IMG/VR virus record: IMGVR_UViG_3300006080_000308
Span: 1-34,222 of that record
Source: a virus
DNA: 34,222 bases
Reading direction: 5' to 3' (one strand)
In this document: positions 1 through 34,222 of the stretch, piece by piece
Numbering within the stretch: position 1 is the first letter of the stretch
Layout of the letters: each line of letters begins with the position of its first letter
Made by a program: the position numbers and the translations under genes
The notes under the pieces: model-generated
Database searches by the model: none
What the model was told of the DNA's origin: nothing
The model's input: the letters and a program-made list of their open reading frames with translations, nothing else

Positions 1-432
1 CTAAACATACAAACCAGATTCAGCTTCTCTACGTCTTACCAACCCTCTCAACTTACGGCCACCAGCCCAGACCCAGCGCATAAGCTGAGCTGGAACATTA
101 TGGTGGTTCTGACGGTTAATAACGCGGCGCAGAGTTGAGCGCTGTAACGCGCCTGACCCTAAATTGTAGGTGAATGATACAAGCGCATCAAACTGCCCAT
201 CCGTTAATGGCACTGTAATCAAACGCAGGACGGCACGTTCTGCAATTTGAGCATCTAGACGCAGTAATTCCTCAGCCTCGCCTTGAGTGATCCCGCCAGA
301 GAAATCCTCGCCCTTTTTGACAACGTGGCCGTAGCCGATTGTGGGGTATCCTGCAGGGCAAAAATAAACGGTTGGAGAGAAGCCCTCGAACCGTTTGATT
401 AAGTCTATACCTTCTTGTGTAATATGACGCAT
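1..432 (-). CDS. Phage endolysin, GH24 muramidase (T4/P21 lysozyme type)
   Basis: This enzyme would cleave the MurNAc-GlcNAc bond of peptidoglycan to release progeny phage. The 143-residue protein carries the GH24 catalytic pattern E-x8-(D/C)-x5-T as E16, C25 and T31, followed by the IGYGH motif. That is the cysteine variant of the triad known from P1 and P21 lysozymes. There is no signal peptide or N-terminal SAR helix, so export must rely on a holin. The ATG is preceded by a strong GGAGG Shine-Dalgarno. The stop codon is the first three bases of the window, so the gene is complete. It is the last lysis-region gene seen, after the tail and holin-like genes. Function is near certain from the motif. 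Confidence 0.95.
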   Translation of the reverse strand: MRHITQEGIDLIKRFEGFSPTVYFCPAGYPTIGYGHVVKKGEDFSGGITQGEAEELLRLDAQIAERAVLRLITVPLTDGQFDALVSFTYNLGSGALQRSTLRRVINRQNHHNVPAQLMRWVWAGGRKLRGLVRRREAESGLYV

Positions 433-450
433 ATTAACCTCCGTTAAATG

Positions 451-741
451 TTAATGTTTCTCCAGCGTTGCAATGACCGTTAGTTTTTTATCGCCGCTCG
501 TAAATACGCCCCAAAACTGCTCTTGGTCTAAAACCATTTTGCGATCAATTTTCAGTTTAAATTTATCGACCTTATATTTTAGTGCTAAGGGGAAGTCGGC
601 CAGATCATAAAATGCTGTTCTGGCCAATCCGACTTGCTTTACGACTGCTTGATAATGATCCAGCAAGCATTCAATTTCACGATCTGAACATTGATCGCTC
701 GTCATATCCTCAATCATGGCTTTGTAATAAATTTTTGACAT
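451..741 (-). CDS. Hypothetical protein in the lysis region with its own promoter
   Basis: I do not recognise this 96-residue protein. It is soluble-looking, with no membrane segment or signal peptide. The N-terminal half is acidic and cysteine-containing, and the C-terminal half is lysine-rich and strand-like. It lies between the holin-like gene and the endolysin. The ATG follows a GAAAGG ribosome-binding site. Unlike its neighbours it is directly preceded by a promoter-like element (767-806) that recurs twice elsewhere in the window. It may therefore be expressed separately from the late operon, perhaps from the lysogen, as many lysis-region morons are. That is inference. No function is proposed. 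Confidence 0.75.
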   Translation of the reverse strand: MSKIYYKAMIEDMTSDQCSDREIECLLDHYQAVVKQVGLARTAFYDLADFPLALKYKVDKFKLKIDRKMVLDQEQFWGVFTSGDKKLTVIATLEKH

Positions 742-766
742 TGTTCATCCTTTCTTTTGTGTCATC

Positions 767-806
767 AGTAACGCTTCGTTTCGGAACTTAATCAACTGAA
801 TAAGAT
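767..806 (-). promoter_or_regulatory. Shared promoter-like element, copy A
   Basis: Read on the minus strand, TTGATT (790-795) and GTTACT (767-772) are separated by exactly 17 bp, and the -10 lies about 25 bp before the ATG at 741. The bases upstream (TTATTCAG) and much of the spacer match copies at 29940-29981 and 24438-24476. Confidence 0.65.
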
Positions 807-814
807 GTTATTAT

Positions 815-1273
815 TCAGCTATTTGAACGGAATTTTGAAAGCGCTCTCTGACCAAACCAAAACGACATAACTGCAGCAAAAAGAGCCTGAGTTTCAATAT
901 CCCAAATGGCGATCAAACTGTCCGTGATGGGTGCGCCACTATCGAGTAGATTGAGCAATGCTGATATTTTGACGGTCGCAAATAAAGCGAAGAATGCGTA
1001 TGTCAAAATCGGGCGGACAGATGCTCTTAAGGCTTCAACCCAGCGCACACCACTAGGCTGGCTTGCGTGTTTATAAAGAGCTTGGCTTTCTGAAATATCA
1101 GCCTGCACATGGATTTCTTCCAAGCGCTGATTATGCCCTTGTTTTTGTGCCTCCATCTGCCGATCAAGAATGGCAAGCTCATGTTTTTTGTCACTACGAT
1201 CCTGCCAGATATTCAGAAAGTCTGGGAACGCAGATGAAATAAAGCCGATAAGGCTTCCAAGTAATGTCAGCAT
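815..1273 (-). CDS. Holin-like membrane protein (GTA-type 3TM holin related)
   Basis: The 152-residue protein has a hydrophobic N-terminus (residues 1-22), a charged coiled-coil middle (about 25-70) and then two or more hydrophobic helices. The stretch around WVEALRASVRPILTYAFF and the terminal WFGQRALSKF resemble the 3TM holins of gene transfer agents and alphaproteobacterial prophages. The expected role is a pore in the inner membrane that lets the signal-less endolysin out. The position between J and endolysin supports this. The start has an AAAGGA ribosome-binding site. The family call rests on a visual match, so holin-like is safer than a firm assignment. Confidence 0.7.
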   Translation of the reverse strand: MLTLLGSLIGFISSAFPDFLNIWQDRSDKKHELAILDRQMEAQKQGHNQRLEEIHVQADISESQALYKHASQPSGVRWVEALRASVRPILTYAFFALFATVKISALLNLLDSGAPITDSLIAIWDIETQALFAAVMSFWFGQRALSKFRSNS

Positions 1274-1310
1274 GATATTTTTCCTTTCATAGTTTTTTGG
1301 GGTTGGTTGG

Positions 1311-1574
1311 TTAATTGATTGGGGTACGCATCGCCTTCAGATCGTCCCGAATATCGGTAATCTGGGTTTTGATGACAGCGATGTCCTGACGCATTTCACC
1401 GACGACTTTGCGACCGGTGATGTCGTTATTGACTTGGCTTTCGATGTTATTGAGACGCTCATTCACCGTGGCGATATGCGATGATATCCACGCCACGATT
1501 TTAACCAGCGCGATGAGAAGGCCGACACTGTTGGCAAGCACGCCAAACAGCAGGCCCCATTCAGCAAGGGACAT
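1311..1574 (-). CDS. Small membrane-anchored coiled-coil protein, lysis-associated
   Basis: The 87-residue protein has one N-terminal hydrophobic helix (about residues 5-30) and then a long heptad-rich, charged segment to the C-terminus (about 35-85). This is the shape of a membrane-anchored coiled coil. Together with its place directly after the J gene and before the holin-like gene, this suggests a second holin, an antiholin or a spanin-like accessory factor. No lipobox is present, so an o-spanin is unlikely. The ATG has an AGGAG site at good spacing. The precise role is unknown. Confidence 0.7.
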   Translation of the reverse strand: MSLAEWGLLFGVLANSVGLLIALVKIVAWISSHIATVNERLNNIESQVNNDITGRKVVGEMRQDIAVIKTQITDIRDDLKAMRTPIN

Positions 1575-1604
1575 GTTTTTACTCCTGTAGTTTTGATTGT
1601 TGAT

Positions 1605-3860
1605 TTATTGATCCGCTGTATGCACCAGCGGGTTTTCAACCACACTGGCAATCTCGACCAGATCACCACGTGGCTTGACAGCAGTCACACGGGCAAGCAC
1701 TCCCCATTGTTCCCCTATGCCAAAGGCAAAATGGGTGCGCTCTTGTTTACTCCCTGTGTAGGGCGTGAAGTCTAATTCTTCCCCCAGCATGACTTGCCGT
1801 TGATTTGTACCTGCTGTGACCAACCACGGCCCGCTGACTGATCCGTCTTTCTTACGCAGCACAATGTAATGACTATTACCTTCGCTAAAACTCACGCTTT
1901 CCGATAAATCCAAATACGGATAATCATAAGCGACCATATCTCCCGCTTCGCCCCAGCGTGGCATATCATGAGAGATGGCAATCAAATCACCATAGGTCGG
2001 GATTAATCCCTCCAGCTCCGTTTTGAAACTCACCATCCGCCTGCGATAGCGATTGGCGGCAGCCATATAGAGACCTTCACGAATGGCATGGGTTTTGTCT
2101 GTACTGCCAAAGAGCGATACGGTTGCAGGTTGCTCGACACTGCTGTCGGGTAGGCTGACTGTTACCTCATCGGGCTTCCATGTTTTTTCGTTGAAGAATT
2201 CAACCGTGACACTATCCGCCGTATCTTCCCCCGGCATTACATAGTCGATTTTGAAACTGCCTTTGACGATATTGCGGGGCGAGAATAAGGCAACAGGCAG
2301 GGTTTTCGGTTCATCCCGCACAAACCGCACCAGTCCACCTTGTAAGAACGCAACCGCACGGCCACAACGGGCTACTTGTGATAACGCATCCCATACGGTG
2401 AGCTTTCGGTCGAACACGCCGTTGAATGTGTCACCGCGTGTTGTCCATATCGCATCCAACGCCACCAGCGCCTGTAGATCAATACGGCTGTCTTCCAGCT
2501 TTGCCCCATAGCTGCTTTTGAGAATATCAGCACATGCCCATGCGATTGAGCGTGTGGCTTGCGGTGGAGACCAACCGATCACGCTATCCCAAATCGGCAA
2601 TTTACGGGTGACTATGCAATTCACCATCCGTGAGGAGCGTTGCGAAAGGTTATCCGTTGCCCGCATTTTCATGGCCAGAAGCGTGACGTTGCCGAAATCA
2701 TCATCGCCCACCAGATAGGCTTTAAGCGCATTCCAATTCAAATCACTGGCAGCACGCGCAGACATATCTTTGGCATTGGTGCGAATGCCACGCACTTCAT
2801 ATCGCCCAGCGGGAACAGTGTATTTGTATGTTCTACGAATGGCCGTGTTGGTGTTGTCTGTGATGCTTTCTGATCCGAGATTAAACCAGCTCCCCAGCGC
2901 CGCGCCGTCATCGTCAATTAAACGCGCTTCAATATCCCATGAAGCCGTGCGGTTATTAAGACCACCATTGTCATTGGCGTAATACAATCCCTTCGGCAGA
3001 ATAATATCCAGCGCCAATAAGGTCGTTTGGGTTTCAGACGGGTTAGCAACAAACGGCCCAATCCAATCCCCACCGTCACCCGTGGAGAGAAGTTCTTGCC
3101 CTGCGATTTCAGGGGCGGTCACGACATCTGTATCAAACAGTGTGACATTCCCACCGGGGTTAATGATCTCGTATTCAATCTCAGCAAAAGAACTGATCGG
3201 CGTATCTTCAATACGGATGGCTTCGATATCGTATTCGCCCTGACCGATGACATGCAGTTGGAATAAAAACTGGTCGTTATTCGTGAATTCCGCATAAGGC
3301 GTTGCCCCGAAATCCGGATAGACAACATGCCGACCATAGACCACAGGGATGGGTTCACCAAGGCGGGCTTGGTTGCCTTGCGCCTGCAGGGAATATGTCG
3401 GGCTGGGGCTGGTTGCATTATAATTGCTGATCGCCGAACTTGGCATCGGCGGCGGAATAAGCGCATTAACCAGCGCCGATCCTGCCAGCGCAATCCCAGC
3501 GGTTAACAATGATGTTCCAATCGCACTGGTGACACCCAGCGTTCCTGCCAATGCTGCTCCTGCATAAGGTGCGGCCACCATGACGGCAATGGTTAAGACA
3601 GTGCGTAGGATTTTACCGCCACCACCACCGCCCTGAGGCAAGGCGATAAAGCTCACCACGGTATCTTTGGTAATGACGATATAAGCCCAATCTTTCCGCA
3701 AAACAGGCTCACCATCCACAAGGCACAAGGTCGGCTTTGAGAATTCGGCAATGCCGCGCTCATCCAGCCAGCCCCTCACGGTCTGCCCGATATGCGGTTC
3801 AAACAGATCAACATTCTGATGCAGATGAAACGGATTATGATGAATGGCAATCTGCGCCAT
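1605..3860 (-). CDS. Tail tip / host-specificity protein, lambda gpJ-like
   Basis: This large protein (751 residues from the chosen start) would form the distal tail tip and contact the host surface. It follows the NlpC gene and precedes lysis genes, as J does. The N-terminal part has a poly-glycine break followed by hydrophobic Ala/Gly-rich helices (around residues 80-150). Then comes the YGRHVVYPDFG-type region seen in J-like proteins that begins the tail-tip domains, and fibronectin-like strands after it. The open frame runs up to 4004, but a start there would overlap the NlpC gene by 170 bp and gives an atypical peptide. The ATG at 3860 has AAGGG ten bases upstream. The ATG at 3869 sits too close to the same site. 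Confidence 0.85.
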   Translation of the reverse strand: MAQIAIHHNPFHLHQNVDLFEPHIGQTVRGWLDERGIAEFSKPTLCLVDGEPVLRKDWAYIVITKDTVVSFIALPQGGGGGGKILRTVLTIAVMVAAPYAGAALAGTLGVTSAIGTSLLTAGIALAGSALVNALIPPPMPSSAISNYNATSPSPTYSLQAQGNQARLGEPIPVVYGRHVVYPDFGATPYAEFTNNDQFLFQLHVIGQGEYDIEAIRIEDTPISSFAEIEYEIINPGGNVTLFDTDVVTAPEIAGQELLSTGDGGDWIGPFVANPSETQTTLLALDIILPKGLYYANDNGGLNNRTASWDIEARLIDDDGAALGSWFNLGSESITDNTNTAIRRTYKYTVPAGRYEVRGIRTNAKDMSARAASDLNWNALKAYLVGDDDFGNVTLLAMKMRATDNLSQRSSRMVNCIVTRKLPIWDSVIGWSPPQATRSIAWACADILKSSYGAKLEDSRIDLQALVALDAIWTTRGDTFNGVFDRKLTVWDALSQVARCGRAVAFLQGGLVRFVRDEPKTLPVALFSPRNIVKGSFKIDYVMPGEDTADSVTVEFFNEKTWKPDEVTVSLPDSSVEQPATVSLFGSTDKTHAIREGLYMAAANRYRRRMVSFKTELEGLIPTYGDLIAISHDMPRWGEAGDMVAYDYPYLDLSESVSFSEGNSHYIVLRKKDGSVSGPWLVTAGTNQRQVMLGEELDFTPYTGSKQERTHFAFGIGEQWGVLARVTAVKPRGDLVEIASVVENPLVHTADQ

Positions 3861-4269
3861 GAGTGTCATGCCCTTTATAACGGTAATAATTTTCGATTTT
3901 CCAGCCCGCGAGAGACAGGCTATGTAAGTTCTGAAACACCACCCCAGCGCCTTGCATGCAATGGAGCATGCCGCCGCCGTCAATATCGAGCCAGATCCCG
4001 ACATGGATCGGATGGCGTGATTGGCGCATCAGGGCAATGTCACCTTCTATCGGCTTATGCACCACATCCCAATTTACCCGTTCGGGATGGGCATCGATGG
4101 TTTTGATCAGCTGACGCAGATTATTTTCCTGCACGGGAATAATGGTTAAATCCCGCCCATAAAGGCGTTTATGAATTGCCACCACCAACCCCCAGCAGTC
4201 ATATGCTTCAGGACCATCCGATGCGACAACCCACGGCTTGCCGATATACTCTGTTGCCCAATGTGTCAT
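3835..4269 (-). CDS. NlpC/P60 family tail peptidase (lambda gpK-like)
   Basis: This is a cysteine peptidase of the NlpC/P60 fold, expected to cleave peptide bonds in peptidoglycan during tail assembly or DNA entry. The DCWG motif gives the nucleophile C25, and HVGIW gives the base histidine H89, with H103 as a plausible third residue. At 144 residues it is the usual size for a phage single-domain version. It overlaps the start of the J gene by 26 bp and follows the DUF1833 gene by 9 bp, matching the lambda L-K-I-J order. An AGGAGG ribosome-binding site precedes the ATG. Confidence 0.92.
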   Translation of the reverse strand: MTHWATEYIGKPWVVASDGPEAYDCWGLVVAIHKRLYGRDLTIIPVQENNLRQLIKTIDAHPERVNWDVVHKPIEGDIALMRQSRHPIHVGIWLDIDGGGMLHCMQGAGVVFQNLHSLSLAGWKIENYYRYKGHDTHGADCHSS

Positions 4270-4278
4270 CGTGCCTCC

Positions 4279-4821
4279 TTATCTTGTTAGGCCCGCAAAA
4301 CGTAGCGCGTTATATGTTTCAGACGGAAAGGCCTTATTCCCGACATCCAGCATGCGGGCCTTGCCTGTGACGCGTGAAGCATCGGCACTCACTTCCGTGA
4401 GCACCAATGTAAATGGCGGGTCCATTTGCGGTCCTTCCAAATCATCCGACAAATACGGTCGATAAGTGATTTCGATTTTGTCTTGGCTTTCTGCCGCCCG
4501 ATCCAAATGCGTGACAATCTCACGGCTGACATTATCCAGCGTGATGGAGATTTCAGGCACAGGCGCAGTATCAACAGGAGGTAATTCCAAATCAAACCCC
4601 ATTGCGATAAATTCCACCATTTCAGCAGCGTTTAACGGCGCAGTTGCCTCCATGCGGGCAGTCAAATTCTGATTATCCCGCACCACGCGAATGGCCATCG
4701 GTAATCCATCATCATAAATAAAAGACGGATGGCGCAGCTCCAGCGTGTGTAAAATCACAACATCACTGGGCGCAGAGGCATAGGCCTCACGCAACGCTTC
4801 TGATAAGGCGTTATTCGGCAT
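4279..4821 (-). CDS. DUF1833 family minor tail protein (gpL position)
   Basis: The 180-residue protein has the features I associate with DUF1833. These are HTLELRHPSF near the N-terminus, the RVVRD strand, ISITLDNVSREIV in the centre and YRPYLS..GPQMDPP after it. These proteins sit immediately before NlpC and J in lambda-like phages of Gram-negative bacteria. They are thought to be tail-tip components, placed where lambda gpL is. Two in-frame ATGs exist. The one at 4821 has GGAGG nine bases upstream, while the one at 4830 touches that site, so 4821 is chosen. The gene overlaps the end of the preceding one by 11 bp, suggesting coupled translation. Confidence 0.85.
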   Translation of the reverse strand: MPNNALSEALREAYASAPSDVVILHTLELRHPSFIYDDGLPMAIRVVRDNQNLTARMEATAPLNAAEMVEFIAMGFDLELPPVDTAPVPEISITLDNVSREIVTHLDRAAESQDKIEITYRPYLSDDLEGPQMDPPFTLVLTEVSADASRVTGKARMLDVGNKAFPSETYNALRFAGLTR

Positions 4822-5269
4822 GAGGCTCATCCTCCCATGCTTTATCGGTCAGATAATCCACTGCCACACCGTTCAGGAATGAGTCTTCGATGGCGTTGGA
4901 GCGTTCACGTAGCACTTGCACCTGCGCCAGTAAATCTTGCGCTTTGGTGAGCGTTTCTTGTTCGGTATCCGTCAGATCTGTGCGATCCCCCAACAGATAG
5001 AGATCAGCTAGCACATTTTGCTGTTTCCATACAGGGGCGATATCGGTGATGCGCCGTCCGGCTTCTTCCTTTATCTGGCGAATAAGCTGACTGTTTGAGG
5101 TAACGCCTTTCAACTCCTCATCACTCACAGCTTTGCCACCCGATGGCGGCATAACATCTTCTGCAAAAGCGTAATAATGCCGTCCGTTCAAATCAGCCAA
5201 ATGGATGGGTGCGATTTCACTTTCAGTGAACACCGGTGCGCGCGTTAACAAATAAGATTTGAGATTCAT
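4811..5269 (-). CDS. Hypothetical protein downstream of the tail adhesin; possible fibre chaperone
   Basis: The 152-residue protein is not confidently recognised. It begins with strand-like sequence and carries a helical C-terminal half with many Leu/Glu residues (about 70-130), so a coiled coil is likely. It ends acidic. It lies 9 bp after the RCC1-repeat adhesin and overlaps the DUF1833 gene. Small proteins directly downstream of tail adhesins are often fibre-assembly chaperones or adhesin caps, so that role is proposed from position alone. An AGGAGG-like ribosome-binding site precedes the ATG. Confidence 0.7.
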   Translation of the reverse strand: MNLKSYLLTRAPVFTESEIAPIHLADLNGRHYYAFAEDVMPPSGGKAVSDEELKGVTSNSQLIRQIKEEAGRRITDIAPVWKQQNVLADLYLLGDRTDLTDTEQETLTKAQDLLAQVQVLRERSNAIEDSFLNGVAVDYLTDKAWEDEPHAE

Positions 5270-5278
5270 AAAAGCCTC

Positions 5279-6940
5279 CTATAAAATGACATTGGTTAAT
5301 GTGGCGACATCATGCAGGTTGCCGACTTGTGTGCCTGTTTCGCCGTAGGAATTATTGTCACCGCAGGCATCAACACGCCCGTCGTCATACAAAACGCCAA
5401 GCCCCCATGAGGCAGTGCCTTGGCCATAACAATTCCAGTCCTCGATCACGCCGGACTGCCCAAGCACGCGTTGGAACAGATTATTTGCGCCTGCAGTTGA
5501 ATTGATGCCCAGATTGGCGTTGCCTGAATAACCAGCAGCCCAAAGCGCATCGCCAGCTTGTAAGATACAGCCCTCATAACTGCACCCACCGCCGAAAGAG
5601 GCCTTGCTCACATTGCCTTGGAAATCACCAGCTGGCATTTGCGGAGAAAGCTGGTTTGTGGTGTTGCCCGTTCCCATCTGGCCGTAACCATTATTTCCCC
5701 ACAGGTAGAGATTACCTTGATCGGTAATAGCCCCAGATGATGGATAACGGCCATCGCCTGCAAAAATATCGGTAAAGATTTCTGTGCTTGTGATTTGAGT
5801 GAAGCTGGTTCTTTGCGTTGTATCACCAAGCCCAAGTTGGCCATATCCGTTATAGCCTGCCGCCCAAATCGACCCATCGGCCAGTAAAACCAAGCCATGG
5901 CCTGTTGGTCCAGCGCCATCTGTTCGATAACCACAGGATGGAACGGCTTTAGTCGCATTAGTGAAAGCTGGATGTAACATCGGGGTTTCTCGGTTAGTGG
6001 TATCCCCAAGCCCAAGTTGACCATTGGCATTCCACCCCCAAACCCAGAGCGATCCGTCATCTTGAATTGCATAAGCTGTGTGCGGTAATCCTGACACTGC
6101 AACATCAATAATATTGGTCAGCGCCCCGCATCGAATGGGCGTATATTGATTGGCGGATGTCCCGTTGCCCAGATTACCGTTACTGTTAATCCCGCAGGCA
6201 TAAACGCGCCCGTCGGTCGTTAAAAAATAAGCGCAGGCATGGTCGTAATAATTCGGGCGACCGGGAATGACTTTGGCGATTTGGATATTGTTTTGAACGA
6301 AATACTCAATCCGCTTGGCAATGGCGCGGTTGACGGTATCGCCATGTCCTAGCTGCCCATAATTATTATATCCCCATGACCATACTTCACCATCAGCGGT
6401 TAAGGCATAATGCTGCATACCGCCTGAGAACACATCGACAAAGCGCACATCGGGATCTTCGGTTGAAACACGGTTCGGTAGGTAAATATGCGCGCCGCTT
6501 GGATCACCATTGGAATAATTCCCGCCATAACCGCAGGCTTTGATTGTGCCGTCCGCCATCAGATAAACCCGCGTGTACCAACCGCCCATGCCATTGACCT
6601 TGGCCAGCTTCCAGACACGGCGAGATGGATCAAGCGATTGATCGCGCCAAGCAGGTTGATTGCCAACCATCTGCAAGACTTGAGCATTACATCCACGGGC
6701 AAGGCGCACAGGAATAGCGCCGTTATGAATCAGCAGATCACCTTCTTGGGAAAGCTGATCCGTACCCGCCGCCATTAAATCCCAATCATCGCCTTGAACA
6801 GGTGTGACGGCAGAAACTGTGCGTTTGGCGATATAGCTTGAACCTTGGTAGGAAACGGCATCATGGCGCACGTAATTGGTGGCACTGTTATAAGCACCGC
6901 GCCAGTTAATGCGGATATTGCCCAGATCAATTTGTGTCAT
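5279..6940 (-). CDS. RCC1-repeat (beta-propeller) tail adhesin with N-terminal carbohydrate-binding-like module
   Basis: The 553-residue protein likely recognises the host surface. Residues about 12-60 resemble a small CBM5/12-type chitin- or carbohydrate-binding module (W..GAYNSATNY..HDAVSYQGSSYIA...P...DDWDLMA). From about residue 130 to the end there are eight RCC1-like segments of the form WxWGxNxxGQLGxGDTxxR, for example at 187-200. RCC1 proteins fold as seven-bladed propellers. The underlying DNA is also repetitive, with blades sharing stretches such as CCAAGCCCAAGTTG. The start has AAGGAG eight bases upstream. It lies between minor tail genes. RCC1 blades are familiar from eukaryotic RCC1 and from scattered bacterial surface proteins, and are unusual as a main tail fibre. 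Confidence 0.85.
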   Translation of the reverse strand: MTQIDLGNIRINWRGAYNSATNYVRHDAVSYQGSSYIAKRTVSAVTPVQGDDWDLMAAGTDQLSQEGDLLIHNGAIPVRLARGCNAQVLQMVGNQPAWRDQSLDPSRRVWKLAKVNGMGGWYTRVYLMADGTIKACGYGGNYSNGDPSGAHIYLPNRVSTEDPDVRFVDVFSGGMQHYALTADGEVWSWGYNNYGQLGHGDTVNRAIAKRIEYFVQNNIQIAKVIPGRPNYYDHACAYFLTTDGRVYACGINSNGNLGNGTSANQYTPIRCGALTNIIDVAVSGLPHTAYAIQDDGSLWVWGWNANGQLGLGDTTNRETPMLHPAFTNATKAVPSCGYRTDGAGPTGHGLVLLADGSIWAAGYNGYGQLGLGDTTQRTSFTQITSTEIFTDIFAGDGRYPSSGAITDQGNLYLWGNNGYGQMGTGNTTNQLSPQMPAGDFQGNVSKASFGGGCSYEGCILQAGDALWAAGYSGNANLGINSTAGANNLFQRVLGQSGVIEDWNCYGQGTASWGLGVLYDDGRVDACGDNNSYGETGTQVGNLHDVATLTNVIL

Positions 6941-6955
6941 GCTTTCATCTCCTTA

Positions 6956-7486
6956 TTAAATATTGATAATGAGGTGGCCATCCTCGTTAATATTGAAATC
7001 CACCCCCGGCAGCGTGATGAACCATGTGTCAAAATCATTGGCGTTGTATGTGCCTTGCCCTGTAATGGCCGTTAGCTTTGATCCATCGGCACGCAGGCCG
7101 TAAAACACGCCCACGGACTCAATCACCTCAAACCCATCTTCTGCCTGTTTGACCGCTAGTAATTTACCTGCCTGACCATTGATATTGGTCGGCAAATTAA
7201 GGGCATTGGCTGTCTGTAAGGCTGACTGTGCCGAGGATTGTGCTTCATCTCGATAGGTTTCGGTTTGTGATACAGCCTCATTCAGCTGGTCAGCCGACGC
7301 GCCAAGATCGGTCAGACCCGCCTGAATGGTGTCTTCCATATCCTTGATGGCTTTGGCAGCGCTTTTGACAGTCCCGCCGTCAGTCGGAACAGTGGTTTGA
7401 TCGTCGCCATGGACGATAGTGTGCAGGAGCTGGCTGTCCGTTTGGACACGCGCCACCGCATCCTGCAGATCGGTCTGCAAAGTCAT
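6956..7486 (-). CDS. Tail fibre / connector-like protein
   Basis: The 176-residue protein has a helical N-terminal two thirds rich in Ala, Gln and Asp (about 1-110). This contains heptad patterns such as ADQLNEAVSQTETYRDEAQ, typical of trimeric fibre shafts. The C-terminus is glycine- and Asn-rich and strand-like, ending NEDGHLIINI. This arrangement is common in short phage tail fibres or connector proteins that attach adhesins. It sits just upstream of the RCC1 adhesin gene with a 15-bp gap, so the two may form one receptor-binding complex. The assignment is structural inference, with no named family recognised. Confidence 0.65.
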   Translation of the reverse strand: MTLQTDLQDAVARVQTDSQLLHTIVHGDDQTTVPTDGGTVKSAAKAIKDMEDTIQAGLTDLGASADQLNEAVSQTETYRDEAQSSAQSALQTANALNLPTNINGQAGKLLAVKQAEDGFEVIESVGVFYGLRADGSKLTAITGQGTYNANDFDTWFITLPGVDFNINEDGHLIINI

Positions 7487-7509
7487 GATGTCTTCCTTTT
7501 GTTGAGTGG

Positions 7510-7992
7510 TTAATAAAGGCGGAGTGGCAAAGTCTGATGCACAAGAATATGCAGGCCATCACCCACGGTAATAATGCCTTGAGCATCTTCGCTGAGGAGC
7601 AAGTTCAGCAAGCCTTCATCCAGAACAGGCCGCTCACGAATTTCCAGCTCGGATGTAATTTCCCAAAGCGTGCCACCCGCCAAAAGCCGTGATGAAAATT
7701 GCCGTGTAAAGCGTGCTTCTTGTTCCAACAAACCAAGACCGCCCAGAAGCGTGATGGCAAACCAGCTTGCCCCCTCACGGGCATGCCAGCGATACCAGCC
7801 TTCAAAGATGGCATATTGATCCCGCCGCATAATCCAGCGCACGGACACCTTGGTCGGCACATCGGTAAAACGGCGACGTTGCCGTGCAAGGCCAGCCTCC
7901 ATCTCGGTGCGTAAAATCGCTTCCCCTGGTTGAACACCGTATCCTTGCACCGTTGGCAACGGCAATGTTGATGGCCATGTGATATCACTCAT
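7510..7992 (-). CDS. Minor tail protein (lambda gpM position)
   Basis: The 160-residue protein starts WPSTLPLPTVQGYGVQPGEA and continues with the RQRRRF...VSVRWIMRRDQYAIFEGWY pattern. I associate this with a family of small tail proteins found directly after tape measure genes in alphaproteobacterial prophages. The Trp/Arg-rich beta-type sequence and its place between tape measure and fibre genes fit a distal-tail or tail-tip adaptor role like lambda gpM. The stop of the tape measure gene abuts the region, and its ATG ends one base before the tape measure's last codon region begins. No catalytic motif is visible. Confidence 0.7.
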   Translation of the reverse strand: MSDITWPSTLPLPTVQGYGVQPGEAILRTEMEAGLARQRRRFTDVPTKVSVRWIMRRDQYAIFEGWYRWHAREGASWFAITLLGGLGLLEQEARFTRQFSSRLLAGGTLWEITSELEIRERPVLDEGLLNLLLSEDAQGIITVGDGLHILVHQTLPLRLY

Positions 7993-10900
7993 TTAACGAT
8001 AACTCCCAGCGGCAGGGTTAAGGCCGTAGCGACGCTCAAGCGTCGGTGCTAAACCTTCACCGCGTCCGATATTACGCGATAAATTGCCTTCTACTTCCTC
8101 GATGATGATTTTCAAGTCCATATTGCCTGCGCTGTCACGGCTGACATCGGCTCTGGCCTGAGCATTGCCAGCGTTGTTTTCAACACGGACAGACACATTC
8201 ACATTTGGTTTGGATTGCAAAGCACCGCCCAGCAATTTCATCTGCCCTGGCGTAAAGACCGCTTCACCTTGTTTGGCAATAATCGGCACTTCATTCCCGA
8301 CAATCCCGCCTGTATGAAACCTTGGTGCATTTACAAACACAGCCGGATTGACCGAACGCATGCGTAAAGTATCACTGCCAATCACTCCACCAGTATGTGC
8401 CGTGGCAGTTGAGGCTGTACCGGCACCTGCAGGCGCACCAAATATTGAGCCTGCAATATCACCAAGAAAACCGCCCAGCGCACCCGCCAATGGTTTTGTG
8501 ATACTGGACTGGATTTGCATCCGCACCATATCGGCGATGATGGAATCCGCCATGGATTTAAAATCTAGCTTGCCCGTGGTGACAAAACTAACCAGTGCAT
8601 CTTCCATGCTTTTGAACATGGAGGTGACACCGCGCTCGGCTTTGCTCGCCATATCGTCGGCTTCATCAATGATACTTTGCAATCCGCGCTTAATGCCGTC
8701 TTCCCAGCGCTTAGAATTTTGCAAATCCTCATCGCGGGCTTTGGCGATCATATCGTTGTAAACCGCATCCACCTGTGCAGCAAAATCAGCATAGCCTGCC
8801 TTGGTGGCATCAAGCCCCAATAACGCTTCGCTGCGCCATTCGCCCGCACGTTTTATTGCCGCCGACAAAGATGTATACAGCGCATCATATTTTTGGCGCA
8901 CATCTTCAACCAGCCGTTCACGTTCTTGCGCTAAATTATTATTTTCACGGACAGTGTCTTGGTAATTTTTATCCGCTTCTTGCAATTGATAGATATCTCC
9001 CACCAGCGACTTAATCTGCGCGGCATATTCTTTTTGCTCATCACTTTGAGCGCCTGTGATATCCAGCCCCAAGCGACGCAACGCCTGATCCTGCTCATTG
9101 GCAATCATGGCACGGCGCACTGCCGTTTCGCCTTGATTACGTGCAGCATTTAATCGTTGAAGCGCTTGTTCTTCCGCATGCAATTCCGTGATGCGATCTG
9201 TAATGCGTTTTTTATCGGCATCCGATAATTCAGGAATCACTTCTGCAGGGGCAGATGACGTTGGTGTTTCAGGCGCAGCAATCTTGGCCTTCGGATTACG
9301 CAATTCGTCCAGCGCGGCGGCGGCTTTTTTGGCAGCACGTTCTGCTGCAAGGAGCGCAAACACCTGCTGTTGTACTTCTTCGGCCTGTTCGCCAAAGTCA
9401 GGATATTTGGTTGCCAGCTTAAATAACGCCTCGGAATATTCCGTTGCCGATAGCTTGCCCTGATTGAAGGCTTGACGAATTTGATAGAGTTCATTTTGAA
9501 GCGGTTTTCCAAAACGGCTGAACTGATCCCAAAATCCGCCAATGCCACCGAACTTTAATTCCTTTTGCAGATCGATGATGTTTTCTTTGGCTGTTTCCAG
9601 CTGCTTGGTGAAACGGTAAACGCTCTCACTTTCGCTCAAAGCCTCGCTTAAATCCGATGCAGCTTCGGCGGTTTTGCCGAGTTCTTCTTTGATCTCCTTT
9701 AGCTCAATGGCATGATCACGAGCAGCTTTTGCCGCGGCGTCATGACCGGATGCCAGTTTCAAAACGGCAATGCCTGCCAAGACAGCCAGTCCTACGGGGC
9801 CACCCACCAACATTAAGGCAGAACGAAATCCTACCATCGCCAATGTTGCCAGTTTAGTTGCCGCTTCCACCGCCACAAGACGGATAGCAAAAGCGGTCGA
9901 AATGCTGTTGGCCATATGGAGGCCAACAATCAATCCCGCATTGCCTGCAATGGCAGTATTAAGAAGCGTTACCGCACCCGCAACTGTGCGGGCAATCACC
10001 AGCCCACCAATAGCCGTAACAGCCAAATCGGCATTCTCTATCAAAAACGCAAGGCCTTTCGCTGCTGTGGCAATGGCAGAGCCGAGTGTTTGCCCTAATT
10101 CTCGCTCGGCATCCACCACCGCAGGATCTTCGAGTGTTGCAGTGAGGGTGCGGTAACCTTGTGTGACACCATCCAAAAAGCCGGATGCGGCGATAGTGCG
10201 TTCAATCTCTAAAATGGCATTATTAAAACGGTTCATTTCCGCGCGCGCTGTCATGGATGCGGCTGGTACACCATCGGAGAATGTTTTGCGGATTTCCGCA
10301 GCAAATTTTGGCAGGAAGTCTTCGGCAATCACCTGACCTTGTTCCAGCATTTTATCAAGCTCTGCCGTGGTAATGCCCATACCGCGTGCGGCAAGCTGGA
10401 ATGCACCATAAAGACGCTCACCCAATTGTCCGCGCAATTCTTCAGCCTGAACCTTACCCTTGGACATGATTTGTCCGATGGCTCGAAGCGCACCATTGGT
10501 TTGATCAACAGAAAGCTGAAGCACGGTGGAGGCTTCGGCAATGGCGGTAAAGATCTGACGTGTGCCGTCACCCGCCAATTCCGTGCCTTTGGCGGCGGCG
10601 GCAATCTGCATATAAGATTGCGCGGTTTCCAGCAGATTAAGCCCTAAACGCTCGACTTGTTCTTCGAGGAATTTCATTTCCTCCCGCGCACCAGCGCTTG
10701 AGCCTGTAATGGTTTCGAGCGCTGTGCCTAACCCCTGAAACGCCATGCCGGTTTCATTAACCGAGCGTACAGAAGAAATAATGCCGGAAATCCCCGCATA
10801 TGCTGCCACAAGCCCTGCGGCTTGGCGAAACACATTGTTCAAGGCGCGCGCCGTGGTATCAACGGCTTTTAAGCCCACACTAGCGGGCTTGGTCGAACGC

Positions 10901-11013
10901 TCAATGCGCTCAAAAGCCTGCTCGCCCGTGCGTCCGATGCGAGAAAAGGTATCTTCAACCTTTTTCCCGTCCACCACAGCAAGGCGGATCGACATGTTTT
11001 TTTGTGAACGCAT
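7993..11013 (-). CDS. Tail length tape measure protein (lambda gpH-like)
   Basis: This 1006-residue protein sets tail length and is expected to be ejected into the host during infection. The N-terminal domain (about 40-270) has the ALETITGSSAGAREEMKFLE and KGKVQAEELRGQLGERL segments typical of the TMP_3 tape measure domain. The middle has hydrophobic segments around residues 320-420 that could insert in a membrane, followed by long coiled-coil helices (about 440-770). The C-terminal third contains the lambda-type tape measure tail domain (SMEDALVSFVTTGKLDFK). It directly follows the G/GT frameshift gene, as in lambda. An upstream AAGGA is somewhat distant from the ATG. A second ATG lies at 10995 but has no better site. 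Confidence 0.93.
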   Translation of the reverse strand: MRSQKNMSIRLAVVDGKKVEDTFSRIGRTGEQAFERIERSTKPASVGLKAVDTTARALNNVFRQAAGLVAAYAGISGIISSVRSVNETGMAFQGLGTALETITGSSAGAREEMKFLEEQVERLGLNLLETAQSYMQIAAAAKGTELAGDGTRQIFTAIAEASTVLQLSVDQTNGALRAIGQIMSKGKVQAEELRGQLGERLYGAFQLAARGMGITTAELDKMLEQGQVIAEDFLPKFAAEIRKTFSDGVPAASMTARAEMNRFNNAILEIERTIAASGFLDGVTQGYRTLTATLEDPAVVDAERELGQTLGSAIATAAKGLAFLIENADLAVTAIGGLVIARTVAGAVTLLNTAIAGNAGLIVGLHMANSISTAFAIRLVAVEAATKLATLAMVGFRSALMLVGGPVGLAVLAGIAVLKLASGHDAAAKAARDHAIELKEIKEELGKTAEAASDLSEALSESESVYRFTKQLETAKENIIDLQKELKFGGIGGFWDQFSRFGKPLQNELYQIRQAFNQGKLSATEYSEALFKLATKYPDFGEQAEEVQQQVFALLAAERAAKKAAAALDELRNPKAKIAAPETPTSSAPAEVIPELSDADKKRITDRITELHAEEQALQRLNAARNQGETAVRRAMIANEQDQALRRLGLDITGAQSDEQKEYAAQIKSLVGDIYQLQEADKNYQDTVRENNNLAQERERLVEDVRQKYDALYTSLSAAIKRAGEWRSEALLGLDATKAGYADFAAQVDAVYNDMIAKARDEDLQNSKRWEDGIKRGLQSIIDEADDMASKAERGVTSMFKSMEDALVSFVTTGKLDFKSMADSIIADMVRMQIQSSITKPLAGALGGFLGDIAGSIFGAPAGAGTASTATAHTGGVIGSDTLRMRSVNPAVFVNAPRFHTGGIVGNEVPIIAKQGEAVFTPGQMKLLGGALQSKPNVNVSVRVENNAGNAQARADVSRDSAGNMDLKIIIEEVEGNLSRNIGRGEGLAPTLERRYGLNPAAGSYR

Positions 11014-11023
11014 GGCGGTTTAT

Positions 11024-11733
11024 TTATTCCTTATGTGCCATCAAGGCTTTGGTGATACCGGTTGATAATGCGGGCAACAGCTCGCCCATCACGGCCATGT
11101 CATAGCCCAGCGCGGATGCGAGGCTTAAGGCTTCGGATAAAGGAAAGCTGTTTCTGATTTGCGGGGATATGCGAACGGCAATATCCCATGCTTGAAAACC
11201 CTCTAGGCTTTGCGGGCTGTTTTCTTCGAACGGGCAGTCTTCGCATGTTTGGGGACAGTTTCCGCAATATCCTGCGCCGTCTCCGAAATGCCATTCGGCG
11301 CGGCGCTCAAGTCTTTTTTTTCGGCTTCGATTAACTCCCGCACGCCTGTATATTGCTGAGAAAAACTGGCAGCGATTGACCAAAACCCTGTCATGAGCTC
11401 ATCAATCTTTTCAGGCGTGACAGGCGCTTTTTCATCACCGTCAGATTCCAAAATACCTTCCCAATCAACAATGGCCGCACGCGCAAGACCGCGTGCAAGA
11501 TATTCCTCGGCCAGCGCTTCACGAATTTCAGGATTTTCAACATCGGGAAGATCTTCCACCGATGCGCCGATCTCTTTTCGCTTACGATATTCTTCGCCAA
11601 GCTCCGTCAAACGCTTGTTCATAAAAGCACGCGCGGCATAGAAAATCGGGCTGGTGCATGGGCGCACTTTAACCTTCACGCCCAGACCCAGTTCAAGCCA
11701 ATAGGCTTCTGTTTGAATATTGAGTTTTAACAT
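11024..11733 (-). CDS. GT-type tail assembly chaperone, predicted -1 frameshift product
   Basis: Translation is predicted to start at 11733, read 140 codons, slip back one base on the A-run at 11314-11320 and continue in the -1 frame to the stop at 11024. That gives a protein of about 236 residues. In lambda the corresponding gpGT binds major tail and tape measure proteins during tail assembly. The -1 frame part (about 96 residues) has no good start of its own and contains a cysteine cluster, [11 protein letters not shown], followed by a helical segment. It ends 10 bp before the tape measure gene. The combination of location, overlap, reading-frame relation and heptamer is diagnostic. The frameshift itself is inferred. 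Confidence 0.8.
11203..11733 (-). CDS. Tail assembly chaperone, lambda gpG-like (zero-frame product)
   Basis: The 176-residue protein is the unshifted product of the G/GT gene pair. It begins with strands ([22 protein letters not shown]) and continues as an acidic helical protein, ending in a lysine-rich tail. It is expected to act as a chaperone for the tape measure in tail assembly and not be part of the virion. Its ATG overlaps the stop codon of the major tail gene by one base (TAATG), so translation is probably coupled. Codons 139-140 lie on an eight-A run that forms a frameshift heptamer. After that point the zero frame continues for 36 more residues. Confidence 0.82.
11314..11320 (-). 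promoter_or_regulatory. Programmed -1 frameshift heptamer A_AAA_AAA
   Basis: On the minus strand the zero frame reads gaa aaa aaa gac. The heptamer A AAA AAA spans the last base of gaa and two lysine codons. Slipping by -1 gives aga ctt gag and enters the frame that stays open to 11024. Confidence 0.75.
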
Positions 11734-12674
11734 TAATAATTCTCCACATCGTTGATAAGAGTGATTGTGACCATGTTGCCCAGCACAGCATCTTTTGCGC
11801 CTTGATAGTCGTAAGAGGCTTCAATGCCATTCGGCCCCGAAATTGAGCGTTTCGGCTTTGGCAAATAAACCTCGTGACATTCAATGACCAGTTGGCGATT
11901 GGCATCGATGATGTAAGACAATTCGAGATCAATCGGTGTGCCGGCACGCGCCGCATCCATCAATGTGGTATCGGCATAGCGCACGGTGATGTTTCCGCTT
12001 AAGGAAGCAACGCCCGGATCAACGCCATCGATCTTGCCGTCATCGCGGATTGTTTCGATACGCTCCAGATTGTTGCTATAGGTAAGCGCCGCTGAGGTTA
12101 CGTTACCCAGCACTTGACCACCTTGTTTGACCGAGCCTTGGAATTGAGAAAAACGGGTATAATCCGCTTGGTTTGGGTTGGCATCACGCGTCACGGTTTG
12201 TGGCGTTTCACCCTGACCGATTAGACCAACAGTGATTTGCGCTTCACCGGATCTGGCAAAGTTAAAGGCGATGCTGTTGGCACGCACACCCGTGAATAGA
12301 GGGAAATCAGGAATTTCAGGCAAACCAACTTCCACCGCAATGCTGGGCAAAGTGATCGCACCAGATTTAAATTCATGGGTATAAGGATCATCACCTGTGG
12401 TATTTGGCGCACCAAACATGGCTTTGAGCCATAGACCGATATTGCGAAGATCAATCGGCACAACAACATCGCCATCCACATTGATTACATCCTGAAACGG
12501 GGCAGTCGGATCACGACCAAGCCCCAGAACATTGGATTCAATCAACCCTTGTGCCGAATCCAAATCGGAGGATACAAAGGGGATGACATGAAAAGCCCCC
12601 GCATTCGGGGGCGTACCATAGGTGGTTTCAAAACCAAGTAACATGCGGGCATTCCACCCGTAAGCGCGTGACAT
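11733..12674 (-). CDS. Major tail tube protein (lambda gpV position)
   Basis: The 313-residue protein is the probable tail tube subunit. The N-terminus ([22 protein letters not shown]) and the later pattern of alternating strands with [20 protein letters not shown] are typical of the Phage_tube_2 type of tail tube protein. It lies between the U-like tail terminator and the G/GT chaperones, exactly where lambda V lies. A GGAGG ribosome-binding site precedes the ATG, fitting a highly expressed structural gene. It shares one base with the start of the G gene. Confidence 0.88.
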
Positions 12675-12688
12675 ATTTTAGTCCTCCT

Positions 12689-13126
12689 TTATTGAAGTGG
12701 GTTAAGCGTTGTGTATTCAAGTGTGATTGGTACAACTGCTGCCTTAATGGCGGACGCACCGTCCACGGTTTCGGTTAAAAATTCAGGTGAGCCAATGGAC
12801 ATGAAATCCACCGCGCCTGAAAGCGTTGCATCAGCGCCAAGCGTGTTACCCAGCGCTACCAGCAATTCATCCAATGCCGCGTCACGTTCATCGGGTTTTG
12901 GCTTTTGAACCAGCACCTCCAGTTCCGCGACATGGGCATAATGATATCGTATCGGGGAGAGCGTTATTTCTGGCTCTCCCGCATCGCCGTCACGCAAAAT
13001 GAGCAATCCCGATGCAGGGATTTTGGTAGGCAACGGCTCATTTCTCTGCAACTCGGCATCGCTTAGATCGCCATTCTGCAGGCATAAAAAAAGGCCCGTT
13101 AGGGCCTGTTCTCGTTTTGATGTCAT
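12689..13126 (-). CDS. Tail terminator / minor tail protein (lambda gpU position)
   Basis: The 145-residue protein has a mixed alpha/beta sequence with a central acidic helix (KPDERDAALDELLVALGNTL). It matches a family of small prophage proteins, sometimes annotated by error as acyl-CoA transferase, that lie before the tail tube gene. The expected role is to cap the tail tube and join it to the head. Its ribosome-binding site (AAGGA) overlaps the last codons of the AbiEii toxin gene, with only 6 bp between that stop and this ATG. This shows that the AbiE insertion reuses or supplies the translation signal of a structural gene. Confidence 0.8.
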   Translation of the reverse strand: MTSKREQALTGLFLCLQNGDLSDAELQRNEPLPTKIPASGLLILRDGDAGEPEITLSPIRYHYAHVAELEVLVQKPKPDERDAALDELLVALGNTLGADATLSGAVDFMSIGSPEFLTETVDGASAIKAAVVPITLEYTTLNPLQ

Positions 13127-13132
13127 GTTTGT

Positions 13133-14035
13133 TTATCCTTCGAGCTTTTCCTTCAAAGCCTCGTAATGGTGTCTATGCTTATCAGGGTCATCTTTTTTCA
13201 ACTTTCGTAAATTCTGTAACTTCCATTGCACAGCAGGGAAGCGCTCAAAATCGTAAATGCTCCAATCCGGCTCACAATTCTCAACACTTAGCAAAAATGC
13301 TTTATCTTTAGCTGTAAGGTTTGTATTGACGGTTTCGACAAGCTGTTCACGCGTTTTTTCAAAGTCATCGTAAGTAAACTCGACATCGCTCATGCCTGTA
13401 AATTGGTTCTCCATAGCTTTACGTTGATCTAGGGAGTTTGGCACAAGCACTTCATGGAACGGACGTGGACTAGAAAGTAAACACAGCACAAAGCCCACGC
13501 GAATATCATCCGAAAAACCTTCATTTTCCATCAAGAGCTTTACATCAAACAAATCTCTGGGATGTTGACGATCCAGCGCCGCACATATTTTACCGCCATA
13601 AAGCTGACCAAGTGGAACAACCTGTATCACCGATGATGTATCATACATTTCTTGCGCTTTATCACAGAGTATCCTTTTTTCAGGCGCTTCAATCGTACCG
13701 CGCCCGACGAGATTAACTTCCAGTTTGATTTCTTCTCCATCTGAGCGAATGACGAGTTTACCGATTTCTGGTTTATACAAAATTTGAGCGTTTGGCAGAA
13801 CACCTTCGATACGTGCTTTAATACGCCCCAGCGCATCAGCAATATTTTTTAATGTTGTCTGCCTATCTTCAAGTGGCAGATACGTCAGATCAATATCAAC
13901 CGATAAACGCGGCATGTTTCGTACAAAAAGATTGATCGCCGTACCGCCATGTAATGCAAAGCATTTTTCCTCTGCCACATAAGGAAGAACCCTCAGCAAC
14001 AAGCGAACCTGATTTTTATATTTCTGGTTGTTCAT
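13133..14035 (-). CDS. AbiEii/AbiGii-family nucleotidyltransferase toxin (first AbiE system)
   Basis: This is the toxin of a type IV toxin-antitoxin and abortive infection system. AbiEii proteins are GTP-binding nucleotidyltransferases of the DNA polymerase beta-like fold. The 300-residue protein has the HGGTAINLF motif (residues 29-37) followed by DID (47-49), which bind nucleotide and metal. Downstream are KIEL-type strands and the RDLFDVKLL segment typical of the family. The ATG at 14035 is preferred over a TTG nine bases earlier. It overlaps the antitoxin gene by 20 bp, as AbiE genes normally do. It lies inside the tail operon, between Z-like and U-like genes, which is unusual. Confidence 0.92.
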   Translation of the reverse strand: MNNQKYKNQVRLLLRVLPYVAEEKCFALHGGTAINLFVRNMPRLSVDIDLTYLPLEDRQTTLKNIADALGRIKARIEGVLPNAQILYKPEIGKLVIRSDGEEIKLEVNLVGRGTIEAPEKRILCDKAQEMYDTSSVIQVVPLGQLYGGKICAALDRQHPRDLFDVKLLMENEGFSDDIRVGFVLCLLSSPRPFHEVLVPNSLDQRKAMENQFTGMSDVEFTYDDFEKTREQLVETVNTNLTAKDKAFLLSVENCEPDWSIYDFERFPAVQWKLQNLRKLKKDDPDKHRHHYEALKEKLEG

Positions 14036-14798
14036 TTTTTTCAAATTCTTTCGGTACGGTTATCTTATATTTATCTATGTACACGCCGTTTTTAACAAAG
14101 CTTCGTGTGCCTGATCCTAAATCCACATTTGATAGATCAACAAAATCCAGCCAAGGGTGCTTAAATTTATCTGCCAAGTAAAGGAACAGGCGTTTAACTT
14201 TTATGGATGAGCAATTCTCCAGCAATTCTTGAACCGATTTAGGTCTTAAATCGTTCATACCTTCCATTAGCTCGTAACATTCAAAGAACTCTTGGTGCTT
14301 CGGTGCAAGATATAAACACTCCAGCATGGCGCGTGCAGGAGAAGATATCTTTACAGTGAAGTTATTCCGTTCAAAATCAACAAGCCCCATATCTGCAGGC
14401 AGAAACGAGGTCGTGTAATAATCTATCTTTGTTTCCCATGATTTATTCTTAAACCAAGCTGGCAGGTTTTCTTTTTTGCTTCCAAGCAAAACTGCTCGAC
14501 CTGCTGCCATATCTATGTAATGTGCTCGACCCTGTAAGGATAAAGCCGTGCGCCCACCAGCATGCACAGATAGCCCAGCTTGATTTTGAAGTGCATATAA
14601 TCCACCATGATAATCAACATCATCACCAGCGCGGATAACTGCGCCCGACCCTATAGAAGACACCCATTTGCTTTTCTTGTATTGGCTTAAAAGCTGATTT
14701 GAGACGCCATTATCTGCAAGCCACGATGACAGGTAAACCGTCCCTGTTGGCCAGTCTTTTAGTAATTTGTTTATTTTGGCTTCATTTTCTAAACTCAT
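14016..14798 (-). CDS. AbiEi-family antitoxin / transcriptional repressor (first AbiE system)
   Basis: The 260-residue protein is the partner of the AbiEii toxin. AbiEi antitoxins neutralise toxicity without direct toxin binding and also repress their own promoter through an N-terminal winged helix. The N-terminal part (LLKDWPTGTVYLSSWLADNGVSNQ) looks like that DNA-binding domain. The GGLYALQNQAGLSVHAGGRTALSLQG segment (about 65-90) and SSPARAMLECLYLAP (about 150-165) are typical of AbiEi of the long, C-terminal-domain type. There is no Shine-Dalgarno, and a promoter lies so close that the mRNA may start at the ATG. Confidence 0.9.
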   Translation of the reverse strand: MSLENEAKINKLLKDWPTGTVYLSSWLADNGVSNQLLSQYKKSKWVSSIGSGAVIRAGDDVDYHGGLYALQNQAGLSVHAGGRTALSLQGRAHYIDMAAGRAVLLGSKKENLPAWFKNKSWETKIDYYTTSFLPADMGLVDFERNNFTVKISSPARAMLECLYLAPKHQEFFECYELMEGMNDLRPKSVQELLENCSSIKVKRLFLYLADKFKHPWLDFVDLSNVDLGSGTRSFVKNGVYIDKYKITVPKEFEKNEQPEI

Positions 14799-14804
14799 AA
14801 TTTA

Positions 14805-14833
14805 GTTATAAGGGTTAAAACAAACAAAATCAA
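14805..14833 (-). promoter_or_regulatory. Predicted promoter of the first AbiE operon, leaderless
   Basis: On the minus strand TTGATT (14828-14833) and TATAAC (14805-14810) are 17 bp apart. The ATG begins 6 bp after the -10, so transcription should start at or next to it. GTTTTAAC in the spacer has an inverted partner near 14878-14890 (GTTTTAACGG on the plus strand), a possible AbiEi operator. Confidence 0.6.
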
Positions 14834-14897
14834 GGTTTCTCTTTAAAAATATTCATATAAATAAATTAATCCTTTAGTTTTAACGGTTATTTTAAAC

Positions 14898-15554
14898 TTA
14901 ACCATCTGGCCAGTTTTTCAAAATCAGCCGCGGCAGCTTGTCGTACCAGCGTTTGGCTTCTTCATCGAAACGGATGAGATTTGGCAGTTTAACTTGCGGT
15001 ACAAGCCAGAACATCACAGCCGTTGTAAGTTTGTTTCCTGTTTTTAGGTTGCGTTTGCTGGCTTTACGAAAGCCTCGTAATCCTCCTGTTTTACGGCTGT
15101 AGGATGCCTGCACATTTTCGACCACCAATAATGATGGGCCATTGCGCCGATATACAAAGTGAAGCTTGCCAAAACGATGTTCGGGAAAGTTAGAGGGGTT
15201 AATTCGTTTACCGCCCATACCGCGCTTGGGAGCGTTTGGTGTTGGAATGGCCAGCCACCAACCATCTTTTGATTTAATGACTGTACTTTCATCAAAACCC
15301 GCCATGATTTTACTGGCTTTAGTATAAACCAGACCCGCCGCCCGAATAGAGTTTTGCCCACGCGGGTAAATATCACCGCGCCATGTATTGGCCATGCGTT
15401 GCCCTAAACCTGACGAATGAACCTGCCGGCGCATCGCCATTTTTAGACCCGTTGTGGTTTCACGTATGCCGAGCGTGACGGCGCGTTCTGCCGTTTGATA
15501 TTCTTCCTTCATGTACTGTTTAAGGTCACCCTCAAGAGCTGCTTTCAACCGCAT
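14898..15554 (-). CDS. DUF6441-type minor tail protein (lambda gpZ position)
   Basis: The 218-residue basic protein (many Arg/Lys) has the pattern I associate with DUF6441. It has an N-terminal helix, then RRQVHSSGLGQRMANTWRGDIYP, then KDGWWLAIPTPNAPKRGMGGKRINP and FVYRRNGPSLLVVENVQ. These proteins lie between head-tail joining and tail terminator genes and probably have the lambda gpZ role in making tails competent for joining. The ATG at 15554 has GGTGG six bases upstream; an ATG two codons earlier touches that site. It overlaps the FII-like gene. The AbiE pair is inserted directly after it. Confidence 0.8.
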   Translation of the reverse strand: MRLKAALEGDLKQYMKEEYQTAERAVTLGIRETTTGLKMAMRRQVHSSGLGQRMANTWRGDIYPRGQNSIRAAGLVYTKASKIMAGFDESTVIKSKDGWWLAIPTPNAPKRGMGGKRINPSNFPEHRFGKLHFVYRRNGPSLLVVENVQASYSRKTGGLRGFRKASKRNLKTGNKLTTAVMFWLVPQVKLPNLIRFDEEAKRWYDKLPRLILKNWPDG

Positions 15555-15858
15555 AGGCATCCACCTTTACAATAAGATTATGCTGATCTTTCACCGGTTC
15601 ACCTTGCATGGTGTAACGCTTATCATCCAAAAAAATGGATTGAAGCGTCTTGCCCGCAGGGATATCAGCAAGACGTACTTCAAACATATCGGTTTCTGAA
15701 TGCACCCGCGCATCAAATACATCTGTGACAGTATCAGGCAGGCGATGGATCACCAGTGCATCCGCTTCCGTTTCATCCGCAAAGATCAGACGTGCCATTT
15801 TTCCAAAACGATTAAACAGCACGTCCACCGATTTTATAGCACTATTCCTGAACGTCAT
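15532..15858 (-). CDS. Head-tail joining protein, lambda gpFII-like
   Basis: The 108-residue protein is mostly beta-strand and resembles the lambda FII/Phage_attach type of head-tail connector. It opens with SAIKSVDVLFNRFGKMARLIF and continues with VFDARVHSETDMFEVRLADIPAGKTL and a LDDKRYTMQGEPVKD strand pair. It lies between the FI-like gene and the Z-like gene, as in lambda. The start at 15858 is chosen because GAGG lies nine bases upstream; an earlier in-frame ATG at 15873 has no site. It overlaps both neighbours, so translation is likely coupled. Confidence 0.75.
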   Translation of the reverse strand: MTFRNSAIKSVDVLFNRFGKMARLIFADETEADALVIHRLPDTVTDVFDARVHSETDMFEVRLADIPAGKTLQSIFLDDKRYTMQGEPVKDQHNLIVKVDAYAVESSS

Positions 15859-16216
15859 CGCCCGATGCCTCATCAGCCGCTAACTCTTTTTGATAAAGCT
15901 CCCACGCCTTATCCCGTGTTTCGGCAGAAATGTTTTGACCGAGAACAGCCTCTATCGCTTCCACCTTTGGTTTGCCGTTTTTGGCAAAGTCGGTTTCAGG
16001 ATTAAGGATTTCAATTGCCTCGATCACATCATCAATGGCGGGTTCAGGTTGCTGGGTCTGAGCAGATTTCTGCTCTTTTACAGCTGATGCATCCGCAGAT
16101 TTAGCAAAGCCACGCTCAATCAGTGACTTTGCCTCCTCATCAGAAATAGCAACCGATTTACCAGACAGAATAGTTTTGCCGTCAACATGCAGGGTAATGA
16201 TTGCAATAACTTTCAT
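15842..16216 (-). CDS. FI-position head protein with N-terminal FluMu-like and C-terminal HeH-like segment
   Basis: The 124-residue protein has a short beta-rich N-terminal domain (about 1-38, ITLHVDGKTILSGKSVAISDEEAKSLIERG). This resembles the small domains found in Mu-like and lambda-like head genes. A Gln/Pro/Ala linker follows, then a helical C-terminus (about 60-110, VIEAIEILNPETDFAKNGKP) that looks like a helix-extended-loop-helix segment. Its place between major capsid and FII matches lambda FI, a DNA packaging helper. A GGAGG site precedes the ATG. The function is inferred from position. Confidence 0.7.
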   Translation of the reverse strand: MKVIAIITLHVDGKTILSGKSVAISDEEAKSLIERGFAKSADASAVKEQKSAQTQQPEPAIDDVIEAIEILNPETDFAKNGKPKVEAIEAVLGQNISAETRDKAWELYQKELAADEASGDDVQE

Positions 16217-16230
16217 AGTTTATTCCTCCC

Positions 16231-17271
16231 TTAGCGCACGGTTGCACAAAATGATGCATTCGGACGATACGGCACAAGCAGCGGCGCAGATTGCAACAAA
16301 AGCCAGCGCACAGCGGGATCTTCCTCAAGCCATGATTTCGAGAAGAAACGTTGCGCCCGATAGGCCGCTTTTTCATCTTGGATGACACCATAGCAACGCG
16401 TGCCTTCAAGCTGGGACGTGCTGCCGATTAATACAGTATAATCGGGCAGTAGTTTTTGTACCTGATCACTTTCATCGACATAACGGTCGTTATAAACCCA
16501 GAAATCCAAATCACCGATTGATCCCACATAGCGGGCAAGCTCAGTACCCTGACCAAAAGCAATCGGCCCCAGATTAATGCCCGCATTATCACGGAGACGG
16601 CGAATATCAAGGAGCTTCTCAACAGATGCATCGGCCTTAAACACACGCCATGCCAGTGCATCCATCACCACTGTTCGGGCAACTGCGCCTGATTTTTCCT
16701 GCACTTTGGCAACCCAGTCTTCAAGGTTATTGAGTGCATTCACGCCTGTTTCACCCCAGCGAGATGAACCAGCCAGCGCCACAGTCAACTCAGGATCACG
16801 CTGAAAATCAACCACCACAGTTGGGTAATCTTCACCAGCGACGGTGATTTTACCTGTTCGCAAGGCTTCTGCCGCCATCACTTCCTCACGGCGGGTGAGG
16901 TTTTCAAGCTGCTTGGTCAGCGTGCGGTTGAGGTTGGCTTCAAGACGTTGTTGCGGGGTAAGCGTGCCACCGATTTTTTCACCAATGGAACGCTTGAGCG
17001 GACGGCTTGGATCAAAGCGACGTTTGTCTTTCGCGTAAGCCGGTTTGAAACTTTTGGTGACATAACCTTCGTCATTCACCACTTTACCTGCCACTAATGG
17101 CGATACGAATGGTGTTAAACGTGGTTTTGATTTATCAATATCGAAGTGAATTTCTTCGCTATCTTCGGTTTGTTCTTGGCCAAAAAATACATCCAGCAAG
17201 AATGAGCTTGGACGATCCAGCCGTTCGACCACCTTGGTCAGAACATGGGTGCTAAAAATATCTACAGACAT
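16231..17271 (-). CDS. Major capsid protein, lambda gpE family
   Basis: The 346-residue protein is nearly the length of lambda gpE. It has the family's pattern: an N-terminal LDRPSSFLLDVFF, then KPRLTPFVSPLVAGKVV, then the DPSRPLKRSIGEKIGGTLTPQQRL loop. The C-terminal half contains VVMDALAWRVFKAD and RYVGSIGDLDFWVY. It forms the HK97-fold shell. It follows the decoration protein by 20 bp and precedes FI. The ATG has a GGA site at slightly long spacing. Confidence 0.95.
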   Translation of the reverse strand: MSVDIFSTHVLTKVVERLDRPSSFLLDVFFGQEQTEDSEEIHFDIDKSKPRLTPFVSPLVAGKVVNDEGYVTKSFKPAYAKDKRRFDPSRPLKRSIGEKIGGTLTPQQRLEANLNRTLTKQLENLTRREEVMAAEALRTGKITVAGEDYPTVVVDFQRDPELTVALAGSSRWGETGVNALNNLEDWVAKVQEKSGAVARTVVMDALAWRVFKADASVEKLLDIRRLRDNAGINLGPIAFGQGTELARYVGSIGDLDFWVYNDRYVDESDQVQKLLPDYTVLIGSTSQLEGTRCYGVIQDEKAAYRAQRFFSKSWLEEDPAVRWLLLQSAPLLVPYRPNASFCATVR

Positions 17272-17291
17272 GAGTGTGTTTTCCTTATGGG

Positions 17292-17678
17292 TTAAGATTG
17301 GTTTGAGCGCAGGAATATGCTTTTGGAACGCAAACCAGCGCGGATACTTTCCACCGTGTGGCCTGTACCAAGCTGAAGCGCGTTTTCGTTAAACTCCCCA
17401 CTGAAATACACAACGGCTTGTTTATCTTGGGCGCTTGCATCTACCGTTTCAGCCAAAATAGCATCGGGTGTTTCTGAGCCATCGCTTGCGCCAGATGTGC
17501 TTAAGACAAACTTGCCCGAAGCGGTAATGCGCCCCAGCACTGCGCCTTTGGCAATATTACTGCCAGAAGCAATGGTGATAATGCGTTCAATGCGTGGATA
17601 TTCACCCGCCAGTAAATTACAGGGGCTATACTCCCCCTGATCAGTAAGACCTACAGCATGTCCAATTGTAGTATTCAT
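17292..17678 (-). CDS. Head decoration protein, lambda gpD family
   Basis: The 128-residue protein is expected to trimerise on the capsid surface after expansion. The N-terminal LTDQGEYSPCNLLAGEYPRIERIITIASGSNIAKGAVLGRIT is typical of the HDPD family, with the Gly-rich beta-tulip repeats visible in VVYFSGEFNENAL. It lies between the protease/scaffold gene and the capsid gene, as in lambda. An AAAGGA site precedes the ATG. Confidence 0.92.
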   Translation of the reverse strand: MNTTIGHAVGLTDQGEYSPCNLLAGEYPRIERIITIASGSNIAKGAVLGRITASGKFVLSTSGASDGSETPDAILAETVDASAQDKQAVVYFSGEFNENALQLGTGHTVESIRAGLRSKSIFLRSNQS

Positions 17679-17706
17679 GAGGTTTAGATTCCTTTCTATT
17701 TAAGTG

Positions 17707-18048
17707 TTAGCGGGTTGAGGCGATGCGTTCAGCAACCGTATCGGCAGTGGCGATATGATCGTCCCCATCGGGGGCTATCTCAGGATTGGGGATGGAAGAC
17801 ATCACGCGATCAAACGAAGAGGATTGCGATTTCTCTGGCTCATCTTTTGGCGCGCTCTTCATCAAATGCTGGGCATTCATGGCATTGATCTCAGTATGCA
17901 GAGCAATTTCCTGCGCCAGCTTTTGACGACCTTCGGCAGCTTCACAGCTTAATATATCTTTCAATCGCTGCTTTTCTTTGGCTGATCCTTCTGCATGCAG
18001 TGATGTAACCAGATCGGGATGATCGGTTTTGAGTTGTTCAAGGTTCAT
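17707..18048 (-). CDS. Nested scaffold protein, lambda Nu3-like
   Basis: An in-frame ATG at 18048 (codon 290 of the protease gene) is preceded by AAAGGAG with about nine bases between it and the ATG, a strong internal ribosome-binding site. The product of 113 residues (MNLEQLKTDHPDLVTSL...) contains only the helical scaffold segment. Lambda makes Nu3 from the 3' part of C in the same way. The scaffold would direct capsid assembly and be removed on maturation. Expression is inferred from the site and from the lambda precedent. Confidence 0.7.
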   Translation of the reverse strand: MNLEQLKTDHPDLVTSLHAEGSAKEKQRLKDILSCEAAEGRQKLAQEIALHTEINAMNAQHLMKSAPKDEPEKSQSSSFDRVMSSIPNPEIAPDGDDHIATADTVAERIASTR

Positions 18049-18915
18049 GGGCTTTTTCTCCTTTTTCGGTTGGGTTGAACTAAAAAAGCCCTCTGGCGGA
18101 GGGCTTTGGTTTTTCGGGGATGAAAGTTCTGTAATAAGGCGTTCGAGCGATCCGACACGATCTGCCAAACCGGCATTGACAGCATTCGCGCCAATCATCA
18201 CGTCACCACCACCATAATGTCCCAGCACATGATCGGCTGTCACATCACGGTTGCGGGCAATGGTGGACACAAAAACATCGGCCATGGAGTCAATGCGCGT
18301 TTGCAACTTTGCACGGCCATTATCACTGTTAGGATCAAGGCGTTTGTGGGGGCTTTGCGAGGAAACAATCTCCACTGTTTCGGCAGATTCCTTGGCTGAT
18401 TTTCCACGGTAAATACCAACCACACCAATTGATCCTAGCGCCGATGTTTCCGACACCACAATTTCATCAGCGGCGGAGGCAATCCAATAAGCACCAGACG
18501 CTGCGTCCCCAGATGCATAAGCAATGACCGGCTTTGTACCGCGTGCTTCAAAAATCATACTGGCCAGCTCTGACACGCCGTTGACTTCACCACCCGGAGA
18601 ATCAATATCCAAAATAATCGAACTGATTTGCGGGTTTTCAAGGGCGCTCATAAAATCACGCGCAATCAATTCATAGCTGGATGCACCGCTGATCGCCGTG
18701 AAGATATTGGCGTACCGAAAGAGCGGCCCTGTCACAGGGATAATGGCAACGCCATCGCGTTCGGTGGCGTTATAGCTGTTTTGCAATTGACGGCCGAGTT
18801 TAGCAGCAACCGCTTCGGGGGATTCATTTTCACGCGCGGCGACTTCTAAAATCGTGTGCAAAGCAGTTTCGGTAATCGCCCACGGATCACCCGTTATTTT
18901 GTTCCAGATTCTCAT
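17707..18915 (-). CDS. S49 family head maturation protease with C-terminal scaffold (lambda gpC-like)
   Basis: The 402-residue protein has two parts. Residues about 50-260 form an S49/SppA-type serine protease, with DIDSPGGEVNG (104-113) and ASGAYWIASAADEIV, where S140 is the likely nucleophile. Residues about 290-402 are charged and helical and match a lambda Nu3-type scaffold. The linker at 265-289 is Pro/Lys-rich. The protease cleaves itself and scaffold during procapsid maturation. It overlaps the portal gene by 29 bp and has a GAGG site. A nested start at codon 290 could make the scaffold alone. A terminator-like hairpin lies in the linker coding region. Confidence 0.92.
   Translation of the reverse strand: MRIWNKITGDPWAITETALHTILEVAARENESPEAVAAKLGRQLQNSYNATERDGVAIIPVTGPLFRYANIFTAISGASSYELIARDFMSALENPQISSIILDIDSPGGEVNGVSELASMIFEARGTKPVIAYASGDAASGAYWIASAADEIVVSETSALGSIGVVGIYRGKSAKESAETVEIVSSQSPHKRLDPNSDNGRAKLQTRIDSMADVFVSTIARNRDVTADHVLGHYGGGDVMIGANAVNAGLADRVGSLERLITELSSPKNQSPPPEGFFSSTQPKKEKKPMNLEQLKTDHPDLVTSLHAEGSAKEKQRLKDILSCEAAEGRQKLAQEIALHTEINAMNAQHLMKSAPKDEPEKSQSSSFDRVMSSIPNPEIAPDGDDHIATADTVAERIASTR
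18082..18107 (-). terminator. Intragenic terminator-like hairpin ahead of the nested scaffold start
   Basis: On the minus strand AAAGCCCTC and GAGGGCTTT form a perfect 9-bp stem around a 5-base loop (arms 18099-18107 and 18085-18093). The transcript continues with a run of six T in total. It lies in the sense direction inside the protease/scaffold gene, some 20 bp before the internal ribosome-binding site. Confidence 0.55.
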
Positions 18916-20440
18916 CGTTTTCCTCTTTTTCTTCTGTGTTGGTGTTTAAAATGCTGTTTACGTCGTTAATGGTGAGACCAAGCTCAGTGATCTTGGCTTT
19001 TTCACGGGCAAGCTGTTCCAAGACTTCTTCCCAATCCAAACCTTGACTTGCACATTCATCTTCCAGCGTGGAAAGACCAATTTGCATGCGTAGATGTGCG
19101 GCTTTGGCTTCTTTGACAGGATCAACCCAGCCACGACCGGGGCCGATCCATTTGCACCTGGTCCATGCGGCTTTGTTCTCATAAAAATCAGGGGCTTCAA
19201 TTAGCCCCTTGTTAATTGCCTCTTCCAGCCACAATTCATAAACAGGTCTTGCCCAGTAGGTGGCAAGCCATTGACGCTGCGCCGAGAAATAGCGCCATGC
19301 CTCCAAAAGTGCCGCGCGGGCGCTTGAATAATTGGTTTTAGAAAAATCCTTCATCAATAATTCAAACGGGATATTGAGGCCCGCACCAATATGACGCAGG
19401 ACGTTCTCAACAAACTGGCCATAACCGCTATTCGGACGGCTTGGTGTAAAGGGCGCAACCTTATCACCTGGAAAGATCGGAATAATTGATCCACCCTGCA
19501 GGCGCACATCCCATTCATTACGGGCGGCGAGATAATCATCCACCGAACCGCCAAACATTTCACCAATGCTTTCACCATCCAGAGGGGTTTCAATAAATGC
19601 CGCAATCATGGCATTCACCACCGCCGCCTGAAGCTCGGATCGCTCGTAATGATCCAGCATTTTAAACATCGGCATAATGGAGGTGAGAAGCGGTTTTCCA
19701 CGGTGCTGGCCTGTACGTTCCTTATCATGGATATGCAGAACACGGCGGCGACCAAAACTGGTCTGGGAGGGAATGCGCTCCCAATCGCTGACATCAATGC
19801 CAAATCCTAAATACGCATCGCCGGGGTGGCTCTTGCGGATATGATAAGCACGCGGTGCGCCATAAGCATTAATTTCAATCCCAGCGCGAAGATATTTACT
19901 ATCCTGTTTGCCGTTTGGATTGCACAAGCGATCCGCTTCCACCAGCTGAATGGTTGTTGAAAAACCAACTTTACGATCCAGCCATAACGGCAAAGCCAGC
20001 GCTTCACCATTAATAATGCTGGAGCGAAACACCAAGGACGTTAATCCTGCAAAGTTTAAACTCTGCGCGGCATCACAATCGGTACTGTCCGCCCATGCAC
20101 GCCATTGCGATTCCACTCCCCGTGACCATTCATCCGCCCATTTCTTATCTTTGCCCAGCGCCCGATAATCAGGCGTTGCCGATAAACGCAGACCTGTACC
20201 GACCACATTATCGGTGAGCGTTTGTATCGCACCTGCGGCCACACCGTGGTTACGGCTTAAATCCCGAGAGCGGGATACCAGCGTTGGTAATTCACCCAGC
20301 AAATCACTATCGGCAGAGCCTAAAGATGGCAGCCAGCTGGAAAGCTCACGCGCACGGTGAGATGCCGCGCGGTGTGCCGTATCACTGGCTTGCATCTTAG
20401 ATTTTAGGGGGTTTCCTGCGCTGTCTAATAGTTGAACCAT
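18887..20440 (-). CDS. Portal protein, lambda gpB family
   Basis: The 517-residue protein forms the dodecameric ring through which DNA enters the head. Typical lambda-portal features are RSRDLSRNHGVAAGAIQTLTDNVVGTGLRL near the N-terminus, QLVEADRLCNP, HIHDKERTGQHRGKPLLTSIMPMFKMLDHYE in the centre and FSKTNYSSARAALLEAWR towards the end. The C-terminus is acidic (EEKEENDENLEQ). The open frame extends to 20557, but the ATG at 20440 gives the normal N-terminus. That start also leaves room for the divergent gene whose TTG start is at 20492. It overlaps the protease gene. Confidence 0.94.
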   Translation of the reverse strand: MVQLLDSAGNPLKSKMQASDTAHRAASHRARELSSWLPSLGSADSDLLGELPTLVSRSRDLSRNHGVAAGAIQTLTDNVVGTGLRLSATPDYRALGKDKKWADEWSRGVESQWRAWADSTDCDAAQSLNFAGLTSLVFRSSIINGEALALPLWLDRKVGFSTTIQLVEADRLCNPNGKQDSKYLRAGIEINAYGAPRAYHIRKSHPGDAYLGFGIDVSDWERIPSQTSFGRRRVLHIHDKERTGQHRGKPLLTSIMPMFKMLDHYERSELQAAVVNAMIAAFIETPLDGESIGEMFGGSVDDYLAARNEWDVRLQGGSIIPIFPGDKVAPFTPSRPNSGYGQFVENVLRHIGAGLNIPFELLMKDFSKTNYSSARAALLEAWRYFSAQRQWLATYWARPVYELWLEEAINKGLIEAPDFYENKAAWTRCKWIGPGRGWVDPVKEAKAAHLRMQIGLSTLEDECASQGLDWEEVLEQLAREKAKITELGLTINDVNSILNTNTEEKEENDENLEQNNG

Positions 20441-20491
20441 GACGTTTTTATTGATACCTTTATAATAATTACAAATTTTAGGAGTTAAGAC

Positions 20492-21070
20492 TTGATCCCA
20501 AGCATCTGCACCAAAATGCAAAACCTGATAAATGACGGCATTACTAAAGAATGCCATGTCGTTTATTTGCTTACATGCATAAGAAAAATATTAGAGCAAG
20601 AAGATCCAAACCCTGATTTTGAGCTTCTCAAATTTTACAGCGACTGGGCGTTACATTTAAAATTGCAGGGTCGTACAGCACAAACTGTCTTATCTTATTT
20701 TAACCAAGGACACTCACTTTTAATTAACGGTGATGACAATCTTCCAACAGAAATACAGAACATCTCTAAATTTAATAATTTGATTGAAGGTATTAAAAAG
20801 TTCCTTGAAACACATTCTGTATCTGTGCCTGAACACCCATCTTCTAATTCATCAAAATTCATTTCTTTATATGCCTCTATCATTGAAGACTGTCCACTAA
20901 TCATCAATCCTCATATCTCTGAGAATTCTGAAATTACAAAGGTAACAGTCAAAGTAGAGTTTGCAGAAGAGATTCAGCATGATCAGCAATATTATAAAGT
21001 ACGTTGGATAATTACCGACGCTGCTGGAAATGATGGTGAATTATTTGTCATTAACTCCTTCGACGTTTAA
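20492..21070 (+). CDS. Plus-strand moron of unknown function between portal and gpW
   Basis: I do not recognise this 192-residue protein. The N-terminal two thirds (about 1-120) are helical, with the motif PDFELLKFYSDWALHLKLQGRTAQTVL. The last third (about 140-192) is strand-rich and ends in NDGELFVINSFDV. Translation probably starts at the TTG at 20492, which has AGGAG seven bases upstream. A nearby ATG at codon 9 has no such site. It runs against the structural operon. It ends four bases into the gpW stop, so the two genes are tail to tail. A TATAAT at 20461-20466 may be its -10. It may be expressed in the lysogen. Confidence 0.75.
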   Translation: MIPSICTKMQNLINDGITKECHVVYLLTCIRKILEQEDPNPDFELLKFYSDWALHLKLQGRTAQTVLSYFNQGHSLLINGDDNLPTEIQNISKFNNLIEGIKKFLETHSVSVPEHPSSNSSKFISLYASIIEDCPLIINPHISENSEITKVTVKVEFAEEIQHDQQYYKVRWIITDAAGNDGELFVINSFDV

Positions 21071-21297
21071 AATTTTGTGCGAATAATACCGCGACGACTT
21101 GAACCGCTTTTCTTGGCGATATCGCGTTCCAATTCCGAAATGTAACGCTCCAGCGCCACAATGGTACTCTGGCTGTAAGTGGTTGAGCCGTATCCGTATA
21201 AGCTGACGGTCACTTCCTGCGTACCGGTCAGTAAACGGTGGCGTGCTTCCTTGGCTTGTACCAAGCGACTTTGCAATTCCAGCAATGTGTCCGTCAT
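21067..21297 (-). CDS. Head-tail joining protein gpW
   Basis: The 76-residue protein matches lambda gpW in length and pattern. It has an N-terminal helix (LLELQSRLVQAKEARHRLLTGTQ), a small beta hairpin (EVTVSLYGYGSTTYSQ) and a C-terminal helix (ALERYISELERDIAKK), ending in a basic tail. It binds beneath the portal after packaging to complete the connector. In lambda W lies between A and B, as here, but both gaps carry a plus-strand gene in this phage. The ATG has an AGGAG site. Confidence 0.9.
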   Translation of the reverse strand: MTDTLLELQSRLVQAKEARHRLLTGTQEVTVSLYGYGSTTYSQSTIVALERYISELERDIAKKSGSSRRGIIRTKF

Positions 21298-21362
21298 GCG
21301 CTGTTCTCCTGATTTCTCATTGACATTTCGATAATAAAAAAATATTCTGATGTCGGTTTTTT

Positions 21363-21409
21363 AGAAATTCCCAGCCGCTCGCGGCCATTTGGCTACGGTG
21401 AAAATTTCT
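21363..21409. repeat. Stem-loop in the divergent region between gpW and the plus-strand gene
   Basis: AGAAATT (21363-21369) and AATTTCT (21403-21409) are inverted. Between them GCCG and CGGC enclose a CTCG loop. The 195-bp gap 21298-21492 also holds a 12-codon leader-like frame ending just before the ATG at 21493. Role unknown. Confidence 0.35.
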
Positions 21410-21492
21410 CAGATATCTTGAAAAGAAATTCCAACTTTTTAGGACTTTCTTAATGCGAGCAAAGAAATACAGTCCCAGAAAGGTTGAATAAG

Positions 21493-21918
21493 ATGTCTAT
21501 ACCTACAAAAGATAGCCTTAAACAAAAGGCAAAAACTGTCCGTAAATTTTTAAACGATAAATACCAAGTTGATGTTTCTCATGGTCACTGCATGGAAATC
21601 ATCTCGCAAGCCCTTGGTTTTAAAGACTGGAATACGGCTTCAGCAGCATTAAAACCAAAATTAAAGCAAGACGACTTACCACTTAAACTCAAGACCGTCG
21701 GCGACTTGAAAAAAGCATTAGAGCTATTTGATGACTCAGCCGCAATAGACGGTGATTATGAATTTAAGGTCAAAGACTTTATGGATGATATTGAACATGG
21801 AGATCTTGATGGCACAATCCATCAAGAATTCTCTCTTATCCTTAATAGCATTCAACCTGACGACATAGTCAGCTTTCAATTAGAACTCGAACACGAGAGC
21901 ATCAGTCATACCTTATAA
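21493..21918 (+). CDS. Plus-strand moron with Glyoxalase_8-like N-terminal domain
   Basis: The 141-residue protein begins with SIPTKDSLKQKAKTVRKFL and HGHCMEIISQALGFKDWNTASAAL. This matches the short N-terminal domain named Glyoxalase_8 or glyoxalase-related, found in mobile-element and phage proteins whose function is unclear. The rest is acidic with alternating helices and strands. The ATG at 21493 has AAAGG nine bases upstream and is preferred to a TTG three codons earlier. It runs opposite to the terminase and gpW genes and ends 10 bp from the terminase stop, tail to tail. No glyoxalase activity is implied. Confidence 0.78.
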   Translation: MSIPTKDSLKQKAKTVRKFLNDKYQVDVSHGHCMEIISQALGFKDWNTASAALKPKLKQDDLPLKLKTVGDLKKALELFDDSAAIDGDYEFKVKDFMDDIEHGDLDGTIHQEFSLILNSIQPDDIVSFQLELEHESISHTL

Positions 21919-21928
21919 ATATTGCTCC

Positions 21929-23953
21929 TTATAAATACGGATCGTCAGCCTTGATTGCCCTACGTTGCGGCACTCTTGGCTTTCGTTTCGGTTTTTGTGT
22001 TGTTTGCCCAGCTTGTGCCTGCTGCGGTGTAGCTGGCACGGGCATTTCCACGCCCTTGGTTGGAATAATGACCTCTTGTCCGAGACTTTTTTCCAGTGCG
22101 CGCCATTTATAATCAGACATGCGATCCAACCCAAAAATGCTGGCTGCTGCCCGCGCATAAACACGACAATCCAAGGTTTCGTTGTTACGGCTTGGGTCTT
22201 TCTCCCAAACCTGCTTCGGAAATCCGCGCACCACACGAGTGATGCAACGCTCTGCTGTCAGCTGTTTAAAAAACTCCTCACCATATTGCGGGAAGTGACA
22301 ACTGCCGGGCGGATAGGCCACGCCATCTTCCAGATCTTTATCGGTCGGCCATTCCAGTTTGAGCCAGCGATAAAGCTCCATCTTCACCACGGGGCCAGAG
22401 ACGTTCCAAACTCGCAATCCACGGCGTTTACCACCCGTATCAGCTTTTGAAACACTCAAGATGAGCGCTGTGTCGCGTTCCTGTCCTTTAATCGCTACCA
22501 CGGTGCGTGGTTGACTGGCACGAGCGCCAGAACCGCCCCAAACGGCCTGAGGATGCTGGCGCACAAAGGCGTAAACATCCTGCGTGGCATAACCAGAATC
22601 CACCGCCATCACCCGAATGGGGAGGCTGTGGCCAGATTCATGAAGCCAGTCACGATCTAATACCTCAACCGCGAGGCGATCCCATGTTTCCTGGCGGGCG
22701 GTATCACCATCAATGATGATGTAATCCACCGACCAGTTTTGTTTATGACGACCCCAAGCCACCACTTCACATTCAAGACGGTCTTTTTGCACGTCCACAC
22801 CAGCGGTGAGGAATAAACCGCCCATCGGCACAATGCCTTGGCTGTATTTTTCACGGCGCTCATAAATGCGTTGCCACTCAGGCGCTTCGGATGATTCCTC
22901 GTAAGGTTCACCCAGCACTGTATTGACAAAACCCTTCATTAAATCGGGGTTGCGTTTGGCTTCTTCGAACAGCGTTGCCGCATCCGACCATGAAAACCAA
23001 CCCACAGGGCTATAAAGCGATGACAAGTGATAACCAACTGTGCCATCCACACTTTCAGCCGTTGCTCGCCATTCGCCTTTCGACAATAGCGAGGTTTTCT
23101 CATGATTGTGCATGAGATGCCCGCAAGATTCACAAGCGTATTTTGCCTCTTCCGGTTTACCTTCAGGCCAGCGCAACTGCGTAAAGCGCAAATACTGGTA
23201 ATGGCCACATTTTGTGCAAGGAACAAAAAAATAGCGCTGATCGCTTTTTTCAAACTCACGCTGCACACGAGATATTCCTTTTACTGTTGGCGTACTCACC
23301 ATAAAAATCTTACGGCGCAGGCGAAATGTTGCGCTTCGGCGTTCTGCCAGCAGAATCGGATCACCTTCGCCGCCAACATCACCGGGATACGCATCAATCT
23401 CATCCATAAACAAATAACGTGCAGGCATGGAACGCAGACCCGCCGCCGAATTTGCGCCAGTCATAATCAATAGACCACCTTCAAATTCTTTACTCAGGAT
23501 CGTATTCCCGCTGTCACGTTCCCGCGCAGGCTTCACACGCTCGCGCAAGGCTGGCGTTTCCTGTAATAGTGGCTCAATTCGCTGTTTGGAATTACGTTTT
23601 GCCAGCTCCACCGTTGGCGACACCGCCATCATTGGCCCCGGCGCCATATGGATGATATAGCCAATCCAGTTATTGCCGGCTTCTGTCCCGCCGACCTGTG
23701 CGCCTTTCATGAACACAATGCGTTGCGCGGACGAGCTGGTCGACAGTTGATCCATGATCTCTTTTAAGTATGGCGTGCGCGATGTTTTCCATTCCCCGGG
23801 TTCTGCCGAAGATTTACCGGATAACAGGCGATATTTATCAGCCCATAATGAAACGTCGTAATGTGGTTCGGGAGTGAAGCTTTTGAGGTAGACGTTCTGA
23901 ACAAATGCCGCGTCATACTCAATCGAAGTTGAGTTTTCCCTCTCCAATGTCAT
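21929..23953 (-). CDS. Terminase large subunit, lambda gpA family
   Basis: This 674-residue motor and nuclease cuts concatemers at cos and pumps DNA into the procapsid. The Walker A-like KGAQVGGTE lies at about 83-91, and Walker B with the catalytic acid (LFMDEID) at 181-187. A zinc-binding CTKCGHYQYL...CESCGHLMH segment follows around 255-285. The nuclease part begins near GVDVQKDRLECEVVAWG and contains further acids. The C-terminus is basic. It overlaps the small subunit gene by 35 bp and has a GAGGGAG site. Its GpA-family membership predicts cos packaging with defined ends. Confidence 0.96.
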   Translation of the reverse strand: MTLERENSTSIEYDAAFVQNVYLKSFTPEPHYDVSLWADKYRLLSGKSSAEPGEWKTSRTPYLKEIMDQLSTSSSAQRIVFMKGAQVGGTEAGNNWIGYIIHMAPGPMMAVSPTVELAKRNSKQRIEPLLQETPALRERVKPARERDSGNTILSKEFEGGLLIMTGANSAAGLRSMPARYLFMDEIDAYPGDVGGEGDPILLAERRSATFRLRRKIFMVSTPTVKGISRVQREFEKSDQRYFFVPCTKCGHYQYLRFTQLRWPEGKPEEAKYACESCGHLMHNHEKTSLLSKGEWRATAESVDGTVGYHLSSLYSPVGWFSWSDAATLFEEAKRNPDLMKGFVNTVLGEPYEESSEAPEWQRIYERREKYSQGIVPMGGLFLTAGVDVQKDRLECEVVAWGRHKQNWSVDYIIIDGDTARQETWDRLAVEVLDRDWLHESGHSLPIRVMAVDSGYATQDVYAFVRQHPQAVWGGSGARASQPRTVVAIKGQERDTALILSVSKADTGGKRRGLRVWNVSGPVVKMELYRWLKLEWPTDKDLEDGVAYPPGSCHFPQYGEEFFKQLTAERCITRVVRGFPKQVWEKDPSRNNETLDCRVYARAAASIFGLDRMSDYKWRALEKSLGQEVIIPTKGVEMPVPATPQQAQAGQTTQKPKRKPRVPQRRAIKADDPYL

Positions 23954-24419
23954 TTAAATGCTCCCTCACATAGCGCTCTAACGCCTGATGAAGAGCGTGT
24001 TCATCCACTCCCAATTCAGCAGCCATTGTCGCTGAGACACGCGCAGGCCAATTCATCCAGCTGTCCCGAACCTGCCGCCCCAGTTTGTAAACCTGCGCTT
24101 TGACTTGATCTTTATTAATCAGCTGACCTTTCTTCTCCTGCAGGGCAAGCTGGGTCAGCTGGGCTTTGTAAAGCTCGTGAGCAGTTTTGATCTTTGTAAA
24201 TGTTGGTTTACCGTTTGCGGCGGGGATATTCTCGGCCATGGCGGGCAATCCCGTATTGATTTTGGCTTCATCCGTATTTTCTTTCCATTCCTGATCCGCG
24301 CGATCAACATCAATTGTGCCGTCATCATTGGGGGTGATGCGTCCTGTTTTAATCGCTTTACGCACCGCGCCCTCGGTCACGCCACGCAACGTGGCGTATT
24401 TTCTGATTGAAAGTCCCAT
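23919..24419 (-). CDS. Terminase small subunit, Nu1-like
   Basis: The 166-residue protein has an N-terminal winged helix (IRKYATLRGVTEGAVRKAIKTGRI, about 5-28), as in lambda gpNu1, which binds cosB. A linker and a helical C-terminal half (about 80-160, with QEKKGQLINKDQVKAQVYKLGRQVRDSWMNWPARV) would contact the large subunit. It directly precedes and overlaps the gpA-like gene. The terminase recognition site is expected upstream, in the region separated here by the methyltransferase and nuclease genes or beyond them. Confidence 0.9.
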   Translation of the reverse strand: MGLSIRKYATLRGVTEGAVRKAIKTGRITPNDDGTIDVDRADQEWKENTDEAKINTGLPAMAENIPAANGKPTFTKIKTAHELYKAQLTQLALQEKKGQLINKDQVKAQVYKLGRQVRDSWMNWPARVSATMAAELGVDEHALHQALERYVREHLNDIGEGKLNFD

Positions 24420-24437
24420 ATTCTCTCACTTTTTAAG

Positions 24438-24476
24438 GATTATTGACTTGATAAGCGTTTGAATTGAAGCGTTCAT
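24438..24476 (+). promoter_or_regulatory. Shared promoter-like element, copy C
   Basis: On the plus strand TTGATA (24448-24453) and GTTCAT (24471-24476) are 17 bp apart, 26 bp before the ATG at 24503. The upstream TTATTGAC and the spacer end GAAGC match the copies at 767-806 and 29940-29981, which are on the other strand. Confidence 0.6.
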
Positions 24477-24502
24477 GGACATCACAACAGAAAGGAAAAA
24501 CC

Positions 24503-24802
24503 ATGACAAAACAAAGCAAAAAACCAATCGAAACGACTGATACCAAGCCAGCCGAGACCGTTGTAACAACAGCGGAAACCACCGCCGAGCCAGCGCCAAA
24601 AATCACCAAGAAGGCCATGGTTGAGCAACTGCTTAACTCCGATAAAGGCGCAAAGATTGAGGAACTATCCAAACACACTGGCTGGTAAGCCCATACTGTG
24701 TGCGGGCATCTCTCCATCCTCAAAAAAGCAGGCGCAGGAATTATCAGCGAACGTGTTGATGGGGTGCGGCGTTACAAAATTTTAGATAAAGCTACTGCCT
24801 GA
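24503..24802 (+). pseudogene. DUF3489 protein interrupted by one in-frame TAA
   Basis: The frame starts at ATG 24503 with an AAAGGA site and reads a Thr/Lys-rich linker, then ITKKAMVEQLLNSDKGAKIEELSKHTGW. A TAA follows at 24686-24688. The same frame continues without further stops as AHTVCGHLSILKKAG...VDGVRRYKI to TGA at 24800-24802. Intact DUF3489 proteins have Gln at this point (GWQ.H.VRG), so CAA to TAA is the simplest change. DUF3489 proteins carry a winged-helix-like domain and are usually neighbours of DUF2924 and serine recombinases, a module found here 9 kb away. Its 3' end overlaps the end of the nuclease gene on the other strand by 21 bp. Confidence 0.8.
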
Positions 24803-25792
24803 AACTTTTTTTGATATGTCTTCTATGGAATCTTCTGGCAAAATTTTATCATCGGATAACTCTTGTAAATCAAAGTATCTGTGACCACGAATACCGCCAG
24901 AAGATTTTTTCTCGATATTAACTTCATAAAGCTCGCCCAAGAGGTAATATCTTTCTAATCCCTGATTAAGATCATAATAATTAGTCGCCGAGATCACATC
25001 TCGGATTTTATCTATGTCTTCTTGTGATACGCATCCATATTCTTTTTCAAAGATCAGGCCATCATTTTCAGGTTTGCAAATGCAAGTCCCAAGAATTTCA
25101 GCAATGTGGGTAATCTTTTTATTGTTATAAATTCCAATAAACGGAACATGCGCTTTAGAAGATTTGGAAGATTGTTCGTAATATATGCTGTATTTAATAT
25201 TCTCATCCCAAGATGTTCCGCATGGGAAGGCCACCATTTCATATGGATTTGGTAACATTCCGTCTGATCTTAAGAATGTCTCATAATCTTCAATTATTTC
25301 CTGTAAATCAGTTTCATGTTCTGGAAAAATACCCTTGTCGTTTAGCAAGGACACTAATTCTAAATATGTAATGGTCGTATAATGAATACCAACTTCATTA
25401 CAAACACGTTCAAATTCTCTGATAACTGCCTCATTGGGTTGCTTCTTTGCCAATCCTATTATTACTGCAGAACCTTTCGGAAAGTTGGATTTTACAACAC
25501 TATCAACATGACGTTGAATTTGTTCTAAATAAAGCTCGCCGTCGGCTTTTGCTTCAATGTAAATGCTTAATGGGGTTTGACGAATGTACCCGTCAGGAAT
25601 ACTGCTTTGCTCTCTGATTTGTTGGCTAAACACCAATCCAATATCAATTTGAGCATCAGATATAATTTCTTTCAAAAATTTTTCAAAGCGCAACGGATTA
25701 TGACGATAGATATGCCGGAACATAAGCATCGTATTATTGGTGATATGATTTTCTCGTTGCGAGTATTTTTGAAAATATGAAATTTCTGCCAT
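24782..25792 (-). CDS. PD-(D/E)XK superfamily nuclease-like protein coupled to the methyltransferase
   Basis: The 336-residue protein begins with RENHITNNTMLMFRHIYRHNP, an N-terminal helix pattern common to a group of PD-(D/E)XK nucleases. It then has IPDGYI and IYIEAKADGELYLEQIQRH (about 65-95), which together supply the D-x(n)-ExK core. A following strand GSAVIIGLAK and a helix complete the fold. The C-terminal half has no recognised domain. The ATG lies 9 bp after the methyltransferase stop with a GAGGG site overlapping that end, so the two are co-expressed. A DNA-cleaving partner of the methyltransferase is plausible. The fold is a visual call; the activity is inferred. Confidence 0.68.
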   Translation of the reverse strand: MAEISYFQKYSQRENHITNNTMLMFRHIYRHNPLRFEKFLKEIISDAQIDIGLVFSQQIREQSSIPDGYIRQTPLSIYIEAKADGELYLEQIQRHVDSVVKSNFPKGSAVIIGLAKKQPNEAVIREFERVCNEVGIHYTTITYLELVSLLNDKGIFPEHETDLQEIIEDYETFLRSDGMLPNPYEMVAFPCGTSWDENIKYSIYYEQSSKSSKAHVPFIGIYNNKKITHIAEILGTCICKPENDGLIFEKEYGCVSQEDIDKIRDVISATNYYDLNQGLERYYLLGELYEVNIEKKSSGGIRGHRYFDLQELSDDKILPEDSIEDISKKVSGSSFI

Positions 25793-25801
25793 TACGTTCC
25801 C

Positions 25802-27085
25802 TCAATTAACTTCATCTACTTTACTTTTTTTCCGAGATTTAGTCAATTCATCAAACTCTGTTTCTGTAGAATTTAAAACGGCTTTCTTCCCCGTAAATTC
25901 TTCCCAGCGTTTGACGATCACATCGACATATTTCGGATCAAGCTCAATCAATCGGGCGCGACGGCCTGTTTTTTCGCAAGCGATCATGGTTGATCCTGAA
26001 CCGCCAAACGCATCCAGCACAATATCCTTGGTTTTGCTGGAATTGTGAATGGCACGTTCTACCAACTCCACAGGCTTCATCGTCGGATGCAAATCATTTT
26101 TGACGGGCTTGTTCACAAACCAAACATCGCTTTGATCCCGGGCACCACACCAAAAATGCTCATGCCCATCTTTCCATCCATAAAGGATCGGCTCGTATTG
26201 GCGTTGATAATCTGCACGCCCTAGCGTGAAGGTGTTTTTTGCCCAGATGATAAAGGTTGACCACTTGCCACCAGCGCCAACAAAAGCACCATGCAACCTG
26301 TGAAGCTCCGATGAGCTCATGCACACATACATTGCGCCTTTGCACACCATCATCAGGTTGCTGCAAACATCATAGAGAAAATCGCCAAAGCCTTCGCCCA
26401 GATTATCATTTTGGATCGGGCGGGCTTTGCCACGCATTTTGTCTTTCATGGAATTGGCGTAATTGACGTTATAGGGCGGATCGGTAAACACCATGTCGGC
26501 CAGTTCTTCACCCAACAGGGCGTTGTAGCTGTCGATCATTGCGGAATCGCCGCACAGCACTTTATGATCGCCGCAAATCCAAATATCGCCGGGGACACTG
26601 ACAGGCGTTTCCGGTGCTTCGGGTGCGGTATCCTCATCGGTCAAACCGCCAGAGGCATTGGCATCATCCAAAAACAGATTGTCCAATTCCTCAGCATTAA
26701 AGCCCAGCAGATCAATATTGAAATCCAGATCCTCCAGCGCCGATAATTCCTCGCGTAGGAGGCTTTCATCCCAACCGGCATTTTCTGCGATTTTATTATC
26801 GGCAATTACCAGTGCACGACGTTGCGCTTCATTCAAATGTTTCAGGCGAATGGTTGGCACGTTTTTCATGCCCAGCAGTTTTGCCGCCATCAAACGGCCA
26901 TGCCCAGCGATGATGATATTATCCTCACCTAGCAGAATAGGATTCACAAAACCAAATTCCGTCATGGAGGCGGCAATTTGCGCCACTTGCGTATCAGAAT
27001 GCGTGCGTGCATTTTTGGCATAAGGGATCAGCTCATCAACCGATACATGCTCGATTTTTAAGTCTTTTGCTTTCGCATCAGTCAT
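25802..27085 (-). CDS. ParB-domain DNA methyltransferase (beta-class N4/N6)
   Basis: The 427-residue protein has a ParB/sulfiredoxin-like N-terminal domain (about 10-120, with ELIPYAKNARTHS and GHGRLMAAKLLG). A linker follows, then a SAM-dependent methyltransferase. The catalytic TDPPY is at 201-205 and the SAM-binding AFGGSGST is near 359-366. The DPPY-first order places it in the beta class, which modifies adenine N6 or cytosine N4. Such fusions are common in prophages and often protect phage DNA. It lies directly upstream of the nuclease-like gene. The C-terminus is lysine-rich. The leader carries repeats of TGCGTAC. Confidence 0.9.
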   Translation of the reverse strand: MTDAKAKDLKIEHVSVDELIPYAKNARTHSDTQVAQIAASMTEFGFVNPILLGEDNIIIAGHGRLMAAKLLGMKNVPTIRLKHLNEAQRRALVIADNKIAENAGWDESLLREELSALEDLDFNIDLLGFNAEELDNLFLDDANASGGLTDEDTAPEAPETPVSVPGDIWICGDHKVLCGDSAMIDSYNALLGEELADMVFTDPPYNVNYANSMKDKMRGKARPIQNDNLGEGFGDFLYDVCSNLMMVCKGAMYVCMSSSELHRLHGAFVGAGGKWSTFIIWAKNTFTLGRADYQRQYEPILYGWKDGHEHFWCGARDQSDVWFVNKPVKNDLHPTMKPVELVERAIHNSSKTKDIVLDAFGGSGSTMIACEKTGRRARLIELDPKYVDVIVKRWEEFTGKKAVLNSTETEFDELTKSRKKSKVDEVN

Positions 27086-27113
27086 AGTTTTTATTTTCCT
27101 TTTCTAAAATCAG

Positions 27114-27199
27114 GTACGCATGAGTACGCACTAGGGTACGCACCCTGAATGCCTTGCTACAACTGGTTTTTTGATGTTTTGCGGTGGGGGTGCGTACCC
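27114..27199. repeat. Four TGCGTAC heptamers in the methyltransferase leader
   Basis: GTACGCA occurs at 27114-27120, 27124-27130 and 27136-27142, and inverted at 27191-27197. The last two extend to a perfect 12-bp inverted repeat, GGGTACGCACCC (27134-27145) and GGGTGCGTACCC (27188-27199). Spacings of 10 and 12 bp suit binding on one face of the helix. This could be an operator or terminase-binding sites. Confidence 0.55.
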
Positions 27200-27254
27200 A
27201 AAAAAATCTTCTGGCGCTAAAAAACTCTTGCGCCTAAGCCCGCCGCATAGGGTT

Positions 27255-27357
27255 CAATCGCCGGAAGTACCTTTTTGCTCAAACAGGGAAGGGAAAAAGC
27301 AAAAACCACGCCCATGGTCAATGGTTGCGTGGCTTTGAGATACTACTCCGGCGATTG
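27255..27357. other. 103-bp nested inverted-repeat element, candidate structured RNA
   Basis: CAATCGCCGGA (27255-27265) pairs perfectly with TCCGGCGATTG (27347-27357). Inside, CTCAAA (27278-27283) pairs with TTTGAG (27334-27339), and CCACGC (27306-27311) with GCGTGG (27327-27332), with a further CCAT/ATGG inside that. A purine-rich segment stays unpaired on the plus strand. The element fills part of a 399-bp gap (27086-27484) with no convincing gene. Confidence 0.5.
27295..27333 (-). terminator. Rho-independent terminator of the second AbiE operon
   Basis: On the minus strand CCACGC and GCGTGG form a stem (27327-27332 with 27306-27311), with CCAT/ATGG inside. It is followed by TTTTTGCTTTTT. 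It lies after the AbiEii toxin gene and before the methyltransferase, so it would stop toxin transcription there. Confidence 0.6.
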
Positions 27358-27398
27358 TATTGATTAGACTAAGCGATTTTGTTCGACTTGTCCGCTCC

Positions 27399-27420
27399 AA
27401 AAATGTTCGCGAACATTTTT
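27399..27420. repeat. Perfect 22-bp palindrome
   Basis: The sequence is a perfect dyad centred on TTCGCGAA, with five A on the left and five T on the right. As RNA on either strand it folds to a short AU-rich stem with CGCG loop. It could be a weak bidirectional terminator or a dimer-binding operator. Confidence 0.6.
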
Positions 27421-27484
27421 TATAGATCACTCATGAATAATATGGATGAAATTATTGATTTTGAGGATGTCTCGGAGATAAAGC

Positions 27485-28420
27485 TTATACCAGAATAGCT
27501 ATAATTTCTTTCAAAGAGTTTAGAGCATCATCAAACGATATTTGCTCATCCTCATCAGCATAAGACATGTTCTGAACAAACTGCCTATATTCTTCTCGAT
27601 AGGCGTCGTCAGTTGAAAGCATTTCATACGCTTTCGTTAAACGGTCTACAATTTTCATATTGGCTATAATATCACCACCACGGCGACTTTGATCACTTTG
27701 CAGTGACTGTTGAGCGCAGCCAATAAAAATATCCTTTTCTTCCCAAATTGAGGATTTAAGAGCGGCTAAATCGTGGAGATGGCGGATCATTGTAGGATCA
27801 TCATTATCCGAATTCCTGTCTCTAACAACCACTCGCCATGTTAATGCACTCACTTTATCAGAGGCTGTTTCAATAGGTGAAATGCAGGTTATTTGTGTTT
27901 CTGGATCGTCACCTGATAATTCGGACACGATAGATCGTACATCCCGCTTTACAAGTGGTAATCTGTGTTCAGCAAATGTCATTTCTAGTTGTAGGTATGG
28001 GCGCAAGAACTCTTGTTCAAAACCCATGTCATATTGGACTGGGGCTTTGAAGAAACGATGGCTGTCACCACGCTGAACTTGTTCATCTTCAATTCTAAAG
28101 CGTGGATCTGATATGATATGCGAGATGACAGATTTTCTAAACGAGCGCCTACCACCAACAGATACTTGATCCAGTGAGCATAAAATGAAATCCAAATCTT
28201 CTGAGAAGCGTTTTATTAAACCAAAACCTTTTGACAGACTGGTTCCACCGGAGAAAACGATGTCAACACGGCGGTCATTTTCAAAATTGCCAATAGATTT
28301 TAGTAGCTGTACAGCATACCAATCTTTTTCAATGAACGCAGGATCAATACCTGTTTCAGCAGCAGCTTCAAGAATGACGTCACGATTAAGCATATTGTTC
28401 AAAGGATACGTACTTTCCAT
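27485..28420 (-). CDS. AbiEii-family nucleotidyltransferase toxin (second AbiE system)
   Basis: The 311-residue protein (from ATG 28420) carries EKDW (31-34), then FSGGTSLSK (56-64) and EDLDF (74-78), the nucleotidyltransferase core of AbiEii/AbiGii toxins. Its N-terminus, with RDVILEAAAETGIDPAFIEKDWY, is typical of the group that pairs with DUF6088 antitoxins. It differs from the toxin at 13133-14035 throughout, so the two are not a duplication. It overlaps its antitoxin. The frame is open to a GTG at 28456, and a further ATG lies at 28393; none has a clear ribosome-binding site, so the exact start is uncertain. A terminator follows at 27295-27333. Confidence 0.9.
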   Translation of the reverse strand: MESTYPLNNMLNRDVILEAAAETGIDPAFIEKDWYAVQLLKSIGNFENDRRVDIVFSGGTSLSKGFGLIKRFSEDLDFILCSLDQVSVGGRRSFRKSVISHIISDPRFRIEDEQVQRGDSHRFFKAPVQYDMGFEQEFLRPYLQLEMTFAEHRLPLVKRDVRSIVSELSGDDPETQITCISPIETASDKVSALTWRVVVRDRNSDNDDPTMIRHLHDLAALKSSIWEEKDIFIGCAQQSLQSDQSRRGGDIIANMKIVDRLTKAYEMLSTDDAYREEYRQFVQNMSYADEDEQISFDDALNSLKEIIAILV

Positions 28421-28799
28421 TATAACCAATTTTACGAGAAATACGTCCTTTAACACCGATCACACGCCCTGTTGGAACTTGTGTTGACTTTCCTTCATTG
28501 TAAAATTTTTGTGCCTTTGACGGCATGATCTTAATGCCCAATTTATTTAGGGCTTCTTGAGCTAACTCTGGCAGAGGCTTTTCAGGTATTGTTTTCCCGC
28601 TGAGTGCAGATTGTTTGGCACGTGCATATACGCCATAGCCAATATTAATCAATAAGCCTTTTTGTACCAACTGTCGTAGAATACGACCAACTTGGTCATA
28701 GCCCCCAATGTCTTCAAAATCTTGGCGCACAAAGACGCTTAACGCGCTACGTTTTACGCGGTAAGTGATTTTTCCTTCTAATGTGTTTTTAATCGCCAT
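28386..28799 (-). CDS. DUF6088 / AbiEi-type antitoxin (second AbiE system)
   Basis: The 137-residue protein is the antitoxin partner and probable autorepressor. The pattern ALSVFVRQDFEDIGGYDQVGRILRQLVQKGLLINIGYGVYARAKQSALSG is that of DUF6088 with its N-terminal winged helix (about 18-70). The C-terminal half (80-137) is strand-rich. It starts with an AAGGA site directly downstream of two 17-bp direct repeats that may be its operator. It overlaps the toxin gene. Confidence 0.9.
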   Translation of the reverse strand: MAIKNTLEGKITYRVKRSALSVFVRQDFEDIGGYDQVGRILRQLVQKGLLINIGYGVYARAKQSALSGKTIPEKPLPELAQEALNKLGIKIMPSKAQKFYNEGKSTQVPTGRVIGVKGRISRKIGYNGKYVSFEQYA

Positions 28800-28808
28800 A
28801 GTTAATCC

Positions 28809-28848
28809 TTACAAAAATACGACATCTATAATTACAAATATACGACAT
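28809..28848 (-). promoter_or_regulatory. Putative AbiEi operator: two 17-bp direct repeats
   Basis: TTACAAAAATACGACAT (28809-28825) and TTACAAATATACGACAT (28832-28848) differ at one base and start 23 bp apart, just upstream of the antitoxin ATG at 28799. The first repeat overlaps the ribosome-binding region. AbiEi-type repressors bind repeats in their own promoter, so an operator is likely. Confidence 0.6.
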
Positions 28849-28951
28849 TTTTAGTTAATTTTCAAGCCTTTTAATCATTATATCACAGTGACTTATATAA
28901 ATGATTAATAATTTTTGAGTGCAAATAACTGACATTTATGAGCTTATTCAC

Positions 28952-29029
28952 TGAAAATAGCCTCATGAAATTCACTTACAATCCATGAAAAATACTTATA
29001 TTTCGGCCATTTTGTGAAAAACGCTTACA
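28952..29029. repeat. Cluster of four imperfect TGAAAAA..CTTACA repeats
   Basis: Imperfect copies begin at 28952, 28966, 28986 and 29015, with the consensus TGAAAAATnCTTACA. The block is AT-rich and lies in a 310-bp gap (28800-29109) without genes. It could bind a regulator such as the XRE protein or be part of an AT-rich replication or partition site. Confidence 0.45.
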
Positions 29030-29083
29030 AATCTGCTTTATAAAGCATTTATTGGCGCAATTTATGCTTTGTAGAGCAGATTT
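29029..29083. repeat. Large 55-bp dyad downstream of the XRE gene
   Basis: AAATCTGCT (29029-29037) pairs with AGCAGATTT (29075-29083). After a symmetric 4-base mismatch, AAAGCAT (29042-29048) pairs with ATGCTTT (29064-29070). Sixteen base pairs enclose a 15-bp centre. It ends 26 bp from the XRE stop and could act as a terminator or protein-binding site. Confidence 0.55.
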
Positions 29084-29109
29084 AAAATACTCACCAAATG
29101 CGCCCCAGA

Positions 29110-29427
29110 TTATTGTTTCTTTGCCACCCGCTTGTGGGGAACAGTAAGGCCTATATCCTGTAATTTTCGTCCCAGCGTATCGTCCTTAGCCAAAAGCAAC
29201 AAATCATTTTCCAAGTTGAGGCAAAACAGTACGCTGGCATACGCGCCAAATGTCACGCCACTATCACCATTTTCAATTTTACGCAGCGTTGTGCGCGTCA
29301 TTCCAGCGCGTTCCGCCAACATGCTTGCTGTAATTTTACGGCGCAGTCGAGCCAGCTTAATATTTTCGCCAACGCGCGGTAATAGCGCTTCAAGTGTTGG
29401 GGACAATGCTGCCGTTTTTCTGCCCAT
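29110..29427 (-). CDS. XRE-family (Cro/C1-type) transcriptional regulator
   Basis: The 105-residue protein has a helix-turn-helix at about residues 20-75 (IKLARLRRKITASMLAERAGMTRTTLRKIENGDSGV). A short basic C-terminus follows, so it is in the size range of a Cro-like or HipB-like repressor. The ATG at 29427 is preferred because GAGG lies eight bases upstream; the frame is open 11 codons further. A perfect 9-bp inverted repeat covers the TATAAT of its probable promoter at 29469-29496, so it is likely autoregulated. It may control lysogeny. Confidence 0.85.
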   Translation of the reverse strand: MGRKTAALSPTLEALLPRVGENIKLARLRRKITASMLAERAGMTRTTLRKIENGDSGVTFGAYASVLFCLNLENDLLLLAKDDTLGRKLQDIGLTVPHKRVAKKQ

Positions 29428-29468
29428 CTGCTTTTCCTCAATGGTTATTAAAATGTCCAAATATATAA

Positions 29469-29496
29469 GTTAATGTAAACTATTATATACATTAAC
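29469..29496 (-). promoter_or_regulatory. Operator/promoter of the XRE gene
   Basis: GTTAATGTA (29469-29477) and TACATTAAC (29488-29496) form a perfect 9-bp inverted repeat with a 10-bp spacer. On the minus strand the centre contains TATAAT, a perfect -10 hexamer, about 50 bp before the XRE ATG. A dimeric HTH repressor binding here would block its own promoter. Confidence 0.65.
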
Positions 29497-29522
29497 CCAC
29501 ATAACGATAAAAATAAGATACA

Positions 29523-29705
29523 TTAGCCTTTTGATTGCTGTCCAGACTCATAAGCAGCTTCTAGAGCATCTTTCAAAGACCAAACAGCCACCTCTTGAAA
29601 ATCAAGGCTGTCGCTGTTTCGAGTTTCCAGCGTTTCAAGGTTCAAATGCTTGTTGGCGATTTCAGTTAAAAGCTGATCGATTTGTTGTTGGGTGGCTTTA
29701 GGCAT
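29523..29705 (-). CDS. DUF6900-type small protein
   Basis: The 60-residue protein reads IANKHLNLETLETRNSDSLDFQEVAVWSLKDALEAAYESG. This is the pattern I associate with DUF6900, a small helical protein found in alphaproteobacterial phages and plasmids with no known activity. The ATG at 29705 has GGAGG six bases upstream. It overlaps the last 8 bp of the preceding gene, so the two are translated together. It is downstream of promoter copy B, in the same operon as the 72-residue gene. Confidence 0.75.
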   Translation of the reverse strand: MPKATQQQIDQLLTEIANKHLNLETLETRNSDSLDFQEVAVWSLKDALEAAYESGQQSKG

Positions 29706-29916
29706 ATTCACCCTCCTTGAAAACACGGTCGGTGATGTTTTGAAGGTCGTTTGCAATACCTGCTAAGCTGCCAGCGTCAGCCCAGTTAACGCTGTCTGGG
29801 TTGGCTTCAAAGTGATCTGCACTTGCTGCTTGCAAGCGCTCCAGCATCTCGTCAATGCGGGCTTTGTGCTCTATAAAGGCGTCTAGTGCTGTTCGTTTTT
29901 CTTGTGTGTTTGTCAT
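29698..29916 (-). CDS. Small conserved phage-operon protein, unknown function
   Basis: The 72-residue acidic protein is predicted to be all helical (HKARIDEMLERLQAASADHFEANPDSVNWADAGSL). It resembles small proteins commonly found before DUF6900 genes. No catalytic motif is visible. It has a very strong AGGAGG site and lies directly behind promoter copy B, so it is the first gene of a short operon with the DUF6900 gene. The two frames overlap by eight bases. Confidence 0.75.
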   Translation of the reverse strand: MTNTQEKRTALDAFIEHKARIDEMLERLQAASADHFEANPDSVNWADAGSLAGIANDLQNITDRVFKEGEYA

Positions 29917-29939
29917 GTTTTCCTCCTTTTGTTAGTAAC

Positions 29940-29981
29940 AGTAACACTTCATTTGCGGGACTTATCAAGTGAATAAGATTC
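29940..29981 (-). promoter_or_regulatory. Shared promoter-like element, copy B
   Basis: On the minus strand TTGATA (29963-29968) and GTTACT (29940-29945) are 17 bp apart, the -10 being 24 bp before the ATG at 29916. TTATTCAC precedes the -35. ACTTGATAAGT over the -35 is a palindrome, so a repressor may bind there. Confidence 0.65.
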
Positions 29982-30003
29982 ATTTTTGCCTTGTTTTTCA
30001 GGG

Positions 30004-30158
30004 TTATCCACAGGGTGTTTTGTTTTTTCTTCTAGTTATTTTTTATTCTTATTTTTTCTATTTATATGGATACGCCACTTTCGGCACATCTAGATCGGCC
30101 ACTTTTGGCACCTCTGGATGTGCCACTTCTGGCGTATCATGTATAAAATTGTGGATAA
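30004..30158. other. Candidate phage replication origin: DnaA boxes, iterons, T-rich tract
   Basis: Perfect DnaA boxes TTATCCACA lie at 30004-30012 (plus) and 30150-30158 (minus). Between them is a T-rich stretch (30015-30069). Next come three repeats of period 24 bp starting GCCACTT at 30074, 30098 and 30122, each holding a GCCA....TGGC dyad. The iterons lie in the 3' end of a winged-helix gene, as lambda iterons lie in O. Confidence 0.6.
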
Positions 30159-30429
30159 GTAACGACTCATCCAGCAGGTACATATTGGACTGTCCACGCC
30201 CACGGCGCCGTGTTTCCAAAAGAACATGGAATTCAAGCTCTGATATGAAACGTTGCACCGCACGCACAGACATACCCAGCTCAACGGCCAGAGTGGCCAA
30301 TTTGGGGTAACATTTACCAGTTTTACCCGCATATTGAATCAATCGAGCACAGCACAACTTTGCGCCGTGACTCAGGTTACGGTTGCGCAAAATATGATTC
30401 GGAATGGGAGCAAAAGTTGAAGTGGTCAT
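30058..30429 (-). CDS. Winged-helix replication-type protein
   Basis: The 123-residue protein has a winged helix (about 15-80, with LSHGAKLCCARLIQYAGKTGKCYPKLATLAVELGMSVRAVQRFISELE) of the wHTH_36 type. Lambda O and plasmid Rep proteins have similar DNA-binding domains. The C-terminus (about 98-123) is a VPKVA-type repeat (PEVPKVADLDVPKVA) encoded by 24-bp iterons. It may bind those iterons and initiate replication. It overlaps the DUF6362 gene as ATGA. No ATPase motif is present, so a helicase must come from elsewhere. Confidence 0.75.
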   Translation of the reverse strand: MTTSTFAPIPNHILRNRNLSHGAKLCCARLIQYAGKTGKCYPKLATLAVELGMSVRAVQRFISELEFHVLLETRRRGRGQSNMYLLDESLLIHNFIHDTPEVAHPEVPKVADLDVPKVAYPYK

Positions 30430-30809
30430 ATGCGGGCTGCAATCTTACCTAAAGCGGTTTTATACATCTCCCACGCTTTGGTGCGACCAACGCCAAAGGT
30501 GGCGCAGATAACCTTCCAGCGCACGCGCTCGGCACGTAGCCAGACGATTTTACGTTCAACAGGCTCCAGCATTGGTAGCCACTTAAACAGCACTTCTTCC
30601 ATTTCGTCTATTTCCTCGGGAAGTGGTGGGAAACGAACCTCTTTTTCCATATTAAGCAGTTCAACTGTATCATGCTTGATGGCTGGCCAAGTGTTAAAAT
30701 AACCCTGAACTTTTTCTTCAGGTAGCTTGCGCAGTGTACGCTCCGCTTCACGAATACGTTCTTCAACGTACTTTTGGCGAATAGTTATGTCTTGCTCATT
30801 TTTCTTCAT
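30426..30809 (-). CDS. DUF6362-type protein with C-terminal HTH
   Basis: The 127-residue protein is helical and charged. The C-terminal part, with LEPVERKIVWLRAERVRWKVICATFGVGRTKAWEMYKTALGKIA, looks like a sigma-4-like helix-turn-helix, the hallmark of DUF6362 in alphaproteobacterial phages. The ATG at 30809 has GGAGG six bases upstream, which decides against the longer open frame to 30899. It overlaps the 82-residue gene and, at its end, the winged-helix gene. A regulatory DNA-binding role is inferred. Confidence 0.78.
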   Translation of the reverse strand: MKKNEQDITIRQKYVEERIREAERTLRKLPEEKVQGYFNTWPAIKHDTVELLNMEKEVRFPPLPEEIDEMEEVLFKWLPMLEPVERKIVWLRAERVRWKVICATFGVGRTKAWEMYKTALGKIAARI

Positions 30810-31044
30810 GGCTGGCCTCCGCAGATTTTCTGGCGCTCGCTTCTCGCTCAATGAGCTTGAGTTTGATGATGCCATCAATCCAATGCAGAGCTCGCCCAAC
30901 CTCGCGCACTTCTTTAATCAGCTGCTGGCGCACTTCCTCCAGATCTTCAATCGAAAGCTGTTTTAACTGGCCAATGGGAGTATGCTGCACCCACTTAAAA
31001 GCAGCGTCCTTGCAGTTGGTTTTCTCTCTTATCAATACATTCAT
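30796..31044 (-). CDS. Small conserved protein of unknown function
   Basis: The 82-residue protein is charged and helical (QLSIEDLEEVRQQLIKEVREVGRALHWIDGIIKLKLIEREA), with the look of a coiled coil. Similar small proteins accompany DUF6362 genes in alphaproteobacterial prophages. No known domain is recognised. It has an AAGGA-type site, overlaps the DUF6362 gene by 14 bp and follows the sigma-like gene by 90 bp. Confidence 0.72.
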   Translation of the reverse strand: MNVLIREKTNCKDAAFKWVQHTPIGQLKQLSIEDLEEVRQQLIKEVREVGRALHWIDGIIKLKLIEREASARKSAEASHEEK

Positions 31045-31134
31045 ACCTTTTTCCTTTTCGGTTTTTGTTGTTCCTACTCAGGCTGGTAGATATGTCGCCT
31101 TCAAAACGACGACGGCACATGCAAAATAATGTCA

Positions 31135-31707
31135 TTATTTTTTCAAAAGGCATTCCTCCAGATAGTTTCTCAAGCGTTTAGCTCGGCTGGACATCGTAGT
31201 TCGTGGAACACCCACAAGCTTTGCAGCTTCAGTAATCGAATTTTTTGTAAGCAGGTTGAACGTTTCTTTGATATCGTTAGGCATTTCTGAGAGAATTCTC
31301 CTAAGGTCTAAATCAAACTCTAGAGATTCAGCGCTTAAGTCTGCAAAAACATCGCCACAGAAAGAATCTGCGCTTGCTAGAATATCGATAAGATCAATAG
31401 CTTCATCAACATCACCGACTGGAGATGAAAGGGAAATATCCGGCGCACCAGTCCAGCGTTTTTGCGAAGTGGCGACATCTACAAGATAGCGAGCATGATT
31501 GTTAATAATAGCTTTGATGAAGCTCCGGCGATCTCCTTTACTTTCATCAAAGTGAGGCCAGCCTTGAAGATAAGCTAACATGAGATCTTGGCTTAAATCC
31601 TCGTAATCATCTAAATTGAAAAATGGTGATTTAGTAAGTTTTCTTGCTTTATAGGCAATAAAAAAAGCAGCGTAGCCATCTACGCTGCCATAAATATTCT
31701 TAGGCAT
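31135..31707 (-). CDS. Sigma-70-like (ECF-type) RNA polymerase sigma factor
   Basis: The 190-residue protein has a sigma-2-like segment (about 30-75, DYEDLSQDLMLAYLQGWPHFDESKGDRRSFIKAIINNHARYLV) that would contact RNA polymerase and the -10 element. A sigma-4-like helix-turn-helix (about 145-185, LPN-type start then SITEAAKLVGVPRTTMSSRAKRLRNYL) would bind the -35. The length fits ECF factors. It could direct transcription of phage genes, for example from the three shared promoter elements. That link is a guess. A hairpin at 31718-31744 lies just ahead of the ATG. Confidence 0.72.
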   Translation of the reverse strand: MPKNIYGSVDGYAAFFIAYKARKLTKSPFFNLDDYEDLSQDLMLAYLQGWPHFDESKGDRRSFIKAIINNHARYLVDVATSQKRWTGAPDISLSSPVGDVDEAIDLIDILASADSFCGDVFADLSAESLEFDLDLRRILSEMPNDIKETFNLLTKNSITEAAKLVGVPRTTMSSRAKRLRNYLEECLLKK

Positions 31708-31717
31708 TTATTCATAC

Positions 31718-31744
31718 TTTCTGCTGTTTTGTTCACAGCAGAAA
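31718..31744 (-). promoter_or_regulatory. Stem-loop over the ribosome-binding region of the sigma-like gene
   Basis: TTTCTGCTG (31718-31726) and CAGCAGAAA (31736-31744) form a perfect 9-bp stem with a 9-base loop. On the minus strand its second arm ends AGAAAG, the only Shine-Dalgarno-like sequence, about nine bases before the ATG at 31707. Translation could be limited by this fold. Confidence 0.5.
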
Positions 31745-31806
31745 AATAAGAACTCTTTATACGCCTACAACTTTAGAGATATATTTTATATTTATAAATG
31801 ATTATT

Positions 31807-32196
31807 TTATTTAAATCCAAAAAGCTTCTCTTGTTCAGCCCATAATGGGGGGAAGGCCTTTTCTACGGAAGACAAGCCAAACCCATCAGGCTGGTTTCCA
31901 TTAAGCACACTTTCTATAATGCGTGGGGAAAGTTTCATCAGGCGTAAAACACGTAAAATGTATGAACGATTAATATTTTCAACATCACTGATTTCCTCTA
32001 CGCTAATATATTTGCCTGTTGCCAGCCATTTTTGCCACTTGTAAGCACGTCCGAGTGCTTTTAGAAGTTTTTCATCTTTACGCATATTTTTATCCAATTT
32101 CCGTAAATCTTGCCCTGTAGGACTAATCACTACTTTTTTACCGCCCCAACGCCTCATATTCATGGGGATATGGACCCTTATTGTTTGCTCATGCAT
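31807..32196 (-). CDS. HTH protein coupled to the serine recombinase
   Basis: The 129-residue basic protein has a helix-turn-helix (about 70-110, KYISVEEISDVENINRSYILRVLRLMKLSPRIIESVLNG) like those of KorB/ParB-type DNA-binding proteins. The ATG overlaps the end of the recombinase gene by 8 bp and has an AAAGGGG site, so it is co-translated. Small DNA-binding proteins next to large serine recombinases can act as directionality factors. This is a possible but unproven role. The gene ends the recombination operon. Confidence 0.72.
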   Translation of the reverse strand: MHEQTIRVHIPMNMRRWGGKKVVISPTGQDLRKLDKNMRKDEKLLKALGRAYKWQKWLATGKYISVEEISDVENINRSYILRVLRLMKLSPRIIESVLNGNQPDGFGLSSVEKAFPPLWAEQEKLFGFK

Positions 32197-33547
32197 TGCT
32201 TACACCCCTTTCGTTTTGATTAATAGTTTCTTGCAAATCTTCGATAATGCATTCAAAGCCGCTAGCGCGATATTCAATATCTATTCCTTGCGCACCAACA
32301 ATCACACGGTGTATCAGTAAGTGTGCAATACGGCGCTGCTCTGCCGGAAAGAGATAATCCCAAAATGACCCAAGCTTCTGTAAAGAATCCTGTAGGTCTT
32401 CTTCGCTGAAATTTTTGTTTTGCTTAGAAACTTTTCGCCATACTTCCACCAATATTTGCGGTGTTTCAAAAATAGTTTTAAGGTGAGAAATCACAACGCC
32501 CTCAATCTCACCAGCAGGCACACGAGAAACTGGGCATTGCCCACATTCAGATTTGCGATAAGTATTAATCCCGTAGTAATGGTATGTTTTATTCTTCTTT
32601 TTTGTATGGCTTGGCGACATAGCACCGTGACAGCCACCACACACAATAATACCCTTAAGCAAAGCATTAGATTTTACCTTAAACGTACGCTCCCGCTTTT
32701 TGGCGGGGCTTTCCTTAAAAATCTTTTGCGCTTTATCAAATAATTCATGGCTAATTAATGGCTGATGCAAGGCAGGATAATATTTACCGTTATAATGAAC
32801 CTCTGCCAAATAAAGGTGGTTTTTTAAAATTGTACGTAACGCATTTACTCTGAATATCTTACCTCCTTTTGTGTTGCCCGTTTGGCTTACATATTCTTTG
32901 GTACGATAGCCCTTCATATTCAATTCACGCGCCAACATCAAAAGAGACCCTAAAGCAATAAACCGTTTAAAAATATGTTCAACTTGCTTTGCTTCTTCTG
33001 GGTTTATAATGAGTTGACGATTAACCACATCGTAGCCCAGCGGTGGTGGCCCTCCCATCCACATGCCTTTTTTCTTGGATGCTGCGAATTTATCTCGGAT
33101 ACGCTCACCAGTAACTTCACGTTCAAACTGAGCAAAGCTTAGTAGAATATTCAGCGTCAAACGTCCCATAGAATCTTTGGTGTTAAAGTTTTGCGTTACA
33201 GCGACAAAACTTGTGTTCCGACTGTCAAAAATATCCACCATTTGCGCGAAATCAGCAAGCGAGCGACTGAGGCGGTCAATTTTATAAACCACCACCATAT
33301 CCACCCGGCCTGATTGGATATCATTCATCAACTTTTTCAAACCAGGGCGCTCCATATTCCCACCCGAGAAACCACCATCATCGTAGTGTTCAGGAATAAC
33401 ACGCCAGCCTTCATGGCGTTGAGATTCTATATAGCGTTCACAAGACTCACGCTGCGCCTCCAGCGTATTAAACTCTTTATCTAAACCTTCATCAGTGGAT
33501 TTACGTGTGTAAATTGCGCAGCGAATTGTTTTCTTATTTTCAGTCAT
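32189..33547 (-). CDS. Large serine recombinase (probable phage integrase)
   Basis: The 452-residue protein has an N-terminal resolvase/invertase catalytic domain (about 8-150) with YTRKSTDEG, in which S17 is the nucleophile. YKIDRLSRSLADF and DGGFSGGNMERPGL follow. A recombinase domain (about 165-280) is followed by a zinc ribbon (CGGCHGAMSPSH...CGQCPVSR, about 305-345) and a coiled-coil C-terminus. It is long enough to integrate and excise phage DNA. It belongs to the group that follows DUF2924 genes. No tyrosine integrase is seen in the window, so this is the best integrase candidate. Confidence 0.93.
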   Translation of the reverse strand: MTENKKTIRCAIYTRKSTDEGLDKEFNTLEAQRESCERYIESQRHEGWRVIPEHYDDGGFSGGNMERPGLKKLMNDIQSGRVDMVVVYKIDRLSRSLADFAQMVDIFDSRNTSFVAVTQNFNTKDSMGRLTLNILLSFAQFEREVTGERIRDKFAASKKKGMWMGGPPPLGYDVVNRQLIINPEEAKQVEHIFKRFIALGSLLMLARELNMKGYRTKEYVSQTGNTKGGKIFRVNALRTILKNHLYLAEVHYNGKYYPALHQPLISHELFDKAQKIFKESPAKKRERTFKVKSNALLKGIIVCGGCHGAMSPSHTKKKNKTYHYYGINTYRKSECGQCPVSRVPAGEIEGVVISHLKTIFETPQILVEVWRKVSKQNKNFSEEDLQDSLQKLGSFWDYLFPAEQRRIAHLLIHRVIVGAQGIDIEYRASGFECIIEDLQETINQNERGVSNA

Positions 33548-33549
33548 GA

Positions 33550-34011
33550 TTATATAACCCTCTTATCACGCTGATATGGGCGTGCTTCTTTCTTGGCAAG
33601 GCCAAAGAACAGGTTACCATTCCAGCGAGTTCCTGTAATGGCGTAAGCCACACCAGAAAGGCTTTTGTACTTTACACCTTGGTATTCATAGCCATCAGCC
33701 ACAACCGTAACCTGATGCTCAACACCTTTAACTTCTCGCACCAATTTGGTTCCAATGGCTAGGCGAGATGTATCGTAAAAGCGTTCATCTACCATTTTGC
33801 TAGATGCAAGTGCTTCAAGGCGATCTATGGTTTGTTTTGTTAACCCGCCATAGATCATTTCTTGCATGCGGTAAACAATCTCAGAAATAAGGTATTTTTT
33901 ATTACTCTTATTTTTAGGTGATTTCTCACAATATTTAGGCCATTCGTTCAGTAGTTCTTTGACGCTCATCGCTTCAAGCGCATTGTATTGTTTAATCATA
34001 TTTAACTTCAT
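33550..34011 (-). CDS. DUF2924 family protein
   Basis: The 153-residue protein matches DUF2924. It has an N-terminal helical part (ALEAMSVKELLNEWPKYC), then a beta-rich C-terminal half with LAIGTKLVREVKGVEHQVTVVADGYEYQGVKYKSLSGVAYAITGTRWNGNLFFGL. DUF2924 genes stand just upstream of large serine recombinases in alphaproteobacterial mobile elements and may help DNA targeting. The ATG at 34011 has GAGG six or seven bases upstream. It starts one base after the stop of the preceding gene. The frame is also open from a GTG at 34023. Confidence 0.88.
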   Translation of the reverse strand: MKLNMIKQYNALEAMSVKELLNEWPKYCEKSPKNKSNKKYLISEIVYRMQEMIYGGLTKQTIDRLEALASSKMVDERFYDTSRLAIGTKLVREVKGVEHQVTVVADGYEYQGVKYKSLSGVAYAITGTRWNGNLFFGLAKKEARPYQRDKRVI

Positions 34012-34012
34012 T

Positions 34013-34222
34013 TTAAACCTCACGTTTATTCACTTTGTTAGAATTGTTTTCACGTAAGCATGAACGCTTCGAACCGTTTTGAAGTCCAGCTAAACTAGTC
34101 TTATTTTCTTGGGTTTGCTTACTTTCTTCCATTCTAAAAGCTGCTTTTGCCAAAATATCGGTTACTTCGGCAAACCTTTCAGCAGGTGCCATTCCTTGTG
34201 GGTCTTTTGTACATATTCGCAT
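34013..34222 (-). CDS. Small first protein of the recombinase operon, possibly cut at its start
   Basis: The 69-residue frame contains DPQGMAPAERFAEVTDILAKAAFRM, a pattern seen in short proteins preceding DUF2924 genes. The remainder is basic and low-complexity (NNSNKVNKREV). The ATG lies at the very edge of the window, so the true start may be further out. It ends one base before the DUF2924 ATG, and its last codons supply that gene's ribosome-binding site. Function is unknown. Confidence 0.65.
   Translation of the reverse strand: MRICTKDPQGMAPAERFAEVTDILAKAAFRMEESKQTQENKTSLAGLQNGSKRSCLRENNSNKVNKREV

Follow-up and report, generated by a model that had tools for sequence, protein, structure and literature searches.

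The 336-residue protein encoded directly behind a ParB-domain methyltransferase gene in the window (the whole stretch of DNA analysed, a virus record of 34222 bases) is probably a defence nuclease that works on its own and travels with the phage as exchangeable cargo, in a slot beside a constant methyltransferase that has no partner. Since the place is empty or taken by other defence genes in related viruses, an interchangeable weapon against rival phages is likelier than the cutting half of a matched restriction-modification pair. The features on which the analysis draws are the following:

21929-23953, minus strand: terminase large subunit TerL/GpA (Pfam GpA_ATPase 1.4e-97, GpA_nuclease 3.9e-91)
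23919-24419, minus strand: terminase small subunit TerS, conserved gene to the right of the slot (89-99% identity among the nearest phages)
24503-24802, plus strand: convergent DUF3489-like gene that bounds the slot on the right; a TAA (24686-24688) interrupts its frame
24782-25792, minus strand: predicted PD-(D/E)XK nuclease, 336 aa, cargo gene (family alignment, AF2 model, BFVD match)
24785-25261, minus strand: C-terminal domain of the nuclease, residues 178-336, PUA-superfamily-like fold by Foldseek, possible base reader
25262-25792, minus strand: N-terminal nuclease domain, residues 1-177 (strand order in the model, PDDEXK_4 matches)
25547-25555, minus strand: E80-A-K82 (ExK), predicted catalytic motif, E and K invariant in 50/50 relatives
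25592-25594, minus strand: D67 in IPDG, expected to bind metal, invariant in 50/50 relatives
25802-27085, minus strand: ParB-domain N6/N4 DNA methyltransferase, 427 aa, left border of the slot, constant phage gene

The gene pair and its junction

The preliminary description of this DNA had reported a methyltransferase and a nuclease gene, 9 bp apart and sharing a translation signal, just upstream of the terminase genes, and the sequence bears out this arrangement. Both open reading frames lie on the minus strand at the positions given above, the methyltransferase first, with TerS and TerL directly downstream of the pair; TDPPY and AFGGSGST are found in the methyltransferase and IPDGYI and IYIEAK in its neighbour. 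Read on the minus strand, the methyltransferase ends with GAA GTT AAT TGA, followed by GGGAACGTA and the nuclease ATG, at the distance of 9 bp, and a Shine-Dalgarno-like GAGGG overlaps the methyltransferase stop codon, making the two genes translationally adjacent. A promoter scan around the pair gave a score below the chance mean. The cargo gene is most likely transcribed along with the methyltransferase, and the nuclease would probably be translated off that transcript from its own Shine-Dalgarno sequence at the methyltransferase stop.

The methyltransferase is a full-length member of phrog_498 (1.5e-162) and also matched PADLOC MTase_II (4.2e-174) and Pfam N6_N4_Mtase (1.8e-27), with ParB_N (8.8e-6) falling just under the cut-off. 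In the 80 best-scoring relatives from viral contigs, among the matches listed, DPPY was kept throughout (80/80) and FxGxG in all but one (79/80), and the location before the terminase genes is the same in related phages. At the other end of the pair, the DUF3489-like gene shares 21 bp with the 3' end of the nuclease gene; its homologues are uninterrupted at the same position in the phage contigs L004-L008 and L001. An antisense DUF3489 gene between methyltransferase and TerS is conserved across many phages, and in the literature searched DUF3489 receives a single passing mention.

Several other genes of the neighbourhood were recorded on the way. Immediately upstream of the ParB-methyltransferase lies an AbiEi/AbiEii pair (window 27485-28799, minus strand; PADLOC 1e-51 and 6e-84), a second cargo, of defence or toxin-antitoxin type, next to the slot. 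Another AbiEii (13133-14798, minus strand; PADLOC 7.6e-118) stands among late structural genes next to a 260-aa, probably AbiEi-like partner, so that this one phage carries two AbiE-type pairs, both AT-richer than their surroundings. A 553-aa protein from the tail-gene region (5279-6940, minus strand) contains W-G-x-N-x-x-G-Q-L-G-type repeats resembling RCC1. In two related contigs the gene directly upstream of the ParB-methyltransferase is C5-cytosine methyltransferase-like (L001:2760-3780 and L280:1-1113), that of L001 being split across two overlapping frames.

Nuclease family, active site and predicted domains

Searched alone, the 336-aa protein had no match among curated Pfam, NCBIfam or PHROG families and no real match among Pfam and PDB sequences; a profile search of the PDB with the nuclease family returned chance-level matches only. 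Relatives were therefore sought over genome contigs with a degenerate DNA pattern for the N-terminal motif F-Q-x-Y-x3-E-N-x-hydrophobic-T-x-N. The scan gave 97 loci, and 57 of those examined encode nuclease relatives, from Bacteroidota, Proteobacteria, Bacillota, Fusobacteria, Nitrospirota and others. A protein that belongs to so wide a family is not a chance open reading frame; moreover, synonymous sites are saturated between the genes of the window and L001, another phage with the same pair, and the proteins are still 54% identical.

The claim of a PD-(D/E)XK nuclease held up well, and on family conservation together with the predicted structure this assignment is secure. D67, E80 and K82, which lie in columns outside the scan pattern, are invariant in all 50 aligned relatives. 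E14, N15, T18 and N20 are invariant as well; they were selected by the pattern, and their conservation is thus not independent. Structure prediction of the full protein, which the preliminary description had recommended, yielded an AF2 model (pLDDT 90.5) with a nuclease core fold, the N-terminal domain running helix-helix-strand-strand-strand-helix-strand. The best BFVD match of the model was a viral PD-(D/E)XK protein over the full length (326 columns, E 4e-17), and the best match among PDB structures was EcoT38I (7edb; E 0.0058, prob 0.87), at a low TM-score (0.22) and 13% identity over 201 columns. EcoT38I is a conventional restriction enzyme. Among known families, Pfam PDDEXK_4 (PF14281) was matched by 5/50 relatives at E <=0.01 (best 9e-6), and the likeness resides in the active-site region, where the ExK...QxxxH/Y stretch aligns to PDDEXK_4 members in a profile alignment; the window protein itself, however, falls below the model, and its C-terminal half lies outside it.

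We also considered PD-lambda-5, a system of prophages (PMC9519451) that has been characterised as RM+Abi in compacted form and carries a methyltransferase label, as PADLOC reported a weak match to nuclease residues 26-77 (E 0.0058). The match to PD-Lambda-5_A spans 52 residues, about 50/472 positions, and was rejected as too weak and too short for membership; none of the 50 family members matched PD-lambda-5 at E 0.001.

The N-terminal PD-(D/E)XK domain would cut nucleic acid, and the C-terminal domain appears sensor-like. Modelled alone, residues 178-336 gave a pLDDT of 92.0 and a pTM of 0.86. Within this domain N198, Y204, Y222, K225, the position equivalent to T291 and K295 are conserved without exception or almost so. 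The top PDB match of this domain by Foldseek was TTHA0113 (2dp9; E 0.011, prob 0.91), the second was the EVE-HNH nuclease VcaM4I (6yex; E 0.068, prob 0.80), and lower matches comprised 1wk2, 2z0t, ASC1 and YTHDC1 (E near 1); none passed E 0.001. Profile comparison by hhalign gave a probability of 0.8% against an EVE profile and no support against an ASCH profile built of three sequences, one with a misread frame. TTHA0113, 1wk2 and PH0355 are presumably all ASCH-type; with a single ASCH protein as query, a PDB sequence search listed none of the three. Since no structural match reaches E 0.001 and the EVE profile is null, the PUA-like call is a lead and not a result: the predicted domain weakly resembles modified-base readers of the PUA superfamily.

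Nucleases fused to sensors of the PUA superfamily have been described before (PMC7897488). VcaM4I, described in the same work, and the window protein have in common a nuclease plus a PUA-like domain within about 310-340 aa. They differ in domain order, with EVE before HNH in VcaM4I and PD-(D/E)XK first in the window protein, and unlike in VcaM4I the PUA-like character of the window domain is weak and lacks sequence-profile support. Going by the models, it is possible, if rather doubtful, that the C-terminal domain senses a modified base and that the nuclease is a Type IV-like modification-dependent enzyme.

The slot between methyltransferase and terminase genes

Across viral contigs the gene order recurs as methyltransferase, slot, DUF3489 on the opposite strand, TerS and TerL. 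The nearest phages encode methyltransferases 91-94% identical to that of the window, and the DNA flanking the slot is 87-94% identical on both sides. L005, L007 and L008, with an empty slot, have 371-379 bp between the methyltransferase stop and TerS; in the window, L004 and L006, each with one gene inside, this stretch measures 1336-1383 bp. Homology is lost about 45-80 bp before the methyltransferase stop and regained at the 3' end of DUF3489. The methyltransferase tail differs with the cargo; L004 and L006 have a common tail type and different genes. In the branch of L001, TerS overlaps the end of the methyltransferase in L023, L025 and L027.

Occupancy was assessed among the matches listed, in contigs with a methyltransferase at least 77% identical together with L273 and L280. 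Most of these 20 near-relative contigs have nothing at the site; in seven it is occupied, by six gene types. The cargo is the predicted PD-(D/E)XK nuclease in the window, AbiH in L006 (PF14253, 5.3e-50), DUF3644/HEC-08 in L020 (2e-87), a HAD hydrolase in L014 and a membrane protein in L280; L004 (2762-3781) and L273 (154-1173) share a 339-aa protein that had no family match and contains an RNSSEH (RNxxxH, HEPN-like) motif. Of the six types, two (AbiH and DUF3644/HEC-08) match families of defence proteins, and for two others (the HAD hydrolase and the membrane protein) no role in defence is known.

The slot hence shows the marks of a prophage defence hotspot, namely one and the same site, interchangeable unrelated genes with defence genes among them, and empty alleles. 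Prophage P2 has two such hotspots, one of them placed immediately between the genes for the replication endonuclease and the portal (PMC9519451), and these resemble the slot in their fixed position between conserved phage genes and their differing defence genes. The slot, unlike those of P2, belongs to another phage group (lambda-type portal, GpA terminase), is bordered by the ParB-methyltransferase and DUF3489/TerS, and holds cargo whose start overlaps or abuts the methyltransferase stop. No fitting description of a methyltransferase-terminase hotspot was found in the literature searched. The methyltransferase itself is an orphan phage ParB-methyltransferase (phrog_498) without a fixed restriction partner, in line with the earlier remark that such enzymes are usually partnerless: in the nearest phages the place behind it varies, being empty or filled by unrelated genes.

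Two further explanations for a nuclease at this site were weighed. A free-standing homing-type endonuclease, cutting empty copies of the slot to spread into them, would account for an intergenic slot beside the terminase genes that has gained a single gene and is empty in relatives, but six unrelated gene types occupy the slot, most without a recognised DNA nuclease domain, and some nuclease relatives occur in type I RM and CBASS neighbourhoods; we regard homing as a very remote prospect. An accessory nuclease with a role in the phage cycle (packaging, host DNA degradation or recombination) rather than in defence would fit a gene adjoining the terminase genes on the same strand. Such a role is nevertheless highly improbable, given that nearly all close relatives keep the terminase genes and lack the nuclease, that some bacterial relatives have defence neighbours, and that the base composition of the nuclease gene is divergent (GC 35.1%, GC3 30.3%, versus 46.7% for the window and 47.5-51.4% for the methyltransferase, TerS and TerL).

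Nuclease and methyltransferase apart

The preliminary description had seen in the two genes a new restriction-modification or anti-competitor system. Read as a Type II-like pair, the ParB-methyltransferase would methylate the sites that the nuclease would cut, so that prophage and host are protected and rivals are cut. The pair is narrowly saved from being confined to this genome, as one divergent phage, L001, shares it. The two nucleases are sister sequences (support 0.998) and, as given above, 54% identical, TerL being only 53% identical; in L001 the methyltransferase and nuclease genes overlap by 8 bp. Order and tight spacing are thus alike in two divergent phages, both phage nucleases found stand directly behind a ParB-methyltransferase, the Shine-Dalgarno sequence overlaps the methyltransferase stop, and the best PDB match is a restriction enzyme, all of which speaks for a pair. 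With two cases, joint function and a shared history of the slot are inseparable, and coupling of the nuclease to the methyltransferase may exist within the small branch of the window and L001.

Beyond that branch the two genes part. Alignment-based scans of viral contigs for the nuclease retrieved L001 again and nothing else, tblastn in phage records gave no match, and tblastn in plasmids gave one distant Macrococcus protein, in two near-identical records, with no methyltransferase annotated nearby. In one draw of 385 Alphaproteobacteria genomes, the class of G001 (the Roseobacter genome that contains locus L109), the methyltransferase (E <=1e-60) was present in 55, the nuclease in 4 and both in 0. 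BLAST of the neighbours of the 57 nuclease relatives against the methyltransferase gave 0 matches, and the genomes of seven close bacterial relatives contained a methyltransferase relative of substance in one case only, 40% identical and on another contig. The co-occurrence survey consequently went against the proposed pair (0 overlap in 385 genomes, 0/57 relatives beside a ParB-methyltransferase), as did methyltransferases more than 90% identical without the nuclease in L004-L009 and unrelated genes filling the same position. A dedicated restriction-modification pair found no support, as the nearest phages have nothing or unrelated genes behind the methyltransferase and bacteria carry the nuclease family without this methyltransferase. 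Because the partner is not constant, we reject the pair as the main reading and consider it improbable; the anti-competitor role proposed alongside it is plausible.

The neighbours of the bacterial relatives are of other kinds. Type I RM-type clusters hold five of them (L125, L127, L129, L147 and L161), as a raw count. In four of these loci the relative lies directly behind HsdM-HsdS-like genes, and in L125 the HsdM-like gene comes after it; specificity subunits among the scanned neighbours numbered four. The relative at L109 adjoins a CBASS SAVED-HNH effector. As separate observations, DUF262-like neighbours were read from sequence at L135 and L136, and the relatives behind HsdM-HsdS-like genes are possibly an accessory gene of type I restriction systems.

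Under the preferred reading of a self-contained defence nuclease, which the low GC of its gene also favours, the protein likely cuts the DNA of invaders and keeps other phages out. With a sensor for a modified base, the nuclease could dispense with a matched methyltransferase and move between contexts, and it would then need to leave alone the mark set by the adjacent methyltransferase. That the widespread PD-(D/E)XK and PUA-like family is a single-gene modification-dependent restriction enzyme, tolerating the mark of the upstream methyltransferase when carried as phage cargo, is a further step that we consider unlikely on balance. If true, such an enzyme is found within clusters of type I restriction genes, next to CBASS and as the cargo of phages.

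None of the curated models of Pfam, NCBIfam, PHROGs or PADLOC fits this broad nuclease family. A methyltransferase-nuclease neighbourhood can mimic a restriction-modification pair though the methyltransferase alone is constant. The slot adds a defence-cargo site beside the terminase genes, in a phage group distinct from the much-studied P2 and P4 elements, and the nuclease family that it brings into view could include modification-dependent enzymes.

Follow-up and report, generated by a model that had tools for sequence, protein, structure and literature searches.

A 34,222-base IMG/VR virus record, analysed here over its whole length (the window), carries a candidate theta-type replication origin at the 3' end of a phage's own initiator gene. 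We put the probability at roughly three in four that the window comes from a temperate tailed phage with such an origin, that the origin is of the lambda O/RepA_N kind, that its initiator is a minimal one and that host DnaA acts on two boxes flanking the initiator's sites; binding, melting, DnaA dependence and replication itself would follow by analogy with known systems.

The candidate origin and its gene

The window holds the head, tail and packaging genes of a tailed phage, almost all of them minus-strand genes, with a large serine recombinase on its right-hand side; it represents an environmental phage whose host was probably an alphaproteobacterium. The leftward early operon runs from a sigma-like gene through an 82-aa gene, a DUF6362 gene, a winged-helix gene and small genes to a Cro/CI-type regulator. 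The stop codon of the DUF6362 gene overlaps the start of the winged-helix gene, and the next gene past the candidate origin (29698-29916) lies ~160-220 bp downstream of the dyads listed below. The same operon encodes a small sigma-70 region 2-like protein (31135-31707), kept in the close relative L002 described below, which is a possible phage transcription switch. A DNA methyltransferase that carries a ParB-like domain at its N terminus (25802-27085) is also kept in L002. Elsewhere, an AbiEii-type nucleotidyltransferase toxin gene stands beside a DUF6088 gene (27485-28799), the two likely forming a phage-borne type IV toxin-antitoxin pair, and a Glyoxalase_8-like open reading frame (ORF) adjoins the terminase at 21484-21918 on the plus strand, opposite to the phage genes. 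The features of the candidate origin are as follows.

30426..30809, minus strand: DUF6362 gene (Pfam DUF6362, 3.2e-30), directly upstream of the winged-helix gene in the same early operon
30058..30429, minus strand: winged-helix (HTH_36) putative initiator gene, 123 aa plus stop (Pfam HTH_36, 1.2e-9)
30150..30158, minus strand: DnaA box 1, a perfect TTATCCACA within the coding sequence; on the gene strand the first iteron core begins 25 bp after the start of this box
30112..30135, minus strand: iteron 1 in gene-strand order, core GCCAGAAGTGGC at 30122-30133
30088..30111, minus strand: iteron 2, core GCCAAAAGTGGC at 30098-30109
30064..30087, minus strand: iteron 3, core GCCGAAAGTGGC at 30074-30085
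30013..30063, no strand assigned: candidate unwinding tract, A/T-rich, that runs from the stop codon up to DnaA box 2, T-rich on the plus strand and A-rich on the gene strand
30004..30012, plus strand: DnaA box 2, a perfect TTATCCACA in the opposite orientation to box 1, 121 bp from the first core
29961..29981, no strand assigned: 21-bp run GAATCTTATTCACTTGATAAG (gene strand), just past DnaA box 2 and identical in L002

Read along the gene strand, the order is a forward DnaA box, three cores, the stop codon, the A-rich tract and a reversed DnaA box, which bears out an earlier note's description of two perfect, oppositely oriented boxes flanking a T-rich tract and iterons. The sequence TTATCCACA occurs exactly twice in the 34,222 bases. 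Since shuffled windows contained a mean of 0.35 copies and reached two anywhere in the window in 4 of 100 shuffles, the pair is by itself only mildly unusual, and it is the placement that carries weight. The exact pattern GCCRRAAGTGGC is found on the minus strand at the three core positions and nowhere else in the window, in exact 24-bp steps. The earlier note had assigned GCCA....TGGC dyads to three 24-bp iterons; the three units stand, but the dyad is exact in two of them, and the third (30074-30085) reads GCCA....CGGC on the plus strand. As that note had also proposed, the iterons encode VPKVA-type repeats (TPEVA, VPKVA and VPKVA) at the end of the protein, with 4 codons between the last copy and the stop, as in L002.

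The A/T tract adjoins the iterons but lies outside the gene; only three other 50-bp duplexes in the window are less stable, and its A+T content reaches 93% over 30 bp. The 21-bp run beyond DnaA box 2 contains a near-DnaA sequence, TTATTCACT, and the inverted repeat CTTAT.......ATAAG. GC skew was monotonic over the whole window and located no origin.

The assignment of the site to a winged-helix gene holds up on the protein side as well, since, beyond the HTH_36 match, the 123-aa protein matches PHROG families of replication initiation (3.4e-9) and O-like proteins (1.1e-8), in both cases through its N-terminal winged-helix-turn-helix (wHTH) domain only. In a structure model built from a ten-sequence alignment, confidence was good for the wHTH part and low for the tail, which is probably disordered. 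The top PDB fold matches were 4pql, 4pt7 and 5kbj (Foldseek best E, 4e-4; VIA Z, 10.3), although repressors followed close behind these initiator entries (Z of 8-9.9 versus 10.3) and wHTH folds are very common. We take these three entries to be RepA_N-type Rep structures, that is, plasmid initiators. The protein had no sequence-level match to RepA_N in Pfam. A lambda O structure was absent from the VIA alignment list, which is no evidence against kinship.

Conservation in a close relative and in other phages

The sole close relative in the collections searched, L002, is an alphaproteobacterial metagenome-assembled genome (MAG) whose protein is 85% identical to that of the window. Since the early module is shared (79.5% DNA identity over 2.2 kb) and related recombinase and methylase genes lie on either side of it, L002 is probably a related prophage. 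The DUF6362 gene (2.3e-27 in L002) and its small neighbours are kept there alongside the origin. Both DnaA boxes are identical at 9 of 9 positions, box 1 within a 19-bp identical run, and the A/T tract is identical at 46 of 51 positions, including a 28-bp identical run. A comparison of iterons in related prophages, which the earlier note had proposed as a check, found all three kept: cores 1, 2 and 3 are identical at 12, 11 and 10 of 12 positions, with every change at the two R positions, whereas one inter-core spacer keeps just 5 of 12 bases. The wHTH part shows the codon-position pattern of a protein (85/96/69% identity). Since this pattern is absent from the tail (82/85/85%), the end of the gene appears to be conserved as DNA and not as codons, a contrast that involves small numbers (~33 codons), there being a single close relative.

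We scanned 2.9 million viral contigs, using DNA alone, for two copies of GCC NNAAG TGGC spaced 4-34 bases apart. This blind scan returned 23 stretches, 15 of which lay in ORFs matching wHTH profiles that were partly seeded from the test loci themselves. A weak PHROG initiator match in L007 and a wHTH recognised by eye in L017 bring the winged-helix or initiator loci to 15-17 of 23. PHROG, an independent library, by itself assigned replication-initiation or DnaD-like families to 9 of the 23. When the same pattern was reversed without complementing it, none of 44 stretches had a wHTH match, and tape-measure and head genes were hit most often. The core copies fell into reading frames 2, 0 and 1 in the proportion 25/12/7, giving the peptides PKVA, AKSG or QKW, and frames were mixed within a single gene in 13 of 18 genes. 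Because the core is used in three frames that mix within genes, which selection on a peptide cannot produce, we infer that the DNA site, and not the peptide, is what is kept.

A second scan, for three GCCA-N4-TGGC dyads with any centre, yielded 76 new loci, of which 18 are further wHTH genes with the dyads just 3' of the wHTH domain and the remainder largely tandem repeats. Most relatives run on for 48-277 aa past the dyads, although L151 has just 16 codons left. Their C-terminal parts match DnaA_N in L094 (1.4e-7), DnaT weakly in L018, and DnaD-like or O-like families elsewhere. The 123-aa protein of the window, by contrast, ends with the iterons and has no counterpart to the C-terminal domain found beyond them in most relatives. 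The L094 gene (7701-8819, minus strand), likewise from a phage, contains three dyads of the TGCTCAAAATGAGCA type and encodes a wHTH initiator whose C-terminal part is DnaA domain I (the Pfam DnaA_N match); this initiator seems to carry DnaA's own helicase-recruiting domain. The C-terminal end encoded in L145 resembles that of L094 by eye and had no Pfam match.

The 123-aa sequence found no relative in a protein search of the viral contigs, and a degenerate CYPK motif search yielded only two further wHTH genes. In 385 genomes of the alphaproteobacterial class, the protein query matched nine distant wHTH sequences. The two of these that we inspected carry dyads of other sequence: L009 (197-931, minus strand) has them in the gene tail (CGACAAATATGTCG, with HTTNM peptide repeats), and L008 (1373-1836, minus strand) has them just after the stop codon (TGTC.AATATTTTGACA type); the others were uninformative. 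The iteron pattern itself occurred in the 385 genomes in the known relative and in a kinase gene of G008 only, the latter judged to be a chance match. In gene O of Escherichia phage SKA5 (L087, 1711-1908), an O-like gene, 15-bp repeats of TCAAAATCTGACCCG type form an array that probably represents its iterons.

DnaA boxes recur near these iterons. Across 18 loci, TTWTNCACA occurred 16 times in the 3,960 bp around the iterons versus 9 times in 202,259 bp elsewhere, a ~90-fold enrichment; many boxes in this count have the relaxed TTTTCCACA sequence, and homology among several of the loci means that they are not independent events. Positions relative to the first core also recur in several loci, at about -36 and at +110 to +121; those of the window are -25 and +121, and L004, L022 and L023 have boxes at +110 to +120. 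Because several loci are homologous and half of them have no box near the iterons (boxes in 9 of 18), this distribution shows DnaA as a recurrent, not a universal, putative partner.

Proposed mechanism and alternative readings

By analogy with lambda O and pSK41 Rep, the 123-aa winged-helix protein would distort the DNA on binding the three GCCNNAAGTGGC dyads of its own gene and would help to melt the adjoining A/T-rich tract. Host DnaA on the two flanking boxes would perform or aid the melting and bring in the host helicase. Since the initiator has no recruiting domain and no phage loader was recognised, DnaA is the most economical source of helicase; we give about even odds that the helicase arrives through host DnaA and not through an unrecognised phage partner, which an initiator of this kind could need.

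The alternative that survives best keeps the first half of this scheme. Here the site is an origin, but an unrecognised phage protein (for instance DUF6362 or the 82-aa or 72-aa neighbour) loads the helicase, and the part played by the DnaA boxes is minor or regulatory. The conservation of DUF6362 and the small neighbours with the origin in L002 would suit such a loader, as would the half of related loci that have no near DnaA box and the C-terminal domain that most relatives possess. We nevertheless consider it rather unlikely, given that both boxes are perfect and fully conserved where the surrounding DNA drops to ~80% identity, and that no neighbour scanned matches a loader or helicase family in Pfam or PHROG.

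A transcriptional role is a good deal less probable. The winged-helix protein would then be a regulator and the dyads its operators, serving the downstream small genes or its own operon, with no origin present; the protein is short and repressor-like, its fold is shared with many repressors, and the dyads do lie upstream of a gene. Against this, the best family matches of the protein are to replication initiation and O-like proteins, the families matched by relatives that have the same dyads within the gene are replication-initiation, DnaD-like or DnaT-like ones, and the conserved surroundings of the dyads include DnaA boxes and an A/T tract. The single promoter-like site that overlaps them is on the other strand, and such sites occur at chance level. 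We rejected as very improbable the idea that PKVA linker repeats are kept for protein function with the DNA repeat as a by-product, since the single frame and 8-aa period of all copies in the window and L002 give way to mixed frames within single genes of other phages, and the tail loses the codon-position signature and is predicted to be disordered.

Returning to the origin reading, we tentatively suggest a wider generalisation, for which the odds are somewhat below even. The window protein may represent a minimal class of initiator, in which a wHTH dimer has its own iteron array as gene tail and leaves melting and helicase loading to host DnaA via in-gene boxes. A widespread, unnamed iteron code, GCC[A/G]-N4-TGGC, may be common to very divergent HTH_36/DnaD-like phage initiators, in any frame and with interchangeable helicase-recruiting C termini (DnaA_N-, DnaT- or DnaD-like, or none). 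The open-access literature searched did not contain the 11-12 base core in connection with replication, nor did it describe a minimal initiator with conserved DnaA boxes or a frame-independent GCCA-N4-TGGC core across divergent phage initiators. Such a DNA signature would find phage origins and name initiators without protein homology, which is useful where phage replication genes are annotated merely as helix-turn-helix proteins, and the window would offer a test case for the minimum that an initiator needs.

Comparison with known origins

In-gene origins are already well known from lambda, the O-like gene of MD8 (PMC8508860), RepA_N plasmids and repC. The XkdB-like gene of the Geobacillus phages phiOH2 and PK5.2 resembles the window gene in having in-gene dyads (GTGCCAAAAATGGCAC) directly after the wHTH and then an A/T-rich stretch; it differs in its 33-bp spacing, its long C-terminal part and the IstB/DnaC-like ATPase gene that comes after it. 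In the iteron plasmids P1, F, RK2 and pSC101, the iterons are not part of the initiator gene, and the initiator belongs to the Rep_3 type, not to HTH_36. These plasmids share with the window the combination of iterons, an A/T tract and DnaA boxes (PMC3155836). The repABC plasmids are alphaproteobacterial and place oriV, with an A/T-rich region, inside the initiator gene, but repC has neither iterons nor DnaA boxes, both of which the window has, and RepC is much longer (PMC3155836).

RepA_N-type Rep of pSK41 binds Rep boxes central in rep through its N-terminal domain and has a linker encoded by the origin (PMC5703833). The top fold matches of the window protein, closely followed by other wHTH proteins, are the entries that we assign to this group. 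The pSK41 protein differs as a 319-aa protein of a Gram-positive plasmid with a DnaD-like C-terminal domain, whereas the window protein ends after the iterons.

The lambda iteron, like that of the window, is a dyad with an A-rich centre. The lambda origin comprises four 18-bp iterons and a 38-bp AT tract within O (PMC3349717), and lambda O binds these iterons beside the tract that unwinds (PMC3349717, PMC7466680). The likeness to lambda that the earlier note drew gains support from the conserved relative, the blind DNA scan and the fold match to RepA_N initiators, with binding and initiation argued by analogy. Shared features are an O-like initiator family and imperfect inverted-repeat iterons within the gene, right after the DNA-binding domain and followed by an A/T tract. 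The window differs in that its three units are 24 bp long, have another sequence and close the gene, the A/T tract lying beyond the stop codon. The lambda origin as described is without DnaA boxes (PMC3349717, PMC7466680), whereas the window has two that are perfect and conserved. The window initiator also has no counterpart of the C-terminal half that recruits P/DnaB, and no P-like helicase loader was found among the window genes scanned. If DnaA does replace the missing domain of lambda O, the step from a plasmid-like to a lambda-like origin becomes directly testable.
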